A DNA stretch of 64,000 nt from Flagellimonas eckloniae (GTDB lineage Bacteria; Bacteroidota; Bacteroidia; Flavobacteriales; Flavobacteriaceae), in assembly GCF_001413955.1 (NCBI RefSeq), contig NZ_LCTZ01000002.1, positions 3,086,501-3,150,500 of the forward strand, in the 5' to 3' direction. The translations under genes and the position numbers were made by a program. Below are positions 1 through 64,000 of this stretch, piece by piece (the first letter of the stretch is position 1; each line of letters opens with the position of its first letter). The notes under the pieces are model-generated. The model searched no databases. It saw only the letters and a program-made list of their open reading frames with translations, and was not told the DNA's origin.

Positions 1-339
1 AAAAGCGGTCGTTGTTGGAAAGACACGAAAATTGCTATAGTTCAACAAATCAATATTAAAAGGATCTGATGTAACATTATCCTCGGTCATTATTGTAAGT
101 TTCCACCATTCATTTACCGCGAACAAGTTTTCTGCAGTTGTCGCATATAAACTTTGCATAGAGGAATAGGATGCAAGGGTAGCTCCCTTAAAATCATTTT
201 CCGTGTTAAAAAAGTTTTCTTCAATTACGGCATCCAGTGGCTGTAAATCCAAGTCGTTACACTCCGTAAAAAGAAGCAGTGTAAACAGGGACAAGCCATA
301 AACCCTAAACCGCCCTGAAATAAAATTTATAATTTTCAT
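1..339 (-). CDS. SusD/RagB-like outer-membrane lipoprotein, N-terminal part only
   Basis: The minus-strand frame opens with an ATG at 339 and stays open to the window edge, giving 113 N-terminal residues. A basic start and hydrophobic stretch lead to a lipobox-like cysteine (residues LLLFTEC), followed by DLDLQPLDAVIEE and NFFNTENDF, which match the usual start of SusD/RagB proteins. SusD proteins sit on the cell surface and form a lid over the SusC channel to capture glycans. The gene begins 21 bases after the SusC-like stop, the normal susC-susD order. The C-terminal part lies outside the window, so substrate specificity cannot be judged. Confidence 0.85.
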   Translation of the reverse strand, partial: MKIINFISGRFRVYGLSLFTLLLFTECNDLDLQPLDAVIEENFFNTENDFKGATLASYSSMQSLYATTAENLFAVNEWWKLTIMTEDNVTSDPFNIDLLNYSNFRVFPTTTAF

Positions 340-360
340 ATTACTATTTTTTTGAGTTAG

Positions 361-3300
361 TTAAAAAGTTATCCTTGCGCCTAATTGAACTGTTGTTGGA
401 GCAGGAGGTGCATATCCATCATCAATACCGGTAGACAATGTATTTTCTCCTTTTTGAAAGCTGAATGCTCTGGTAACCTCAGGATCTAGACCTGAATACT
501 TAGTGAATACTGCAATATTTTGCGCTCCTAGATATAGTCTAGCATTGGAAATAAATCCATTGGATATTTTGGTAAGCCATTCGCTATCAAAGTTATACCC
601 TATTTGTATATTTTTTAGACGAGTATAAGCCCCACTTTCTACCCAACGATCTGAAAAACGGGCATTGTTATTGGCATTTGAAGGATCTAACCTTGGGAAG
701 GAGTTGCTTGTGCCTTCCCCAGTCCATCTATTTAAAATACTAGTAGTAGCATTTCCTTGACCTAACATAGTCTCAAAATTTTGTCTAGTTTGATTATAGA
801 TTTCATTTCCGCCAACACCTTGGAAGAATATTGATGCATCAAAGTTCTTATATCCAGCAGTTAGAGTTAACCCATAATAGTATGTTGGTATTGGACTGCC
901 AATTTTTGTTCTATCTTCAGGAGTAATTTCCCCATCCCCATTTACATCTACAAAACGAACATCCCCTGCACCAGTGGTTCCAAAGGCCTGCTCGTCTGGT
1001 AATGCTGCTGCTGCTTCCGCATCAGTCTGGTAGAGGCCATCGGTTTGATAACCAAAGAAATGTCCAATAGGCTCACCTACAATGGTTCTACTTACATTAC
1101 TTCCGAAAGCACCTGCTAGGATAATATTGTCGTCCAAATCAAGAACTTCATTTTTAAGTGTTGATAGGTTTGCTGAAATCCCATATTTGAAATCTTCACC
1201 AATAGAATTTGAATAGTTTGCTGAGAACTCCAATCCAGTATTTAATACTTGTCCAAGGTTAACATCGGTGGGTAAAGCAAAACCAGTAACAGTTGGGAAT
1301 GTTACTCCCACTAAAATATCTTTGGTAACCTTTCTGTAATAGTCAATACTCAAATCTAAACTATTATTAAGAACGGTCATATCAATACCAATGTTCGTTT
1401 GATTACTCTTTTCCCATTTCAAATCTTCATTTGCAAAAACAATTGAAGTAGGTGCAATAGTTACCGTTTGGTCATCACCTATAACATATGCAGGCGTAAA
1501 GATGAGTTGGCTTAAATAAGCAAAATTAGCACCTGTAAATTGATTTCCCGCTTGACCCCATGAGGCTCTGACCTTTAAATTGTCAAGCCATTCGGAATCA
1601 TTTAAAAATGATTCTTCACTAGCTCTCCAACCTAGCGCAAAAGATGGAAAATAATCTGCTCTATTATCTTGTGAGAATCTAGAGGTTTCATCTCGCCTTA
1701 AGTTAACCGTCAATAAATATTTACTGTCATAGTTGTAATTTATTCTCCCTAAATAACCCCGTATTGCCCATTGATCTCCCTCTTCATTGACAGAAGAAGT
1801 TTCACCGGTATTAACGAATAGAACAGAAGAATTTAACAAGTTACCTGCCTGTCCTCTGACTTTGGTAAAAGTAAAATCAGTTTCTTCATGTCCTACCAAG
1901 AATGAAAATGTATGCTTTCCAAAACTAGTATCATAGGTTAAGATATTAGAAATGTTAACCGTTTTTTCTATTGGCCTCTCTTTTACCAATAAACTAGAAA
2001 AGGTAGCGTTGTCATTCCCAACCCCAAAATTATACAAGTCTTGATACCATTGTCCTTCTCCTACTTGGTAGTCAAGACCAGCTGTGAATCTATACTTCAA
2101 TCCTTTAATTATTTCCAGTTCTCCATAGATACTTCCCAATATTCTGCTGGTTTTAACCCTTGTCTCATTGGCTTGAAGATCATTCAATGCCACAATTTGG
2201 TTAGATGCATCTGTAAAAAGAAGTCCACTGGCTGTAGTATCGTCAATCACGGAATAGCCAAGAGGGCCGTTTGGATCAAAGATTGGAATAAAGGGTGCAT
2301 TCCGAGCAGCTGTAAATGCGGCTTGCGCACCAGGTTCTGATTGCACCAATCTATCAGCCAAACCAATGGTCAATGACTCTCCAAACTTTAAACGCTTCCC
2401 AACTTTAATATCAGAGTTGGCTGAGAACGTATATCTTTCAAAATTTTGAGCCAATTGAATACCTTTTTGATCAATATATCCTGCCGAAACACTATAATTT
2501 GCATTTTCTGTACCACCACTAACAGAGATGTTATGGTTTTGAGTAATTCCAGTTCTAAAAACAGCATCTTGCCAGTCATAGGTTGGATTCCCACTATATT
2601 GACTTAAATCAGTACCCAAGAGCCCTTGGTATTCTATGTATTGTTCTGTGTTAAGAACATCAAAGTCACCTCTTCTTTCTGCAATTGTGGTATAAACATC
2701 ATATGTAACCTTTGTCTCACCTGCTTTACCTCTTTTAGTTGTTATAATAACAACTCCGTTGGCTGCTCTGGCTCCATAAATTGCAGCGGCAGATGCATCT
2801 TTTAAAACATTTATGGATTCAATGTCATTCGGGTTTAACGTAGCTAAAGGGTTACTTTCTGTGTTAGACCCCGTATTTACCGTTTGATTTGTAGTTTGAA
2901 CTAAAGGAATACCATCAACAACAAATAAAGGCTGATTGTTTCCTGTAGTCCCCACACCACGTATCCTTACATTAATAGGAGCAGCTGCGTCACCGCCTCT
3001 ATTCGCAATGAATACACCAGCAACTTGCCCACCTAGTGCTTGATCCAGAGAAGTAGTTGGGTTTCTTGTTATTTCTTCTGAAGATAAAGTTTCAACGGCA
3101 CCGGTTAAATCTTTTTTGCTTTGGGTTCCGTAACCTACTACTACAACTTCATCCAGGCTTTCGGCGCTTTCAACCATCACTACGTTAACAACAGTGCGCC
3201 CATCAATAGATGCTTCCTGAGTTTCAAAACCGAGGTATGAAAATATCAAAACAGTATCTGAATCATTTATATTGATTGAGTAGTTTCCGTCAAAATTGGT

Positions 3301-3456
3301 GGAGACACCATTGGATGTGCCCTTAACTACTACATTGACCCCTGGTAGTGGTTCGCCGTCAATAGTGACGGTACCGGTTACGGTCTTTTGCTGGGCATAT
3401 CCTGCGACCATAAAAATTAGCGCAATGAATGCCGTGAGTAATTTTTTGTTTGTCAT
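361..3456 (-). CDS. SusC/RagA-family TonB-dependent outer-membrane receptor
   Basis: The 1031-residue protein has a Sec signal peptide (about residues 1-22). A carboxypeptidase-regulatory-like domain follows (about 24-107; GTVTIDGEPLPGVNVVVKG and the FDGNYSI strand), then the conserved VVVGYGTQ segment and plug domain (about 108-235), and a 22-strand-type barrel ending in a terminal phenylalanine (QLGARITF). These are the hallmarks of SusC-like receptors, which import oligosaccharides with TonB energy together with the SusD lipoprotein encoded next. It diverges from the sugar-catabolic operon at 4015 onward, which suggests one glycan-responsive locus. The ATG at 3456 precedes the signal peptide directly. 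The imported substrate is unknown. Confidence 0.95.
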   Translation of the reverse strand: MTNKKLLTAFIALIFMVAGYAQQKTVTGTVTIDGEPLPGVNVVVKGTSNGVSTNFDGNYSININDSDTVLIFSYLGFETQEASIDGRTVVNVVMVESAESLDEVVVVGYGTQSKKDLTGAVETLSSEEITRNPTTSLDQALGGQVAGVFIANRGGDAAAPINVRIRGVGTTGNNQPLFVVDGIPLVQTTNQTVNTGSNTESNPLATLNPNDIESINVLKDASAAAIYGARAANGVVIITTKRGKAGETKVTYDVYTTIAERRGDFDVLNTEQYIEYQGLLGTDLSQYSGNPTYDWQDAVFRTGITQNHNISVSGGTENANYSVSAGYIDQKGIQLAQNFERYTFSANSDIKVGKRLKFGESLTIGLADRLVQSEPGAQAAFTAARNAPFIPIFDPNGPLGYSVIDDTTASGLLFTDASNQIVALNDLQANETRVKTSRILGSIYGELEIIKGLKYRFTAGLDYQVGEGQWYQDLYNFGVGNDNATFSSLLVKERPIEKTVNISNILTYDTSFGKHTFSFLVGHEETDFTFTKVRGQAGNLLNSSVLFVNTGETSSVNEEGDQWAIRGYLGRINYNYDSKYLLTVNLRRDETSRFSQDNRADYFPSFALGWRASEESFLNDSEWLDNLKVRASWGQAGNQFTGANFAYLSQLIFTPAYVIGDDQTVTIAPTSIVFANEDLKWEKSNQTNIGIDMTVLNNSLDLSIDYYRKVTKDILVGVTFPTVTGFALPTDVNLGQVLNTGLEFSANYSNSIGEDFKYGISANLSTLKNEVLDLDDNIILAGAFGSNVSRTIVGEPIGHFFGYQTDGLYQTDAEAAAALPDEQAFGTTGAGDVRFVDVNGDGEITPEDRTKIGSPIPTYYYGLTLTAGYKNFDASIFFQGVGGNEIYNQTRQNFETMLGQGNATTSILNRWTGEGTSNSFPRLDPSNANNNARFSDRWVESGAYTRLKNIQIGYNFDSEWLTKISNGFISNARLYLGAQNIAVFTKYSGLDPEVTRAFSFQKGENTLSTGIDDGYAPPAPTTVQLGARITF

Positions 3457-3519
3457 ACTAGAGATTAGTTAGTTAAAAAAAAGTAATTAAAAGATATTTG
3501 TTTTATAATTTTATGTTAA

Positions 3520-3551
3520 CAAAACTATATAATATTTTTTTCTTTCACAAA
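3520..3551 (-). promoter_or_regulatory. Promoter of the SusC/SusD operon
   Basis: Read on the minus strand, TTTG (3551-3548) is followed after 20 bases by TAGTTTTG (3527-3520), an exact TAnnTTTG match to the Bacteroidota sigma-ABfr consensus. Transcription would start near 3513, giving a leader of about 57 bases before the ATG at 3456. Confidence 0.7.
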
Positions 3552-3603
3552 CTTATTTTTCAATTTTATAATGAAAAATTTATTTCACAAACTATTTTAT
3601 CCT
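3543..3603. repeat. Direct repeat of TTTCACAAACT, possible operator
   Basis: The 11-base word TTTCACAAACT occurs at 3543-3553 and again at 3593-3603, exactly 50 bases apart. The first copy overlaps the -33 element of the SusC promoter. The position suggests a regulator binding site, but this is inference, because AT-rich DNA can produce such repeats by chance. Confidence 0.4.
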
Positions 3604-3890
3604 TTCAATTTGTTGTAAGTGTGGAAAGGTTTCTTCAAAATTTTACTGAAATTAATTTAAGCCTGTAGGATTATTTTTTAAGTAAAGTATTGTTAAAATG
3701 CTTTGTGCTAGTGTTTTATAAAACAGCAAATAGCTCTTGGATGAGCTTGCCATTACTATCCATACAGTCCTTTTATTCCAGTTATATGCATGGATTATGA
3801 AGCAAATGTTTATTGCGTAATTAAAATTATTTTATGTAATCTTTAGAATAATGAAACAATAAGAAAGATAAATTATTATTAAAGAAAGGT

Positions 3891-3920
3891 TTTGTAAGAT
3901 ATATATTATTCTTAGTTTTG
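3891..3920 (+). promoter_or_regulatory. Promoter of the catabolic operon
   Basis: TTTG (3891-3894), 18 bases, then TAGTTTTG (3913-3920) matches the TTTG/TAnnTTTG consensus. Predicted transcription starts near 3926, about 90 bases upstream of the ATG at 4015. The gene-to-gene spacing downstream is so tight that this may drive the whole run to the symporter gene. Confidence 0.65.
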
Positions 3921-4014
3921 TAAAACTTTTATATTAATAGTATTGTAAGCCAACATTCGGAATTCTTTGTTTAGTTTATTTCCGTTGAACTTTTGGTCAA
4001 TTAATGTTAAAACA

Positions 4015-5304
4015 ATGAATACAGATTTAAGATCTGCGGCAAAAGCAGAAAACATATCCTTATTGGATTATATATTGAGGGAAAACAAAAAACTTGCAAA
4101 AGAGACCAATATAAATAGGACAATTTTTGCAGCTTGCCCAAATTCAATTGCGGTAATGAAAGCTTCTTTGAATTCAGCTAAAAGATGCAATGCCCCAATA
4201 AAATTTGCAACCACACTTAATCAAGTAGATTTGGATGGTGGCTATACGGGTTTTACCCCCAGACAATTTGTAAATAAGATTAGACAGTATGCCAAATCCA
4301 TCAATTTAAAAACGCCTGTTATTATTGCCATTGACCATGGTGGACCTTGGCTTAAAGACCGTCACAGAAAGGAGGGTCTCAATTATGAACAGACCATGAC
4401 AGAAGTTAAGGCTACTTTTGAAGCGGCAATCGAAGCTGGATATGATTTAATCCATGTTGATCCCACTATAGATACTACATTACCAAAAGGTGAGATTATT
4501 GCTATTGAAACAGTAGCGGCAAGAACGGTAGAGCTTATCACTCATTGTGAAACATATAGAACAAGAAATGATTTCCCTAAGATAGCATATGAAGTAGGTA
4601 CTGAAGAAGTGCATGGTGGTCTGGTAGACCTCACTGTTTTCACTAAATTCTTTGAACTTTTAAAGACAGGTCTACAGAGAGAGGGCCTTACAGATGTATG
4701 GCCATGCTTTGTAGTTGGAAAAGTAGGAACAGATCTGCATACCACAGAATTTGACCCCGAAGTCGCAAAAACTATTGTCGGTATCGCGGCAGAATATGGA
4801 AGTGTTATAAAAGGACATTATTCAGATAACGTTACCAATCCAGAAGCGTATCCTAAATCTGGAATGGGAGGTGCAAATGTTGGCCCGGAATTTACTGAAC
4901 GCGAGTATGAAGGTCTTATGGAATTGGAAGAGATTGAAAAGCAGTTGCATAATGAAAACAAAGTTGCAAAGCTTTCTAACATTAAAAAGTCACTTTGGAA
5001 TGCGGTTATAGATTCTGGAAGATGGAGGAAATGGTTGAGCGAAGGTGAAAATTCAGATGATTTTTATAAAAACTCTTTTGAAAGACAAGAGTGGTTGATT
5101 AAGACAGGATGCCGGTATATTTGGCAAAATCATGAGGTGGTCGCATGCAGGGTGGAACTCTATGAAAATCTAGAAAATAATGGTGTAAAAGCAGAGCAGA
5201 TTCTTTTGGCGCATATCGAAAGGGCAATGGATAAATATTTTTATAAGTTCAATTTGATCAATTTAAATGATATTTTACAAGAAAGAACTTTAGAAGTGGT
5301 TTGA
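4015..5304 (+). CDS. GatZ/KbaZ-like D-tagatose-bisphosphate aldolase non-catalytic subunit family protein
   Basis: I place the start at the ATG at 4015 (429 residues) rather than the TTG 16 codons upstream, because the family's LLDYILRENKK segment follows soon after. Recognisable family features are the QVDLDGGYTGFTP stretch, the IAIDHGGPW motif, HVDPTID, and GTEEVHGGLVD. In Escherichia coli GatZ/KbaZ stabilise and activate the class II aldolase GatY/KbaY, which splits tagatose 1,6-bisphosphate. A class II aldolase lies two genes downstream and a PfkB kinase follows after 9 bases, which supports that pairing. The length fits GatZ (about 420). Whether the true substrate is tagatose bisphosphate is inferred. 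Confidence 0.8.
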   Translation: MNTDLRSAAKAENISLLDYILRENKKLAKETNINRTIFAACPNSIAVMKASLNSAKRCNAPIKFATTLNQVDLDGGYTGFTPRQFVNKIRQYAKSINLKTPVIIAIDHGGPWLKDRHRKEGLNYEQTMTEVKATFEAAIEAGYDLIHVDPTIDTTLPKGEIIAIETVAARTVELITHCETYRTRNDFPKIAYEVGTEEVHGGLVDLTVFTKFFELLKTGLQREGLTDVWPCFVVGKVGTDLHTTEFDPEVAKTIVGIAAEYGSVIKGHYSDNVTNPEAYPKSGMGGANVGPEFTEREYEGLMELEEIEKQLHNENKVAKLSNIKKSLWNAVIDSGRWRKWLSEGENSDDFYKNSFERQEWLIKTGCRYIWQNHEVVACRVELYENLENNGVKAEQILLAHIERAMDKYFYKFNLINLNDILQERTLEVV

Positions 5305-5313
5305 TTTTTATTT

Positions 5314-6267
5314 ATGAAGAACTATGATGTTTTAGTGGTTGGAGAGCTTAATGTTGATATTATCCTTGACAAGATTCAGGGTTTTCCAGAAATAGGGAAA
5401 GAAATTTTGTCAAAACATCTCAATATAACACTGGGAAGCAGTTCAGCCATATTTGCAAGTAACCTAAGTTCTTTAGGTACAAGCGTAGCTTTTTTGGGCA
5501 AAATTGGAAATGATACATTTTCAACCTTGATCAAAGAATCCCTTGGGCGTAAAAAAGTAAACACTGATTTTGTTATCAGTTCAGAAGAGTACCAAACAGG
5601 TTTGACAATGGTCATGAACTATGACATGGATAGGGCAAATGTTACATTTCCTGGGGCCATGGAACATCTTTACGAAGAAGAGGTCACCAATGATATCTTG
5701 AAAACCGCAACACATTTACACCTAAGCTCCATTTTTTTACAGACCGGAATTTTAAAGAATGTCGTCAAACTTTTCAAGAGGGCAAAAAAATTAGGCCTTA
5801 CAACCTCAATGGACCCTCAATGGGATCCCTCGGAGTTATGGGATATAAATCTAGAAGAGCTTTTACCACATATTGACGTTTTTCTGCCCAACGCTGAAGA
5901 ATTCAAACTAATTACAGGTTGTGAAACCATAGCTTCAGGTATCGAAAAAGTGAAATCTTTTTCAAACATCATTGTTATTAAAGATGGAGCAAAAGGTGCC
6001 CATCTTTGGAATCCCAATAGTGAAGAACAATTCATAACCATGCCAGCTTTCTTGAATAAAGACGTAGCGGATTGTATTGGTGCAGGTGACAGTTTCGATG
6101 CAGGTTTTATTTCCTCTTTTTTAGAAGGTAAGGATTTAAAACAATGCTTGGAAATAGGCAATATTACAGGCGCCATCAATACAACTGCATCTGGAGGCAC
6201 TTCTGCTTTTGAAGATATTGAAGCCATAAAAAAAACAGCTAAGACAAAGTTTTCTTATAACCTATGA
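5314..6267 (+). CDS. PfkB-family sugar or sugar-phosphate kinase
   Basis: The 317-residue protein has the ribokinase fold signatures: N-terminal VVGELNVDIIL, a glycine-rich GSSSAIFASNLSSLG segment, and the C-terminal GAGDSFDAGF motif with the probable catalytic base Asp259. It lies between the GatZ-like and aldolase genes and overlaps the aldolase start by four bases (ATGA), so translation is probably coupled. In that setting the natural guess is a tagatose-6-phosphate or ketohexose kinase making the bisphosphate for the aldolase. PfkB specificity cannot be read from sequence, so 2-keto-3-deoxy sugar or fructose kinase activity remains possible. Confidence 0.85.
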   Translation: MKNYDVLVVGELNVDIILDKIQGFPEIGKEILSKHLNITLGSSSAIFASNLSSLGTSVAFLGKIGNDTFSTLIKESLGRKKVNTDFVISSEEYQTGLTMVMNYDMDRANVTFPGAMEHLYEEEVTNDILKTATHLHLSSIFLQTGILKNVVKLFKRAKKLGLTTSMDPQWDPSELWDINLEELLPHIDVFLPNAEEFKLITGCETIASGIEKVKSFSNIIVIKDGAKGAHLWNPNSEEQFITMPAFLNKDVADCIGAGDSFDAGFISSFLEGKDLKQCLEIGNITGAINTTASGGTSAFEDIEAIKKTAKTKFSYNL

Positions 6268-7082
6268 GATTAAAACAAAAACTAACCTATAACAAAGAGA
6301 ACGGCAAAGCATTACTTGCTACTAATTTTTACAATTTTGAGACGCTATCGGCGGTGCTCACAGCGGCTAAGCAATCTGAATCTGAAATTATTTTGCAACT
6401 ATCGGAGAGCTCCATAAAATATATGGGGTTAAAGGTGGCCAAATCATTGGCCAAGGCTGCAATTGAACAATTTGGGGTCAAAGCTTGGCTACATCTTGAT
6501 CATGGACAGGACGTGACCTTGGTCAAACAATGTATAGATGTCGGATTTGATTCCGTAATGATAGATGCCAGCGAAAAACCGTTTGGGGAAAATGTAAAGA
6601 TTTCGCATGATATCGTGAAATATGCTGAAAGCTTTGACATTAACGTTGAAGCAGAGTTGGGATATATTTCAAAATTGGGTCAGGATCAAAAAATGATTTA
6701 TACCCAACCCGATGAAGCCAAAGAATTTGTTGAATCCACGGGTGTAAATGCACTTGCCATTGCTGTTGGTTCAGCACATGGTTTTTATAAAGAGGCACCC
6801 AAATTACAAATAGATTTAATAGAGCAGATAAATAAAGTAACGCCGGCAGCCCTAGTATTGCATGGGAGCTCTGGAATACCTGATGAACAATTGCAAGCTG
6901 CCATTCAACAAGGTATTACCAAGATCAACCTAGCTACAGAGATTAAAAATATCTTCATGAAAAGCTTGCAGCATGAATTTAAGAACACGGACAACATTGA
7001 TTTGCGCGAAGTTTTCCCAAAAGCAACAGCTCAGGCAATAGATTTGGTATCTGCCAAATTACGGGTAATCAATTTTAATTAA
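6264..7082 (+). CDS. Class II ketose-bisphosphate aldolase (GatY/KbaY-like)
   Basis: The 272-residue zinc aldolase shows AWLHLDHGQD, with probable catalytic Asp79 and zinc ligand His80. The GSAHG motif (His172) and LHGSSG motif (His200) supply the other ligands, and NLATEI binds the phosphate. The short length and GatY-like layout match tagatose- or fructose-bisphosphate aldolases of about 280 residues. It would cleave a ketose bisphosphate into dihydroxyacetone phosphate and glyceraldehyde 3-phosphate in the cytoplasm. It overlaps the kinase by four bases and is followed one base later by the amidohydrolase gene. Presence of the GatZ-like partner favours tagatose over fructose bisphosphate, but this is an inference. 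Confidence 0.88.
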   Translation: MRLKQKLTYNKENGKALLATNFYNFETLSAVLTAAKQSESEIILQLSESSIKYMGLKVAKSLAKAAIEQFGVKAWLHLDHGQDVTLVKQCIDVGFDSVMIDASEKPFGENVKISHDIVKYAESFDINVEAELGYISKLGQDQKMIYTQPDEAKEFVESTGVNALAIAVGSAHGFYKEAPKLQIDLIEQINKVTPAALVLHGSSGIPDEQLQAAIQQGITKINLATEIKNIFMKSLQHEFKNTDNIDLREVFPKATAQAIDLVSAKLRVINFN

Positions 7083-7083
7083 G

Positions 7084-8154
7084 ATGTACAAAAAAGAAGT
7101 CTTCCTGTCGTTACTTCTTCTAATGGTTTCCATTGGAAATGCTCAAGAAGATACCTTACTTCTTAAAAATTACAGTCCAAGGTCTATATATAAAATACCC
7201 GTGACCAAGATTGAGAAAGCAAAATTTCCAGTGTTGGACATGCATTCCCATCCCTATGCCCAGACCGCAGATGAGATTATGGAATGGGTAAGAACAATGG
7301 ACAAATTTGGAATTGAAAAAACAACCATTTTAACCTACCAAACAGGAAAATCTTTTGATAGTATTTACAATATCTACTCTAAATACAATGGCCGTTTTGA
7401 AGTTTGGTGCGGATTTGATTTTACGGGATATAATGAAAAAGGATGGAGTAAGAAAGCTGTAAGGGAATTGGAACGTTGTTATAAATTGGGTGCCCGTGGA
7501 GTGGGAGAACTCGGGGATAAGGGAGAGGGATTGTTGTATTCCAAACCTACACCAGCCTATGGAATGCATATTGATGATGAACGGATGAAACCCCTCATAA
7601 AAAAATGTGGGAAACTGGGTATGCCAATCAACATACATGTTGCAGAACCTTATTGGATGTACGGGCCTATTGATAGACACAATGATGGACTGATGAATGC
7701 CGGAAAATGGAAAATAGATACCTTAAAAAAAGACATATTATTGCATGCAGACTTGATTAAAACTCTGGAGAATGCTGTTAAAGCAAATCCCAACACTACA
7801 TTTATAGCGTGTCATTTTGCTAATTGCAGCTACGACCTGAATATCATTGGAGCGCTTTTAAGCAAATATGATAACCTCTATGCCGATATCTCTGCCAGAT
7901 ACGGTGAGACCGCTCCAATTCCCCGTTACACAAAAACTTTTTACGAGAAAAATCAAGACAAACTAATATACGGTACCGATATGGGTTTTGATTCTAAAAT
8001 GTATAAAACCACATTTAGAATATTGGAAACCGAAGATGAGCACTTTTATGAAAAGAGTTTCTTCAACTACCATTGGCCTTTACATGGATTGGGTTTGAGT
8101 GACACTGTCTTAAAAAAACTATACTATGAAAATGCGAAGAAAATCACTAATTGA
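7084..8154 (+). CDS. Exported amidohydrolase-2 family metal-dependent hydrolase
   Basis: The 356-residue protein has a Sec signal peptide (residues 1-20, cleavage near GNA-Q). A TIM-barrel metal hydrolase of the PF04909 type follows: LDMHSHP with ligands His54 and His56, NIHVAEP, IACHFAN, and IYGTDMG with the usual late aspartate. Members include sugar lactonases, decarboxylases and hydratases. It starts one base after the aldolase stop and its end overlaps the GH36-like gene by 29 bases, so it is firmly in the operon. A periplasmic location next to a glycosidase makes a sugar lactone or ester a plausible substrate. I cannot assign the reaction. A cytosolic relative is encoded at 13469-14467. 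Confidence 0.75.
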   Translation: MYKKEVFLSLLLLMVSIGNAQEDTLLLKNYSPRSIYKIPVTKIEKAKFPVLDMHSHPYAQTADEIMEWVRTMDKFGIEKTTILTYQTGKSFDSIYNIYSKYNGRFEVWCGFDFTGYNEKGWSKKAVRELERCYKLGARGVGELGDKGEGLLYSKPTPAYGMHIDDERMKPLIKKCGKLGMPINIHVAEPYWMYGPIDRHNDGLMNAGKWKIDTLKKDILLHADLIKTLENAVKANPNTTFIACHFANCSYDLNIIGALLSKYDNLYADISARYGETAPIPRYTKTFYEKNQDKLIYGTDMGFDSKMYKTTFRILETEDEHFYEKSFFNYHWPLHGLGLSDTVLKKLYYENAKKITN

Positions 8155-10201
8155 AAATTTATCCGCTTTATGCTGTATGCTGCTTTTGTTGTGCGGGTCA
8201 TGTAAAGCACAGAACAAAAAAGAATCTGTATTACAAATTGATAATGGTGATGTGACATTTGAAATAAACAATCAACTACACACCAAGTTGACTGTTAAAT
8301 TGGGAAATGTTAAACCTATTATGGAAGACTTTCAACCTTCCGAACAACTTGTCATAGGTCGAATTTTACTTGACTCTTTCACTTTCGAAAACTTTTCAGA
8401 GGAAAAACTAAAAGGGGACATATCTGGAAAAAAATGGACTGTTTTAGGAAAATATGATTCAAATAACCTACAGATTTCTAAAACACTTGAAGTAGTGGTG
8501 TATGATGATTTTCCAAACCTTATTTCCACTAAAGTTACTTACACCAATACTTCCAATGATGATGTTTTTGTGGACCAATGGACCAATAATTCCTATAAGA
8601 TTACTTCCCAAGGAGATAACCCTCCTTTCTGGGCATTTCAAGGAAGCTCTTCAAGTAGCCGAAGTGATTGGATAGTTCCTTTACAACCTGGGTATTACAA
8701 AAAAAACTTTATGGGGATGAACGATACCGATTATGGCGGTGGAATTCCAGTAGCCTCAATTTGGAGAACGGATGTTAATATAGCCGTTGGGCACTTGGCC
8801 CTTACCCCCAAACAAGTAAGCCTTCCAACGGAAATACCTAAAAAGGAAAACAGTGTTGGTATTGGTGTATCAAAAAACTTTGAAGAACGTACTTGGTTTA
8901 ATGCTGGGGAGAGCTTGGAAACGCTCGAAACTTTTGTGTCAGTTTCAAAAGGGGATTACTATACCAATCTTTCAATGTATTCAAACATAATGCAGGCCAA
9001 AGGAATAGAAATAGTGGAGACCGAGGAAGCCGCTTTTGAGGCTATTTGGTGTGCTTGGGGGTATGAGAGGCAGTTTACTTTGGATGAAATTGTGAACACC
9101 TTGCCCAAAGTAAAGGAACTTGGCATAAAATGGGCTGTTTTGGATGATGGTTTTCAAATTGCGGAAGGTGATTGGGATGCGCATCCAGATAAATTTCCAA
9201 AAGGGAATATAGAAATCAAAAATCTTGTAGATAAAATTCATGATTACGGATTAAAAGCAAAAATTTGGTGGACTCCCTTGGCTGCCGACCCACACAGTAC
9301 TATATTAAAAGAATACCCGGAAATGAGGGTTTTCAATGACGATGAATCGCCACAATTTATAACATGGTGGGATGCCTATTATCTTTCCCCTACAAAACAG
9401 GAAACAATAAAGCATACAAAAAACACCATTGATTTATTTATGAATGAATGGGGGTTTGATGGTCTTAAAATGGACGGTCAACATATGAATGCTGTTGGGC
9501 CAGACCATAGTCTGGATAGTCCAGAAGAAGCTGTGGAAGGGATACCTGATTTCTTTCAAATGATTTATGATGAAGCTAGAAGCATAAAACCTAATGCGGT
9601 TGTTGAGAATTGTCCCTGTGGTACGTGTATGTCCTACTATAATATGGCATCTATGAACCAAGCGGTTTCATCCGATCCGTTATCTAGTTGGCAAATACGG
9701 CATAAAGGCAAAACATACAAGGCCCTTGTACCAAACACGGCTTACTATGGCGATCATGTTGAGCTTAGTGATAATGCAAGCGATTTTGCCAGTTCCTTTG
9801 GTATTGGTGCAGTTTTGGGCACTAAATTCACTTGGCCTAAAGATAATCCAGAAGCGTCAGATAGCTTTTTGCTAACCCCCCAAAAAGAAAAGGTTTGGAA
9901 AAAATGGTTCAACTTATATAACGAGAAAATGTTGTCCAAAGAACCTTATTTGGGAAATCTCTATGATATTGGATACGACAAACCAGAAACACATGTCATT
10001 AAAAAAGGGGAAGCATTGTATTATGGCTTTTATGCTGATAAATGGGATGGCCCTATTGAACTCAGAGGATTGTCAGAAGGACAAAACTATACCGTAGAAA
10101 ACTATTTTGATGGAGTGGATATGGGTGAGGTTTCAGTAAGTGACCCAACGATAAACGCAAAGTTTAAAAAGTTTTTGTTGGTTCAAGTTTCCCCAAAATA
10201 A
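8126..10201 (+). CDS. GH36-like alpha-galactosidase, probably exported
   Basis: The 691-residue protein has an N-terminal hydrophobic signal ending LCGSC, so it may be a lipoprotein although the lipobox is not canonical. A beta-rich N-terminal domain precedes a TIM barrel beginning near AIWCAWGYE. Typical GH36/melibiase marks are WAVLDDGFQ, GDWDAHPDKFPKG, LKMDGQ with probable nucleophile Asp450, and SSDPLSSWQIRH with probable acid/base Asp517. The enzyme should release alpha-linked galactose, or a related sugar, in the periplasm or at the surface. The start overlaps the previous gene by 29 bases; the ATG two codons later would serve as well. GH31 or other clan-D specificities cannot be excluded. 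Confidence 0.78.
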   Translation: MKMRRKSLIENLSALCCMLLLLCGSCKAQNKKESVLQIDNGDVTFEINNQLHTKLTVKLGNVKPIMEDFQPSEQLVIGRILLDSFTFENFSEEKLKGDISGKKWTVLGKYDSNNLQISKTLEVVVYDDFPNLISTKVTYTNTSNDDVFVDQWTNNSYKITSQGDNPPFWAFQGSSSSSRSDWIVPLQPGYYKKNFMGMNDTDYGGGIPVASIWRTDVNIAVGHLALTPKQVSLPTEIPKKENSVGIGVSKNFEERTWFNAGESLETLETFVSVSKGDYYTNLSMYSNIMQAKGIEIVETEEAAFEAIWCAWGYERQFTLDEIVNTLPKVKELGIKWAVLDDGFQIAEGDWDAHPDKFPKGNIEIKNLVDKIHDYGLKAKIWWTPLAADPHSTILKEYPEMRVFNDDESPQFITWWDAYYLSPTKQETIKHTKNTIDLFMNEWGFDGLKMDGQHMNAVGPDHSLDSPEEAVEGIPDFFQMIYDEARSIKPNAVVENCPCGTCMSYYNMASMNQAVSSDPLSSWQIRHKGKTYKALVPNTAYYGDHVELSDNASDFASSFGIGAVLGTKFTWPKDNPEASDSFLLTPQKEKVWKKWFNLYNEKMLSKEPYLGNLYDIGYDKPETHVIKKGEALYYGFYADKWDGPIELRGLSEGQNYTVENYFDGVDMGEVSVSDPTINAKFKKFLLVQVSPK

Positions 10202-10231
10202 AGGACACGGTTTAAAACGTTAGCATTCAAT

Positions 10232-11590
10232 ATGAGCACACGAAGGAAATTCATTAAAAGAACATCAGTTTTAGGAACAGGAATCGCTTTAGCTCCTCAT
10301 CTAACACATGGATATTTTAATACAAGTTCACTGGACAAGTTGAACATAGGTATGATTGGTGTGGGTTTAAGAGGAACCCATCATCTAGAAAACCTACTGT
10401 TACGAAAAGATGTAAATATTACTGCTATTTGTGATATTGACCCCGTTCGTATAGACGTATCATTGAAAGCAATTGAAAATGCAAAGGCTATAAAACCAAA
10501 GGTTTTCAATAAGGGAGAATACGATTACAGAAACCTCCTAGCTTTAAAAGAAGTTGATGCAGTTATCATTTCCACACCATGGCTATGGCACACGCGTATG
10601 ACCAAAGATGCTATGATGGCAGGAAAATATGCTGGCGTAGAGGTATCTGCAGCCAATACGTTGGAAGAATGCTGGGATCTTGTGAACACCCATGAGCAAA
10701 CAGGAATCCACATGATGATTCTTGAGAATGTCAATTACCGCAGAGATGTTATGGCAATTCTGAATATGGTACGGAAGAACATTTTTGGGGAGCTCGTGCA
10801 TTATAGATGTGGGTATCAACATGATTTAAGGGAAGTGAAATTTAATAATGGAAAACAGCCCTATGGCGGTGGCGTGGAGTTTGGTGAAAAAGCTACGTCC
10901 GAGGCAAAATGGCGAACATTACATTCCGTAAAGAGGAACGCGGATGTTTATCCAACCCATGGAATAGGTCCAATTGCAGCCATGGCAGATATCAATAGGG
11001 GGAACCGCTTTGTTTCGCTTACTTCTAATGCTACTAAGGGCATAGGATTGCATAACCACATCGTAAAACATGGAGGAAAAGACCACCCCAATGCAAAAGT
11101 AAAGTTCAAACAGGGCGATGTGATTACTTCTACTATAGAAACAGCAGAGGGGGAAACCATTATAGTTACCCACGATTGTAATTTGCCTAGGCCATACTCG
11201 CTTGGGTTTAGAGTTCAGGGAGCGAACGGTTTATGGGAAGTAGATGGGAACAGAATCTATATTGAAGGGGAATCGGAACCACATACCTGGGATGAAGCAA
11301 CTAAATGGTTGGAAGAGCATGACCATCCTTTATGGAAAAAATATGGAGATTATGCTGAAAGTGCAGGTCATGGTGGGATGGACTTTTTTGTGTTGAACGC
11401 CTTTGTGGAATCTGCAAAGCAAAATATTGCTCCGCCTATGGATGCATATGATGCGGCAGCATGGAGCGCCATAACTCCTCTATCGGAAGTTTCCATAGAA
11501 AATAATGGAGAGCCACAGGACTTTCCAGATTTTACAAGGGGTGAATGGTTAAAGCGTCAACCCTATGAATGGATTAAAGATTCTTACTAG
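10232..11590 (+). CDS. Tat-exported Gfo/Idh/MocA protein, GH109-like
   Basis: The 452-residue protein begins with a twin-arginine signal (TRRKFIK followed by a hydrophobic stretch). A Rossmann NAD-binding domain follows (IGMIGVGLRGTHH, CDIDPVR), and then the Gfo/Idh/MocA alpha/beta domain. Segments YPTHGIGP, THDCNLPRPYSLGF, VQGANGLWEVDG and SAGHGGMDFF resemble the GH109 group, whose characterised member from Elizabethkingia removes alpha-linked N-acetylgalactosamine by an NAD-dependent mechanism. That match is from memory of the family. Export by Tat with bound NAD fits. Next to a GH36-like enzyme it suggests attack on alpha-Gal or alpha-GalNAc linkages. An oxidoreductase acting on free sugars is the main alternative. 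Confidence 0.75.
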   Translation: MSTRRKFIKRTSVLGTGIALAPHLTHGYFNTSSLDKLNIGMIGVGLRGTHHLENLLLRKDVNITAICDIDPVRIDVSLKAIENAKAIKPKVFNKGEYDYRNLLALKEVDAVIISTPWLWHTRMTKDAMMAGKYAGVEVSAANTLEECWDLVNTHEQTGIHMMILENVNYRRDVMAILNMVRKNIFGELVHYRCGYQHDLREVKFNNGKQPYGGGVEFGEKATSEAKWRTLHSVKRNADVYPTHGIGPIAAMADINRGNRFVSLTSNATKGIGLHNHIVKHGGKDHPNAKVKFKQGDVITSTIETAEGETIIVTHDCNLPRPYSLGFRVQGANGLWEVDGNRIYIEGESEPHTWDEATKWLEEHDHPLWKKYGDYAESAGHGGMDFFVLNAFVESAKQNIAPPMDAYDAAAWSAITPLSEVSIENNGEPQDFPDFTRGEWLKRQPYEWIKDSY

Positions 11591-11653
11591 GAATCATGTA
11601 TACATTCCATCAGTTCTACTAATACTTCGTTTTCAATAAATTTCGTCAAAACT

Positions 11654-13450
11654 ATGGTGGTTTTAAAAGCAATCGATTATATAATAATATTTGGTTTTTT
11701 GGCCTTGGTCCTATTCATTGGGATTTATGTTTCCAAAAGATCAGGAAAGAACACTTCAGAATATTTTTTGTCGGGCAGGAATATGCCTTGGTGGTTGTTG
11801 GGTTTTTCTATGGTTGCCACTACGTTTTCTACGGACACCCCAAATTTGGTAACAGACTTTGTCCGTACTGATGGAGTATCTGGGAATTGGAGTTGGTGGG
11901 CTTTTTTACTTACGGGGCTGCTCACGGTTTTCGTATATGCCAAGCTATGGCGAAAATCTAATGTTGCCACTGATATGGAATTTTACGACCTACGCTATGG
12001 TGGCAGACCGGCACATTTTTTAAGAGGTTTTAGATCACTTTATTTAGGTGTTCTGTTCAATGTGATGATCATGTCCGCCGTTACATTGGCAACAATAAAA
12101 ATTGGACAGGTTATGCTTGGTTTAACACCTATACAAACAGTCCTTATTGGTGGCGTAGTTACGGTCATTTTTAGTGCTATAGGAGGCTTTCGTGGAGTTG
12201 TTTATACCGACTTTGTTTTATTTTTTGTTGCCATGTTTGGTGCTATTGGTGCTGCAATCTATTTGGTCAATATTCCAGAAGTCGGAGGTCTATCGAATGT
12301 TCTGAGCAATAGCAGGGTTAAAGAAAAAATGTCCATCCTTCCCGATCTTTCAAATAAAGAGAGCCTAATCACATTATTGATTATACCGTTGGCGGTACAA
12401 TGGTGGAGTGCATGGTACCCTGGTGGTGAACCCGGTGGCGGCGGATATATTGCCCAACGTATGCTTGCGGCCAAAAATGAAAACCATGCTATGGGAGCTA
12501 CATTCTTTTTTAATCTTTTACATTATGCATTACGACCATGGCCATGGATATTGGTAGCGTTGGCATCATTGGTTGTTTATCCAGATTTAGATAGTATACG
12601 CCAAGCATTTCCAAACGTGGAAGAAAGTATTTTAAAGAATGATCTTGCTTATTCTGCAATGTTGACAAAACTTCCATCAGGTTTATTGGGAATTGTATTG
12701 GCATCATTGGGAGCAGCTTACATGTCAACCATTTCAACACATTTAAATTGGGGCTCCTCATACATTGTTAATGATTTTTACAAACAACAAGTAAATAAAA
12801 AAGCCTCTGAAAAAGAGTTGGTGAATGTAGGGAGAATTTCGACAGTTATATTAATGGTATTAAGCGGATTTTTTGCGTTGACCCTCAACAATGCCACACA
12901 ATTATTTGATATAATTATCATGTTTGGTGCGGGTACAGGTTTAATTTTTATCCTTAGATGGTTTTGGTGGAGAATTAATGCTTGGAGCGAAATTGTTGCC
13001 ATGTTCGCTTCCGGGATTATTTCAATAGTTTTTTGGCAGTTTGAAGACCCATTGTTTCTGAATGATGGCGCTTTTTTCCCAGAATGGAGCAAGTATCTTT
13101 TGATAGTTTTGAGTACTACCATTATATGGGTGGGGGTTACTTTTCTCACCCGGCCTGAATCCGAAGAGGTACTGGTTAGTTTTTATAAAAAAACTACTCC
13201 TGGTGGCCCTGGATGGAAGAAAATTCGGGACAAAAATCAGCAGATACAAGTGGATGAAGAACCATGGTCGGTACCCTCGGGTATTCTTGCAATGTTACTA
13301 GGTTGTGTTTTGGTTTATGGATGCCTCTTTGCCACAGGGAATTGGATTTATGGAAATTATAAAACGGCTGTTATCTTGACCATCATAATGTTAGTGTCAG
13401 GGCTGCTACTATATAGGCTATGGTCTAAAATAAAAGTAAACATTCTGTAA
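11654..13450 (+). CDS. Sodium:solute symporter (SSS family), probably sugar uptake
   Basis: The 598-residue integral membrane protein has the SSS/SGLT layout, with about 13-14 hydrophobic segments. It carries N-terminal TM1 followed by SEYFLSGRNMPWW and the family segment STDTPNLVTDFVRTDG. It lies 63 bases after the GH109-like gene on the same strand and closes the operon. SSS transporters use the sodium gradient to import sugars, sialic acid, inositol or organic acids, which suits a marine organism. Its position suggests it imports the monosaccharide released by the two glycosidases across the inner membrane, where the kinase and aldolase act. Confidence 0.88.
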   Translation: MVVLKAIDYIIIFGFLALVLFIGIYVSKRSGKNTSEYFLSGRNMPWWLLGFSMVATTFSTDTPNLVTDFVRTDGVSGNWSWWAFLLTGLLTVFVYAKLWRKSNVATDMEFYDLRYGGRPAHFLRGFRSLYLGVLFNVMIMSAVTLATIKIGQVMLGLTPIQTVLIGGVVTVIFSAIGGFRGVVYTDFVLFFVAMFGAIGAAIYLVNIPEVGGLSNVLSNSRVKEKMSILPDLSNKESLITLLIIPLAVQWWSAWYPGGEPGGGGYIAQRMLAAKNENHAMGATFFFNLLHYALRPWPWILVALASLVVYPDLDSIRQAFPNVEESILKNDLAYSAMLTKLPSGLLGIVLASLGAAYMSTISTHLNWGSSYIVNDFYKQQVNKKASEKELVNVGRISTVILMVLSGFFALTLNNATQLFDIIIMFGAGTGLIFILRWFWWRINAWSEIVAMFASGIISIVFWQFEDPLFLNDGAFFPEWSKYLLIVLSTTIIWVGVTFLTRPESEEVLVSFYKKTTPGGPGWKKIRDKNQQIQVDEEPWSVPSGILAMLLGCVLVYGCLFATGNWIYGNYKTAVILTIIMLVSGLLLYRLWSKIKVNIL

Positions 13451-13468
13451 AATAAGGACGGAGCGGAA

Positions 13469-14467
13469 TTAAATGCTATAAAAACCAGAAGCGTTTCCTG
13501 TATAAATTTTTCGGACCACTTGCATCGGCAAACCCAATCCGTTAAAGCCAGAAGATACTTTTGGAGCCGACATTGCTTCATCTTTGGTGAAGAAGTTCCA
13601 ATGCATATTATAGCGGCCGTCCATATAAGAAATCAATTCATCTTCTGATAAGCTTAGATTATCAATTACATCTGAACCATAAATAATTCTGTCTTGGTAT
13701 TTTATCATGAAATCATGAACTTTCTTCCAATCTGTAACAGCTTGATGTTGTAAATGACAGATTCTTTCTGCTAAATCAACCATTGTATTTGGATAGGTAT
13801 CTAAAAACTTGGCTACTTCGTTTGTTTCCCATTCCTGACTGGATAGGTGTAACCCTACAAAATGAAGATTTGGATGTTTGGATAACATAGTATCCCTAGC
13901 ATTAATATGATCTAAATAATCAGGAAAATGAGGAAGACGGTACATATGGAACTCAGGATGTTCCGCAAAATATTTTCGGTCTTGATCCACCGTCATTTTA
14001 TCAAGTGGCAACCAGCAATTTTTTGGTTCACCAATATGCCCCAACAATGGAATGTTGTTTTGTGATAGAAAGTCATAAATTGGGTCAAAAGATGCATGGT
14101 CCACCAAAACAAAATTATCGGCTTCGTCTTTTAAAGACATGCCAATGTTCTTCCATATTTTAACTCCGATAGCCCCTTGGTCCAAGGATTTTTTAATTCT
14201 GTCTAGACTTTCTTGCAGCCAAGTGGAATTCCCCCAATTCTTGCATGAAAAAGTAGTTGCGTAATTTATATGGCTTGGATATTCTTTTTTTAATTTAAGG
14301 ATTACTTTTTCTTGCTCGTCAATAGAGGGAAAAAAAGGGATGTCTGTATTAATGGAAAGAAAGTTGAAACCATTCTCAATTCCATATCGAATTAAATCAT
14401 CCCTCAAACCATTAAAATGAACATGTGCATCTATTTTTTCTTCACCAAAATTAAATTCTTTTTTCAT
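13469..14467 (-). CDS. Cytosolic amidohydrolase-2 family metal-dependent hydrolase
   Basis: The 332-residue protein lacks a signal peptide. KIDAHVHFNG gives metal ligands His15 and His17; LLGHIGEP, FVGLHLSSQEW and IIYGSDVIDN follow in the order expected for PF04909 TIM-barrel hydrolases. It is only distantly similar to the exported relative at 7084-8154. It converges on the symporter gene with an 18-base gap and diverges from the sulfatase gene. In sugar loci such enzymes are often lactonases, working with a dehydrogenase such as the SDR at 16299-17009. No specific substrate can be given. Confidence 0.72.
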   Translation of the reverse strand: MKKEFNFGEEKIDAHVHFNGLRDDLIRYGIENGFNFLSINTDIPFFPSIDEQEKVILKLKKEYPSHINYATTFSCKNWGNSTWLQESLDRIKKSLDQGAIGVKIWKNIGMSLKDEADNFVLVDHASFDPIYDFLSQNNIPLLGHIGEPKNCWLPLDKMTVDQDRKYFAEHPEFHMYRLPHFPDYLDHINARDTMLSKHPNLHFVGLHLSSQEWETNEVAKFLDTYPNTMVDLAERICHLQHQAVTDWKKVHDFMIKYQDRIIYGSDVIDNLSLSEDELISYMDGRYNMHWNFFTKDEAMSAPKVSSGFNGLGLPMQVVRKIYTGNASGFYSI

Positions 14468-14848
14468 TTTGAAGGATTATATAAGTTTTTTTGTTTCAAA
14501 AGGTTATTTATTGCAATTTAAATATTTTATTTTATTTCAGATATCCTGACTTTACAAAAAGTTTTTAAACTTTAAACCCCATAAAATTAAAAGCCTTTTG
14601 GTGTTTGATGGATGACTTTAAAGGTGAAAATGCAAGAACCCATATTTCTCTGAAACTACCTAAAAGTTGATTTATCCCAGCTTCTGGTTAAATGGTAATA
14701 TTCTTTCTTTAGGTGTTCTCAAATCAATAAAAAGAATGATTAAAAGCGAAACAGCTCCGCAAACAACATTCTCTATTTTATTCTTTTTAGATTAGCTACG
14801 GAATAAGTTTAATGTACATGGAGATTTAATAAGTAAGTAATAAGTGGT
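14468..14848. other. Intergenic region between divergent amidohydrolase and sulfatase genes
   Basis: These 381 bases must carry promoters for both divergent genes, but I found no exact TTTG/TAnnTTTG pair on either strand. No ORF, repeat array or strong hairpin was seen. A weak AT-only inverted repeat (AAAAAGAAT and ATTCTTTTT) lies before the sulfatase gene. Confidence 0.4.
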
Positions 14849-16273
14849 ATGAATTTGAAACAATGTATAGTGCTGTTAGGGTTTTCTGTTTTATACTGGG
14901 CTGCAAGCTGTCAAGAAATTGTCGATCAACCAAAAAACATTTTACTGATTTGTATTGATGATTTGCGTCCAGAACTGAATTCTTTTGGGGCAAACTACAT
15001 TAAATCTCCACATATTGATGGATTAGCGGCTATGGGGCGGCCATTTTCTCATCATTATGTCAACGCACCAAGTTGTGGCCCATCTAGATATACTTTGCTG
15101 ACGGGTCTTTACGGGACGGCGAACAATGATGCAATTTTTCTCAGGGCAAAACAAATGGAGAAATCAGCTAAAAATGTCCCCCCAAGTATGCCAGAATGGT
15201 TTCGTCAGAATGGCTATACTACCGTTTCAGTTGGGAAAGTTTCACACCACCCAGGTGGGCGGGGAGGCACAAATTGGGACAGTGATTCAATACCAGAAAT
15301 GCCGAATGCTTGGAATAGACACCTGATGCCTGTGGGTTCCTGGAAAACTCCAAAAGGGGCAATGCACGGATTGGCAAATGGAAATATTAGAGAAGTTGCC
15401 AGTGAACATGATGTTTTAGAAGCTGAGGAGGGTCCAGATGAAATTTATCCAGACGGATTAATAGTCAGCGAAGGTCTAACTCAACTCGAAAAATTGGCAA
15501 CGGGTACCAAACCCTTTTTTTTAGCCATAGGGCTTATCAAACCTCACCTTCCTTTTGGGGCACCAAAAAAGTATTTGGATCTCTATAACGATATTGAATT
15601 TCCGCCTATTTCCCATCCAGAAAAACCTCAAGGTAAGACGACGTGGCATGAGTCTGGCGAGTTTATGAAGTACAATCGTTGGGGGAAAGACCCAAGAGAA
15701 GACCAACAGTTTGCAATGGAATTGAGAAGGCACTATGCTGCATGTGTCAGTTATGCAGATAAGCAGGTGGGGGATATTTTAAACAAATTGAAAGAGACCG
15801 GTGCTGATAAGAACACGATTGTTGTTTTATGGGGAGACCATGGGTGGCATTTGGGTGAGCATAGTATCTGGGGAAAACATAGCCTGTTTGAAGAATCATT
15901 GCGTTCTCCATTGATTATTTATGATCCAGAAATGAATAATGAAGGAGTGAAAAGCAACGCAGTTGTGGAAACCCTTGACATATTCCCAACCCTTTGTGAT
16001 TTAACCGGTTTGAAAATACCGGGTTTCACGCAGGGAACTTCATTGGCTCCAATTTTAGAATATCCACAATCACCCGGACATATAGCAATTGCATATACGA
16101 GTTCCGCAAGAACAATTCGAACGGAAAAGTATAGATTTATCCAGCACGAGAATGGTGAGGTTGAACTATATGACCACAGCACGAAAGAAAAGGAGACTCA
16201 GAATATTGCTTCTACCAATGTTGACCTAGTGGTAGAATTAAGAAAACGTTTAGTTGAGAGAAGAGGCAATTAA
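14849..16273 (+). CDS. Sulfatase lipoprotein (iduronate-2-sulfatase-like)
   Basis: The 474-residue protein starts with a lipoprotein-type signal (YWAASC, Cys21). It has the alkaline-phosphatase-superfamily sulfatase core: [12 protein letters not shown] with calcium ligands Asp37 and Asp38, and [14 protein letters not shown], where Cys76 in CxPSR is the residue converted to formylglycine. [21 protein letters not shown] is the later metal-binding motif. The arrangement most resembles the iduronate-2-sulfatase-like S1 group. The gene for the anaerobic or aerobic formylglycine-generating enzyme is not in this window. It would remove sulfate from a glycan in the periplasm or at the surface, and its proximity to the SusCD locus suggests a sulfated substrate. 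It is followed by an SDR gene after 25 bases. Confidence 0.88.
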
Positions 16274-16298
16274 TTAAAAAACAATAAATAGGATTACG

Positions 16299-17009
16299 AT
16301 GGATTTAAAGGGAAAAGTAGCATACATAACAGGTGGAACCAAAGGAATTGGGTTTGGAATAGCCCAAAACTTATTGAAACAAGGTATGAAGGTGGCCATA
16401 AGTGGAAGAAACTTAGAGAAAGTTAAAGAAGCTGCTAAAGTATTGGGCGATAATACTGTTGTTCTGGGCTTGGTATCAGACGTTACCGTACTTGAGGATG
16501 AAAAATTGGCAATTCAGAAAATTTTAGAAAAATGGGGACAGTTGGATGTTGTTTTGGCGAATGCAGGCGTTGGACATTTTGCACCTGTCGATGAATTGGA
16601 TGAAACAAAATGGCACCAAATGATCAATACTAATTTAAATGGTGTTTTCCATACTTTAAAAGCATCTGTTGAAGCTTTAAAAAAATCTGAAGGATACTAC
16701 ATGACGGTGGCCAGCTTGGCTGGAACTAATTTTTTTGCCCAGGGAGCGGGATATAATGCCACAAAGTTTGGGGTAGTTGGCTTTACCCAAGCGGTAATGC
16801 TGGATTTAAGAAAGCATAATATAAAGGTAACTACTATTATGCCAGGCTCGGTTGCAACACATTTTAACAATAATGAACCTTCCGAAAAAGATTCTTGGAA
16901 AATTCAAGTTGAAGATATCGGAAAACTTGTTGTGGATTTATTACAAATGCACCCAAGAACATTGCCTAGCAAGATTGAGGTTCGTCCTACAAGACCGGAT
17001 TTAAAATAG
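16299..17009 (+). CDS. Short-chain dehydrogenase/reductase
   Basis: The 236-residue classical SDR has the cofactor motif TGGTKGIG (residues 11-18), the NAG motif (88-90), catalytic Ser139 and the YxxxK pair Tyr152 and Lys156. It is soluble and cytosolic. Twenty-five bases separate it from the sulfatase gene, so they are probably cotranscribed. It could oxidise a released sugar, but the SDR family is too broad for a specific claim. Its stop codon abuts the stop codon of the convergent AddB-like gene with no gap and no visible terminator between them. Confidence 0.85.
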   Translation: MDLKGKVAYITGGTKGIGFGIAQNLLKQGMKVAISGRNLEKVKEAAKVLGDNTVVLGLVSDVTVLEDEKLAIQKILEKWGQLDVVLANAGVGHFAPVDELDETKWHQMINTNLNGVFHTLKASVEALKKSEGYYMTVASLAGTNFFAQGAGYNATKFGVVGFTQAVMLDLRKHNIKVTTIMPGSVATHFNNNEPSEKDSWKIQVEDIGKLVVDLLQMHPRTLPSKIEVRPTRPDLK

Positions 17010-19733
17010 TCAAACCCTTTTTTCTACAAATGGCTTAGTTGGATTACATATATCCAAGATTAATTGCTCCAAATAAGATTCAAAGGTTTTAAGTGTATCA
17101 TTGGTTATTATTTCGTCATTTACGGAGAAGGGCAAAAATCTCTGCTTTAGGTTCTTAAATGAGTATATTCCAGCTGTAAGATTGTTAACCGGATGTTTTT
17201 GTGAATATAAGAGAGCATAGCACAATAGCTGAAAAGCTTTGCTTTTGTCGTAATCGGTTATTAACGTTTCCCAATCTTTGAGCTTTACATTTCTAGGCTC
17301 TACTCTTCCGGTTTTATAATCAACAATTCTTATGATGCCATCTACTTCATCAACTCGATCTATGGTTCCTTTGAGTTGTATTGGAAAATCTAACTCCTCA
17401 ATGCGTAATTGCATCGTATGTTTTTTTTCAAGCTCTAAAACTTTAATCTGATGTTTTTTAAGTTGTTTCAACTCTAAAGCAACAAAGTTTTCCAGGTATT
17501 TTATAATAACATTGAATACCAAGAGATATTTGCCTTTTGTTAAGTTGATACCAGGCAAGTGATTATAAAAGTTCCCCTTTACTACTTTAGGAATTTTTTT
17601 GGCTAAAACTGAAACATTATCTATTGTTAAAATAGCACCTACCAATGGAAGATACAATTGTTCCAAACTATCATGTACGATAGTGCCGAATGTATTGGCC
17701 GCTATGGTCTCTTCCACCTCATTTAAATTGTTTATTTGCAGAATATTTCTTTTGTAAAATTCTATGGGATTTCTGATGTAATTGGTTAATGAGGTAGGTG
17801 AAAAACCATTTTTAGCAAAATCCTGGATGTCTTGAAGGAGTTTAGAGCCTTTAGTTATTTCGGAGAGTTGTTCAGGGGTTATTTTTACTTTCGGAGTCGC
17901 TATTGTGTGTGTAATGTATTTATTGATAGCACTATCTGTAAGAAGTTGGTTGATAAGCCTGCTTTTTTCGCCGCCTTCCAGAACATCAGGTTCTGTATTG
18001 TATATGAGATATACATTTTTGGCGCGCTGTATCAGCCTATAAAAATGATAGGTATAAATGGCATCTTTTTCCTTGTAGGTAGGAAGGCCATAGTCTCGTT
18101 TAACATCAAAAGGAATAAATGAATTACCAGATTTTCCTGATGGAAGAATTCCTTCGTTGACTGAGGTGAGGATAACGGTATCAAAATCTAAATTTCGACT
18201 TTCCAACATCCCCATAACTTGTAGGCCGGACAGAGGTTCTCCAATAAAATCCAATGTTTCTATTGATGCTAATTGTTTAAAGAAGTTTTTTAGGGATTTT
18301 AGATCGGCAATAAAATCCAATGTGCCTAAATGCTGTTTTAGTTGATTGAAAATGGTGTAGAATTGATACAGGTACTCTAATTCCAATGTGTTCTTTTCGT
18401 ATTGAAAAATTTCTTTCAAGATCTTAAGAAGCTGTAAACAGTTATTTATCCATTGAATAGGAGCAGTGTTGTTTTGGGGAAATAAGATTTTAAGTATAGG
18501 TTGCGATTCGGAATAGGGAGATAAGTTTTGTGTGTTGATATAGATCCAATTATGTGCTTTAATATCTTTGGAAACCCTATGTAGAATATCCACTTCTTCA
18601 TGTGTTGAAATTTTAGTACTGTATGGATTGGACGTAAACTCAAGCACCCCTTTGTAAAACCAACCATTTTCTGTTTTTGATATATGAAGGTCAAGAAAGG
18701 ATAGGAAAAAAGAATAGAGAACAGTTTTATTTAGGGGAACGCCCATTGTAATATTTACCTGATTTACTTCTGCCGGAATTCCTTGTAGAATTGGGTTTAA
18801 GAGTGTCTCATCGGCCAAAACAAGGGCAGTGTCTTTTACTTTTGAATCAGAGCTAGTAGCTAGATCTTGTAATAGTTTGCCAACATATTTGGCTTGTGAT
18901 ATATTTTTTGGGACGCCAGTTATAGTAATTTTTTTAGGAGACAAAAAGCTGGAGTGGACACCATTTAAGTCTTGATCAGCATAGTAAGCCCAATCTTTTT
19001 TAAAATTCCTGATAAAGAGCCCGGCATCATGAATGGGGTCATTGAGAAAGTGAGAATCAATATCCCAATAAATAGTGTTCTTTTTGTCTTTTAAAAAATA
19101 CTTTATGATATGTGATTCTGCTGTATTCAGAGCATTGAACCCGATAAATATAATTGGGTTTTTCTCTTGGGGATGGTAGCTGGTAAGGTTTTCAACGGCA
19201 ATTCTATAAATAAGTCCTTGATACCCTTTTTTTTGCGATAGTAGGGTTGATGTGAAAGAGTCATAAAGAGATTTTAAGTTGTTCCACAGCTGCAAGTAGT
19301 TTTCAACTAGCTCAGTCTTCTCTTTTTGTAATGACCAATGATTCATCTCTTTAATGGCAGATAGGTAGTTTAAAATGTCATCTGAAGGGATAAGGCACCT
19401 ATCAATCTCATTAAAGTCTTGTAATAAGGTCTGTCCCCATTTTAAAAAAGCAGAAAAATCGTCATGGGTTTTTATTTTAGAAGCTCTATACGTTTTAAAA
19501 AGTGTCAATAGCAAGTCTATTGATGGGACGGAAGATATTCCAGAAATTTGCTGAACAAAATCTTCAATGGATAAAATTTCTGGACTGAACGTGTTCTGGG
19601 TAAGTGTTTCTGAAATGTATTTTTTTAAAAATGTACCCGATCGTTTGCTGGGAAGTATAAAGGTGCAGGAGCTAATTAGGGTTCCTTTTTTTTGTAAATC
19701 GTCTAAAACGTATTCTAGAAAGCTTTGCTGCAT
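17010..19733 (-). CDS. AddB-like PD-(D/E)XK nuclease/helicase-like subunit
   Basis: The 907-residue protein begins like AddB/RecC-type inactivated helicases (LPSKRSGTFLKKYI). It carries the central QVMGMLESRNLDFD and LTSVNEGILPSGK segments typical of this group and ends in a PD-(D/E)XK nuclease domain (IDRVDEVDG, then IVDYKTGRVEP with the catalytic Asp and Lys). With the UvrD-like protein at 22478-25597 it would form an AddAB-type complex that resects double-strand breaks for RecA. The two genes are on the same strand but separated by ompA-like and kbl genes. A terminator at 19745-19776 lies between ompA and this gene, so it probably has its own promoter. Confidence 0.82.
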   Translation of the reverse strand: MQQSFLEYVLDDLQKKGTLISSCTFILPSKRSGTFLKKYISETLTQNTFSPEILSIEDFVQQISGISSVPSIDLLLTLFKTYRASKIKTHDDFSAFLKWGQTLLQDFNEIDRCLIPSDDILNYLSAIKEMNHWSLQKEKTELVENYLQLWNNLKSLYDSFTSTLLSQKKGYQGLIYRIAVENLTSYHPQEKNPIIFIGFNALNTAESHIIKYFLKDKKNTIYWDIDSHFLNDPIHDAGLFIRNFKKDWAYYADQDLNGVHSSFLSPKKITITGVPKNISQAKYVGKLLQDLATSSDSKVKDTALVLADETLLNPILQGIPAEVNQVNITMGVPLNKTVLYSFFLSFLDLHISKTENGWFYKGVLEFTSNPYSTKISTHEEVDILHRVSKDIKAHNWIYINTQNLSPYSESQPILKILFPQNNTAPIQWINNCLQLLKILKEIFQYEKNTLELEYLYQFYTIFNQLKQHLGTLDFIADLKSLKNFFKQLASIETLDFIGEPLSGLQVMGMLESRNLDFDTVILTSVNEGILPSGKSGNSFIPFDVKRDYGLPTYKEKDAIYTYHFYRLIQRAKNVYLIYNTEPDVLEGGEKSRLINQLLTDSAINKYITHTIATPKVKITPEQLSEITKGSKLLQDIQDFAKNGFSPTSLTNYIRNPIEFYKRNILQINNLNEVEETIAANTFGTIVHDSLEQLYLPLVGAILTIDNVSVLAKKIPKVVKGNFYNHLPGINLTKGKYLLVFNVIIKYLENFVALELKQLKKHQIKVLELEKKHTMQLRIEELDFPIQLKGTIDRVDEVDGIIRIVDYKTGRVEPRNVKLKDWETLITDYDKSKAFQLLCYALLYSQKHPVNNLTAGIYSFKNLKQRFLPFSVNDEIITNDTLKTFESYLEQLILDICNPTKPFVEKRV

Positions 19734-19744
19734 GGACTAAAAAT

Positions 19745-19776
19745 AAAAAAGGCTCCGCATTTGCGGAGCCTTTTTT
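19745..19776 (-). terminator. Rho-independent terminator after the ompA-like gene
   Basis: GGCTCCGCA and TGCGGAGCC (19751-19759 and 19762-19770) form a 9-bp GC-rich stem with a 2-base loop, flanked by A- and T-runs that make it bidirectional. It lies just downstream of the porin stop codon on the minus strand. Confidence 0.85.
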
Positions 19777-19802
19777 GAAAAGAAAACTGAATTTCTATTT
19801 CA

Positions 19803-21161
19803 TTATTTTACCAAGTTGATTTCAACTCTTCTGTTTTGAGCTCTTCCAGCTCTAGTATTGTTAGTTGCGATTGGCTTGTCTTCACCGTATCCAACAGCAG
19901 TCAATCTGCTAGCACCAACACCTTTGTCTATCAAGAAGTCTCTTACAGAGTTAGCTCTTGACTCAGAGAGTTTTTGGTTTGTTGTTGCTCCACCAACACT
20001 ATCAGTGTGTCCTTCAACTGAGAACTTAGCATTAGGGTACTCATTCAATATAGTGATGATATCAACCATTACAGAAGTAGATTCTGCTTTAATCGAAGAT
20101 CTACCAGTATCAAACAAGATAGTTCTTGCATAGTCGTTCAATTGTTTTTGAACTTCTTCAGTTACTTCTGGGCAACCGTTGTTTGCAACTGTACCAGCAA
20201 CATCTGGACACTGATCATCTTTGTCAAGAACACTATCACCGTCTTTATCTGGCCATGGGCATCCTTTGTTTTCAGCAGGACCTGCTTCGCTAGGACAATC
20301 ATCATCTTTATCAGCTACACCATCACCATCAGCATCAGGACATCCAGCTAGAGCAGGAAGACCAGCTTCACTAGGACAAGCATCATCCTTATCAGCGATA
20401 CCGTCACCATCAGCATCAGGACAACCGTTCATTTCTTTAGAACCAGCTTCGTTAGGACAGCTATCTTTGCTATCTTCTATTCCATCGCCATCAGCATCAG
20501 GACAACCGTTGAAAGCTTCTAAGCCAGCAACTTCTGGACAAGCATCGTCTTTGTCGTAAATACCATCACCGTCAGTGTCAGTACCACCAAACTTGATGCT
20601 AATACCAGCCATATGTTGGAAATGCTTAACTAAATAATCCTCAAAAGCGTGCTTATACTGAGTTTGTACAGTAAGGCCTATGTTCTCTGAGAACCAGATG
20701 TTAACACCAATACCTGCATTTGCAGTACCGGCACCAATCTCATCAACCCAAGTATAACCACCACCTATTTCAGCAAATGGGTCAATAGTTGTGTTTTTAA
20801 GAAAGTTATATTTAATAGTACCATCTATTGCATAGTGAGAAAGGTCATCAACAGATGTATCACCTAGCTTTTCAATTCTATTTAAAGAACCTCTTGCTCC
20901 TACAGAGAAACCGCTACCAACATATTTGGATACGCCTACGTAAGAAACAGAAGGCAAGATGTTCCAGTGGTCAGTAACGTTGAAGTACTCATCGAATAAT
21001 GTAGTACTTGAAAACGGGTTGTTTTCATCGTTAGTTGGATAAACGTCTATTGCGTTTACTCCAAAACTAATCTGCCATGGATTATTCTCGTCTTGCGCTT
21101 GTATGTTGTTAACTCCCATAAAAACTAGGGCAACAACCAATAATTTGCTAAGATGTTTCAT
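19803..21161 (-). CDS. OmpA-family outer-membrane protein with thrombospondin type 3 repeats
   Basis: I start at the ATG at 21161 (452 residues); two codons upstream is only a TTG. A signal peptide (to about NIQA) precedes a beta-barrel of about 170 residues. Five calcium-binding thrombospondin type 3 repeats follow (DxDGDGxxDxxDxCP pattern), then an OmpA/MotB peptidoglycan-binding domain with [19 protein letters not shown] and [10 protein letters not shown]. Proteins of this type are abundant structural porins that tie the outer membrane to the cell wall in Flavobacteriia. It has its own promoter (21196-21226) and terminator, consistent with a strongly expressed single gene. Confidence 0.93.
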
Positions 21162-21195
21162 GCTCAAAATTTTAAGTTTAAGTGTTTATCAGCTG

Positions 21196-21226
21196 CAAAT
21201 GTAAGTTGTTAGGAACTATTAACAAA
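21196..21226 (-). promoter_or_regulatory. Promoter of the ompA-like gene
   Basis: On the minus strand TTTG (21226-21223), exactly 19 bases, then TACATTTG (21203-21196) is a perfect match to the Bacteroidota consensus. Transcription would begin near 21189, leaving a leader of about 28 bases before the ATG at 21161. Confidence 0.8.
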
Positions 21227-21274
21227 ATCAATTTTTCATTTTTTTTAACGCATTACATGGATTATTTAAAGCAC

Positions 21275-22468
21275 TTAAACGATTTTAAGCGCTTTTCCAA
21301 CCTTAATGAATGCCTTTATTGCTTGGTTTAAATGTTCCGTTTCATGGGCTGCGGACAGTTGCACCCTTATCCGTGCCTTGCCTTTTGGCACCACAGGATA
21401 AAAGAATCCTATTACATATATACCTTCAGTCAATAGCATATCTGCCATTTTTTGGGAGAGCTTGGCATCGTATAACATTACGGGAACAATGGCAGAGTCT
21501 CCATCTATAATGTCGAAACCAGCTTTTTTCATTCCATTTTTGAAATATTCGGTGTTGTATTGAAGCTTATCCCTCAACGAAGTATCATTATCCAGCATCT
21601 CAAAAACCTTAATTGAAGCTCCTACTATTGCTGGGGCCAGGGAATTTGAGAATAAATAGGGTCTGGATCTTTGCCGGAGCATTTCTATAATTTCCTTTTT
21701 ACCTGTTGTATATCCACCCATGGCACCGCCTAGAGCCTTTCCCAATGTGCCAGTGATTATATCAATTCGATTCATAACTCCTTTTTCTTCAAGTGTACCT
21801 CTTCCGGTTTCACCGATGAATCCTGCGGAATGACATTCATCAATCATAACAAGGGCATCATGCGTATCCGCCAAATCGCAAATTTTATCCAATGGGGCCA
21901 AAAGCCCATCCATAGAAAAAACACCATCAGTAACAATGATTTTAAATCTTGCTCCGTCTTTTTGAGCTTGTTTTAGTTGCACTTCCAAATCGGCCATATC
22001 ATTATTGGCATAGCGATACCTCTTGGCCTTGCACAAACGAACACCATCAATTATTGATGCGTGGTTCAGGGAATCTGAGATTATGGCATCTTCTGCTGTC
22101 AATAAGGGCTCAAAAACTCCTCCATTGGCATCAAAAGCGGCAGCATATAGAATGGTATCCTCAGTACCATAAAATGCAGCTATTTTTTCTTCCAGTTCCT
22201 TGTGGATATCCTGGGTACCACAAATAAATCGGACCGAAGACATACCAAAACCATGTGAATCCAATGCATCTTTTGCAGCTTGTATTACTTTAGGGTGAGA
22301 GGATAACCCTAAATAATTGTTTGCGCAAAAATTGATCACCTCCTGTCCTGAGGAAATTTTAATGACCGCATCTTGGGGAGAAGTTATGATTCGCTCTTTT
22401 TTAAATAAGCCTGCTTCCTTAATGGCATCCAATTCTTGTGTGAGGTGTTCTTTTATCTTACCGTACAT
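21275..22468 (-). CDS. kbl: Glycine C-acetyltransferase (2-amino-3-ketobutyrate CoA ligase)
   Basis: The 397-residue protein is a PLP-dependent alpha-oxoamine synthase of Kbl length. [16 protein letters not shown] contains Lys244, the Schiff-base lysine, and [12 protein letters not shown] supplies the aspartate that pairs with the pyridine nitrogen. The enzyme condenses glycine with acetyl-CoA or, in threonine breakdown, cleaves 2-amino-3-ketobutyrate. Threonine dehydrogenase is not in this window. The gene lies 9 bases after the AddA-like gene, so both are probably cotranscribed. Serine palmitoyltransferase, the closest alternative, is less likely because the whole protein reads as Kbl. Confidence 0.92.
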
Positions 22469-22477
22469 AGTTTTAAT

Positions 22478-25400
22478 TTATAGAAAAACGGGATTTATTT
22501 TGCGGTCAATATAGACAATTATTGCATGTTTAATTGTGAAATCCATCTCTTTTAGCACATCTGCATATTCCATAATTTGTTGCTTATAAATGGGGGATGG
22601 CTTTCCTGTTTTATAGTCAATCACAGTTGCTTCCTTATCGTGAATTACAATTCGATCTGGGCGTAAGGATTTTCCATTGACCGTAAGAATTTCTTTTTCG
22701 TTCAAAACTTGAAATCTATCCGAGAAATACTGCTGTAATTTTGGATGGTTTACCACACCATATACTTTTTGTTTGATAAGAGGTTCCGAATCTTTTTGGA
22801 AGTGACCTAAAGATTGAAGATTTGCAAGAACTTTCGGAACATCATCCGCTGTTTTAATATGACTCAAAACAAAATGAATCAAATTGCCCATTTCAATGGC
22901 CTCTCTTTTCTCATCGTCCCATAAGCGGCTTGATTTTGTTGAAATGGTAAAACCTGAACTTTCTTTGGGCCTTATTATATATGGAATAGAACCACTGGGG
23001 ATTGTTTGACGCTGAGATGTTCCAGAATTCTCCAATAATTCTCCAAAAGAATATACCTCCTGTTCATTTTTTTGGATTCCTTTTTGATCAAGGTAATGTT
23101 GAAACAAATCTGAATAGGAGTTGGCATTTGCCAATGAAACAAAGTCCTTAACTTTTTCCGAAATGATATAGAGGCCTTTTTTTGCGCGGGTCAATGCAAC
23201 ATAGAGAACATTCAGTGAATCCAATTCAGTTTTTTCTGCTTCTCGGGCATAGGTGTTGGCGGCAAATTCATTGTAAAGTAACATTTCTTGTTTCGTGTCA
23301 ATGAGAAACTCTTCCAGTCCTAACTTGTCTTCTGCTTCTGTGGAAACAACCCAAGATTTCTTTTTCTTACGCTTATCATCAATTATTGCATTGGCAAAGG
23401 GAAAAATAACAAAAGGGAACTCAAGACCCTTTGCTTTGTGAATAGTCATAATTTTGACTGCATTAATGCTATCTGGTGCGGTAATTGAAAGTGAATTTTT
23501 TTTCTGCTCCCAATAGTTTAAAAAAGAGTGTATGCCAGGATCTTTCTTTTTTTCTAGAACCAATACTTCGTCCATAAGAAAAGTAAGATAAGCTTCGGCG
23601 TCATTAGCAAGATCAAATTGGGCTATTGCGGTTTCCAAAATTGTAAGTACAGTTGACCCTTTTAATTTTTGTATGTCGAAGTCATATTTTTCCGAAAGCA
23701 AATTTTCCAATCCAACGAGGTTGGAAGAGATAAAATTATGTTTTTCGTTTTCATCATCAGCCAAGTAGGACAAAACCTGAAAGCTTGCTTCTTTATCATT
23801 TAAATTTTCAATAAAGGTAAGAAGCGAAATAAGGAAAACTACTTTTTCATTGCCACTAAGTAACAAGGAATCTGAGGAAATAATAGGAATCTGGTTTTCT
23901 GATAGAAAATTAGCAAGCAGCATCCCTTTGCTATTATCCCGCACCAAAATGCAGATATCGGAATACGTAATTTTTTTAGAAGTAAGTTGATTGATTGCGT
24001 CTAAAACCTTGGTGCAATAAGCTTCTTTTTTGTCGTCCACGTCCTTGTTCAAAAAAGACATGGAGACAAAACCACCTAGTCTTGCATTAATTTTTTGATT
24101 ACTACCTTCTAAAAAAAGGCTTTTGTAGTCTTCGTTTTTTAAAAATGGGGCTGTTAAACCAAAAAAGCTATTATTGAATTCTACAATTTCACTGTAACTC
24201 CTCCAATTTGTAACTAATGAGTTAATAGAAGGTTCAACCGCAAAAGGGTGTGATTTTAAGTTTAAGAGATTAAGAAATTGTTCCGCTCTACCGCCTCGCC
24301 ATCTATAAATTGCCTGTTTTACATCACCGACTAAAAATAAAGACCCTTGTTCGTTTTTTTCATTCTCACCTTCCAAAGCATTTCCTATTAAAGGAATCAG
24401 GTTTTCCCATTGCATTTGAGAAGTATCTTGAAATTCATCAATAAAATAGTGTCGATATTTTTCACCCATTCGCTCATAAATAAAGGGAACGGGTTGATTT
24501 TTTATCTCTTTTGAAAGCAAAGAATTTAATGACGAAATGGGGATGATATCCTTTTCAATTTCAATGTTCTTGATTTCTTTGGCTATTTCATTCAAAACAG
24601 TTAAGGGAACTATATTGCCGTATATGTTTTTAAGATAAGCTCGGTTATAAAGGTTTTTTTTGATAAATAAAAAACTATCCAAAACGTAGCTACATAAATG
24701 GCTAGTGTCCCTTTTATCACCAGATTTTAGAATGGTATTTTCAATCAGGCTGTTTTCAAGCTTGTTGCCATAGAGAATTTTAGTTCCAAATTCGCCATCA
24801 ATTATTTTTTTGAAATGGTTGGGAAGGGTCTGTCTTGGAAAATCAGCAAAAAGGAATCCTTGATTTTCAATTTCCTGAATTACTTTCTGTGCTTCAATAC
24901 CAACAGTCTTTTCAATCTCCTTTATTTGTAATAAAATTTTCTTTTGAATTTGCTGAAAATCCGTTATCGATTTTGACAGTAGTTTTTCTACATATCCAGA
25001 ATGGTTTTCCTGAAAAAGAAGTTTTCCAATTTCCACAAGATCATATGAAATATTCCAGCTTTTATTATCATCTATTTTTTCCAAGGAGAAAGCAAGGAGA
25101 ACGTTGGTAAGTTCCTTATCTGTTCCAGCCCTTTCCAATAATTGGGCCACAGCTTCTTCCAAAAGAAGTTCAATATCCAGTTCTACCTCAAAATTTTGTG
25201 AAAGCTGAAGATCTCTGGCAAATGTCTTTATTATCTTATGATTGAACTTATCAATTGTAGAAACCTCAAAAAAAGAGTAGTTGTGTAAAATTCGTTTAAG
25301 GACGAGCTTGGAACGTTGTTGTAGTTGTTCGGCATTTATTGAAAGGTCTTGGCAAATTTCATGGAATAATGTGTTCTGATTTTTAGAATCTGTTGTGTTG

Positions 25401-25597
25401 CCAAAAAGGAAAAGATTATCCAAAATTCGGGTTTTCATTTCCCCAACAGCCTTGTTGGTGAAGGTGATGGCCAATATTTGTCGAAACTTAATCGGAGAAT
25501 CGTTGGAGAGCAATAACTTAAGGTATTCCTTGGTCAAAGTATATGTTTTGCCAGAACCTGCGGATGCGCTGTATATTTTAAAGCTGGAAACCTCCAA
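22478..25597 (-). CDS. AddA/RecB-like UvrD-family helicase-nuclease
   Basis: The 1039-residue protein has helicase motif I (SASAGSGKT, residues 10-18), motif II DEFQDTSQMQW, AIYRWRGG, MTIHKAKGLEFPFV and motif VI VALTRAKKG. A C-terminal RecB-type nuclease motif follows (DRIVIHD and VIDYKTGKPSP). It should be the motor and nuclease subunit of an AddAB-like recombination complex with the protein at 17010-19733. The start is a TTG at 25597: there is no in-frame ATG between the upstream stop codon and the Walker motif, so a non-ATG start is required. The kbl gene follows after 9 bases. Confidence 0.88.
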   Translation of the reverse strand: MEVSSFKIYSASAGSGKTYTLTKEYLKLLLSNDSPIKFRQILAITFTNKAVGEMKTRILDNLFLFGNTTDSKNQNTLFHEICQDLSINAEQLQQRSKLVLKRILHNYSFFEVSTIDKFNHKIIKTFARDLQLSQNFEVELDIELLLEEAVAQLLERAGTDKELTNVLLAFSLEKIDDNKSWNISYDLVEIGKLLFQENHSGYVEKLLSKSITDFQQIQKKILLQIKEIEKTVGIEAQKVIQEIENQGFLFADFPRQTLPNHFKKIIDGEFGTKILYGNKLENSLIENTILKSGDKRDTSHLCSYVLDSFLFIKKNLYNRAYLKNIYGNIVPLTVLNEIAKEIKNIEIEKDIIPISSLNSLLSKEIKNQPVPFIYERMGEKYRHYFIDEFQDTSQMQWENLIPLIGNALEGENEKNEQGSLFLVGDVKQAIYRWRGGRAEQFLNLLNLKSHPFAVEPSINSLVTNWRSYSEIVEFNNSFFGLTAPFLKNEDYKSLFLEGSNQKINARLGGFVSMSFLNKDVDDKKEAYCTKVLDAINQLTSKKITYSDICILVRDNSKGMLLANFLSENQIPIISSDSLLLSGNEKVVFLISLLTFIENLNDKEASFQVLSYLADDENEKHNFISSNLVGLENLLSEKYDFDIQKLKGSTVLTILETAIAQFDLANDAEAYLTFLMDEVLVLEKKKDPGIHSFLNYWEQKKNSLSITAPDSINAVKIMTIHKAKGLEFPFVIFPFANAIIDDKRKKKKSWVVSTEAEDKLGLEEFLIDTKQEMLLYNEFAANTYAREAEKTELDSLNVLYVALTRAKKGLYIISEKVKDFVSLANANSYSDLFQHYLDQKGIQKNEQEVYSFGELLENSGTSQRQTIPSGSIPYIIRPKESSGFTISTKSSRLWDDEKREAIEMGNLIHFVLSHIKTADDVPKVLANLQSLGHFQKDSEPLIKQKVYGVVNHPKLQQYFSDRFQVLNEKEILTVNGKSLRPDRIVIHDKEATVIDYKTGKPSPIYKQQIMEYADVLKEMDFTIKHAIIVYIDRKINPVFL

Positions 25598-25714
25598 AAA
25601 GTTTTTCTTGCAAATTACGGATTACCAACCTGAACTTAATACGGAATTGCATGAATATATATCTTAAAACCGTATTTTTACAGGAATCATTAATAACTTA
25701 AAAACAATACAAAT

Positions 25715-26323
25715 ATGGCTTTTGAATTACCAAAATTGCCCTATGCATATGATGCTTTAGAGCCACACATAGACGCAAGAACGATGGAAATCCATCATAC
25801 AAAGCACCATAACGGATATACAACCAAATTGAATGGTGCAATTGCAGGAACAGATTTAGAAGGAAAGGAAATCCTTGACATTTTATCAAATTTGGATATA
25901 TCTAATGGAGCCGTAAGGAATAATGGAGGCGGGTTTTATAACCATTCCTTATTTTGGGAAGTAATGTCCCCAAATGGAGGAGGAAGCCCAAGTGGAGCAT
26001 TGGCTGCGGCCATCGATGAGGCTTTTGGTTCTTTTGATGCGTTTAAAGAAAAGTTTAGCGCAGCAGCGGGTACAAGGTTTGGCTCTGGATGGGCATGGCT
26101 TTGTGTACAAAAAGGGGGTAAAGTTGAAGTATGCTCAACACCCAATCAAGATAATCCCATAATGCCGGGAACAGGATGCGATGGGCACCCAATTTTAGGA
26201 TTGGATGTTTGGGAACATGCATATTATTTGAATTATCAGAATAGAAGACCTGATTATGTATCAGCTTTCTTTAATGTAATTAATTGGGATAAGGTTTCTG
26301 AAAATTATGAATCTGGAAAATAG
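25715..26323 (+). CDS. Superoxide dismutase, Mn/Fe family
   Basis: The 202-residue protein has the complete Fe/Mn superoxide dismutase pattern. MEIHHTKHH supplies ligand His27, NNGGGFYNH supplies His77, and LDVWEHAYY carries the conserved Asp and His ligands near the end. It converts superoxide to oxygen and hydrogen peroxide in the cytoplasm, with no signal peptide. The Fe versus Mn preference cannot be read reliably. It is divergent from the AddA-like gene and ends at a strong palindromic terminator. Confidence 0.95.
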
Positions 26324-26343
26324 TTAGACCATTTCCAGAGACC

Positions 26344-26383
26344 AAAAAAGGTCCAGCACACAATTGTGTGCTGGACCTTTTTT
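26344..26383 (+). terminator. Perfect 40-base palindromic terminator after superoxide dismutase
   Basis: Two 20-base arms, each the exact reverse complement of the other, meet at CAATTG; the GC-rich part is GGTCCAGCACA. A-runs on the left and T-runs on the right make it a strong bidirectional Rho-independent terminator. It also isolates the sod gene from the small-RNA array. Confidence 0.88.
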
Positions 26384-26406
26384 ATTTAATCAATAGGCAT
26401 AAATAG

Positions 26407-26476
26407 AAAAGGGTGAGGAAGCCCTCACCCTTTTCGTCCCAAATCTTACCATAAACTTAACCTACTTATGCTATGG
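26407..26476 (-). ncRNA. Putative small RNA, array copy A (most diverged flanks)
   Basis: On the minus strand the unit begins at 26476 with the conserved core (CCATAGCATAAGTAGG at its 5' end). The 39-base core ends at 26438 and differs from the other copies at one base. It is followed by a 12-bp terminator stem (GGGTGAGG and CCTCACCC, 26407-26434) with T-run. The stem sequence is unlike those of copies B-D, yet pairing is intact. Total length is about 70 bases. The promoter is at 26482-26512. Interpretation as an sRNA is inference; expression is not shown. Confidence 0.6.
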
Positions 26477-26481
26477 CAAAA

Positions 26482-26512
26482 CTAAATTACTGGTATTGTG
26501 AGAAATAACAAA
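26482..26512 (-). promoter_or_regulatory. Promoter of sRNA copy A
   Basis: On the minus strand TTTG (26512-26509), 19 bases, then TAATTTAG (26489-26482), 5 bases before the core. The spacing equals that of the ompA-like promoter, and the -7 differs from TAnnTTTG by one base. Confidence 0.55.
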
Positions 26513-26598
26513 AGTTTTTGAGGCTTTTTTTGATTCTTCAAAAGAAAATTACAGATAATACAGTGCGGAAATTTGGTAAATCCTTGGGGCTCAAATAT

Positions 26599-26668
26599 AA
26601 AGAAGGCGGAGATTTCTCCGCCTTCTTTCCCCAAATCTTACCATGAACTTAACCTACTTATGCTATGG
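26599..26668 (-). ncRNA. Putative small RNA, array copy B
   Basis: A 39-base core (26630-26668, read leftwards) is followed by a 14-bp inverted repeat (26599-26612 and 26615-26628; GAAGGCGGAGA and TCTCCGCCTTC) ending in a T-run on the minus strand. The length is 70 bases. A promoter-like TACATTTG lies exactly 5 bases upstream. The core is identical to those of copies C and D. Confidence 0.62.
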
Positions 26669-26673
26669 TCCTC

Positions 26674-26706
26674 CAAATGTACGTCAAGGAGGCACGTATT
26701 GAAAAA
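26674..26706 (-). promoter_or_regulatory. Promoter of sRNA copy B
   Basis: TACATTTG (26681-26674 on the minus strand) is an exact TAnnTTTG -7 element, 5 bases upstream of the core. A T-run (26706-26702) lies about 20 bases further upstream in the -33 position, without the final G. Confidence 0.5.
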
Positions 26707-26816
26707 GCTTTTAGATGAAACCCTATTAATTGGGTTGAACCGCCATACTTGTGGAGAGCGAGTACTATTGTTAAAGAAAAGGATTACGGGATGAGGTTGC
26801 GGGACTACTGAAAAAT

Positions 26817-26886
26817 AAAAAAGGCGGAGATTTCTCCGCCTTTTTTCCCCAAATCTTACCATGAACTTAACCTACTTATGCTATGG
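26817..26886 (-). ncRNA. Putative small RNA, array copy C
   Basis: The core at 26848-26886 is identical to copy B. The terminator arms (26817-26830 and 26833-26846; AAGGCGGAGA and TCTCCGCCTT) are 14 bp with a 2-base loop. Compared with copy B, the one changed arm base is matched by a compensating change in the other arm (G:C to A:T), so pairing is preserved. Confidence 0.62.
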
Positions 26887-26891
26887 TCCTC

Positions 26892-26924
26892 CAAATGTAC
26901 GTCAAGGAGACACGTATTGAAAAA
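26892..26924 (-). promoter_or_regulatory. Promoter of sRNA copy C
   Basis: TACATTTG (26899-26892 on the minus strand), 5 bases upstream of the core, with a T-run (26924-26920) 20 bases upstream; identical in layout to copy B. Confidence 0.5.
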
Positions 26925-27034
26925 GCTTTTAGATGAAACCCTATTAATTGGGTTGAACAGGCAGACTTGTTGATAGCGAGTACTATTGTTAAAGAAAAGG
27001 ATTACAGACTGGAGTTGTTGGATTACCTGAAAAT

Positions 27035-27105
27035 AAAAAAGGTGGAATAGCTTCCACCTTTTTTGCCCCAAATCTTACCATGAACTTAACCTACTTATGC
27101 TATGG
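27035..27105 (-). ncRNA. Putative small RNA, array copy D (first in the array)
   Basis: The core (27067-27105) matches copies B and C exactly. The terminator is a different 13-bp stem, GGTGGAA and TTCCACC (27035-27047 and 27052-27064), with loop TAGC and T-run. The upstream flank is unrelated to the other copies apart from the -7 element. Copy D lies closest to the 3' end of purF, about 100 bases from its stop codon, and is transcribed in the same direction. Confidence 0.6.
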
Positions 27106-27110
27106 CATTG

Positions 27111-27144
27111 CTAAAGTAGTTTTGACTTCTACCCAGAAAACAAA
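27111..27144 (-). promoter_or_regulatory. Promoter of sRNA copy D
   Basis: TACTTTAG (27118-27111 on the minus strand) is one base off TAnnTTTG and sits 5 bases upstream of the core, like the other copies. TTTT stretches at 27140-27137 and TTTG at 27144-27141 are candidate -33 elements (spacing 18 or 22). Confidence 0.45.
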
Positions 27145-27156
27145 AACACGGCAACA

Positions 27157-27180
27157 TGCATATTTCATCGATGAAATGCA
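27157..27180. repeat. Inverted repeat between purF and the small-RNA array
   Basis: TTTCATCGATGAAA (27163-27176) is a perfect palindrome that extends to ATTTCATC/GATGAAAT and, across a 2-base bulge, TGC/GCA. There is no clean T-run, so it is a poor terminator; it could be a protein site or an RNA hairpin at the end of purF mRNA. Confidence 0.35.
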
Positions 27181-27210
27181 CACATTAACTTTAATTTAGA
27201 TACCATAAAA

Positions 27211-29109
27211 TTAATACGCCCTTTGGTTCTTTCCTTCATAGAAATTTATGAAGGCCCTATTTACCACTCTGTTTCCACCGGGAGTTGGGTAGTTGCCTGT
27301 GAAATACCAGTCACCTAAATTTTTAGGACAGGCTTCATGCAAACTTTCAATACTTTGATAAATGATATCCACCTCGGCATTGATTCCTTTTGGACTGAGC
27401 AGCTGAGCTATTTTCTTTGAAATTTGGTTTGCAGTGAACGGGGCATAAAATTCTTTTACGTAATTCACGACCTCTTTATCCTTGGAGCCAGTTTGGGCTA
27501 GACATTTTTCGTAAATCTCTTTAATTTTTGAAGTTGTCCCATTTTCTTCATGCAATGCCTGGGCCGCTTTAAAAGCAACAAAATCCTCTAATTTGGCCAT
27601 ATCTATACCATAACAATCGGGATATCTAATTTGTGGAGCTGAGGAGACCACTATTATCTTTTTTGGAGATAACCTATCAAGAATTTTAAGGATGCTCTTT
27701 TTTAAGGTTGTCCCACGAACAATACTATCATCAATAATAACCAGGTTATCGTTTTCTTCTACCGAACCATATGAAATATCATATACATGGGCCACAAGAT
27801 CATCTCTACTACTGTCTTGGGTAATAAAAGTACGAAGCTTGGCATCCTTGATAGCTACTTTTTCTATTCGGGGCCTAACTTCGAGAATCTTATGAAGTTC
27901 TTCACCGGTAATTTTTGGACCCAATGCTAAAATTTGCTCTTCCTTTCTTTTGTTGAGATAGTTTTGCGCTTCTTTTACCATTCCAAAAAAGGAAGTTTCG
28001 GCAGTATTGGGAATAAAGGAAAATACCGTATTCGCCAAATCATCATCAATGGATTTTAAAATTTGGGGAAAGACCATTTTCCCCAACATTTTGCGCTCTT
28101 GGTAGATTTCTTTATCGCTACCTCTAGAAAAATAGATACGTTCAAAAGAACATGCTTTACGTTCTGTTGGTTCAAGTATTTCCTCTAAATGAACAGTTCC
28201 TTTTTTCTTGATAATAAGTGCATGTCCGGGATCTAATTCCTGTACCTGTTCATATTTAATATTGAAAACAGTTTGAATTACCGGTCTTTCTGATGCCACA
28301 ACCACAACCTCATCATCTTTGTAATAATAGGCGGGACGAATTCCTGCTGGATCACGTACCACAAAAGCATCACCATGCCCCAACAAACCACCAATGGTAT
28401 AGCCACCATCCCAATTCTTGGAAGCCTTGGTCAAAATTTTTGCAACATTCAGTCGCTCTGCTATTAAAGGAGAGGCTTCTCTTTTATTATACCCTTCTTT
28501 TTTTATTTGTTTGTAAAGTTTGGCAACGGCATCGTCTAAAAAATGTCCAATTTTTTCCATCACGGTAACAGTATCCGCCATTTCCTTTGGGTGCTGCCCT
28601 AACGTAATAAGGTTGTTGAAAAGTTCATCAACATTGGTCAAATTAAAATTACCTGCAACGATAAGGTTTCGGTGCATCCAATTGTTTTGTCTTAAAAAAG
28701 GATGAACGCTTTCGATACTATTTTTTCCAAAAGTGCCATATCTAACATGTCCCATCAATAATTCACCTATATAGGGAATGTTCTTTTTTTGAAAAGCTAC
28801 ATTGTCCAAATATTCTGGATGCTGATCAAGTGAAGTGTTGATACGATCATTGATCTGTGCGAATATGTCCTGTATAGGTTGCTGTTTTGCAGAACGCACT
28901 CTACTCATGTAGCGCTCACCAGGATCCATATCTAGTTTTATACTTGCGAAACCAGCACCATCTTGACCTCTATTGTGCTGTTTTTCCATCATCAGGTACA
29001 TTTTGTTTACGCCATAGAAAGCTGTACCATATTTTTCTTTGTAGTACTCCAGAGGTTTAAGCAAACGGATCAGTGATATTCCGCATTCGTGCTTAATCGC
29101 ATCACTCAT
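27211..29109 (-). CDS. purF: Amidophosphoribosyltransferase, long Bacteroidota form
   Basis: The 632-residue protein has a class II glutamine amidotransferase domain. The nucleophile is Cys9 (HECGISLI) after a short propeptide, and GHVRYGTFG and NRGQDGAGF are glutaminase motifs. The phosphoribosyltransferase domain carries the PRPP loop VIIDDSIVRGTTL. It makes 5-phosphoribosylamine, the committed step of purine synthesis. At 632 residues it is longer than the usual 470-500, a form I associate with Bacteroidota. The gene follows the PfkB kinase gene after a terminator-like hairpin, and purN lies two genes further upstream. Confidence 0.9.
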   Translation of the reverse strand: MSDAIKHECGISLIRLLKPLEYYKEKYGTAFYGVNKMYLMMEKQHNRGQDGAGFASIKLDMDPGERYMSRVRSAKQQPIQDIFAQINDRINTSLDQHPEYLDNVAFQKKNIPYIGELLMGHVRYGTFGKNSIESVHPFLRQNNWMHRNLIVAGNFNLTNVDELFNNLITLGQHPKEMADTVTVMEKIGHFLDDAVAKLYKQIKKEGYNKREASPLIAERLNVAKILTKASKNWDGGYTIGGLLGHGDAFVVRDPAGIRPAYYYKDDEVVVVASERPVIQTVFNIKYEQVQELDPGHALIIKKKGTVHLEEILEPTERKACSFERIYFSRGSDKEIYQERKMLGKMVFPQILKSIDDDLANTVFSFIPNTAETSFFGMVKEAQNYLNKRKEEQILALGPKITGEELHKILEVRPRIEKVAIKDAKLRTFITQDSSRDDLVAHVYDISYGSVEENDNLVIIDDSIVRGTTLKKSILKILDRLSPKKIIVVSSAPQIRYPDCYGIDMAKLEDFVAFKAAQALHEENGTTSKIKEIYEKCLAQTGSKDKEVVNYVKEFYAPFTANQISKKIAQLLSPKGINAEVDIIYQSIESLHEACPKNLGDWYFTGNYPTPGGNRVVNRAFINFYEGKNQRAY

Positions 29110-29122
29110 AACTAAATAAAAT

Positions 29123-29148
29123 AAAAAAGCCCTAAAATAGTTCAGGGC
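29123..29148 (-). terminator. Terminator between the PfkB kinase gene and purF
   Basis: On the minus strand GCCCTGAA pairs with TTTAGGGC (one G:T pair) and is followed by a run of six T residues. It lies in the 45-base gap, so purF may need its own promoter or rely on partial readthrough. Confidence 0.6.
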
Positions 29149-29154
29149 AGATAT

Positions 29155-30081
29155 TTATGTTAATTCAATATTGAATTGTGTCAATTCCTTAAACTGTAAT
29201 AAACGTTTGTCAACCTCATCCTTTTGAAGTTCCAACATTCGTTCTGTTCCAAAACGCTCCACGCAAAATGAAGCTAGATTAGAACCATGGATAATGGCGT
29301 TCTTTATACTTTCAAAAGAAAGATTTTTAGTCTGTGCCAAATACCCTGCAAATCCACCTGCAAATGTATCTCCTGCCCCGGTTGGATCAAAAACTTCCTC
29401 TAAAGGAAGTGCGGGAGCAAAGAAAACATGTTCATTATGAAATAAAAGGGCTCCATGTTCACCTTTTTTGATAACTACATATTTAGGCCCCATTTGCTGT
29501 ATTTTGGCAGCAGCTTTCACCAATGAATACTCACTCGTCAATTGGCGAGCTTCTTCATCATTAATTGTAATTATGTCAATATGCTTTATTACGTCGATTA
29601 ACTCTTCCCATGTATTGTCCATCCAAAAATTCATGGTATCTAAAATGATGAGTTTCGGTCGTTCTTTCATTTGGTTAATTACACCCATTTGGATACTTGG
29701 ATGTAAATTTCCGAGCATAACCACATCGGCATCTTTGAAGTTTTCTGGAACAATAGGATTAAAATCACCCAAGGTATTAAGTTCGGTAACAAGGGTGTCC
29801 CTAGAGTTTAGGTCATTATGGTATTTTCCCTTCCAATAAAAAGTCTTACCTCCTTTTACTATATCAACACCGGTGATATCTATGTTTCGGTCTGTTAATA
29901 TATCTAGATAATCTTGGGGAAAATCCTCCCCAACAACAGAAACTACAGCGGAATCTACTTTAAACTGATTTGCTGCCAAGCTTATAAATGTGGCCGCACC
30001 TCCCAAAATCTTACCTGTCTTGCCAAAAGGAGTTTCAATTTCGTCGAAAGCCATACTCCCAACAATAAGCAATTTGCCCAT
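29155..30081 (-). CDS. PfkB-family carbohydrate or nucleoside kinase
   Basis: The 308-residue ribokinase-family protein begins LLIVGSMAFDEIETPFG and ends with DPTGAGDTFAGGF, where Asp238 is the probable catalytic base. It lacks a signal peptide. It lies among purine genes (purF downstream, RNase H and purN upstream), so a ribose, nucleoside or related kinase is plausible, but PfkB specificity cannot be read from the motifs. Two other PfkB proteins in the window (5314-6267 and 59149-60093) are not close to it. Confidence 0.82.
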   Translation of the reverse strand: MGKLLIVGSMAFDEIETPFGKTGKILGGAATFISLAANQFKVDSAVVSVVGEDFPQDYLDILTDRNIDITGVDIVKGGKTFYWKGKYHNDLNSRDTLVTELNTLGDFNPIVPENFKDADVVMLGNLHPSIQMGVINQMKERPKLIILDTMNFWMDNTWEELIDVIKHIDIITINDEEARQLTSEYSLVKAAAKIQQMGPKYVVIKKGEHGALLFHNEHVFFAPALPLEEVFDPTGAGDTFAGGFAGYLAQTKNLSFESIKNAIIHGSNLASFCVERFGTERMLELQKDEVDKRLLQFKELTQFNIELT

Positions 30082-30178
30082 TCATGTAATTTTGGTGCAA
30101 ATATACACTTACATATTCCATTTAGCACAACAGATAATACAATTAAGGGAAAGAGGATTCAATTGTGCAAAATCTAAC

Positions 30179-30814
30179 CTACTTTCTTCCAAAATCCGCA
30201 GGAATTTCTCCCCATGCCTTGGTCTCCCATTTGGCAATTGGGGTATCGTATGTATTTTGGTTTAACCACTCCTCGGCACGTTGAATGAGTTCAAAAAGTG
30301 TTTTGTTTTTTGAATTTTTTTTCAACTTGGTACCACATTTTTTCTTTCGTACCCAACCCATTGCAATTCTGGAATCGGAATAAAGAACACGTGTGCTCTT
30401 GTTGTTTTTAAGAAAAGCCAGCCCGTGCACAAGAGCTAAGAACTCTCCTATATTATTAGTTCCTTCTTCAAAAGGGCCTTGTTTGAATAGTTTTTTTTTG
30501 GTTTTGGTATCCACCCCTTGGTATTCCATTTTTCCAGGGTTGCCACTTGAAGCGGCATCTACCGAAATAGAGTTGTAATTTGGTTCCCCAATTTTCAATA
30601 ATTCCTCTGCTGACAGTTCTTTTTTGCCTTTGGATTTCCCCTTATACTCTAAATAATTACTGTTGAAAGCCTTTTTGGCTTCTGCAAAGTCCTGAAAAGA
30701 TTTATACTGTGCCCCCTTGAAACCTTTTATTTGTGCTTTACAATCATCCCACGATTCATAAATACCGGGGTGCTTACCTTTCCAAACAACATAAAACTTT
30801 CGCTTAGTCCCCAT
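30179..30814 (-). CDS. Ribonuclease HI with N-terminal viroplasmin (hybrid-binding) domain
   Basis: The 211-residue protein begins with a Caulimovirus-viroplasmin/RNase H1 hybrid-binding domain (KFYVVWKGKHPGIYESW, about residues 6-50). The RNase H fold (about 80-211) has all four acidic residues in place: Asp86 (SVDAAS), Glu124 (NIGEF), Asp147 (YSDSR) and Asp207 (PADFG). It degrades RNA in RNA:DNA hybrids, such as primers and R-loops. Its start overlaps the end of purN by 11 bases, which points to coupled translation. Confidence 0.88.
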   Translation of the reverse strand: MGTKRKFYVVWKGKHPGIYESWDDCKAQIKGFKGAQYKSFQDFAEAKKAFNSNYLEYKGKSKGKKELSAEELLKIGEPNYNSISVDAASSGNPGKMEYQGVDTKTKKKLFKQGPFEEGTNNIGEFLALVHGLAFLKNNKSTRVLYSDSRIAMGWVRKKKCGTKLKKNSKNKTLFELIQRAEEWLNQNTYDTPIAKWETKAWGEIPADFGRK

Positions 30815-31379
30815 CTTTCAAAAGAAGTTTTTCAATCACCTTAGGAAAATGTTCATATTCCAATTGATGCACCTTTTCAGCTATGGAATTTGCATCATCA
30901 GATGGTGCAACCTTTGTTTTGGCCTGAAAGATAATAGCACCTTCATCATAATTTTGGTTTACGTAGTGAATGGTAATGCCTGTTTCAGAATCAGCATTGT
31001 CTTTTACGGATTGATGGACTTTGGAACCGTACATGCCCTTTCCACCATATTTGGGAAGCAATGCAGGATGTATGTTAATAATGTTATTCGGGAAAACATT
31101 TAATAAAGAAGTAGGGATTTTCCATAAAAACCCTGCTAAAACAATTAAATCGGGATTTAGGGAGGTAAGCAGCTGGATTACACCATCAGAATCGGAAAAA
31201 GCAGTTCGGTTAAAATAAAAAGCAGGGACTTTTAATCTTTCGCAACGCTCCAATACTGCAGCATTTTTTTTGTTGGTAAGTACTGCGGAAACATGAACCC
31301 GACTATCATCTTTAAAAAAAGAAATGATATTTTCTGCATTAGAACCACTGCCCGAGGCTAGGATTACGATTCGTTTCAT
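30804..31379 (-). CDS. purN: Phosphoribosylglycinamide formyltransferase
   Basis: The 191-residue protein has the GART signature: ILASGSGSNAENI at the N-terminus, INIHPALLPKYGGKGMYG with catalytic Asn102 and His104, and YDEGAII with Asp145. It transfers a formyl group from 10-formyltetrahydrofolate in the third step of purine synthesis. It is divergent from acpP, with 162 bases between them. The gene is first in a run purN-rnhA-pfkB-purF. Confidence 0.93.
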   Translation of the reverse strand: MKRIVILASGSGSNAENIISFFKDDSRVHVSAVLTNKKNAAVLERCERLKVPAFYFNRTAFSDSDGVIQLLTSLNPDLIVLAGFLWKIPTSLLNVFPNNIINIHPALLPKYGGKGMYGSKVHQSVKDNADSETGITIHYVNQNYDEGAIIFQAKTKVAPSDDANSIAEKVHQLEYEHFPKVIEKLLLKDGD

Positions 31380-31501
31380 TTTGGGACTTCTATGATTGAT
31401 TGTGAGCCTATTTTATAGGGCTAAAGTAATATACTGGAACATAAGATGTTTAATTTGAAGCACATTTTATCGACAAATGGTGTATTTAATCCAAAGTTTT
31501 A

Positions 31502-31509
31502 TATTTTTG
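31502..31509 (+). promoter_or_regulatory. Candidate -7 element of the acpP promoter
   Basis: TATTTTTG matches TAnnTTTG and ends 32 bases before the acpP ATG. I find no TTTG at the expected -33 position, so only half of the promoter is supported. Confidence 0.4.
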
Positions 31510-31541
31510 CCAACGATTAAATTTTTAAAACCGAAATAATT

Positions 31542-31775
31542 ATGTCAGACATTGCATCAAGAGTAAAAGCTATCATCGTTGATAAACTAGGTGTAGATGA
31601 AAATGAAGTAGTAGCGGAAGCTAGCTTTACCAATGATTTAGGCGCGGATTCCTTGGATACTGTTGAACTTATCATGGAGTTTGAAAAAGAATTTGACATT
31701 CAAATTCCTGATGATCAGGCAGAAAACATTGCAACTGTTGGCCAGGCCATAAGCTATATAGAAGAAGCTAAGTAA
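31542..31775 (+). CDS. acpP: Acyl carrier protein
   Basis: The 77-residue acidic protein has the DSL motif (Asp36-Ser37-Leu38). Ser37 carries the 4'-phosphopantetheine arm. It shuttles growing acyl chains in type II fatty-acid synthesis. fabF follows 100 bases later, and a strong palindromic terminator lies in the gap, so acpP can be expressed far above fabF, as is usual for this abundant protein. Confidence 0.97.
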
Positions 31776-31801
31776 TCTTATGATTTCTTACTAAAGATTT
31801 T

Positions 31802-31843
31802 AAATTATCCATGTGATGATCATCACATGGATAATTTTTTTTT
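31802..31843 (+). terminator. Perfect 36-base palindromic terminator after acpP
   Basis: Bases 31802-31837 form an exact palindrome centred on GATC (arm AATTATCCATGTGATGA), followed by a T-run to 31843. It probably ends most acpP transcripts, with limited readthrough into fabF. Confidence 0.82.
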
Positions 31844-31875
31844 AATTTAGGTTCTAAAGGTTAAAAAATAGTTCA

Positions 31876-33126
31876 ATGCAGTTAAAGCGAGTAGTAGTTA
31901 CCGGAATGGGTGCGTTAACACCCATTGGGAACAATTTAGAGGCTTATTGGGAAGGACTAAAGAACGGTAAAAGTGGTTGTGCGCCCATAACCTATTTTGA
32001 TACGGAAAAGTTCAAGACCAAATTTGCCTGTGAACTCAAAGACTATAACCCAGAAGACTTTTTTGATAGAAAGTTTGCGAGGAAGCTGGATAGGTTTGCT
32101 CAATATGCGTTGGTTTCTTCAGATGAAGCTATAGCGCATTCTGGAATTAACTTGGATGAGATAAATAAATTACGGGTAGGCGTTATTTGGGGAGCAGGAA
32201 TTGGAGGGCTGGAAACTTTTCAGCAAGAAGTTTTAAACTTTGCTGATGGAGATGGAACACCAAGGTTTAATCCATTCTTTATTCCAAAAATGATTGCAGA
32301 TATAGCACCAGCCAATATTTCCATAAAGCACGGATTCATGGGGCCAAATTACACAACGGTCTCTGCATGTGCATCTTCTGCAAACGCTATGTTCGATGCG
32401 CTAAACTCGATTCGTTTAGGATATTGTGATGTCATTGTTACAGGTGGAAGTGAAGCAGCGGTTACTATTGCTGGAATGGGCGGTTTTAATGCCATGCATG
32501 CATTATCTACCAGAAACGAAAGTCCGGAAACAGCTTCAAGACCTTTTGATGGAACCAGGGATGGGTTTGTTTTAGGAGAAGGCGCAGGGGCTTTGATTTT
32601 GGAAGAATATGAGCATGCCAAAGCTAGGGGTGCAAAAATATACGCTGAAGTTTTAGGTGGAGGATTGTCAAGCGATGCACACCACATGACCGCTCCACAC
32701 CCAGAAGGTATTGGTGTTGTTGAAGTAATGAAGAATTGCTTGGAAAATGCAGGACTGAAACCAGAAGATGTTGACCATATAAATACTCATGGAACTTCCA
32801 CACCTTTAGGAGATGTGGCCGAACTTAAAGCCATTTCCAAAGTTTTTGGAGATCACGCCAAGAATATCAATATCAATTCTACAAAATCCATGACCGGTCA
32901 CTTATTGGGTGCTGCAGGAGCCATTGAAGCCATCGCTTCCATATTGGCAATGGAAAATAGTATTGTTCCACCTACCATAAACCATGGTACGGTAGATGAA
33001 AATATAGATGCATCGCTTAACTTGACCTTAAATAAGGCGCAAGAGCGAGAAGTGAATATAGCCATGAGTAACACCTTTGGTTTTGGAGGTCACAACGCAT
33101 GTGTTTTGTTCAAAAAAATAGAGTAG
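31876..33126 (+). CDS. fabF: Beta-ketoacyl-ACP synthase II
   Basis: The 416-residue thiolase-fold enzyme has the Cys-His-His triad: Cys165 in VSACASSAN, His305 in NTHGTSTP and His342 in SMTGHLLGAAG. The length and motifs match FabF rather than FabB or FabH. It elongates acyl-ACP with malonyl-ACP. It sits between acpP and rnc, the common acpP-fabF-rnc arrangement, and is 11 bases from rnc. Confidence 0.95.
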   Translation: MQLKRVVVTGMGALTPIGNNLEAYWEGLKNGKSGCAPITYFDTEKFKTKFACELKDYNPEDFFDRKFARKLDRFAQYALVSSDEAIAHSGINLDEINKLRVGVIWGAGIGGLETFQQEVLNFADGDGTPRFNPFFIPKMIADIAPANISIKHGFMGPNYTTVSACASSANAMFDALNSIRLGYCDVIVTGGSEAAVTIAGMGGFNAMHALSTRNESPETASRPFDGTRDGFVLGEGAGALILEEYEHAKARGAKIYAEVLGGGLSSDAHHMTAPHPEGIGVVEVMKNCLENAGLKPEDVDHINTHGTSTPLGDVAELKAISKVFGDHAKNININSTKSMTGHLLGAAGAIEAIASILAMENSIVPPTINHGTVDENIDASLNLTLNKAQEREVNIAMSNTFGFGGHNACVLFKKIE

Positions 33127-33137
33127 TTTTATAGCAG

Positions 33138-33881
33138 ATGAAATTTTCTACCAAAATATTCAATTCCCCTCCTAAAATGGATGGGGATTTTTTTTTGGGA
33201 ATAAAAAGAATTTTAGGCTTTAAGCCCAAAGACATAGAAATTTATAAAAAAGCCTTTTTGCACCGTTCCGTAAATAAAAGGGATGCGGATGGGAATCCTA
33301 TGAATTATGAGCGCCTTGAATTCTTAGGGGATGCCATGTTGGGAACAATAATTTCAAAACACTTATACAGTGAGGTCCCAGAGGGAGATGAAGGATATTT
33401 GACCAAGATGCGCTCCAAGATTGTAAGCCGTAAACACTTAAATGAATTGGGAAAAGATTTGGACCTTCTTCGATTTGTGGAAAGTAGGATTCCCAAATCA
33501 CATTTTGGGGAAAACATTCATGGAAATGTTTTTGAAGCCTTGGTGGGAGCAATTTATTTGGACAAAGGTTACCCCTATTGTGAGAAGTTTATCAATGATC
33601 GAGTCATAGAGCCCTATGTTGACATTGAACAATTGGAAGGGAGGGTCATCAGTTATAAAAGTTTGGTTATAGAATGGTGTCAAAAACAAAAAAAGACATT
33701 CAATTATAGTGTTTATGAGGACACCGGGAAAGATGAATTAAAGCATTTTGCAGTGAAGCTGACCATTGCTGATAAAATGATGGCAAAGGCAAGGGCTACC
33801 TCCAAAAAAAAGGCAGAAGAAAAAGCCTCCAGAAGAGCATACTTTGCATTACAGAGCAAAATTGAAAGCCAACAACTTTAA
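33138..33881 (+). CDS. rnc: Ribonuclease III
   Basis: The 247-residue protein has the RNase III signature NYERLEFLGDAML (residues 56-68, with acidic residues Glu61 and Asp65) and the second catalytic segment VFEALVGAIYLDKG (Glu133). A C-terminal double-stranded-RNA-binding domain (about 170-243) ends in KKKAEEKASRRA. It processes rRNA and other structured RNAs, and would be a candidate to act on any sRNA duplexes formed by the array at 26407-27105. It follows fabF by 11 bases. Confidence 0.95.
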   Translation: MKFSTKIFNSPPKMDGDFFLGIKRILGFKPKDIEIYKKAFLHRSVNKRDADGNPMNYERLEFLGDAMLGTIISKHLYSEVPEGDEGYLTKMRSKIVSRKHLNELGKDLDLLRFVESRIPKSHFGENIHGNVFEALVGAIYLDKGYPYCEKFINDRVIEPYVDIEQLEGRVISYKSLVIEWCQKQKKTFNYSVYEDTGKDELKHFAVKLTIADKMMAKARATSKKKAEEKASRRAYFALQSKIESQQL

Positions 33882-33987
33882 ATAAAAGTAAACTCTAACG
33901 TTTTCGTAAGGTTCCAAGACCGTATTGTTTTATTTCAACTAGGCGGAGAAGCGTATTAGGTTTATATTTACATTTCGTGTTATAGCC

Positions 33988-34452
33988 ATGTCAACCACAC
34001 ACAAAATATCAATAGACTTTTATGACGATAATTTTCAGCTTATTGCAATACATAGCAGTTTGGAAGATTATGCCATTACCTATGCTATAAATTTTAATTG
34101 TGGTTTACATTTAAGACGAAGTGGGAAAGATTTGGAAGTGAACCAAAATCTATCATTTTCTACATTCGTGTGGGATGATGGTATAAGTGATACCTCATGG
34201 GTTCTCATTTCCAACAAATGTACCGTGGAAATACCAATACGTTCTGAGGGTCTATTCGGAAACAATACTTCTTTAAGCACAAATCATTTAATCAAAGAGC
34301 GAAAAGAAGTGGATTATTTTTTGAAGATTGATGGAGAAGATGAGACCCTTATTCAGAACCACGTAAAATTTATTAATTCCATTTCTGGTGTTATCACTGC
34401 TTATCCAGTGGAAACAAGAACCTTAAAATCAAAAAGAAACTTAATCTTTTAG
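33988..34452 (+). CDS. IPExxxVDY-family-like protein of unknown function
   Basis: The 154-residue soluble protein contains ERKEVDYFLKIDGE, matching the VDYFLKI half of the IPExxxVDY family common in Flavobacteriia. The leading IPE is not conserved here (LIKERKEVDY). No catalytic motif is evident. It lies between rnc (106 bases upstream) and pyk (2 bases downstream), a typical position for this family. Its function is unknown. Tight coupling to pyk suggests a role linked to central metabolism, but that is speculation. Confidence 0.75.
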   Translation: MSTTHKISIDFYDDNFQLIAIHSSLEDYAITYAINFNCGLHLRRSGKDLEVNQNLSFSTFVWDDGISDTSWVLISNKCTVEIPIRSEGLFGNNTSLSTNHLIKERKEVDYFLKIDGEDETLIQNHVKFINSISGVITAYPVETRTLKSKRNLIF

Positions 34453-34454
34453 CA

Positions 34455-35897
34455 ATGCCAACTAGAAAGAAGACAAAAATTGTAGCAACTCTTGGTCCAG
34501 CCACCAGTAAAAGGGAAGTGCTAAAAAAAATGATGGAAGCGGGTGTGGATGTTTTTAGAATAAACTTTTCACATGCTTCTCATGATGATGTAGCTCAACG
34601 TATTCAAATGATACGGGATTTAAATGAAGAACTGGGATTTAACACCTCAATTCTTGGAGACCTTCAAGGTCCAAAACTTAGGGTAGGAGTTATGGGTGGT
34701 GAAGCAGTTGTAGCTCCTGGAGATGAGATTACTTTTGCTACCGGAGAACCTTTTGAAGGAAGTGCGAAGCGGGTTTACATGAATTACCAAACGTTTCCCC
34801 AAGATGTAAAACCTGGAGAACGTATTTTATTGGATGATGGAAAATTGATTTTCGAAGTAAAATCCACTAATGGAAAGGATGAGGTTAAAGCCACTGTCAT
34901 ACAAGGGGGTCCTTTAAAATCAAAAAAGGGAGTAAATCTTCCCAATACCGATATTTCATTGCCGGCCTTAACGGAGAAAGATATCAAAGACGCCATATTT
35001 GCCATTTCCCAAAATGTTGATTGGATGGCTCTTTCCTTTGTTCGTCATAGCGAAGATCTAATAGATTTGAAAAATCTTATCAACAAGCATACGGAACATA
35101 AGATTCCTATCATCGCTAAAATTGAAAAGCCGGAAGCTGTTGAAAATATTGATAAAATAGTGGCATATTGTGATGGATTAATGGTTGCAAGAGGCGATTT
35201 GGGGGTAGAAGTTCCAGCACATGAGGTTCCACTTATCCAGAAAAAATTGGTGCTGCGTGCCAAAAAGGCAAGGATTCCAGTGATTATAGCCACACAGATG
35301 ATGGAAACCATGATTACAAGCCTAACCCCAACACGGGCAGAGGTTAACGATGTGGCAAACTCTGTAATGGATGGGGCAGATGCTGTAATGCTTTCAGGGG
35401 AAACTTCTGTAGGGAATTATCCCGTTGAAGTAATCGAGAAAATGTCGAGTATTTTAATGAGTGTGGAGGGATCTAGCTTAATAAATGTGCCACAAACACC
35501 TCCTCATATTCGAACAAAAAGATATATTACAAAATCTGTCTGCTATCATGCTGCTACAATGGCAAATGAAATTCAAGCAAAAGCTATTTCAACTTTAACG
35601 AATAGTGGATATACAGCGTTTCAAATATCAGCATGGAGACCTAGTGCCCATATACTTGTTTTTACATCCAACAAAAGAATTCTAACGCAGCTTAATTTGC
35701 TATGGGGCGTAAAGGCATTCTATTATGATAGATATGTGTCTACAGACGAAACCATTGAAGACGTGAACCAAATTGCATGTAAAAAAGGATTTTTGGATGT
35801 GGGGGATATGCTTATCAGTCTTGCAGCAATGCCCATAAAGGACAAGGGAATGGTGAATACTTTACGCGTTACTGAAATAGAAACCTGTAGTTTTTAA
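34455..35897 (+). CDS. pyk: Pyruvate kinase
   Basis: The 480-residue protein has the full pyruvate kinase order: KIVATLGPATSK, VFRINFSHASH, LGDLQGPKLRVG, IIAKIEKPEAVENID (the catalytic lysine region), MVARGDLGVEVP, and IIATQMMETM with TRAEVNDVANSV. It makes pyruvate and ATP from phosphoenolpyruvate. The C-terminal domain is complete. The start codon is 2 bases after the IPExxxVDY-like stop, so the two are cotranscribed. It converges on the PAS-domain gene with an 8-base gap. Confidence 0.96.
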   Translation: MPTRKKTKIVATLGPATSKREVLKKMMEAGVDVFRINFSHASHDDVAQRIQMIRDLNEELGFNTSILGDLQGPKLRVGVMGGEAVVAPGDEITFATGEPFEGSAKRVYMNYQTFPQDVKPGERILLDDGKLIFEVKSTNGKDEVKATVIQGGPLKSKKGVNLPNTDISLPALTEKDIKDAIFAISQNVDWMALSFVRHSEDLIDLKNLINKHTEHKIPIIAKIEKPEAVENIDKIVAYCDGLMVARGDLGVEVPAHEVPLIQKKLVLRAKKARIPVIIATQMMETMITSLTPTRAEVNDVANSVMDGADAVMLSGETSVGNYPVEVIEKMSSILMSVEGSSLINVPQTPPHIRTKRYITKSVCYHAATMANEIQAKAISTLTNSGYTAFQISAWRPSAHILVFTSNKRILTQLNLLWGVKAFYYDRYVSTDETIEDVNQIACKKGFLDVGDMLISLAAMPIKDKGMVNTLRVTEIETCSF

Positions 35898-35905
35898 TAA
35901 AGAAC

Positions 35906-36427
35906 TTATGCTACCTCTTTTTCAAAAGCTATAAAATTGACAAATCTGTTCTTGTTGTCAAATATGGGAGTACCCTTAATCCAACAATTGTATCGAGTAC
36001 CATCTTTTCTATAATTCAACAATACAACTTCAAAGGGCTGATGACGTTTAATGGCATTTGAAACCTGTTTTGTGGTTTCTTTACAGGTTCCCTTGCCTTG
36101 GAACATTTTTGGATTTTTGCCCACAACTTCAGACGGCATATAACCATTCATTTTAAACATATTTTGAGAAGCGTAGACAATAGTAAGGTTGGAGTCTGTG
36201 ACCACAACAGTATGCTCGTTATCCATGATTTCATTTTTGAACAGGAAATCGGTTTGCCACTTTTCTTTTTGCGCCAGACCACTTAGATTTTTTATATCCT
36301 CTAAGTTTTTACACACCCTACTAAAATGTTGTACAAAAATATCCATTGAGCTTATCGGGTAGCTATTCAATGCTTTATCGCGATAGAAATTATTTATCGC
36401 TTCATCATAAAACTTCGTCTTTTCCAT
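35906..36427 (-). CDS. PAS-domain signalling protein, LOV-like fold without the photoactive cysteine
   Basis: I use the ATG at 36427 (173 residues); the ORF can extend 8 codons to a TTG. The C-terminal half (about residues 66-173) is a PAS domain: VVTDSNLTIVYASQNMFKMNGY, then VGKNPKMFQGKGT and a strand FEVVLLNYRKDG. GKNPKMFQG (103-111) aligns with the LOV motif GRNCRFLQ, but Pro106 replaces the flavin-bonding cysteine. No kinase or output domain is attached, so it may be a stand-alone sensor or regulator of a partner. A helical N-terminal region precedes it. It is divergent from an AraC gene. Confidence 0.72.
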   Translation of the reverse strand: MEKTKFYDEAINNFYRDKALNSYPISSMDIFVQHFSRVCKNLEDIKNLSGLAQKEKWQTDFLFKNEIMDNEHTVVVTDSNLTIVYASQNMFKMNGYMPSEVVGKNPKMFQGKGTCKETTKQVSNAIKRHQPFEVVLLNYRKDGTRYNCWIKGTPIFDNKNRFVNFIAFEKEVA

Positions 36428-36600
36428 AGTCAATACTAAGAAAAGTTTCAAAAGTGTTAAAATTGTACGGGCACATTAACACTCTTGTTTAAGAAATCCT
36501 TTGAAACAGGTTTTAAAACAGATGTAAGTATCAACAAAATAAGGGGACTAAACTCAATAAAATGGCTGTTTTGCTAGAATAACCGGAAGAGTAAAACTTA

Positions 36601-37449
36601 ATGAGGTACGAATACAAAGACCCCAAATTGGGGGCAATTTTGGGTTTAACAGATGATATTAAAAGAGATAATGATCGTTTCTCTATAACTTCCAACACCA
36701 TTAAATTTTTATGGAATAGGAATGATAAACCCATAGAATTTGTTGTAGATGATATGGTTTTAGAACTTATGCCGAATCAAATAGTAACGGTCACCTATTT
36801 GCAAAATGTTTCCTTTACTAAAACCGACTTGCCAATTTCGGCCATCCTTTTTAATAGAGAGTTCTATTGTATTTCTGATCACGATACTGAAGTTTCTTGC
36901 AATGGCATTCTCTTTTTTGGAACACAGGATTTACCGATAATTTCTATTCCAGAGGACCAATTACGAAAATTTAATATATGGTTTGAGGTTTTTTTGGAAG
37001 AGTTCTCTACGCCAGATAATATTCAAGGTGATATGCTTCAAATGCTTCTGAAAAGATTGATAATCATGAGTACCCGTTTGGCCAAGGAACAACTGATTGT
37101 TAAGGAATTGAACAATGATCAAATAGATACCATAAGAAAATTCAATTATTTGGTGGATATTCATTACAAGACGAAAAGAAAGGTGAGTGATTATGCTGAA
37201 ATGCTTTTCAAATCACCCAAAACACTTTCTAACCTTTTTTCAATTTATAACCAAAGGTCTCCACAACAGATTATCTTGGAACGTTTGACCTTGGAAGCAA
37301 AAAGACTTATTCATTTTACAGATAAGCAAAATCAGGAAATCGCTTTTGATCTAGGATTTAATGATCCAGCACATTTTAGTCGTTTTTTTAAAAAAATGAC
37401 CAAAAAAACACCTTCGGAATACCGAGAAAATCTACTTATTTCTGCTTAA
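36601..37449 (+). CDS. AraC-family transcriptional regulator
   Basis: The 282-residue protein has a cupin-like N-terminal sensing region and a C-terminal pair of helix-turn-helix motifs. The second helix block reads IAFDLGFNDPAHFSRFFKK, with TPSEYR closing the AraC signature. It is divergent from the PAS-domain gene and lies directly upstream of a small His/Cys-rich ORF, an AhpD-like gene and a cupredoxin-like gene on the same strand, so these are its likely targets. The inducer is unknown. Confidence 0.88.
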   Translation: MRYEYKDPKLGAILGLTDDIKRDNDRFSITSNTIKFLWNRNDKPIEFVVDDMVLELMPNQIVTVTYLQNVSFTKTDLPISAILFNREFYCISDHDTEVSCNGILFFGTQDLPIISIPEDQLRKFNIWFEVFLEEFSTPDNIQGDMLQMLLKRLIIMSTRLAKEQLIVKELNNDQIDTIRKFNYLVDIHYKTKRKVSDYAEMLFKSPKTLSNLFSIYNQRSPQQIILERLTLEAKRLIHFTDKQNQEIAFDLGFNDPAHFSRFFKKMTKKTPSEYRENLLISA

Positions 37450-37539
37450 GGGAAACTTGGGCAAGCAGTCGGGAAATTATTACTAACACTACCCTTCATT
37501 TTCACTACATCTTTGCATTGTAATTAAAAGTCGGTAAAG

Positions 37540-37698
37540 ATGAATATAGTAGAAAAATCAATTTTTAACCTTATAGAGATATTTAGAACTTCTAAGAAGG
37601 CAGATACACAGGCTGTTATACCACAAACGCATTGTGAACAAAAACATCACCATGATTTTTATTGTGATGCTGAAAGACCGTTTGTAAAGAAATTTTAA
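37540..37698 (+). CDS. Small His/Cys-rich protein, 52 residues, possible metal-binding peptide
   Basis: The ATG at 37540 opens a 52-codon frame ending in TAA at 37698, too short for common length cut-offs. Residues 31-42 are HCEQKHHHDFYC: three histidines in a row plus one more, and two cysteines ten residues apart. The rest is amphipathic (IFNLIEIFRTSKK) and basic. It fits in a co-directional run, 90 bases after the AraC gene and 29 before the AhpD-like gene. This suggests a metal-binding role, perhaps for copper or another metal tied to the cupredoxin-like neighbour. Coding status rests on position and composition only. Confidence 0.45.
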   Translation: MNIVEKSIFNLIEIFRTSKKADTQAVIPQTHCEQKHHHDFYCDAERPFVKKF

Positions 37699-37727
37699 CC
37701 CACATAACAATTAAAGAAAATAGAATT

Positions 37728-38276
37728 ATGAGCATATTTAATGTACCTAAAAGAGAAGAAGTAAGTACCGCAAATCAGGCAATTTTTGACAGTCTGGAAA
37801 AAGCAGTAGGCTTTGTTCCAAACCTTTTCGCCACCTATGCACATTCAGAAAATGCATTGGGGAATTATTTAAATCTTTCAAACGCCAAGACTTCATTAAA
37901 AACAAAAGAGAAAGAAGTAGTGAATTTGGCAGTAAGTGAAGTAAACAACTGTATTTATTGTTTATCTGCACATACCGCTATTAGCAAAATGAACGGGTTC
38001 ACCGAAGATCAGATATTAGAATTGAGAGCTGGTGGTGCATCATTTGATGACAAATTGGATGCACTTGCACGTTTAGCTAAAAATATCACTGAAAATAGAG
38101 GTGCTACTGATGCCGCCATTTTGGATAATTTCTTTGCAGCTGGTTGGACTAAGGAAAATTTGATTGATGTAATAGTGTTGGTTGGTGATAAGACTATTTC
38201 CAATTATATAAATAATACAACTGAGATTCCAGTTGATTTTCCAATAGCGCAACCATTGGAAACAGTAGAAGCATAA
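37728..38276 (+). CDS. Carboxymuconolactone decarboxylase (AhpD-like) family peroxidase-related protein
   Basis: The 182-residue protein has the AhpD-type redox motif EVNNCIYCLSAHTA: Cys75 and Cys78 in a CxxC, His82 and Glu71. This is the arrangement of AhpD and the peroxidase-related subgroup, not that of true carboxymuconolactone decarboxylases, which lack CxxC. It probably reduces a thiol or peroxide partner in the cytoplasm. It stands between the His/Cys-rich ORF and the cupredoxin-like gene (33 bases downstream), forming an apparent redox operon under the AraC regulator. Confidence 0.82.
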   Translation: MSIFNVPKREEVSTANQAIFDSLEKAVGFVPNLFATYAHSENALGNYLNLSNAKTSLKTKEKEVVNLAVSEVNNCIYCLSAHTAISKMNGFTEDQILELRAGGASFDDKLDALARLAKNITENRGATDAAILDNFFAAGWTKENLIDVIVLVGDKTISNYINNTTEIPVDFPIAQPLETVEA

Positions 38277-38309
38277 TTAATAAACCATTATAAATTTAAA
38301 ATTCATAAA

Positions 38310-38702
38310 ATGAAAAAAACAATTGCAATTTTAGTATTAGCCGTTGGAACAGTGTTTTCTGTAAACGCACAGGATAAAATGATGAAGGATGTACCGGTCA
38401 GGACATTGTCTTTGGAGCAAACTTCTGGAGAGTTTACACAAAAACAAATTACCGTTTCTGAAGGAACGTATGTTTTTGACATTACGAACAATGGAGTAGG
38501 GCATGAAGTAGGTTTTGTGTTGGTTAAAAAAGGGAAAGACATTAGTAAGCCTGAAAACCATATCCAGACAGCTTATGTTACCCAAGCGGTAAAAACAGGA
38601 ACTTCACAAACTTCAAAACCAACTAAATTGGAAAAAGGAGAATACGTGTATTTCTGCCCTTTAAACCCTACATCAACGGATAACACCCTGATTGTAAAAT
38701 AA
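38310..38702 (+). CDS. Exported cupredoxin-like protein with incomplete copper site
   Basis: The 130-residue protein has a Sec signal peptide (1-20, ending VNA). A single beta-sandwich domain follows, with VFDITNNGVGHEVGF (His65) and YFCPLNP (Cys116). In type I copper proteins the C-terminal loop is C-x(n)-H-x(n)-M; here CPLNPTSTDNTLIV ends the protein with no later His or Met. Only two canonical ligands (His65 and Cys116) remain, so mononuclear blue copper is doubtful. It could bind another metal or act structurally. It ends at a strong bidirectional terminator shared with the convergent TetR gene. Confidence 0.7.
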   Translation: MKKTIAILVLAVGTVFSVNAQDKMMKDVPVRTLSLEQTSGEFTQKQITVSEGTYVFDITNNGVGHEVGFVLVKKGKDISKPENHIQTAYVTQAVKTGTSQTSKPTKLEKGEYVYFCPLNPTSTDNTLIVK

Positions 38703-38721
38703 TAAAAAGTGTTATATAAAT

Positions 38722-38757
38722 AAAAAGAGCCCCTTCAATTTTGAAGGGGCTCTTTTT
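38722..38757. terminator. Bidirectional terminator between the cupredoxin-like and TetR genes
   Basis: GAGCCCCTTCAA (38727-38738) and TTGAAGGGGCTC (38741-38752) form a 12-bp stem with a TT loop, extended by AAAAA on the left and TTTTT on the right. It serves both convergent genes. Confidence 0.88.
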
Positions 38758-39337
38758 ATTGTACTACTTCAGAATTGGCAAAAAGTAATGGTGCTATGCT
38801 TCTAGCCATATAGATGGGCCAATCATTTTTGAACAAATGACTTTCGGTAATGGCACTATCATACAAAAGATAGATTCCGCCAGATATTTTTTCGGTTTCA
38901 GCCTTGGAGATATTGATAATATTATCACCTACAACTTCTCCCAAATAGAGCAATAGCTCTTTTTTATGCTTTTGGATAAGGGCCAATAGTTTTTTCTGTT
39001 TTGGCGAGAGTTCACCCAAAGTTTTAAGAGCCCAACAACCCTGAAAATCTTCCTCACGGTACATATCCCGTAAAAGGTCAAAGATGGCCAACAACTGATT
39101 TCTCCCTTTTTTCCTCTTGGAAACATAACTTTTTAAGGATTCCAAGAAACTATCGTGGCGCTTTTGTAGATAAGCTATACAAATGTCTTCCTTGGATTTA
39201 AAATGGCTGTACAGCGTAGCTTTTGCTATACCAGATTTATAAATAATTTCATTGATTCCCGTTGAATTATATCCGTTGGTATAAAAAAGGTTACTTGCTG
39301 AAGTGATTATTTTATTGTGTGTTGTGATTTCCCCCAT
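38756..39337 (-). CDS. TetR/AcrR-family transcriptional regulator
   Basis: The 193-residue protein has the TetR N-terminal helix-turn-helix: IITSASNLFYTNGYNSTGINEII followed by AKATLYSHFKSKEDICIAYL. An all-helical ligand-binding domain follows. A palindrome just upstream (39355-39368) is a good candidate for its own operator. It is convergent with the cupredoxin-like gene and divergent from a small-multidrug-export-type gene. The ligand and targets are unknown, but the SMR-like neighbour is a natural candidate. Confidence 0.88.
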   Translation of the reverse strand: MGEITTHNKIITSASNLFYTNGYNSTGINEIIYKSGIAKATLYSHFKSKEDICIAYLQKRHDSFLESLKSYVSKRKKGRNQLLAIFDLLRDMYREEDFQGCWALKTLGELSPKQKKLLALIQKHKKELLLYLGEVVGDNIINISKAETEKISGGIYLLYDSAITESHLFKNDWPIYMARSIAPLLFANSEVVQ

Positions 39338-39341
39338 GACA

Positions 39342-39368
39342 CAAATATAAGAAAAGACAGGTCTGTCT
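39342..39368 (-). promoter_or_regulatory. tetR promoter -7 element and palindromic operator
   Basis: TATATTTG (39349-39342 on the minus strand) matches the -7 consensus. Immediately upstream is AGACAG-GT-CTGTCT (39355-39368), a perfect inverted repeat in the promoter spacer, the usual place for a TetR autoregulatory operator. The -7 element lies only about 5 bases before the annotated ATG, so the transcript may be leaderless or the promoter wrong. Confidence 0.5.
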
Positions 39369-39536
39369 ATTTTTCATAAAAACGTAAATTTAAACACCTG
39401 TATTAGAGGGAGTTAATATTTAAATAATCCGTAGTTTAATTCTAATATATTAAGCAGGGAGTTTTAATTATAATTTAGCGTATTATAGTATGGATTAGAG
39501 CATTTTCATGACTAGCTTAGCAATCTAAATGATGCT

Positions 39537-39992
39537 GTGATATTAGACTTATTAACTGCCATGCTTTGGAGTTTATCCCCTTTTGGTGAATCTAAATTGG
39601 GAATACCTTATGGGATTATGAGAGGCTTAAATAGTTATGTAGTCCTTATTGCCTGTTTTCTCGCCAATCTTTTGGTTTTTCCTTTAATGATGTTCTTTCT
39701 TGAGAACATTAACCGTTATTTGATAAAATGGCGTTTCTATAAAAAATCGGCAATCTATGTTGCCAAAAGGGCAAAGATAGGATCGGCAGGAAAAATTAAA
39801 AAATTTGGTTTTTTTGGCTTAGTGCTATTCGTTATGATTCCCTTGCCAGGTACGGGGGTATATGCTGGTAGTATTGCATCGTATCTTCTTAAAATTGAAA
39901 AAAAGAAGGCATTTTTCGCCAACGCACTTGGAATCTTCTTCTCTTCTATTATTATTTGGGCATTGACCGTTTTTTCTGTAGAAGCAGTATAA
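39537..39992 (+). CDS. Small multidrug export-type membrane protein (PF06695-like)
   Basis: The 151-residue hydrophobic protein has about four transmembrane segments. Segments SPFGESKLGIPYGI and VMIPLPGTGVYAGSIASY resemble the putative small multidrug export family. The start is a GTG at 39537; an ATG eight codons later is the alternative. The 199-base gap to the divergent TetR gene contains the operator. TetR control of an efflux-like protein would fit, but no substrate is known for this family. Confidence 0.72.
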   Translation: MILDLLTAMLWSLSPFGESKLGIPYGIMRGLNSYVVLIACFLANLLVFPLMMFFLENINRYLIKWRFYKKSAIYVAKRAKIGSAGKIKKFGFFGLVLFVMIPLPGTGVYAGSIASYLLKIEKKKAFFANALGIFFSSIIIWALTVFSVEAV

Positions 39993-40041
39993 TTTTAGTT
40001 TTTGGACAAACGTAAAGGGGTTTGATTGATTTGGAATGTAA

Positions 40042-41142
40042 TTAAAAATCAAATTCGAGCTGTACGGAAACAGATTCTTTTTTTGGTTCTTCTTTTTTTT
40101 TCTCGGTGTTGAGGTTTGCCAAGGAAATACCTAAGAGACGTACAGAATTTTCCAAGTTGGATTGATATAATAATTCCTTGGCCGTATCTAAAATCAGTTC
40201 TTTGGTGGAAATGAAATATGGAAGTGTTTTGCTCCTAGTCTGGAGTGTAAAATCGCTATACTTTATTTTTAAGGTGAGTGTTTTTCCTGCAATCTTGGAT
40301 TTTTGGAGTCGTCTTTCAAGTTCGTTTGCAATATTTTCCAGTTTTTCCAACATAAAAATTTCACTGCTCAGATTTTCAAAAAAAGTGCGCTCCGCACCGA
40401 CAGATTTTGGAATTCTATGTGGTTTAACGGCACTATTATGAATACCACGAACAACAGAATAATAATATTTGCCACTTTTGCCAAAGTTACTGTCCAGAAA
40501 TTCCAGGGATTTTTGCTTCAAATCCTTTCCTGTAAAAATGCCAAGTTTGTACATTTTTTCAGCGGTCACTTTTCCAACTCCGTAGAACTTTCTAATATCC
40601 AGTTCTTCCAAGAATTGAATAACCTCTTCCGGATTTACAGTTTTTTGTCCATTAGGCTTATTATAGTCACTGGCAACTTTGGCAATAAATTTATTGATGG
40701 AAATTCCAGCAGAAGCTGTCAATCCTGTTTTGTCTAAAATCTTTTGTCGAATTTCTTTAGCGACAAGCGTTGCGGAGGGGTTTCCCTTTTTGTTTTCGGT
40801 TACATCAAGATAAGCTTCATCCAATGAAAGTGGCTCTACCAAATCAGTATACTCAAAAAATATTGCGCGTACCTGCTGTGAAATTTCTTTGTACCGATCA
40901 TACCGGGGTTTTACAAAAATTAAATCTGGGCAATTTCTTCTGGCAATGTATCCTGCCATGGCACTGCGAACACCAAATTTTCGAGCCTCATAACTAGCAG
41001 CAGAAACAACGCCGCGTTTTGACCCTCCGCCCACAGCAACAGGTTTTCCTTTAAGTTCAGGATTATCATGTTGCTCTACAGAAGCATAGAATGCATCCAT
41101 ATCCACATGTATGATTTTTCGTAAAGGAAAATCCAAATCCAT
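40042..41142 (-). CDS. dinB: DNA polymerase IV, translesion polymerase
   Basis: I use the ATG at 41142 (366 residues), because the 12 extra codons start with GTG and would overlap the divergent CYTH gene. The Y-family palm has IIHVDMDAFYASVE with catalytic Asp14 and the probable steric-gate Tyr19, then SLDEAYLDV with Asp108 and Glu109. The extreme C-terminus QLEFDF resembles a beta-clamp-binding motif. It copies past damaged bases at the cost of accuracy. It diverges from the CYTH gene with only 27 bases between start codons. Confidence 0.93.
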   Translation of the reverse strand: MDLDFPLRKIIHVDMDAFYASVEQHDNPELKGKPVAVGGGSKRGVVSAASYEARKFGVRSAMAGYIARRNCPDLIFVKPRYDRYKEISQQVRAIFFEYTDLVEPLSLDEAYLDVTENKKGNPSATLVAKEIRQKILDKTGLTASAGISINKFIAKVASDYNKPNGQKTVNPEEVIQFLEELDIRKFYGVGKVTAEKMYKLGIFTGKDLKQKSLEFLDSNFGKSGKYYYSVVRGIHNSAVKPHRIPKSVGAERTFFENLSSEIFMLEKLENIANELERRLQKSKIAGKTLTLKIKYSDFTLQTRSKTLPYFISTKELILDTAKELLYQSNLENSVRLLGISLANLNTEKKKEEPKKESVSVQLEFDF

Positions 41143-41169
41143 ACCCAAATTTAGGCTATATTTAGTTTG

Positions 41170-41652
41170 ATGGAACACTTGGAAATTGAACGTAAGTTTT
41201 TGGTAAAATCAAATGCTTATAAAGATGGGGCAAAATCCCAAACACGAATTGTACAAGGGTTTTTAAATACCCATTCTGAGCGAACGGTTAGGGTAAGAAT
41301 TAAAGGAGAGCAGGGATTTTTGACCATAAAAGGAATGAGCAATGAATCTGGCACAACACGATTTGAATGGGAAACTGAAATATCTGTAGCCGAAGCAACT
41401 AACCTTATCGATTTATGTGAGCCCATTATTCTGGAAAAGATTCGGTATGAGGTGCCGGTTGGAAAACATAGTTATGAGGTGGACGAATTTTTAGGAGAGA
41501 ACAAAGGACTGATTGTTGCAGAGATAGAATTAGACCACGAAGATGAGGTTTTTAAAAAACCTGATTGGCTAGGAAAAGAAGTTACCGGTGAAGTGAAGTA
41601 TTATAATTCACAACTATCTAACCAACCCTATAATCAATGGAAAAAGCATTGA
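41170..41652 (+). CDS. CYTH-domain protein (inorganic triphosphatase/CyaB-like)
   Basis: The start is the ATG at 41170 (160 residues); the preceding TTG codon is not needed. MEHLEIERKFLV contains the CYTH signature ExExK (Glu5, Glu7, Lys9). Later acidic and basic strand residues (EVDEFLGENKGLIVAEIELDHE) close the tunnel fold that binds triphosphate and divalent metal. Bacterial members hydrolyse inorganic triphosphate, or more rarely make cAMP. No fused domain is present. It converges on a GyrI-like gene with a 9-base gap. Confidence 0.82.
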   Translation: MEHLEIERKFLVKSNAYKDGAKSQTRIVQGFLNTHSERTVRVRIKGEQGFLTIKGMSNESGTTRFEWETEISVAEATNLIDLCEPIILEKIRYEVPVGKHSYEVDEFLGENKGLIVAEIELDHEDEVFKKPDWLGKEVTGEVKYYNSQLSNQPYNQWKKH

Positions 41653-41661
41653 TATAAAGTA

Positions 41662-42138
41662 TTATTTTTCCCTTACCGGAATCCAAATTTCTTCTTCTGA
41701 ATTTGGGTCATTGCTCCTATACCTACTTCCTAAAACTTCAAAGTGAGGTCTATTATCCAATAGATATTCTGAGTTGGGGAGCCATTTCGTAAAAATATAT
41801 TGAAATATACTTTTGTCTTGGCTGGGACCTTTATAAAAAAACACTGCATACATACCTCCTTCAAGAGTAAAGTGATTCATTTCATTTGGAACAGTATCAA
41901 AATTGGTCACTTCTGCAACCGCCCACTTCGTGAACCCTTTTTTTGGGTCAAAACCCGTAAAATATGATGGGTCGTATACTTGCATTGATATCAAATCTGA
42001 GGTAGCCCTGTTCTTAATTTCATGCACTCTGGGCATAAGGCTGCCCCAAAGCTCGCCGGTTCGGTCGGCCAATAAATTCATACTAAGAGATACCCCAACT
42101 AGCTTTTTTGGATGCAATAGTTTTATGGCTGATTGCAT
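41662..42138 (-). CDS. GyrI-like small-molecule-binding domain protein
   Basis: The 158-residue protein resembles the stand-alone GyrI-like/AraC effector-binding (SHS2) domain: VGVSLSMNLL at the start, LWGSLMPRVHEIKN, then the central GFTKWAVAEVTNFDTVP and GGMYAVFFYKGP, and EEIWIPVR at the end. No DNA-binding domain is attached. These domains bind small drugs or inhibit partners such as DNA gyrase, and the ligand here is unknown. Its start lies 9 bases after the pheS stop. Confidence 0.7.
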   Translation of the reverse strand: MQSAIKLLHPKKLVGVSLSMNLLADRTGELWGSLMPRVHEIKNRATSDLISMQVYDPSYFTGFDPKKGFTKWAVAEVTNFDTVPNEMNHFTLEGGMYAVFFYKGPSQDKSIFQYIFTKWLPNSEYLLDNRPHFEVLGSRYRSNDPNSEEEIWIPVREK

Positions 42139-42147
42139 ATACTTCTG

Positions 42148-43167
42148 CTAAAGAGCACCTTTGAATTGGTCTAAAAAGCGAATGTCGTTCTCGCTCAATA
42201 GTCGTATGTCTGAGATTTGATGTAACAAAAGTGCAATACGATCAATACCCATACCAAAAGCAAAACCTGAATAGACCTCTGGGTCTATATCACAATTTTG
42301 TAGAACATTGGGATCAACCATACCACATCCCATAATCTCGAGCCAGCCAGTGCCTTTTGTCATGCGATAATCCGTCTCGGTTTCAAGGCCCCAATATACA
42401 TCCACCTCGGCACTTGGCTCTGTAAATGGGAAATAGGAGGGGCGCAATCTAATCTTTGATTTTCCAAACATTTCAGAAGTAAAATATTGCAATGTTTGTT
42501 TCAAATCGGCAAAGGAAACATCCTTATCAACATATAAACCTTCTACTTGATGAAAAAAACAATGAGATCTTGCCGAAATAGCTTCATTTCGATAAACTCT
42601 TCCTGGCGAAATGGTACGAATAGGAGGCTTATTACTTTCCATATATCGCACCTGTACAGAAGAGGTATGGGTTCGCAACAAGATATCTGGATCTGTTTGA
42701 ACAAAGAATGTATCCTGCATATCTCGCGCAGGATGGTATTCTGGTAAGTTCAAAGCTGTAAAGTTGTGCCAATCATCTTCAATTTCGGGGCCTTCTGAAA
42801 CATTAAATCCAATCCTGGAAAAAATATCAATAATTTTATTTTTTACTATGGAAATGGGATGTCTTGCACCTATTTCAATAGGTTCACCAGGTCTGGTTAA
42901 ATCCCCATACTGCCCTTTGGTGTCTGTAGTATTTTCAAGAGCTTGTTTTAAGACAGTTACTTTGTTCGCGGCTGCAGCTTTAAGCTGATTGACTACCTGA
43001 CCAAATTCTTTTTTTTGATGATTAGGGACATTTTTAAACGCTCCGAAGAAGTCATTCAAAAGACCTTTCTTTCCTAAATATTTTATTCGGAAAGTTTCTA
43101 TTTCATCTTTGGAGGTCGAAACGAATTGCTCTATCTCTTTAATATGCTCCTTTATGGTTTCAATCAT
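42148..43167 (-). CDS. pheS: Phenylalanyl-tRNA synthetase alpha subunit
   Basis: I use the ATG at 43167 (339 residues); the four preceding codons begin with GTG. The N-terminal coiled coil (about 1-90) that grips tRNA leads into the class II aminoacylation domain. It includes HPISIVKNKIIDIFSRIGF, PARDMQDTFFV, a motif 2-like RTISPGRVYRNE and motif 3 GFAFGMGIDRIALL. It charges tRNA-Phe with the beta subunit, whose gene is not here. The gene lies 9 bases before the GyrI-like gene. Confidence 0.95.
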   Translation of the reverse strand: MIETIKEHIKEIEQFVSTSKDEIETFRIKYLGKKGLLNDFFGAFKNVPNHQKKEFGQVVNQLKAAAANKVTVLKQALENTTDTKGQYGDLTRPGEPIEIGARHPISIVKNKIIDIFSRIGFNVSEGPEIEDDWHNFTALNLPEYHPARDMQDTFFVQTDPDILLRTHTSSVQVRYMESNKPPIRTISPGRVYRNEAISARSHCFFHQVEGLYVDKDVSFADLKQTLQYFTSEMFGKSKIRLRPSYFPFTEPSAEVDVYWGLETETDYRMTKGTGWLEIMGCGMVDPNVLQNCDIDPEVYSGFAFGMGIDRIALLLHQISDIRLLSENDIRFLDQFKGAL

Positions 43168-43257
43168 AGCTGTTGGCACAATTTATTGGCCAACAAATTT
43201 AGTGATTTGTCCTTGAATATATAGGCAATCATAAGGTGAACACCTACCGTTGCACAT

Positions 43258-45120
43258 TTAATTGGAGAATTCATCTTTTATGTTGAGTTCTACCCAGGCC
43301 ATGCAACTTTTAAAATCATCAAAAATATGTTTTGTTGGAATCAAATCTGGGATAATGTCAATTCGCTCCATCATGTATTTGGGTTGATCCAGAACGTTTA
43401 CAAGTAAAACATGTACATCCCTGTTTTTTAAATCTTGAAGAACATCTTCCATGGCGTATAATCCCGATTGATCCATATACTGCATACGCCCCATCCTAAT
43501 TATAACTGCAGATGCTGTATCTGGAATTTGATTTGCAAGCTGCTGAAATTCGCTGGTTGAACCAAAGAACAAAGGGCCTTTAACATGCTTTATAAAAACT
43601 TCCTGTGCCAAATTGTTTGGAAAGTCTTTTTCATCGGCCCATGCCTTTTCTTGTGTCAATGGTTTTACATCTGACCGTTTTGCAGTTAGATCACCCATTT
43701 TTTTCATAAACATCAACGATGCAAAGACCAATCCAATGCCCACGGCATATACCAAGTTCCATGTGGAAGAAAGCACCATTACGGATAACATGATGATAAC
43801 TTCGGAACTTAATTTAACGGGTCCTAGTTTTATATCTTTTGGAAGATAGGGAATGGCTTTTAATCCTTTGTAGTCCATTACACCGATTCCGACTGTTACC
43901 AATATACCTGCCAAAACCGCTGCTGGAATTTGGGATGCCACAGGACCAAGGGCCAATAGTATAATTAATAACAGAATTCCTGCAATCATGCCAGATAATC
44001 TGGTTTTACCACCTGAATTAATATTCACCACTGTTCTAATCGTGGCTCCCGCCCCAGGAATACCTCCAAAAAGAGCAGCTACACTATTACCAATTCCTTG
44101 CCCCACCAATTCTTTATTTGGCTTGTGTTTGGTTTGGGTCATATTATCCGCAACTACTGATGTTAGCAGGGAATCAATGGCGCCAAGAAGAGATAGTGTG
44201 AGCGCAGTAAAAATATATGGGGCAATGGAGCTAATTTTAAACTGTGTGAAAATTTCCAAATTTGGGATGGGCAATCCACTGGGGATTTCCTCAATTGGAC
44301 GATAATTGATTCCAAATCCGTATGCAACACCAGAAACCACTACCAAAGCAACTAAAGTACTTGGAACGGCCGTTGTAATTCGTTTAAAACCATAGATAAT
44401 AAAAATAGTGGCCAATGCCAATGTCAATTCCAGCCAATTAATCTTTTTTAGTGCTCTTGGCAATACTTTGAAAGTCCCCACCACCCCAGAGGCATCTTTT
44501 GCAGCCAAAGTTTTAGCTTCTTTTTGCATATCTGCTGGTGTAATTTGTTCGGCTCTTTTTATGGTTTCTTCAAAATCTTCAAGAACCAAAATTCCTTCTC
44601 CAGCTTCTTCCTTGAGAATATTTTCTAAGATTTCTTCCTCGGCATCTGCCATAAATCGACTTACATACTCTTCATCCTCTTTAGGATAATAACCTATGGC
44701 AGGAAGAATTTGGGTTACTAGAATGATAACACCAATGGCTGTCATAAACCCTGAAACTACCGGATAGGGAATATATTTTATGTACTTACCCAGTCCCAAC
44801 AACCCAAGGCCTATCTGCATAATACCGGCTAAAAGAAATATGGTGAGAATTGCTGGGAGGGCTTTTTCTATATCGCCATCATTTATAGCAACAATACCGG
44901 CAATAACAACCATACTTACAGCAGTCATTGGAGCTGTAGGTCCAGATATTTGAGTGTTTGTCCCTCCAAAAAGTGCAGCAAAAAAACTAATAAAGATTGC
45001 TCCATATAATCCTGCACTGGGGCCAAGACCGGAACTTACTCCAAATGCAAGTGCCAGTGGCAAGGCTACTATACCAGCAGTAATGCCACCAAATAAATCT
45101 CCTCTAAAATGTTTAAACAT
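43258..45120 (-). CDS. SulP-family anion transporter with STAS domain
   Basis: The 620-residue protein has the SLC26/SulP membrane core (about 12 helices). It includes FGVSSGLGPSAGLYGAI, SGPTAPMTAVSMV, and GGIPGAGATIRTVVNINSGGKTRLSG, then a C-terminal STAS domain (about 500-610, GRMQYMDQSGLYAMED). An unusual acidic, helical insertion (about residues 150-235) sits between early transmembrane segments. A beta-carbonic anhydrase and a second SulP gene lie upstream on the same strand. Bicarbonate or sulfate are the obvious substrates. A weak hairpin after the carbonic anhydrase gene suggests partly separate expression. Confidence 0.9.
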   Translation of the reverse strand: MFKHFRGDLFGGITAGIVALPLALAFGVSSGLGPSAGLYGAIFISFFAALFGGTNTQISGPTAPMTAVSMVVIAGIVAINDGDIEKALPAILTIFLLAGIMQIGLGLLGLGKYIKYIPYPVVSGFMTAIGVIILVTQILPAIGYYPKEDEEYVSRFMADAEEEILENILKEEAGEGILVLEDFEETIKRAEQITPADMQKEAKTLAAKDASGVVGTFKVLPRALKKINWLELTLALATIFIIYGFKRITTAVPSTLVALVVVSGVAYGFGINYRPIEEIPSGLPIPNLEIFTQFKISSIAPYIFTALTLSLLGAIDSLLTSVVADNMTQTKHKPNKELVGQGIGNSVAALFGGIPGAGATIRTVVNINSGGKTRLSGMIAGILLLIILLALGPVASQIPAAVLAGILVTVGIGVMDYKGLKAIPYLPKDIKLGPVKLSSEVIIMLSVMVLSSTWNLVYAVGIGLVFASLMFMKKMGDLTAKRSDVKPLTQEKAWADEKDFPNNLAQEVFIKHVKGPLFFGSTSEFQQLANQIPDTASAVIIRMGRMQYMDQSGLYAMEDVLQDLKNRDVHVLLVNVLDQPKYMMERIDIIPDLIPTKHIFDDFKSCMAWVELNIKDEFSN

Positions 45121-45174
45121 TGCTGATCGGTTATTATAGAAGTATTGCTGTCAAGATAGCAATTTTGCGAAACT

Positions 45175-45210
45175 AAAAAAGGCCAATGAAATGTTAAACA
45201 TAGGCCTTTT
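45175..45210 (-). terminator. Weak terminator after the carbonic anhydrase gene
   Basis: AAAAGGCC (45177-45184) and GGCCTTTT (45203-45210) form an 8-bp stem with an 18-base loop, followed by T on the minus strand. It may reduce but not stop readthrough into the SulP gene. Confidence 0.5.
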
Positions 45211-45232
45211 AAAATTATAATTGATAAGTGTT

Positions 45233-45859
45233 TTACATATAACTGACCTTTCCATTAGAAATATCATACATACCTCCAACAATAAGTATTTCTCCATTGT
45301 CTTCCATCTCTTTTAGGACAGGACTTTGGTTTCTAATGTTATCAATGGTCATCCGCACATTTTTTTCCGCAACAGCGTTCACAAAATCAATATTTTTAGA
45401 TGTACGTTCAGCAGCATCGGCAGGTTCTGAAACAGCTTTCACGGCAGGTCTTATTTTGCTAAGAAGCTCCGTTAAGTTTCCCATTTTGGCATCGTCACAT
45501 GCTCCTTTTACAGCACCGCAACTTGTATGTCCCAACACCACTATTATTTTGGTGCCAGCCAATTTACAGGCAAATTCCATGCTTCCAAGAATATCTTCAT
45601 TGACAATATTACCAGCTACACGAGCACTAAAAATATCACCAACTCCTTGATCAAATATGAGTTCTGCGGAGACACGGGAGTCTATACAGCCCAAAATAGT
45701 CGCAAAAGGATACTGTCCTGTTGTTGTTTCAACAACTTGGGTCAAGAGGTTTCTATCCGTTTGATTTTGATCCACAAAACGTTTGTTGCCTTCTTTTAAA
45801 AGTTCCCATGCCGCATTGGGATTTAAAGCTGCTTGTGTTTCTTTAGTCTGTGTTATCAT
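45233..45859 (-). CDS. Beta-class carbonic anhydrase
   Basis: The 208-residue protein has the beta-carbonic anhydrase zinc site: LGCIDSRVSAE with Cys58 and the Asp60-Arg62 dyad, and LGHTSCGAVKGA with His111 and Cys114. It interconverts carbon dioxide and bicarbonate in the cytoplasm. Its start overlaps the end of the upstream SulP gene by 17 bases, which indicates translational coupling. Together with the flanking SulP transporters it suggests a bicarbonate uptake-and-hydration module, useful for anaplerotic carboxylation in a heterotroph. Confidence 0.93.
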   Translation of the reverse strand: MITQTKETQAALNPNAAWELLKEGNKRFVDQNQTDRNLLTQVVETTTGQYPFATILGCIDSRVSAELIFDQGVGDIFSARVAGNIVNEDILGSMEFACKLAGTKIIVVLGHTSCGAVKGACDDAKMGNLTELLSKIRPAVKAVSEPADAAERTSKNIDFVNAVAEKNVRMTIDNIRNQSPVLKEMEDNGEILIVGGMYDISNGKVSYM

Positions 45860-47450
45860 GTGCTAGATTTTTATGTCGATTAATATCTAATTTGAAAAAT
45901 TTAATATAACTCTCTGGATTTTCAACCACACCCCTTTCGGAAACAAGCTTTATCCCAATATTTTTATTTCTTGCTTTTTCAGAGAAATCTTCAAGGATTT
46001 CAATGATGTCGTTATCTAAAAATCGCGTCTTCCTAACATCCAATTCAAGATATGAATTTTCGGGAAGACTGTCTAATTCCTTAAGAATGGCTCCTTTATT
46101 AAAGAAGGTTACTTCTTCGGCGAAGGTCATTTTTATTTTATGGGCCCCGTTGCTTTTATCTTCAATATGAAGGAAATGCGAATTTTGATAACTTTTTATC
46201 AAGATTACAACAATACCAACCGCCAGTCCCATACCTATTCCAATAAGCAAATCGGTAAATACAATTCCCAATACGGTAACCACAAAAGGGACAAATTGTT
46301 TCCAACCCAAATTGTACATTTTTTTAAATAATCCTGGTTTGGCCAATTTATATCCTACTATAAAAAGGATTGCCGCCAAGACGGATAGAGGAATCATGTT
46401 GAGTAGTTTGGGAATAAGCATAACTGAAATCAACAGGAAAAAGCCATGAATAATTGCAGAAGCTTTTGTTCTTCCGCCGGATTGAATGTTTGCGGAACTA
46501 CGCACAATAACTTGGGTAACTGGCAAACCACCGAGCATTCCAGAAATACTATTGCCAACTCCCTGTGCCAAAAGTTCCTTATTTGTTGGGGTAGTTCTTT
46601 TATGGGGATCCAACTTATCAGTAGCTTCAACGCAAAGAAGGGTTTCTAAACTGGCAACCAAAGCAATGGTAAAGGCGGTAATCCAAATTTCCGGATTCCC
46701 TATTACGGCGAAGTTTGGAAAACTTAAAAGTGTTCCGAAAGACTGAATGCTATCCGGAATAGGGACGCTTACCAGATGATCATTGGAAATGGAAAGTGAT
46801 GCATTGTCTTTTGTAAAAATATAGTACAATATTCCAACGACAACAGCAACCAAAGGACCTTGTACCAATTGAAATATTTTTGATTTCTTACTCAGCACCT
46901 TATCCCACAAAATAAGAATAAACAGAGCTGCAACGGCTATAAGGGTTGCACCAGGACTTATAAAATTAAAGGTGTTTATGATTTCACTAAATGTATTTTC
47001 GCCATCGACCTGAAAGAATGAAAAATCCCCTTCTGGATCGGAATCATAGCCAAAAAAGTGGGGAATCTGTTTTAGGATTATAATTATCCCAATACCTGTC
47101 AACATTCCTTTAATAACAGATGACGGAAAATAATAGGCTATCACCCCGGCCTTTAAAATACTGAAGATGATTTGTATTAATCCTCCAAGAACTACGGCTA
47201 CCAAAAAATTTTCAAAGCCTCCCAAAGTGCCAATAGCGGTAAGAACAATAGCTGCAAGGCCCGCAGCCGGACCACTTACACCTATTTGGGAGCCACTGAG
47301 CGCTCCAACAATAATACCTCCAACAATTCCTGCAATTAATCCAGAAAACAAAGGAGCTCCACTCGCAAGTGCAATTCCCAAACAGAGTGGCAGTGCCACA
47401 AAGAAAACCACAATACTTGCAGGCAAGTCATTTTTTATATACTTGAACAT
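45843..47450 (-). CDS. SulP-family transporter with C-terminal STAS-like region
   Basis: The 535-residue protein has the SulP core (LPASIVVFFVALPLCLGIALASGAP, GSQIGVSGPAAGL, MLGGLPVTQVIVRSSANIQSGGRTK) and a C-terminal STAS-like domain (about 430-530). It overlaps the carbonic anhydrase start by 17 bases. Many SulP proteins paired with a carbonic anhydrase are sodium-dependent bicarbonate importers, so this is the most likely substrate here, with sulfate as the alternative. It is diverged from the other SulP gene, which suggests different roles rather than a recent duplication. Confidence 0.88.
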   Translation of the reverse strand: MFKYIKNDLPASIVVFFVALPLCLGIALASGAPLFSGLIAGIVGGIIVGALSGSQIGVSGPAAGLAAIVLTAIGTLGGFENFLVAVVLGGLIQIIFSILKAGVIAYYFPSSVIKGMLTGIGIIIILKQIPHFFGYDSDPEGDFSFFQVDGENTFSEIINTFNFISPGATLIAVAALFILILWDKVLSKKSKIFQLVQGPLVAVVVGILYYIFTKDNASLSISNDHLVSVPIPDSIQSFGTLLSFPNFAVIGNPEIWITAFTIALVASLETLLCVEATDKLDPHKRTTPTNKELLAQGVGNSISGMLGGLPVTQVIVRSSANIQSGGRTKASAIIHGFFLLISVMLIPKLLNMIPLSVLAAILFIVGYKLAKPGLFKKMYNLGWKQFVPFVVTVLGIVFTDLLIGIGMGLAVGIVVILIKSYQNSHFLHIEDKSNGAHKIKMTFAEEVTFFNKGAILKELDSLPENSYLELDVRKTRFLDNDIIEILEDFSEKARNKNIGIKLVSERGVVENPESYIKFFKLDINRHKNLAHDNTD

Positions 47451-47526
47451 AAAAATAAGATTTAGCCTTCAAAGGATAAATTTTGTTGAAGGCAGTTGAA
47501 AATTAATTAAACTTAAGATATTGAAG

Positions 47527-47835
47527 TTACGCCAATTTACGAGGAGGGGGGAGAAGAATATCAGCTTTAAAATCTGAACTGAAATTTATATAGATAGCGT
47601 AATTTTGAGATTGATTTTGAAAGTAATCACAGTTTGATACTAGGGAATTAGTATAGAACATGTCTTTTTCATCAAACTTCTTTTCTGACTCCTTCTCTTT
47701 GCTTTTTTCTTCCTCACTATTATCCAAAAAAACAAACATATCGTAGTCCTTGTCCAATAGGGGCAAAACAGAAGGAGCCAATATGGAAAATATTAGCATT
47801 ATTGCGATTAATGGAAAGGCTATCGTTTTTAACAC
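47527..47835 (-). CDS. Small membrane-anchored protein of unknown function
   Basis: The 102-residue protein starts with GTG at 47835 and a hydrophobic N-terminal segment (IAFPLIAIMLIFSILAPSVLPLL) acting as signal or anchor. A highly charged middle (EEEKSKEKESEKKF) and a short C-terminal tail DILLPPPRKLA follow. No domain is recognised. It lies 76 bases upstream of the SulP gene and 57 after the BatE-like stop, on the same strand as both. Coding is supported by the clear signal segment and charged composition. Its role is unknown. Confidence 0.55.
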   Translation of the reverse strand: MLKTIAFPLIAIMLIFSILAPSVLPLLDKDYDMFVFLDNSEEEKSKEKESEKKFDEKDMFYTNSLVSNCDYFQNQSQNYAIYINFSSDFKADILLPPPRKLA

Positions 47836-47892
47836 CTTGCTTGTTTTAAGGTAAAAATAATAGTAAAGCTATTAATTTTTCTTAAATAAATT

Positions 47893-48657
47893 TTAAAAAT
47901 CCTTTAGCAGCCTAATATTTTCATCCAGTAACCATCCAGTTTGCCCATCTGTAAGCTTAATTTTTCTCCAATCATTTAGCTTATCAAGGACGTTCACTTT
48001 GGTTCCTTCATGCAGTGTAAATACAATTTCACTATTGTTATTGGGCTCGGAAGTAATTTTAACTTCCTGACTATAAATAATGGCAGGGCTATCATTTTTG
48101 AATTCCTGATATTGAAGATACGCAATCAAAATGCTTAGAGCACCAAGAATGAGTGATAGTATGCTAGTTATGAATGCAATACGCTTCTGAGTGGCAAAAC
48201 GCAAGAAGAAGTAGGACAAATACGCTAAAACAAACAAAAAGATGAATGCGATTGCTATATATGCCCATTGATCAAAAGAGAGAAAATTTACAAAGTCGCT
48301 GTACAGTTGGGCAATTTCCGTTTTGGGCATTTCTTCAACCGCATCCAATCGCATGTTCTGGGCATAGGCCAGATTGTTTACTATTTCACTATCACTTGGC
48401 TTTAAAAGCAATGCTTTTTCATAATAATAGATGCTGGGACCAATAGCATTTAACTTATAATGGCAATTTCCCAAGTTAAAATATAGTTCTGCAGAGTGCT
48501 CCCCATTTTTAAGGATTTGCTGATAATTTTCAATTGCTTTTGAATATTCTCCTTTGTTGTAATTTTCGGTTGCCCTTGAAAAAAGAGCACTATTCTGGGA
48601 AATTCCAGAGGTGAAAACAAACAAACAAATTAGAAAGGATATTTTTTTTATGCTCAT
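47893..48657 (-). CDS. batE: BatE-like TPR and SH3-domain protein
   Basis: The 254-residue protein has a Sec signal peptide (ending FTSGIS), two or three TPR helices (ATENYNKGEYSKAIENYQQIL and AIGPSIYYYEKALLLKP), two transmembrane segments (about 128-155 and 160-185) and a C-terminal bacterial SH3 domain (about 195-250, GTKVNVLDKLNDWRKI and GWLLDENI). It is the last gene of the Bat operon, with an ATGA overlap to the BatD stop. Bat proteins are linked to oxygen tolerance or envelope functions in Bacteroidota; the mechanism is not settled. Confidence 0.85.
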   Translation of the reverse strand: MSIKKISFLICLFVFTSGISQNSALFSRATENYNKGEYSKAIENYQQILKNGEHSAELYFNLGNCHYKLNAIGPSIYYYEKALLLKPSDSEIVNNLAYAQNMRLDAVEEMPKTEIAQLYSDFVNFLSFDQWAYIAIAFIFLFVLAYLSYFFLRFATQKRIAFITSILSLILGALSILIAYLQYQEFKNDSPAIIYSQEVKITSEPNNNSEIVFTLHEGTKVNVLDKLNDWRKIKLTDGQTGWLLDENIRLLKDF

Positions 48658-50435
48658 AATTGCTTATCCAATTTAGAGATTACCTCGCTAGCTTTTTCGT
48701 AATCATTTTGCATTTGCACATCCGAAAATGGGCTGTAGCGAGCCATTTCACAATTCTTAAGAAGACCAATAAAACCAGTACTATCATCTTCATTTACTCC
48801 TTTTTCAGCAAGAATAGACGTAATTTTTTCTTTACTGAATTCAGAGGTCTCAATCTTCAATTTTGCTTTTAAGTAATTATGGAGCCCCTTTTCAAGGGCA
48901 ACATAGAATGCCTCCTTATTGCCCAGTTCTTTTTTAGATGTTGAAAGGTATTTTTTGGCAAGCTTGTTGGCCAATTTTATTTTATTTCCAACCGCATCAC
49001 TAGCAATTGCCTCTCTTTTCTTAAATGAGAATACTGCAATTGGTATCAACAACAAGGGAGCAAACAAAAAGAGATAAAATTTAGTGGAGCCAAAGAAATA
49101 ATTGGTTCCTATTTTGTTGAGGTTAGGCGTCAATTTAATAAAATGGAACTGCTTTCCAGTAGGCACCACAAATTGTTTGTTGTTTGATGAATTGGCAATA
49201 CTGGACGAAGATGAATTTACAGGCCCTTCCAATACTTCAATATTGATTTCTTCAGAATTAAGGGTGACGTATCTTGAGGTCTTTGGATTGAAATAACTAA
49301 AGGAAATACTAGGGATTGGATATTTACCCCTAAACGAAGGAACAATGGTATAATTATTAGCTACTTTGCCTTCCATTCCAGAACTGCTTGTTCGTACACT
49401 TTCATCAAATTCTGGTTCGTAAACTTCCAAAGCACTTGGAAGTTCAGGTTCCGGCAATTGAAAAAGTTTTAGATTCCCTTTTCCAGATACTTCTACTTTA
49501 GCTTGAAGCGATTCTGATGCATTCAATTGGGTTTTGCTAGCGGTGACAGAAAATTTAAAATCACCTACTGCTCCACTAAAATTTACTGGCTTCCCTGCTT
49601 CAGGCAAAGCTTTTACATTCAATGTTCGTTTACCCGCTGAAACCGTTTTGCTTGTTTGTGTATATATGCGACCTCCAAAAAAGTCTCTTCTATTGGTTGG
49701 GACATCAACAAATACTTCTAAGGAAAGCGGTTCAATTTCTAAATTCCCTGATCGCTGTGGATATAGCACAACTCTTTTTAGGATAACATAGCGATAGGGT
49801 TTGCCTTGGTACGTGCCATTTTGGGCAGAATGTTTTGTTACTGGAATATCCTGACTCCAAAAATTGTTGTATTTGGGATTGTCCAATGGACGATAATTGG
49901 TAACACTGATATTTGGGCTTACATACAGTTTATATACTACACTTACCGCTTCATTGAGATATGGACTGCCCTTTGAAACTTCGGCTACAAGGTGGAGATT
50001 CTCGTCTGCAACATCATCCACGGTTTTTTGATCACTAGGTTTATCTACAGCGGCAGTTACTTCAACCGTTTTTGGGAGGGTTTTATAGGTCTCACCACTT
50101 ATTTCAATAGTTGCTTGGTTTATGGTAAACTTTCCTCTTGCCGTAGGAACCAAGATATAAGAATAGGATTTGGAAAAACTTCGTTTACCATTAATCCAAG
50201 AAGAACTTATGGATTGTGAAGGCCCCATTACCACTTTGAAACCTTCAAAAGATGGAGCACTAAAATTATCTCCATCCTTATTCATTGCAAACTCTACCCT
50301 AAGACGTTCATTTATGCCAAGTTTTTCCTTGCTAAGTTTCATCTCAAAAGTAACCTCCCCTTCTTGGGCATAGATGGAAAGCCCCATAAAAAGGAATATG
50401 TACAAAGCCACTAAAATGCTTTTTGATTTAAACAT
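48654..50435 (-). CDS. batD: BatD-like oxygen-tolerance protein
   Basis: The 593-residue protein (ATG at 50435; two extra codons run to a TTG) has a signal peptide and repeated Ig-like beta domains. It contains the BatD segments VEFAMNKDGDNFSAPSFEGFKVVMGPSQS, YTQTSKTVSAGKRTLNV and VEVSGKGNLKLF, plus one C-terminal transmembrane helix (about residues 430-450) and a cytoplasmic helical tail. It lies in the periplasm with a membrane anchor. Its start codon overlaps the BatC stop (TAATG) and its stop overlaps the BatE start (ATGA), so translation is coupled on both sides. Confidence 0.87.
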   Translation of the reverse strand: MFKSKSILVALYIFLFMGLSIYAQEGEVTFEMKLSKEKLGINERLRVEFAMNKDGDNFSAPSFEGFKVVMGPSQSISSSWINGKRSFSKSYSYILVPTARGKFTINQATIEISGETYKTLPKTVEVTAAVDKPSDQKTVDDVADENLHLVAEVSKGSPYLNEAVSVVYKLYVSPNISVTNYRPLDNPKYNNFWSQDIPVTKHSAQNGTYQGKPYRYVILKRVVLYPQRSGNLEIEPLSLEVFVDVPTNRRDFFGGRIYTQTSKTVSAGKRTLNVKALPEAGKPVNFSGAVGDFKFSVTASKTQLNASESLQAKVEVSGKGNLKLFQLPEPELPSALEVYEPEFDESVRTSSSGMEGKVANNYTIVPSFRGKYPIPSISFSYFNPKTSRYVTLNSEEINIEVLEGPVNSSSSSIANSSNNKQFVVPTGKQFHFIKLTPNLNKIGTNYFFGSTKFYLFLFAPLLLIPIAVFSFKKREAIASDAVGNKIKLANKLAKKYLSTSKKELGNKEAFYVALEKGLHNYLKAKLKIETSEFSKEKITSILAEKGVNEDDSTGFIGLLKNCEMARYSPFSDVQMQNDYEKASEVISKLDKQL

Positions 50436-51331
50436 TACCAATCCTTCTCATTTTTTATTTTCTTACCCTTTACTTTTTTGGCTTCCATTTTTTCCTGCAC
50501 CTTCTTTTCTTCATTTTGCATTGCCTCTAACAAGTTTTGAATTTGCTGTTTTGAAAGCTGGTTTGGTCTTGGCTGTTGTTTTTGTTCTTCAGGTTGGTTC
50601 CCTTCATTAGGCTTCTTTTCTTGTTCCTTCTTTTCATCCCCTTCACCTTCTTTATTTTCTTCAGGCTTATTTTCCCCATTATCTCCTTCATCACCCTTAT
50701 CCTTGTTTTCATCTTCATTTTGCTCTCCTTCATCATTTTTTTCGTTCTCCCCCTCGTCGTTCTGATCCTTGTTTTTATCCTTTTGGTCTTCCTGATCTTG
50801 ATTGTCCTTGTTGTCTTGGTTTTCGTCGTTTTTTTGTTCGTCTTGTTGCTTTTTTAGCATTTCTTTGGCTAAGGCAAGGTTGTAACGTGTCTCTTCATCT
50901 GTAGGATTGTTGCGCAATGCCTCTTTATAAGCTTCAACAGCTTTTTCGTATTCTTTGCTCTTCATGAACACATTGCCCATATTGTGAAAGGACTTGTGTT
51001 TGTCCGTTTTTGAAGAAGCTTTTTCCCCCGCTTGTTTAAAACGGCCAAAAGCTTCACCAAAACTTTCCCTATTGTAATAAGCGGTACCTAAATTGAATGG
51101 AGCTGTTGCATTTTTATCGCTTTTGGAAATGGCTCTTCGATAGTCAGATTCTGCCATGAGAAAATCATTGGCAGTGAGTTGCTTGTTTGCTTCCCAGGTA
51201 AGGTTTGTTGAGGCAGTAAGCGCTTTTTCCGCTTCCTTCAACGCTTTTGTTTCTTCCTGTGCTTGTGCGTTAAGCCCAATAAAAAAAGTTAGACCCAACA
51301 ATAACCTCATCTTATACATCGTCATGTTCAT
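50435..51331 (-). CDS. batC: BatC-like TPR protein with a long acidic low-complexity tail
   Basis: The 298-residue protein has a signal peptide (LLLGLTFFIGLNAQA) and three or four TPR units (KAEKALTASTNLTWEANK to YKEALRNNPTDEETRYNL). A low-complexity region of about 110 residues follows, dominated by Glu, Lys, Asp, Asn and Gln, and then a C-terminal charged helix. It overlaps the BatB stop by 20 bases. The TPR part probably scaffolds other Bat proteins in the periplasm. The low-complexity tail is likely disordered, and its length varies between relatives. Confidence 0.83.
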   Translation of the reverse strand: MNMTMYKMRLLLGLTFFIGLNAQAQEETKALKEAEKALTASTNLTWEANKQLTANDFLMAESDYRRAISKSDKNATAPFNLGTAYYNRESFGEAFGRFKQAGEKASSKTDKHKSFHNMGNVFMKSKEYEKAVEAYKEALRNNPTDEETRYNLALAKEMLKKQQDEQKNDENQDNKDNQDQEDQKDKNKDQNDEGENEKNDEGEQNEDENKDKGDEGDNGENKPEENKEGEGDEKKEQEKKPNEGNQPEEQKQQPRPNQLSKQQIQNLLEAMQNEEKKVQEKMEAKKVKGKKIKNEKDW

Positions 51332-52358
51332 TAAAAAGATTAAGTTTTTTCAACCATTTTGTTTTTCTATCCAAAAGGAAAATATCCAAAAATAAAAATA
51401 AAAGCCCTATACCCAAGAACCACTGAAATTGGTCTTTATACTCGGCGAACTGTTTGGCTTCAAACTCTTTTTTATCCATCTGGTTTAATTGTTCCTTAAT
51501 ATATTCTACGGCTTTTCCCGTATTGGAACCATCAATATATTCTCCATTGCCCTCACTTGCAATTTCGGTTAAGACGTCTTCATTAAGTTTTGTAATGACA
51601 ACTTCTCCTTGGTTGTCTTTCTTCAAGCTTTCAACAATGCCATTTTTTTTGATGGGAATTGGTGCTCCTTTTGGTTTTCCAACACCAATGGTAAAAATTC
51701 GGATGCCACTTTGTGTTGCATTCTCTACGGCATCAATGGTAGAGCGTTCCGAATGATCTTCTCCATCTGAAACAATAAATAGAACCCTGTTGGTCTGTTC
51801 CGAATCATCATAATAGGTGCTTGCCAAATCTATGGCCGCATTAATTGCTGTCCCTTGTGATGATAGCATGTTGGTGTTCATACTTTGCAGGAACATTTTT
51901 GCTGCTCCGTAGTCAGTGGTAATTGGTAATTGTGGGTATGCTTGACCGGCGTATGCAATGATTCCAATGCGGTCACTGGCCAGTTGATTGATGATTTCGG
52001 AAATCAATCTTTTTGCTTTCTCTAATCGGTTTGGGGCAATATCTTCTGCCAGCATACTTTTGGAAACATCCAATGCGAAAACGATATCCACGCCCTCACG
52101 TTTTACGGTTTCAAGTTTTGTTCCAATTTTGGGATTTACAAGCCCCAAGATTAAAAAAGTAAGCCCCAACAAAAGAAAAATCAGTTTCAAAGCCGATTTT
52201 AATCTGGACTTGTTCGGAGCCATACGATTTAAAAGTTTTACATCTGCAAATTGACGCTGGGTTCTTTTTTTCCATACTTGAAGAAAGAAAAAGGCAAGGA
52301 CCATTACTGGAATAATGGCCAGAAGGTAGAAATATATTTTTTCATCAAGTTGAATCAT
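51312..52358 (-). CDS. batB: BatB-like membrane-anchored von Willebrand A protein
   Basis: The 348-residue protein has two N-terminal transmembrane segments (about 8-27 and 58-75) and one at the C-terminus. They flank a vWA domain with the MIDAS motif FALDVSKS (Asp97, Ser99, Ser101), plus TAINAAIDLA and FIVSDGEDHSE as the other metal-site loops. It faces the periplasm and probably binds a partner through the metal site. It lies 6 bases after BatA and overlaps BatC by 20 bases. Confidence 0.88.
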   Translation of the reverse strand: MIQLDEKIYFYLLAIIPVMVLAFFFLQVWKKRTQRQFADVKLLNRMAPNKSRLKSALKLIFLLLGLTFLILGLVNPKIGTKLETVKREGVDIVFALDVSKSMLAEDIAPNRLEKAKRLISEIINQLASDRIGIIAYAGQAYPQLPITTDYGAAKMFLQSMNTNMLSSQGTAINAAIDLASTYYDDSEQTNRVLFIVSDGEDHSERSTIDAVENATQSGIRIFTIGVGKPKGAPIPIKKNGIVESLKKDNQGEVVITKLNEDVLTEIASEGNGEYIDGSNTGKAVEYIKEQLNQMDKKEFEAKQFAEYKDQFQWFLGIGLLFLFLDIFLLDRKTKWLKKLNLFNEHDDV

Positions 52359-52364
52359 TCTTCT

Positions 52365-53363
52365 CTAAATAAAACTTTTAAAAATTGAGTTGCGCAACGC
52401 CCACTCTAGTAAGAGCAATGCCCCTGCCAATAATATTAAGGGTCTAAATTTTTCTTCGTATTTGTAGTATTTGAATTCTTCTATTTCTGTTTTTTCCAGT
52501 TTATTGATTTCGTCATAGATATCTTCCAACGATTCATTATTAGTGGCACGGAAGTATTTCCCGCCTGTAACCGTTGCAATTTCTTTAAGCAAATTTTCAT
52601 CAATTTCAACCTGTCGCATTCCATATCTGTAAGTTCCATCCCTATTATAGGCTACTGGAGATAATGCGTTGCCATTGGTGCCTAAGCCAATGGTATAGGT
52701 TTTTATCCCAAATTCGGCCGCAAGGTCCGCAGCCGTTTTTGGTTCAATAAAACCAGAATTGTTTACTCCGTCCGTAAGGAGAATAATGACTTTGCTTATG
52801 GCCTTGCTTTCCTTTAATCTGTTTACGGATGTTGCCAAACCCATGCCTATTGCCGTGCCATCTTCCAGTTCCCCATAGGTAATTTCCCTTAGTGCAGCCA
52901 AAACAATGGACTTGTCACTTGTAATGGGGGTTTTGGTATAGCTCTCCGCGGCATATCCCACCAGACCAATACGATCATTGGGACGTTGTTTGATGAAGTC
53001 ACCGGCTACCTCCTTAAGTGCCAAAAGTCTATTGGGTTTGAGGTCTCTGGCCAACATACTGGACGAAACATCAATCGCCATTACAATATCAATTCCTTTG
53101 GTAGTCTTTGTTCTTGTAGAGATATCTTCTGTTTGTGGTCTGGCCAAAGCGGTGATTATTGCTGCCAAAGCCAAAAGACGAATTGCAAAAAGTATTGGTT
53201 TTAGCTTGGAAGCCAGACTGGAAACCGTAAACCCCTTGATACTTGAAATTCTTAAGGATGCTATTTCTTCCCTACGTTTGAAAAAATACCATAGCAAAGC
53301 CAATGGAAGCAAAAGAAGCAACCAAAAGAACTGAGGATTTGCAAATTCTATATTTTCAAACAT
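52365..53363 (-). CDS. batA: BatA-like membrane-anchored von Willebrand A protein
   Basis: The 332-residue protein has the same plan as BatB: N-terminal transmembrane helices (about 12-28 and 57-73) and the vWA MIDAS motif AIDVSSS (Asp98, Ser100, Ser102). DGTAIGMGLATS and LLTDGVNNSG provide the remaining metal-site residues, and a C-terminal membrane segment follows. BatA and BatB probably form a heteromeric complex. It overlaps the 553-residue protein's stop by one base. Confidence 0.9.
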   Translation of the reverse strand: MFENIEFANPQFFWLLLLLPLALLWYFFKRREEIASLRISSIKGFTVSSLASKLKPILFAIRLLALAAIITALARPQTEDISTRTKTTKGIDIVMAIDVSSSMLARDLKPNRLLALKEVAGDFIKQRPNDRIGLVGYAAESYTKTPITSDKSIVLAALREITYGELEDGTAIGMGLATSVNRLKESKAISKVIILLTDGVNNSGFIEPKTAADLAAEFGIKTYTIGLGTNGNALSPVAYNRDGTYRYGMRQVEIDENLLKEIATVTGGKYFRATNNESLEDIYDEINKLEKTEIEEFKYYKYEEKFRPLILLAGALLLLEWALRNSIFKSFI

Positions 53364-55024
53364 TAGGTCTGGGTTTTTACGTCTAAGGTGCTCAATATTC
53401 TACTCACTATTTTTTCGGCATAATCATCACCATCTTCCCAAGTGATCACTATTTGTTGCATAAAACCTTTTCCTCCAAAAGATAGGATGGCGTACTTTGC
53501 TTTTTTGGATTCATTGCTCACAGGACTCTTTAAATTCCCTGTGCCGTATGTTTTTAACCCTTTTACACCAGATTTTGTAGCGAACTCCTCTTGTTTGGTA
53601 ATAATATTTTTTACACCTAAACTTTCAAATGCGCCCAAGGTATTCGTAATTGCAGCATCAAAGTTTGGATCGGTCTCTTCTTTATAGGTCACCGAACTGG
53701 TAGCAACAGAAAACACCCCTACATAACTTCCATAGGAGAAAGTTTGTAGTTCTTTAATCAATTCTTGGGTTTCTGCTGGTAAATCCACTTCCTGGCGAAT
53801 CAGCACATCTGGAGTCTCTATTTCTATTGGGGGATAGCCATATGAACTAGAAATCCATTCGCCTTCCAAAAGTTCTTTGGTGGGATGTCCAAAAACGGAA
53901 TCCCTAACTTCTTTGAAGCCATAGTATGCAATTGACAATCCTGTTCCTAAAAATAAAACTCCCACAAAAATAGCGGCTGCCCAATAGATTTTTTTACGCT
54001 GTTTTTTCTTGGCAAGTTCCTCTAAATATTCTTCGGTTTGAAGCAGTTCTTCCTCGGTGGGTTCCGGCAAGGCGTCATGTGTCTTTACTACAATTTGCTC
54101 CACTAATTTTCTGTCCTGTTCCGCAATTGAGGTTGATGGTTTGGACTTTGCAAATTTGACTAAATCCGCAGTCTGCAATATGTTCTGAAACTGAGTTAAG
54201 GTTTCGTCATCAAGTTTCAATTCTCCAGCATCTTTGAGCATTTCAAGTTTGGCAATCAATTGCCCTGTTGTGCTTTCCAAAGCAGAAACATGAACGTCTT
54301 CTTCCAAATAAGATCGTACAATATCTGTAAGCTCAGAGTAATATTTTTTGTACTCGTCCTGAATTAGATATTTGGAATTTTCCAACTTTTTTAGCTCCAG
54401 AAGTGCACGATCATAGGGAGGCAACAATGCCACCTTTTCTTCCTCTGTCAACGGTTTTTTTCGTAAGAAGAACCAGTAGACCAGTCCTCCAATAATTATT
54501 AGACCGATTACTATCCAAAGTAAAATTTTCCAAATCTTGGCATAGCTTTTTTCAACTTCAATCAAAGGTTTTATGTCAAACATCTTTTGTTTGGTGGTAT
54601 CAACTACAACATCTGCAACTTTTACTTGAAAGGAGTCTGTGAAAAAAGGTTGTTCGTTTATAGCTATTCGTTGCGAGGGAATGGTATAGGCGCCGCTATC
54701 AAATTGAGTAAGTGCATAAACTTTTTGAAGGATTACCTTATTTTTATTTTTAACCGTATCCATCATTATGGCCTCAACAGTTTCCAATGGTGAAAATGTT
54801 TGGCCTTCGGGAAAATGAACAACATTCAGGGAGTCTGTTTCTACTGTGATTTTGTATTGAATTTGCTCCCCAATTTTAATTGCCGTAGTATCAATTTCTG
54901 AAGAAACCTTTGATTCGTTTTGTGAAAATCCCACAAGAGGTGAAATCAAAAGACAAAACAAGACCACTCGCTTCAACAGCGAAGCAAGATGTTTAGCTTC
55001 TGGCTTTAAAATTTCAACTTGCAT
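53363..55024 (-). CDS. Bat-operon membrane protein, 553 residues, BatD-like N-terminus
   Basis: The protein has a signal peptide (VVLFCLLISPLVGFS) and a beta-rich periplasmic domain (about 40-165, SSEIDTTAIKIGEQIQYKI) similar in style to BatD. A transmembrane segment (about 170-192) is followed by a helical cytoplasmic region with EEEKVALLPPYDRALLELKKL, then a second transmembrane helix (about 350-372) and a C-terminal domain. The function is not established, although such proteins routinely occupy this position between DUF58 and BatA. Stop and start overlap its neighbours by one base on each side. Confidence 0.72.
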   Translation of the reverse strand: MQVEILKPEAKHLASLLKRVVLFCLLISPLVGFSQNESKVSSEIDTTAIKIGEQIQYKITVETDSLNVVHFPEGQTFSPLETVEAIMMDTVKNKNKVILQKVYALTQFDSGAYTIPSQRIAINEQPFFTDSFQVKVADVVVDTTKQKMFDIKPLIEVEKSYAKIWKILLWIVIGLIIIGGLVYWFFLRKKPLTEEEKVALLPPYDRALLELKKLENSKYLIQDEYKKYYSELTDIVRSYLEEDVHVSALESTTGQLIAKLEMLKDAGELKLDDETLTQFQNILQTADLVKFAKSKPSTSIAEQDRKLVEQIVVKTHDALPEPTEEELLQTEEYLEELAKKKQRKKIYWAAAIFVGVLFLGTGLSIAYYGFKEVRDSVFGHPTKELLEGEWISSSYGYPPIEIETPDVLIRQEVDLPAETQELIKELQTFSYGSYVGVFSVATSSVTYKEETDPNFDAAITNTLGAFESLGVKNIITKQEEFATKSGVKGLKTYGTGNLKSPVSNESKKAKYAILSFGGKGFMQQIVITWEDGDDYAEKIVSRILSTLDVKTQT

Positions 55025-55890
55025 TATCCTCTTCGTTTAAAGTAACCCAACAATTTTTTCACGTAGCTTTCATCTACTCGGCAATGAATAACTCCACAAC
55101 CAGATTTGGTAAATGAATCTGAAAAGTATTCCACCTTGTCCTTGTGAAATTGCCCATACGCACTACGTACTTTTTTTGACCGTGTATTTATCAATTGTAA
55201 TGTTCCTGTTTCAGCATCCTGCATTTGTACCATCCCCAAATTTGGAATGGATTCTTCACGTTCGTCAAAAACCCTTATACCAGTCACATCGTGTTTGTTG
55301 CCAACAATTTTAAGCGTGTTGTCATAATCATCGGCAATGAAATCTGACAGCATAAAGACAATGGCTTTTTTCTTCATCACATTGGTTAGGAACTTTAAGG
55401 CCTCTGCGATATTGGTCTCGCGACTTTTGGGTGAAAATTCCAATAGTTCCCGAATGATACGCAGGACATGACTTTTTCCTTTTTTGGGCGGAATAAATAA
55501 CTCAACCTCATCAGAAAAAAGGATTACGCCAACTTTATCATTGTTCTGTAAAGCGGAGAAAGCCAGGGTTGCGGAGATTTCAGTAATTACTTCTTTCTTG
55601 AACTGGTTGGTGGTTCCAAAAAGTTCGGAGCCACTTACATCAACCATCAACATCATTGTCAGTTCCCGTTCTTCCTCAAAAACCTTTATGTAGGGTTCAT
55701 TATAACGAGCAGTTACATTCCAGTCAATACTTCTAACATCATCGCCAAATTGATATTGACGCACTTCGCTAAAGGTCATACCTCTACCTTTAAAGGTAGA
55801 ATGATATTCCCCACCAAAAATATGGTCGGAAAGACGCCTTGTCTTTATTTCAATTTTCCGTACTTTTTTAAGTAGTTCTTTTGTATCCAT
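55024..55890 (-). CDS. DUF58 domain protein of the MoxR/Bat operon
   Basis: I use the ATG at 55890 (288 residues). The DUF58 motif GRGMTFSEVRQYQFGDDVRSIDWNVTAR is followed by a vWA-like fold with a MIDAS sequence VDVSGSE and FMLSDF. The protein is soluble, without a signal peptide. It is thought to act with the MoxR AAA+ ATPase as a chaperone pair for a periplasmic or membrane client, here probably the Bat proteins. The stop overlaps the next start by one base (TAATG). Confidence 0.9.
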   Translation of the reverse strand: MDTKELLKKVRKIEIKTRRLSDHIFGGEYHSTFKGRGMTFSEVRQYQFGDDVRSIDWNVTARYNEPYIKVFEEERELTMMLMVDVSGSELFGTTNQFKKEVITEISATLAFSALQNNDKVGVILFSDEVELFIPPKKGKSHVLRIIRELLEFSPKSRETNIAEALKFLTNVMKKKAIVFMLSDFIADDYDNTLKIVGNKHDVTGIRVFDEREESIPNLGMVQMQDAETGTLQLINTRSKKVRSAYGQFHKDKVEYFSDSFTKSGCGVIHCRVDESYVKKLLGYFKRRG

Positions 55891-55977
55891 CTGCAAGTAA
55901 ACAGCGTTCTGCTATTAGTATTCAGTGATGGTAGGTTGTTTGTTGAAGACACCATCTACTGCCAACGATTAACTTTT

Positions 55978-56979
55978 CTATGGTACTTCTACCTCGTTGA
56001 CAATCTTGTTTATGATTTCTTCAGATGTGATGTTTTCGGCTTCGGCTTCATACGTTATTCCTATACGATGTCTAAGCACATCGTGAACTACGGCCCTAAC
56101 ATCTTCAGGAACAACATAACCTCTTCTTTTGATAAATGCGTAGCATTTGGAGGCATTGGCCAAATTGATACTCCCTCTTGGGGAAGCGCCAAAACTGATT
56201 AGGGGCTTTAGGTTTTCAAGGTTATATTTTTCTGGATATCGTGTGGCAAACACCAAATCCAAAATGTACTTTTCTATTTTTTCATCCATGTAGACCTCAC
56301 GCACCGCTTGTTGCGCACTTAAAATTTGTTTTAAGGTCACCACGGGTTTTATAGGCTCATTTGATCCACTTAGGTTCTGGCGCATAATGAGCTGTTCCTC
56401 ATTGAGTTTTGGATAGTCAATGACTGTTTTTAGCATAAAACGATCCACTTGCGCTTCTGGTAAAGGGTATGTTCCTTCTTGTTCAACCGGATTTTGGGTA
56501 GCCATTACCAGAAAGGGAGCATCCAACTTAAAAGTTTCATCTCCAATGGTCACCTGTTTCTCCTGCATAGCCTCAAGCAAGGCCGATTGCACTTTTGCGG
56601 GAGCCCTGTTTATTTCATCTGCCAAAACAAAATTGGCAAAAATGGGACCTTTTTTAATGGAAAAATCATTTTCCTTCATGTTATAAATCATTGTACCAAC
56701 AACATCCGCAGGTAAAAGGTCTGGAGTAAATTGAATCCTGCTAAAAGCTCCTTTAACGGCTTTTGCAAGAGTGTTTATGGCCAAAGTTTTTGCAAGTCCT
56801 GGAACACCTTCCAATAAGATATGACCCTGGCCCAATAATCCAATAAGGAGTCTTTCCACCATGTGTTTTTGACCAACAATGGACTTGTTCATTTCCAGTA
56901 TAAGTAAATCAATGAACGCACTTTCCTTGGCAATTTTCTCATTCACAGCACTAATATCAATAGTAGTGTTTTCTTCCAT
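55978..56979 (-). CDS. MoxR-family AAA+ ATPase
   Basis: The 333-residue protein has the AAA+ core. Walker A is EGVPGLAKT (Lys64, Thr65), Walker B is VLADEINRAP (Asp121, Glu122), and sensor and arginine-finger segments follow (MATQNPVEQEGTYPLPEAQVDRF). It probably uses ATP hydrolysis to remodel or activate the DUF58 and vWA proteins. It is the first gene of the operon, 87 bases before DUF58. No TTTG/TAnnTTTG promoter was found in the 253 bases upstream. Confidence 0.93.
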   Translation of the reverse strand: MEENTTIDISAVNEKIAKESAFIDLLILEMNKSIVGQKHMVERLLIGLLGQGHILLEGVPGLAKTLAINTLAKAVKGAFSRIQFTPDLLPADVVGTMIYNMKENDFSIKKGPIFANFVLADEINRAPAKVQSALLEAMQEKQVTIGDETFKLDAPFLVMATQNPVEQEGTYPLPEAQVDRFMLKTVIDYPKLNEEQLIMRQNLSGSNEPIKPVVTLKQILSAQQAVREVYMDEKIEKYILDLVFATRYPEKYNLENLKPLISFGASPRGSINLANASKCYAFIKRRGYVVPEDVRAVVHDVLRHRIGITYEAEAENITSEEIINKIVNEVEVP

Positions 56980-57232
56980 ATAATCTTTTATTGTTATGAG
57001 TTATTGATTGTAGTTTCTCTAAAGGCGCAAAATGAAAATTAATTTAAAATCTGTCTGTTAATTTATGGTTAAAAAAATCTGTAAAGCCCTAGTTTTATGA
57101 AGTATTTAAGGGTTTATTTTTATACTTTCATTCCATTCGCAATATATGGTTTAATATTCCGGAAATGGAAAAAGGGAATTATTTTTTGGTCAAGTTGCCA
57201 TTTAAGGCAACGATAAAACGGAAACAAGTAAA

Positions 57233-57994
57233 ATGCAAGATAAGAAAACGGCATTGATTACGGGGGCAACCAGTGGAATAGGAAAAGCTACTGCAGAGCT
57301 ACTGGGGAACAATGGATTTAATTTAATTATTTCTGGACGAAGACAGGAAAGACTTGATGAGCTTCAAGAAGAACTTTCCAAGATTACTAAAGTGCATACA
57401 TTGAATTTTGATGTGCGGGACAAAAATGTTGTTTTGAACGCTATTGACAACCTACCCGATTCTTTTTCCCAAATTGATGTTTTGATCAATAACGCCGGTA
57501 ACGCTCATGGTTTGGACACCATTGACCAAGGTAGTTTGGAAGATTGGGATGCCATGATGGATATCAATGTAAAAGGACTGCTTTACGTTTCAAAGGCAAT
57601 TATTCCTCAAATGGTGGAACGCCAATCGGGGCATATCATAAATATTGGGTCCACAGCTGGGAAGGAAGTGTACCCCAAAGGTAATGTGTATTGTGCAAGC
57701 AAGCATGCTGTGGATGCTATTAATAAAGGAATGCGGATAGATTTAAACGCACATGGAATCCGAGTTGGGGCGGTAAACCCAGGATTGGTTGAAACTGAGT
57801 TTAGTGAGGTACGCTTTAAGGGAGATTCCGATAAAGCCAATAAGGTATATGATGGATTTCAACCCTTAAAACCTGAAGATATTGCTGATATCATTCATTT
57901 TGCAATTACAAGACCCTATCATGTGAACATTGCTGATTTGGTGGTAATGCCAACCGCTCAGGCAAGCAGCACTATTGTGAAAAGACAACTATGA
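57233..57994 (+). CDS. Short-chain dehydrogenase/reductase
   Basis: The 253-residue classical SDR has the cofactor motif GATSGIG (11-17), NNAG, catalytic Ser140 and the YxxxK pair Tyr153 and Lys157 (YCASK). It belongs to the NADP-dependent YdfG-like group by its length and motifs, active on 3-hydroxy acids or serine-like substrates, but the substrate is not certain. The stop overlaps the start of the AlbA_2-like gene (ATGA), so the two are cotranscribed. Confidence 0.87.
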   Translation: MQDKKTALITGATSGIGKATAELLGNNGFNLIISGRRQERLDELQEELSKITKVHTLNFDVRDKNVVLNAIDNLPDSFSQIDVLINNAGNAHGLDTIDQGSLEDWDAMMDINVKGLLYVSKAIIPQMVERQSGHIINIGSTAGKEVYPKGNVYCASKHAVDAINKGMRIDLNAHGIRVGAVNPGLVETEFSEVRFKGDSDKANKVYDGFQPLKPEDIADIIHFAITRPYHVNIADLVVMPTAQASSTIVKRQL

Positions 57995-59127
57995 TTAATA
58001 AACGCCTGCTGGTAAAAAACCTTTTAGCGCATAATGATGAGAATAGTTTTTATGACAAAAAGAGGTTCATAGCCATTGGCGAGAAAGAAGGAAAGGCAAA
58101 GTTTCTAAAACATGTTTGCGCTTTGGCAAACAGTAATCCCAAGAACAACTCTTTTATTGTTATTGGTGTTGAGGATGAAGACAATAGAATAGTCGGTGTC
58201 GATTTCTTTGACGATAGCAAGATTCAGAACTTGGTGAATGCCTATTTGGACAACCCACCGATTATTTCTTACGAAAACATTCCATTTCCGCATTTACCTG
58301 AAGGTAAGGTAGTGGGTTTGGTTACCATAAAATCAAATGGAAAAGTTTGTGCGCTCAGAAAAAATATATGGAAATATTATGGGGGAGCGGTATTCTTTCG
58401 TGAGGGTAGTATTAGCCTTCCCAAGGCTTTTGATATTGAGCTAAAGGACATTAATTCCAAAGCGGTTGCTACGATAGAACAGCATGCCCGAAATAATATT
58501 GAATTGACCTTGGATGCGGTCATGAACTTCATCAACAATAGACATGCAGATTTAACTAGTAATTATAAAGTGTTCAAAGAACAGTTTGTGGTCTGTTGGG
58601 CCGGAAACAAGAAAAAAGTAAACAACAAGACCTATTATTCTAGGGTGGATATCGAATTGATCAATGAGCAAGTAAAACTATTTTATTCCGCGTTGGACGA
58701 AATTACAATTACCTATGACGAACATTCATTTAGCACCTTGGAATATGTACAGCTTGGATTGGGCTCACAACAAAATTATTTTCCATTGGAACAAATGATC
58801 ATTACATTTTCTGATAATGGAAAATACACTATAAATAGTGAGTTACTTTTTGAACCACCTCAGTACGATAAAAAAACGTTGCACCACGTATTCAATACCA
58901 ATAACTCCCTTTTACAAAAACTGGAAAAGGGAATTTCATTGACAAAAGCCGATCAAACTGATTTAACGCATTTGCCCGCAACGTATCTTATATGTTATTT
59001 AAATGGATTTGAAGAAGCAAAAGAACAGATGGAACATGCCCGGCCATTGTTGAAAGCAGCAAATGAAAGAATTTATGGTTCGCTCAAGGAATCCTTGCGA
59101 ATCCTTAGAAAAGTAAGGTATAATTAG
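57991..59127 (+). CDS. AlbA_2/Schlafen-AAA-type putative DNA-binding protein
   Basis: The 378-residue protein has an N-terminal AlbA_2 (Schlafen AlbA-like) domain: RFIAIGEKEGKAKFLKHVCALANS, FIVIGVEDEDNRIVGVDFFD. No helix-turn-helix or ATPase motif is visible in the C-terminal 200 residues, which I do not recognise. AlbA_2 domains occur in regulators and in some defence proteins. Here the gene is translationally coupled to an SDR by a four-base overlap, which points to a metabolic or regulatory role. It is an unusual partnership. Confidence 0.68.
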   Translation: MINKRLLVKNLLAHNDENSFYDKKRFIAIGEKEGKAKFLKHVCALANSNPKNNSFIVIGVEDEDNRIVGVDFFDDSKIQNLVNAYLDNPPIISYENIPFPHLPEGKVVGLVTIKSNGKVCALRKNIWKYYGGAVFFREGSISLPKAFDIELKDINSKAVATIEQHARNNIELTLDAVMNFINNRHADLTSNYKVFKEQFVVCWAGNKKKVNNKTYYSRVDIELINEQVKLFYSALDEITITYDEHSFSTLEYVQLGLGSQQNYFPLEQMIITFSDNGKYTINSELLFEPPQYDKKTLHHVFNTNNSLLQKLEKGISLTKADQTDLTHLPATYLICYLNGFEEAKEQMEHARPLLKAANERIYGSLKESLRILRKVRYN

Positions 59128-59148
59128 CTTTTCAGCAAAACAGTTAAC

Positions 59149-60093
59149 CTAACCTTCTAGCTGTGCTTTTGTAGGCAACGCTATAATGGCGCCATAATTA
59201 GTAGTGGTGATAGCTCCAGCTTTGTTGGCTTTTTGCACCATACTCAATAATAGGTTATTGTCTTCAAAAACTTGGTTAAAACTATCCAGATTTGCAATTT
59301 GATATAGCAAACAACCAATAAAGGCATCTCCAGCACCTGTGGTATCAACAGGTTTGACAATTATACTTGGGACTATTTTTTTGAAATTTTCTGAGCTAAC
59401 CAATGTGCCTTCTTTACCAAGAGTAATGGTTATAATCTCTGCACCAATTTCGTGTAAAATATCACAAGCTTCATACATATCAGTTTTACCAGATAGTAGC
59501 TGTGCTTCTTCCAGACTAAATTTACATAAATGCGATTTTTCAATAAATGGCATGCACTTTTTAATGAACTCTTGTTCATTATCCTTCCAAAGATCACCTC
59601 TAAAATTTGGGTCAAAGCTTATGAACATTTCCTTAATGAGCCCATCAAACAAATATTTGGCATAGGCTTTTTCCAAGGAACCACCAAGTAGGGCTGTGGC
59701 AGCACCAAGATGTAGTATATTGCCATGAAAATTCTTCTTAAGAGCAGGGTCGTAAATCAATTCTTTATCCGCTCCCCTACTAAAAACGAAATCACGCTCC
59801 CCGTCTTCGGCCAAAGAAACAAAGGCAAGGGTAGTGAACGTATCGGATACTTGTGCTAGAGAAATATCTACCCCTTCCTTTTTAAGGACATTGAGCAAAA
59901 AACTACCGAAAGGATCTTTCCCCACACTTCCAACAAAAACTCCCTTTCCTCCTAGTTTGGATATTGCGCAGGCCACGTTTGCAGGGGCACCGCCAGCTTT
60001 TTTGCTAAACTCAGTTGCCTTGGAAAGGTCATTGCCCTGTTTTTCAGCAACAAAATCTATAAGTAATTCTCCTACACAAAATACTTTCTTCAT
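59149..60093 (-). CDS. PfkB-family fructokinase-like kinase
   Basis: The 314-residue protein has the fructokinase-type N-terminus VGELLIDFVAE, the first PfkB signature GGAPANVACAISKLGG, and VDTTGAGDAFIG with catalytic Asp256. GGAPANVA is typical of bacterial fructokinases. It would phosphorylate fructose to fructose 6-phosphate in the cytoplasm. No sucrose or mannan genes are nearby. It is convergent with the AlbA_2-like gene, with a 21-base gap. Confidence 0.85.
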   Translation of the reverse strand: MKKVFCVGELLIDFVAEKQGNDLSKATEFSKKAGGAPANVACAISKLGGKGVFVGSVGKDPFGSFLLNVLKKEGVDISLAQVSDTFTTLAFVSLAEDGERDFVFSRGADKELIYDPALKKNFHGNILHLGAATALLGGSLEKAYAKYLFDGLIKEMFISFDPNFRGDLWKDNEQEFIKKCMPFIEKSHLCKFSLEEAQLLSGKTDMYEACDILHEIGAEIITITLGKEGTLVSSENFKKIVPSIIVKPVDTTGAGDAFIGCLLYQIANLDSFNQVFEDNNLLLSMVQKANKAGAITTTNYGAIIALPTKAQLEG

Positions 60094-60139
60094 ACCTAGG
60101 ATTGAATATAAGGTAATTTAATGTAAGGATAAAAAGTTG

Positions 60140-60571
60140 TTATTCGATAATTTTATGTCCAATAACAGTAAAATAAGTTGTTGAAGCATCTGGGCATAGA
60201 CTTTCTTTTGCTTTGGCTTCCAAAATCATGTCATTTTCCAATTGACCGGGATCGAAAAGAAAGGTAACACTCATTTGTTGTTGTTTGGATATCTTTTGGT
60301 TTAAACTACTTCCCAACTCCATAACCTCCATAACTTCCATTTGGTATATATTCGGTTTGGTAGTTCCACAAATGTTCTTATTATCCTGTGATGTTCCAAG
60401 AACTTTGATTTTGAAGATGATTTCATTAGGTCCCAATAACTGTTGGTCCAATCCAATATTTTCATTTGGGCTCGCCTCTTCATTTTGAGACGTTTCCGAA
60501 GACGGTACTTGATCTGCTTCATTGCATGAATTGCCCAAAAGAAAAAACACTAAAAGAATAATGGGTTTCAT
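60140..60571 (-). CDS. Small lipoprotein of unknown function
   Basis: The 143-residue protein has a lipoprotein signal (LLVFFLLGNSC; the cysteine is about residue 16). A short Ser/Glu/Asn-rich linker leads to a beta-rich domain of about 100 residues (EIIFKIKVLGTSQDNK, QQMSVTFLFDPGQ, STTYFTVIGHKI). No known family is recognised. Two cysteines occur in the mature domain (ICGTTKP and LCPDAS). It lies 46 bases after the kinase gene start, on the same strand as the large T9SS protein gene, from which it is separated by a terminator. Confidence 0.7.
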   Translation of the reverse strand: MKPIILLVFFLLGNSCNEADQVPSSETSQNEEASPNENIGLDQQLLGPNEIIFKIKVLGTSQDNKNICGTTKPNIYQMEVMEVMELGSSLNQKISKQQQMSVTFLFDPGQLENDMILEAKAKESLCPDASTTYFTVIGHKIIE

Positions 60572-60622
60572 AAATATTTTGTTTTTAGATATATACGAAT
60601 AAATTAGTGATGCAGATGTTAT

Positions 60623-60652
60623 AAAAAAGGCGCGATTAATTCGCGCCTTTTT
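60623..60652 (-). terminator. Terminator after the large T9SS-secreted protein
   Basis: GGCGCGA (60629-60635) and TCGCGCC (60641-60647) form a GC-rich stem with a 5-base loop, flanked by A-runs and T-runs. It follows the T9SS protein gene on the minus strand and is bidirectional. Confidence 0.8.
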
Positions 60653-60670
60653 AAGGTTTTTGCCTTAAGA

Positions 60671-63600
60671 TTATTTTTTTACGATTTTAAAATTCTCATT
60701 GGTATTGGCACCGGTGATTTTAACAAAATAAACACCTGCTGGACTATTGGAAGCATTCCAAATTATAGGCTTGGAACTATTCGTTCCATCAGTTTCAAAC
60801 ACTTTTTGTCCAAGAATATTGAATATCTGAGTGTTTACCATGGTATCTTGTGCATCTTTTAAAGCAAAATAGAATTCGTTGGTAGAAGGGTTGGGCCAAA
60901 CTGCCGTAATTACTTCAGTTTCTATACTAGCAAGGTTCTGTGGAATTTCACCTCCAGTTCCAACAGGGGCAATTTCAACTGCTGTATCCCCGGCAGATTC
61001 AATATCAACGGTTCCAAAAATTTGAAACACTAAATCTTCTGGAGCACCTCCAAAAACAAGACTTGACGGGGTCCAGTCCACGGCACCAATCCCGAATAAG
61101 TTTGCAGTATCCCTGAAAATGCTCTCATTTCCAATCAATCCGATTTGCGTTAGCCAGAACCATTGTGTCTCATTAGGGAAGAAATCTAAATTGGTATAAA
61201 CCGAAAGCCAATAGGTCCCTGACCCCAATACCACCGGCTCTGGAAGATCTAAACTTATGTTTGTATCAGCCGCCGCTGAAGCGGGAGCAATGGCACCACT
61301 ACTATAAACCACATTACCAGGGACTCCACCATTATTTTCAAAAATGGTCACTGTTGCGCTAGTTAAGGACGGACTGTTATTTGCAGCACCAAATGCCGTA
61401 ATGTTACTTAAGGTCCATTGACTGCCTTCTGGGATTATAAAATCATCAGCAGATTGAATAAGTGCACCTCCAAAATCGGGAATTAACTGGGATGGCAAAC
61501 TACTGCTAACAGCGTCGTTTTGTTCGTAAATAGGAAACTCAGTGAGTGTAACTGTAAACCCTTCAGAAACTTGCTCCTTTCCAGATGTTGCAATTAGTCC
61601 GATTGCCGCAGAGCCTTCAGCATCCGGTGCAAAGGAAAGGGTGATAATATCTCCATCTAATACCGCAGTCACCAAATCAGGATTTGAGTTGGTCAATTCA
61701 ACGGAAATCGGCCGCTTTGAGCTGCTAACAAATAAGTCTTGTACATTTACCTCTTTGTCAGGACTATTCAGCGGAAGTAACAAATCTGGTAACAAATAGG
61801 CTGTACTTAGTCGGGCTTCAGGAGATTTAGAGGCATAAAATCTAGCATTGTATACTCCATTCCCGTGAGCTGCAACAGCGACAAATCCATCTGCTCTTGT
61901 TCTAACTTGAGGCACCACAACATCACCAACAATGGCAGGCTCTCTATACCAACGTGTGCGATTTCCATTCAAGTAAAATGATGCGTATAGTCCCGTACTT
62001 GTTCCAACAAAATAGATATTGTTATTACCACTTATGGAAAACCATCTCACAGATGGGCCATTTCCGGTTCCATCCGCATTTTCTTCCAAATTACCACTAA
62101 TGTTTTCCCAGGTCTCTCCTGCATCCTTGCTCATAAAAAGACTTTGGATATTATAGTTGGAGAATACTGCAAAAACTCGATCAGCGTTATTTGGATCTAC
62201 ATATATTTGGTTGATGTTCCCTTCAGGAAGTCCTTTTCCGGAAGAAATATCCACAGCGGGCTGGTCATCTATGTTTGCATTTTCCACTTTAAATATCATA
62301 CCACTAGAAGTTCCATAATAGAGCCTATTGGCCACTGGATATTTAGACACATCCAATCCGGTAATGAGAGAGCCATCAGGAGTTGCCGTTTGGGTTTGCT
62401 CTACCCAATTCACAGATGTAGGGGCATTGGAAAATAGGGGAATTTCATCCAAATTGTTATTGCGCCACATACGGTCGCCCGCTGGCATATACATAACATT
62501 GTCATTGTTAGGGTCTAGCACAAAAGGAGCTACAAAGTCAAAACCACTTGCACCCGAAGGTTGCACTCTGGTAAATGAGATGAATTCTCCGTCTTCATTA
62601 AAATTAAATCGGAATACAACTCCGAACTGGGCAGAAACGTATCGGGTAAGGCCGCCATCTGCTATTGCATTGTACGTACCGTCACCACCAAAGTCTTCTT
62701 CCCATGGGTCATCTTCGTTCGTTGAATTCGTAAACCATGTTCCATTGTCTTGAAACCCAGCCACAACATCTTGCGTGTTTCCTTCTGGATCTATGGCTAT
62801 AGCATATGGCTGTGTGGTAATATACCCGTTGTTCAAGGATGTCCAGCTTACCGGTTCTGTATTAATGGAGATATCTTCAGTTACCTGTACACCACCATCA
62901 TTGGCTGAAATGACTTTGTTAGGGTTTGAAGGTAAAAAAAGAAGATTGTGTTGATCGGGATGGTGATTGGGATAAAGCGCAAAACTATCACTAAAAATAG
63001 TATAACCACCAATCCAACCCTCAAAACCAGTAGGGGTGGTAAATCCAGTTTCGGATCTATACAGGTTGGTTCCGCCAAGAAATACCAAGTCTTGATTTGT
63101 GGGATGTACCTTTATAGTCATATTGTATGCACCTTGAAGATTTAGGTCTCCTGCCACGCCACCGATATTAGTGGGAAGATTTGTGGTTAAATCTACCCAT
63201 TGTTCTTCTGGGGTTTCAGCATCAGCTTGATATCTCCATAGGAATGCCTCACCAGCATCACTAAGGTCATAAGAGAAAAAATATACACGGTTTTCATCAG
63301 AAGGGTCATATGCCATGACTGTTCTTCCGAAAGACGGAAACAAACCAGCTGGTGTAATGTTCGTCCAGGTTTCACCGTCCTGAGAAGTAAAAAAGCCGGC
63401 ATTTTCACCGCCAAAAATATCTACGGTTCCGTAAATGGTTCCGTTAGGGGTTATTATAACTTCTGTTTGACTGTCAAATCCGCTGGGTAGGACTTCTTCA
63501 AAAGATCTTGCCCCATCCTCCGATTTAAACAAACCATCAAAAGTGGCGGTGTACACATCACCATTTGCAGGATGCACGGCTATACTGTTTATCAAATCAA

Positions 63601-64000
63601 AAGAAGTAATCGAGGTAACATCATTATCAGAAGTGTTTCGCATTCTAAACCAGCTTCTACCATTATTATAGGACTTGTAAATACCTGATCCTTGATAAAA
63701 TGCTCCAGGCGCACCGGCGGAATTTCCATAACGTTCACCTGATGCGTAGTACCAAATATTTTGTCTTGATTTTCTCGGATCTTGGACTATAGCCGTAATA
63801 CTGGGGTTTTGCCATTTTCGGGTAACTCGTTTCCAAGTTTCCCCAGCATTAGTAGAGCGCCAGAGTCCCCCTGAAACACCTCCAGCCAAAATAATGTTTT
63901 CATTTCTACGATCAATTGCCAAAGCTCTTGTTCTTCCGCCAACGTTAACGGGTCCTCTTTCCCTGAAATAGAAATAGTTCTTTTTAGAAGCTTCCCCACC
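60671..64000 (-). CDS. Large secreted beta-propeller-like (BNR/sortilin-type) protein with T9SS sorting domain, 5' end missing
   Basis: The minus-strand frame runs to the window edge. The apparent start at 63922 is only an in-frame TTG, and upstream residues GGEASKKNYFYFRERGPVNVGGRTRA continue the protein, giving about 1109 visible residues. It contains repeats of the SWRSTNAGETWKRV and SKDAGETWENIS style, typical of BNR/sortilin-like propellers. RGPVNVGGRTRALAID is the usual opening of such T9SS proteins. A C-terminal Por secretion tail follows (about the last 75 residues, VWPNPSTNEFYF to ENFKIVKK). It would be exported by the type IX system. No enzymatic activity can be assigned. Confidence 0.88.
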   Translation of the reverse strand, partial: GGEASKKNYFYFRERGPVNVGGRTRALAIDRRNENIILAGGVSGGLWRSTNAGETWKRVTRKWQNPSITAIVQDPRKSRQNIWYYASGERYGNSAGAPGAFYQGSGIYKSYNNGRSWFRMRNTSDNDVTSITSFDLINSIAVHPANGDVYTATFDGLFKSEDGARSFEEVLPSGFDSQTEVIITPNGTIYGTVDIFGGENAGFFTSQDGETWTNITPAGLFPSFGRTVMAYDPSDENRVYFFSYDLSDAGEAFLWRYQADAETPEEQWVDLTTNLPTNIGGVAGDLNLQGAYNMTIKVHPTNQDLVFLGGTNLYRSETGFTTPTGFEGWIGGYTIFSDSFALYPNHHPDQHNLLFLPSNPNKVISANDGGVQVTEDISINTEPVSWTSLNNGYITTQPYAIAIDPEGNTQDVVAGFQDNGTWFTNSTNEDDPWEEDFGGDGTYNAIADGGLTRYVSAQFGVVFRFNFNEDGEFISFTRVQPSGASGFDFVAPFVLDPNNDNVMYMPAGDRMWRNNNLDEIPLFSNAPTSVNWVEQTQTATPDGSLITGLDVSKYPVANRLYYGTSSGMIFKVENANIDDQPAVDISSGKGLPEGNINQIYVDPNNADRVFAVFSNYNIQSLFMSKDAGETWENISGNLEENADGTGNGPSVRWFSISGNNNIYFVGTSTGLYASFYLNGNRTRWYREPAIVGDVVVPQVRTRADGFVAVAAHGNGVYNARFYASKSPEARLSTAYLLPDLLLPLNSPDKEVNVQDLFVSSSKRPISVELTNSNPDLVTAVLDGDIITLSFAPDAEGSAAIGLIATSGKEQVSEGFTVTLTEFPIYEQNDAVSSSLPSQLIPDFGGALIQSADDFIIPEGSQWTLSNITAFGAANNSPSLTSATVTIFENNGGVPGNVVYSSGAIAPASAAADTNISLDLPEPVVLGSGTYWLSVYTNLDFFPNETQWFWLTQIGLIGNESIFRDTANLFGIGAVDWTPSSLVFGGAPEDLVFQIFGTVDIESAGDTAVEIAPVGTGGEIPQNLASIETEVITAVWPNPSTNEFYFALKDAQDTMVNTQIFNILGQKVFETDGTNSSKPIIWNASNSPAGVYFVKITGANTNENFKIVKK

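Follow-up and report, generated by a model that had tools for sequence, protein, structure and literature searches.

An ordered array of putative sibling small RNA genes sharing a near-invariant 5′ module at a conserved locus of Flavobacteriaceae

What are the four short and almost identical units that lie side by side on the minus strand between an amidophosphoribosyltransferase-like gene and a superoxide dismutase gene of Flagellimonas eckloniae? We analysed the whole stretch of 64,000 nt that contains them (the window) and compared the locus with related genomes. The units were assigned to classes by two short signatures, TTCATGG and GGGGC for class 1, TTCATGG and GGGGA for class 2, and TTTATGG and GGGAC for class 3. 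The features of the locus are as follows.

25715..26323, plus strand: Fe/Mn superoxide dismutase gene, convergent neighbour of the array; Pfam Sod_Fe_N and Sod_Fe_C above cut-off
26344..26383, no strand: perfect 20-bp inverted repeat with flanking A/T runs, in the gap that separates the array from the dismutase gene
26406..26477, minus strand: unit A, predicted class 3 sRNA gene; +1 G at 26477, core from 26476 (TTTATGG, GGGACG), terminator hairpin 26406-26435
26482..26512, minus strand: putative class 3 promoter of unit A; TTTG (−33), conserved 19-nt spacer with CACAATACCAG, TAATTTAG (−7)
26599..26669, minus strand: unit B, predicted class 2 sRNA gene, tandem duplicate of C; +1 A at 26669, core from 26668, terminator hairpin 26599-26628
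26674..26681, minus strand: −7 element TACATTTG of unit B
26704..26719, minus strand: upstream box TTCATCTAAAAGCTTT of unit B, about −50 to −35
26817..26887, minus strand: unit C, predicted class 2 sRNA gene; +1 A at 26887, core from 26886, terminator hairpin 26817-26846; signature TTCATGG..GGGGA
26892..26899, minus strand: −7 element TACATTTG of unit C
26922..26937, minus strand: upstream box TTCATCTAAAAGCTTT of unit C
27035..27106, minus strand: unit D, predicted class 1 sRNA gene; +1 G at 27106, core from 27105, terminator hairpin 27035-27064; signature TTCATGG..GGGGC
27111..27118, minus strand: −7 element TACTTTAG of unit D
27211..29109, minus strand: purF-like gene (amidophosphoribosyltransferase-like, 632 aa), upstream neighbour on the same strand as the array

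An earlier note on this DNA had described four units read on the minus strand, and their cores were found to start exactly where it had placed them, at 26476 (A), 26668 (B), 26886 (C) and 27105 (D). The 39-nt core is the same in B, C and D and carries a single C to T change in A; a TAnnTTwG element, five bases, the core and a hairpin with a T-run follow each other in every unit, and the flanks of A and D differ from those of B and C, all as had been claimed. As a refinement, the likely transcript begins one base before the core and would comprise approximately 72-76 nt including the T-run. A Y-containing 39-mer matched all four units without mismatch. In the host genome (4,132,279 bases) the four units were the only matches to this 39-mer (at most 3 mismatches) and to an exact 16-mer, which gave 4 matches compared with 0 for its reversed control. 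Units B and C represent a recent tandem duplication of 218 nt with 92% identity. Since the top NCBIfam model for the upstream gene product, purF, scored 126 bits against a cut-off of 350 bits, we refer to the gene as purF-like; its GATase domains scored above their own cut-offs. The inverted repeat at 26344-26383 probably terminates transcription from both sides, that of the dismutase gene and that of the array. No tRNA or tmRNA was detected in the window, and the Rfam families scoring at a relaxed threshold (STnc40, sraA, Thr_leader and others) did so via the terminator and were dismissed.

To determine how far the array extends beyond this genome, the first 21 nt of the shared module were searched with at most 3 mismatches. 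Matches were obtained in 198 of 249 Flavobacteriaceae genomes, representing 188 of 235 genera, and a part of these is due to chance, as the reversed 21-mer matched in 53 of the 249; some of the 3-mismatch matches that were viewed were not units (L073, L075, L078, L080, L083, L085). Within the same genus, 58 of 60 genomes matched under these conditions. A covariance model built from 75 units was searched with strict filters in 395 genomes of the phylum. Of the 41 listed genomes that belong to Flavobacteriaceae, 33 reached E<1e-10, five were weak and three gave no match. No listed genome outside Flavobacteriaceae reached this value, the best outside match listed being 1.1e-4, and three weak matches that were viewed, one of them inside the family (G240), consisted of terminators only. 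The exact 21-mer had no match in IMG/VR, and phage and plasmid records contained no similar stretch.

A scan of GTDB contigs for CATWAGTAGGTTAAGTTYATGGTA yielded at least 118 stretches. Zobellia, Maribacter, Flavobacterium, Aquimarina, Cellulophaga, Winogradskyella and Flagellimonas/Allomuricauda were among the genera of the matches listed, together with others. Using tblastn with the window proteins, the purF-like gene was detected in 102 and the dismutase gene in 96 of the 118 stretches among the matches listed; both flanked the array in the right orientation in 86, only one flank was seen in 26, often at a stretch end, and neither in 6. The 86 stretches with both flanks, again among the matches listed, carried one (30), two (23), three (16), four (11), five (5) or six (1) copies, and in 81 of them the first unit began 68-145 nt past the purF-like match. 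The locus is therefore an old one. The module is nearly unchanged even though the purF-like proteins differ from that of the window by up to 41% of their residues (lowest identity 59% among 47 matches listed).

TAnnTT was present at positions −12 to −7 in 208 of the 244 units among the matches listed and was one base off in 25 more. The base preceding the core was A in 167, G in 73 and C in 4 of these listed units, and this purine, found in 240 of 244, is the likely start of the transcript. The −7 box of the array fits the TAnnTTTG promoter element of Bacteroidota as it is described in the available parts of two reports (PMC7366714, PMC9723704). In the host genome the class 2 box was not enriched (44 matches versus 58 for the reversed control), and five matches outside the array that were viewed did not resemble a comparable promoter; the class 3 spacer had two other matches in this genome, each with 3 mismatches and neither followed by a −7 box.

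The module itself, RCCAUARCAUAAGUAGGUUAAGUUYAUGGUARGAUUUGGG, is nearly invariant over approximately 40 nt. Column entropy was 0.20 bits in the core, of which 24 columns were fixed by the search pattern, versus 1.69 bits upstream and 1.66 bits downstream. Loci picked by the covariance model, by contrast with that search, lacked any mismatch to a 30-nt consensus in 28 of 30 cases and had one mismatch in the remaining two. Among 77 anchored units (covariance-picked loci plus four divergent ones), compared with a 30-nt consensus holding three two-fold positions, 62 had no mismatch, five had one and ten had 5-7, mostly owing to small indels near the 5′ end. Over 17 chosen variants the invariant positions were CCA, AGTAGGTTAAG (with one T before it), ATGGTA and parts of TTTGGG. 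The 40-nt core did not fold better than shuffled sequences (z −0.10), in a test in which the four window units missed a few 5′ bases; a weak 5′ stem RCCAU/AUGGU is possible, and covariation analysis gave no support for it.

The 3′ part of the units behaves differently. Hairpins of at least 7 bp were found in 243 of the 244 units among the matches listed, in 232 of them with a T-rich tail. Double changes occurred in 11 of 12 terminator pairs (141 double-change cells), with 99.0% of cells paired; covariation exceeded that of 500 out of 500 shuffles, and slid controls fell to 49-68% paired. Judged by this pattern, the hairpin is an intrinsic terminator that covaries strongly and is free to vary in sequence. 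Thus, the many loci with a conserved core and a covarying stem that the earlier note had named as support were indeed found. Its proposal of selection on the core with drifting flanks also held, as the core hardly changes while the flanks do, and equal drift of both was not seen. Core conservation relative to the flanks, together with the covarying terminator, supports the suggested regulatory RNA with a conserved target-pairing or protein-binding region.

Where the class signatures are present, the order of the units is fixed. Class 1 stood first in 30 of 30 multi-unit arrays having it, and class 3 last, beside the dismutase gene, in 33 of 33, among 116 arrays of the matches listed; class 2 lies between them in variable number. 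The patterns among the arrays listed were 123 (11), 1223 (9), 12223 (4) and 122223 (1) plus a few variants, and the window array reads 1-2-2-3. Arrays with none of the class 1-3 signatures (68 of the 116 listed) belong to other genera. Each class also seems to have its own promoter type. Among the matches listed, 29 of the 33 class 3 units had CAATACCAG upstream, as did 2 of the 109 other units, whereas none of the 43 class 1 units and none of the 59 class 2 units had it. A TCATCTAAAA-like box preceded 58 of the 109 listed units without a class and 23 of the 59 in class 2; it was present with 2 of the 33 class 3 units and with none of the 43 in class 1. A CGgxTTTT box was restricted to class 1 (17 of 43 listed units). 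This coupling of a fixed order with class-specific promoter types is a new observation. The classes are old, with diverged promoters and an unchanged module, so that recent duplication alone does not explain why the module is shared.

The search for mRNA targets gave no candidate convincingly beyond controls. In the host genome the complement of the module centre had 2 non-self matches versus 3 for the reversed control, and a 16-nt wobble pattern had 56 versus 74; among 26 wobble-pattern matches viewed, one lay at the start of a longer ORF (L369, one mismatch, 228 aa). There was no excess pairing in 188 start regions of the host genome (10 of 120 sampled at the cut-off, compared with 5-22 for shuffled cores), a set that includes loci fetched for resemblance to the complement and is therefore biased towards pairings. 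The start regions of 22 SusC genes paired with the core no better than those of 46 window genes (Mann–Whitney p 0.73). TTCATGG and CATAAGT appeared enriched at SusC starts in comparison with shuffles, because both pair with the start codon, which shuffling destroys. The lowest duplex energy of the 46 window genes, −28.9 kcal/mol, belonged to the start of a dinB-like ORF (40042-41142, DNA polymerase IV) and was reached by 1 of 150 shuffled cores. Since this duplex is full of internal loops and the start of the divergent neighbour (41170-41652) scored as well (−24.2 kcal/mol), the gene was not counted as a target, and both pairings are probably due to chance, although they are retained as a lead. 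On the side of partner proteins, RRM_1 (PF00076) had no match at E≤0.001 in the host genome; the control, Bacteroides ihuae, did match.

An observation apart from the array concerns the SusC mRNAs themselves. AACTAA is present in the 60 nt preceding the start of 16 of 22 host SusC genes (L274-L295, above the TIGR04056 cut-off; mononucleotide shuffle mean 1.83) and within 45 nt of the start in 2 of the 46 window genes. It is perhaps a shared leader motif with a translational or regulatory role.

In LhrC and Qrr, nearly identical RNAs are encoded by several genes, every one of which has a promoter and a terminator to itself, and one set of targets is presumably shared. The array displays the characteristics by which such sibling or multicopy sRNAs are recognized, namely copies with their own putative promoter, a shared module and their own terminator. 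LhrC (Listeria) and Qrr (Vibrio) are named as sibling sRNA sets in the available parts of PMC11697453; they are unrelated in sequence to the array, which in addition keeps its order of promoter classes across genera. The statement that no described family matches was borne out: Rfam 15, Flavo-1 included, gave no match at gathering score in the whole window, and the literature consulted contained no sRNA array linked to purF and sod. The supplementary tables of two Flavobacterium transcriptomes, which according to the available parts of these papers list further candidate sRNAs (PMC9723704, PMC5395568), were outside the scope and may hold an unnamed member. The Rfp sRNAs described in the accessible text of PMC9723704 are likewise conserved in Flavobacteriaceae and are independent transcripts, as is predicted for the units of the array. 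Rfp18 of Flavobacterium psychrophilum has at least three stem-loops, the third of which pairs with protease mRNAs, in contrast to the units here, which have a single strong hairpin accompanied at most by a weak one.

The closest described system appears to be FopS of Bacteroides thetaiotaomicron, for which the available parts of PMC11697453 report 14 dispersed paralogues that combine a terminator with a conserved seed, single-stranded and located in the 5′ part, binding by the RRM-1 protein RbpB and repression of SusC translation. The array resembles FopS/GibS (RF04319; PMC11697453, PMC7366714, each in its available parts) in being multicopy with a 5′ module followed by a terminator, and UUCAUGGUA is present in both modules, followed past a 2-nt gap by AGAUUU. 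On the other hand, FopS/GibS genes are dispersed and the array is tandem at one old locus, its 5′ sequence CCAUARCAUAAGUAGGUUAAG is unlike theirs, its host genome lacks an RRM_1 match and its core paired with SusC starts no better than with those of the window genes. The layout is thus alike, and homology is not established. If the units were true distant homologues of FopS/GibS, moved to or retained at the purF-like/sod locus, both the layout and the alignment by RF04319 of UUCAUGGUAUUAGAUUU with UUCAUGGUA--AGAUUU would be accounted for. This alignment scored 21.0 bits, however, and the best score in a separate comparison was 20.6 bits, both far under the gathering score of 56 bits. FopS R1 and the unit 5′ region share 15 bases with a 2-nt gap, at a shuffle p of 0.009 in the best of eight pairings and of 0.05-0.57 in the other seven. 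Matches of RF04319 above its cut-off were confined to 5 of the 395 genomes of the phylum, all of them outside Flavobacteriaceae, and the sole match in this family at E≤0.01 (G667, 33.3 bits) is antisense to an apparent ORF start. Unsupported by shuffles and phylum search, homology seems improbable to us, and FopS is retained as a resemblance. A peptide read from the internal ATG was rejected as unlikely, because a 1-nt indel between clades (TAAGATTT/TAGATTT) shifts any frame after this ATG. The units might also be no regulatory RNA genes at all. They could instead belong to the purF-like gene, as a cis element in several copies or as a string of terminators, or be a repeat at the level of DNA. 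Their position fits this, as all units with both flanks closely follow the 3′ end of the purF-like gene and lie on its strand (86 arrays among the matches listed). Nevertheless, each unit is preceded at a fixed distance by a promoter box of its own, mere terminators would need no invariant 40-nt leader, class order is kept across genera, and a few copies occur elsewhere (6 of the 118 stretches listed have neither neighbour), which leaves this explanation very improbable.

The reading we favour, and regard as reasonably probable, is that the array encodes trans-acting sibling sRNAs with base pairing as their likeliest mode of action. The sequence itself shows the promoter box, the purine at the start, the module, the covariation of the terminator, the conservation of the locus and the order of the three classes, and from these we infer that the units are transcribed. 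Four sibling sRNAs of about 72-76 nt would be transcribed independently and act in trans, each exposing AGUAGGUUAAG in a 5′ module that is partly single-stranded or folded into a weak hairpin, followed by the variable intrinsic terminator. The module would pair with several mRNAs, probably near their translation starts, as FopS does in Bacteroides. Different signals might raise the same RNA through class-specific promoters, and class 2 duplications might tune its dose. Alternatively, the RNAs could be decoys whose module binds a lineage-specific RNA-binding protein, with the array titrating it and the promoter classes setting the amount of free protein, in line with the logic of CsrB and RsmY, in which an RNA titrates an RNA-binding protein. 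Near-identity over about 40 nt, including positions without a pairing role, exceeds what an ordinary seed needs; complementary start regions are not in excess, and copy number varies while the module does not. Against decoys, each RNA has one module with no motif repeated inside a unit, and no candidate binding protein was found, RRM_1 being the family searched and absent from the host genome. We consider this option the main rival, though rather unlikely.

Most likely, then, this tiny RNA is a regulator, and its constant front part combined with differing promoters and ends points to an undescribed RNA control hub. In a tentative wider reading, for which we claim limited credence, the hub would be family-wide, with an ancient ordered array whose three promoter classes, of which at least class 3 has a long conserved and probably regulated spacer, and whose dose-variable middle class deliver one near-unchangeable module of about 40 nt to a global factor of Flavobacteriaceae, be it a protein or a conserved RNA. 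If true, it would be the Bacteroidota counterpart of Csr- or Hfq-centred control, and we know of no Csr or Hfq partners in this lineage. Deletion of one short intergenic stretch in a tractable strain would then remove all copies, so that RNA-binding partners and targets become directly testable. To our knowledge, post-transcriptional control is almost unexplored in Flavobacteriaceae, mostly aquatic bacteria, in which the RNA ranks among the more conserved non-coding sequences that can be found. The order of its promoter classes offers a clean case for asking why bacteria keep redundant small RNAs.

Some further elements came to light. Sub-threshold FopS-like matches were located in other Bacteroidia families (L124, L125 and L126 with 43.9, 36.4 and 35.1 bits), and FopS-type RNAs may extend beyond Bacteroidaceae. 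In another genus, a variant TCATAGTATAAGTTGGTTAAG followed by AGATTTGGGACG (L084, 1022, plus strand) is class 3-like without the class 3 terminator. A second conserved element shares the same front part (CCATGGTCTAAGTAGGTTAAG) at L069 (1515-1430, minus strand), L070 (1475, plus strand) and L071 (1464, plus strand). At L069 it follows the 3′ end of a DUF3078 gene, with hflX in convergent orientation to it, and it has no Rfam match. A 21-mer of this element recurs in at least 18 genomes of the same genus, and the element may encode another RNA that carries the recognition module of the array.
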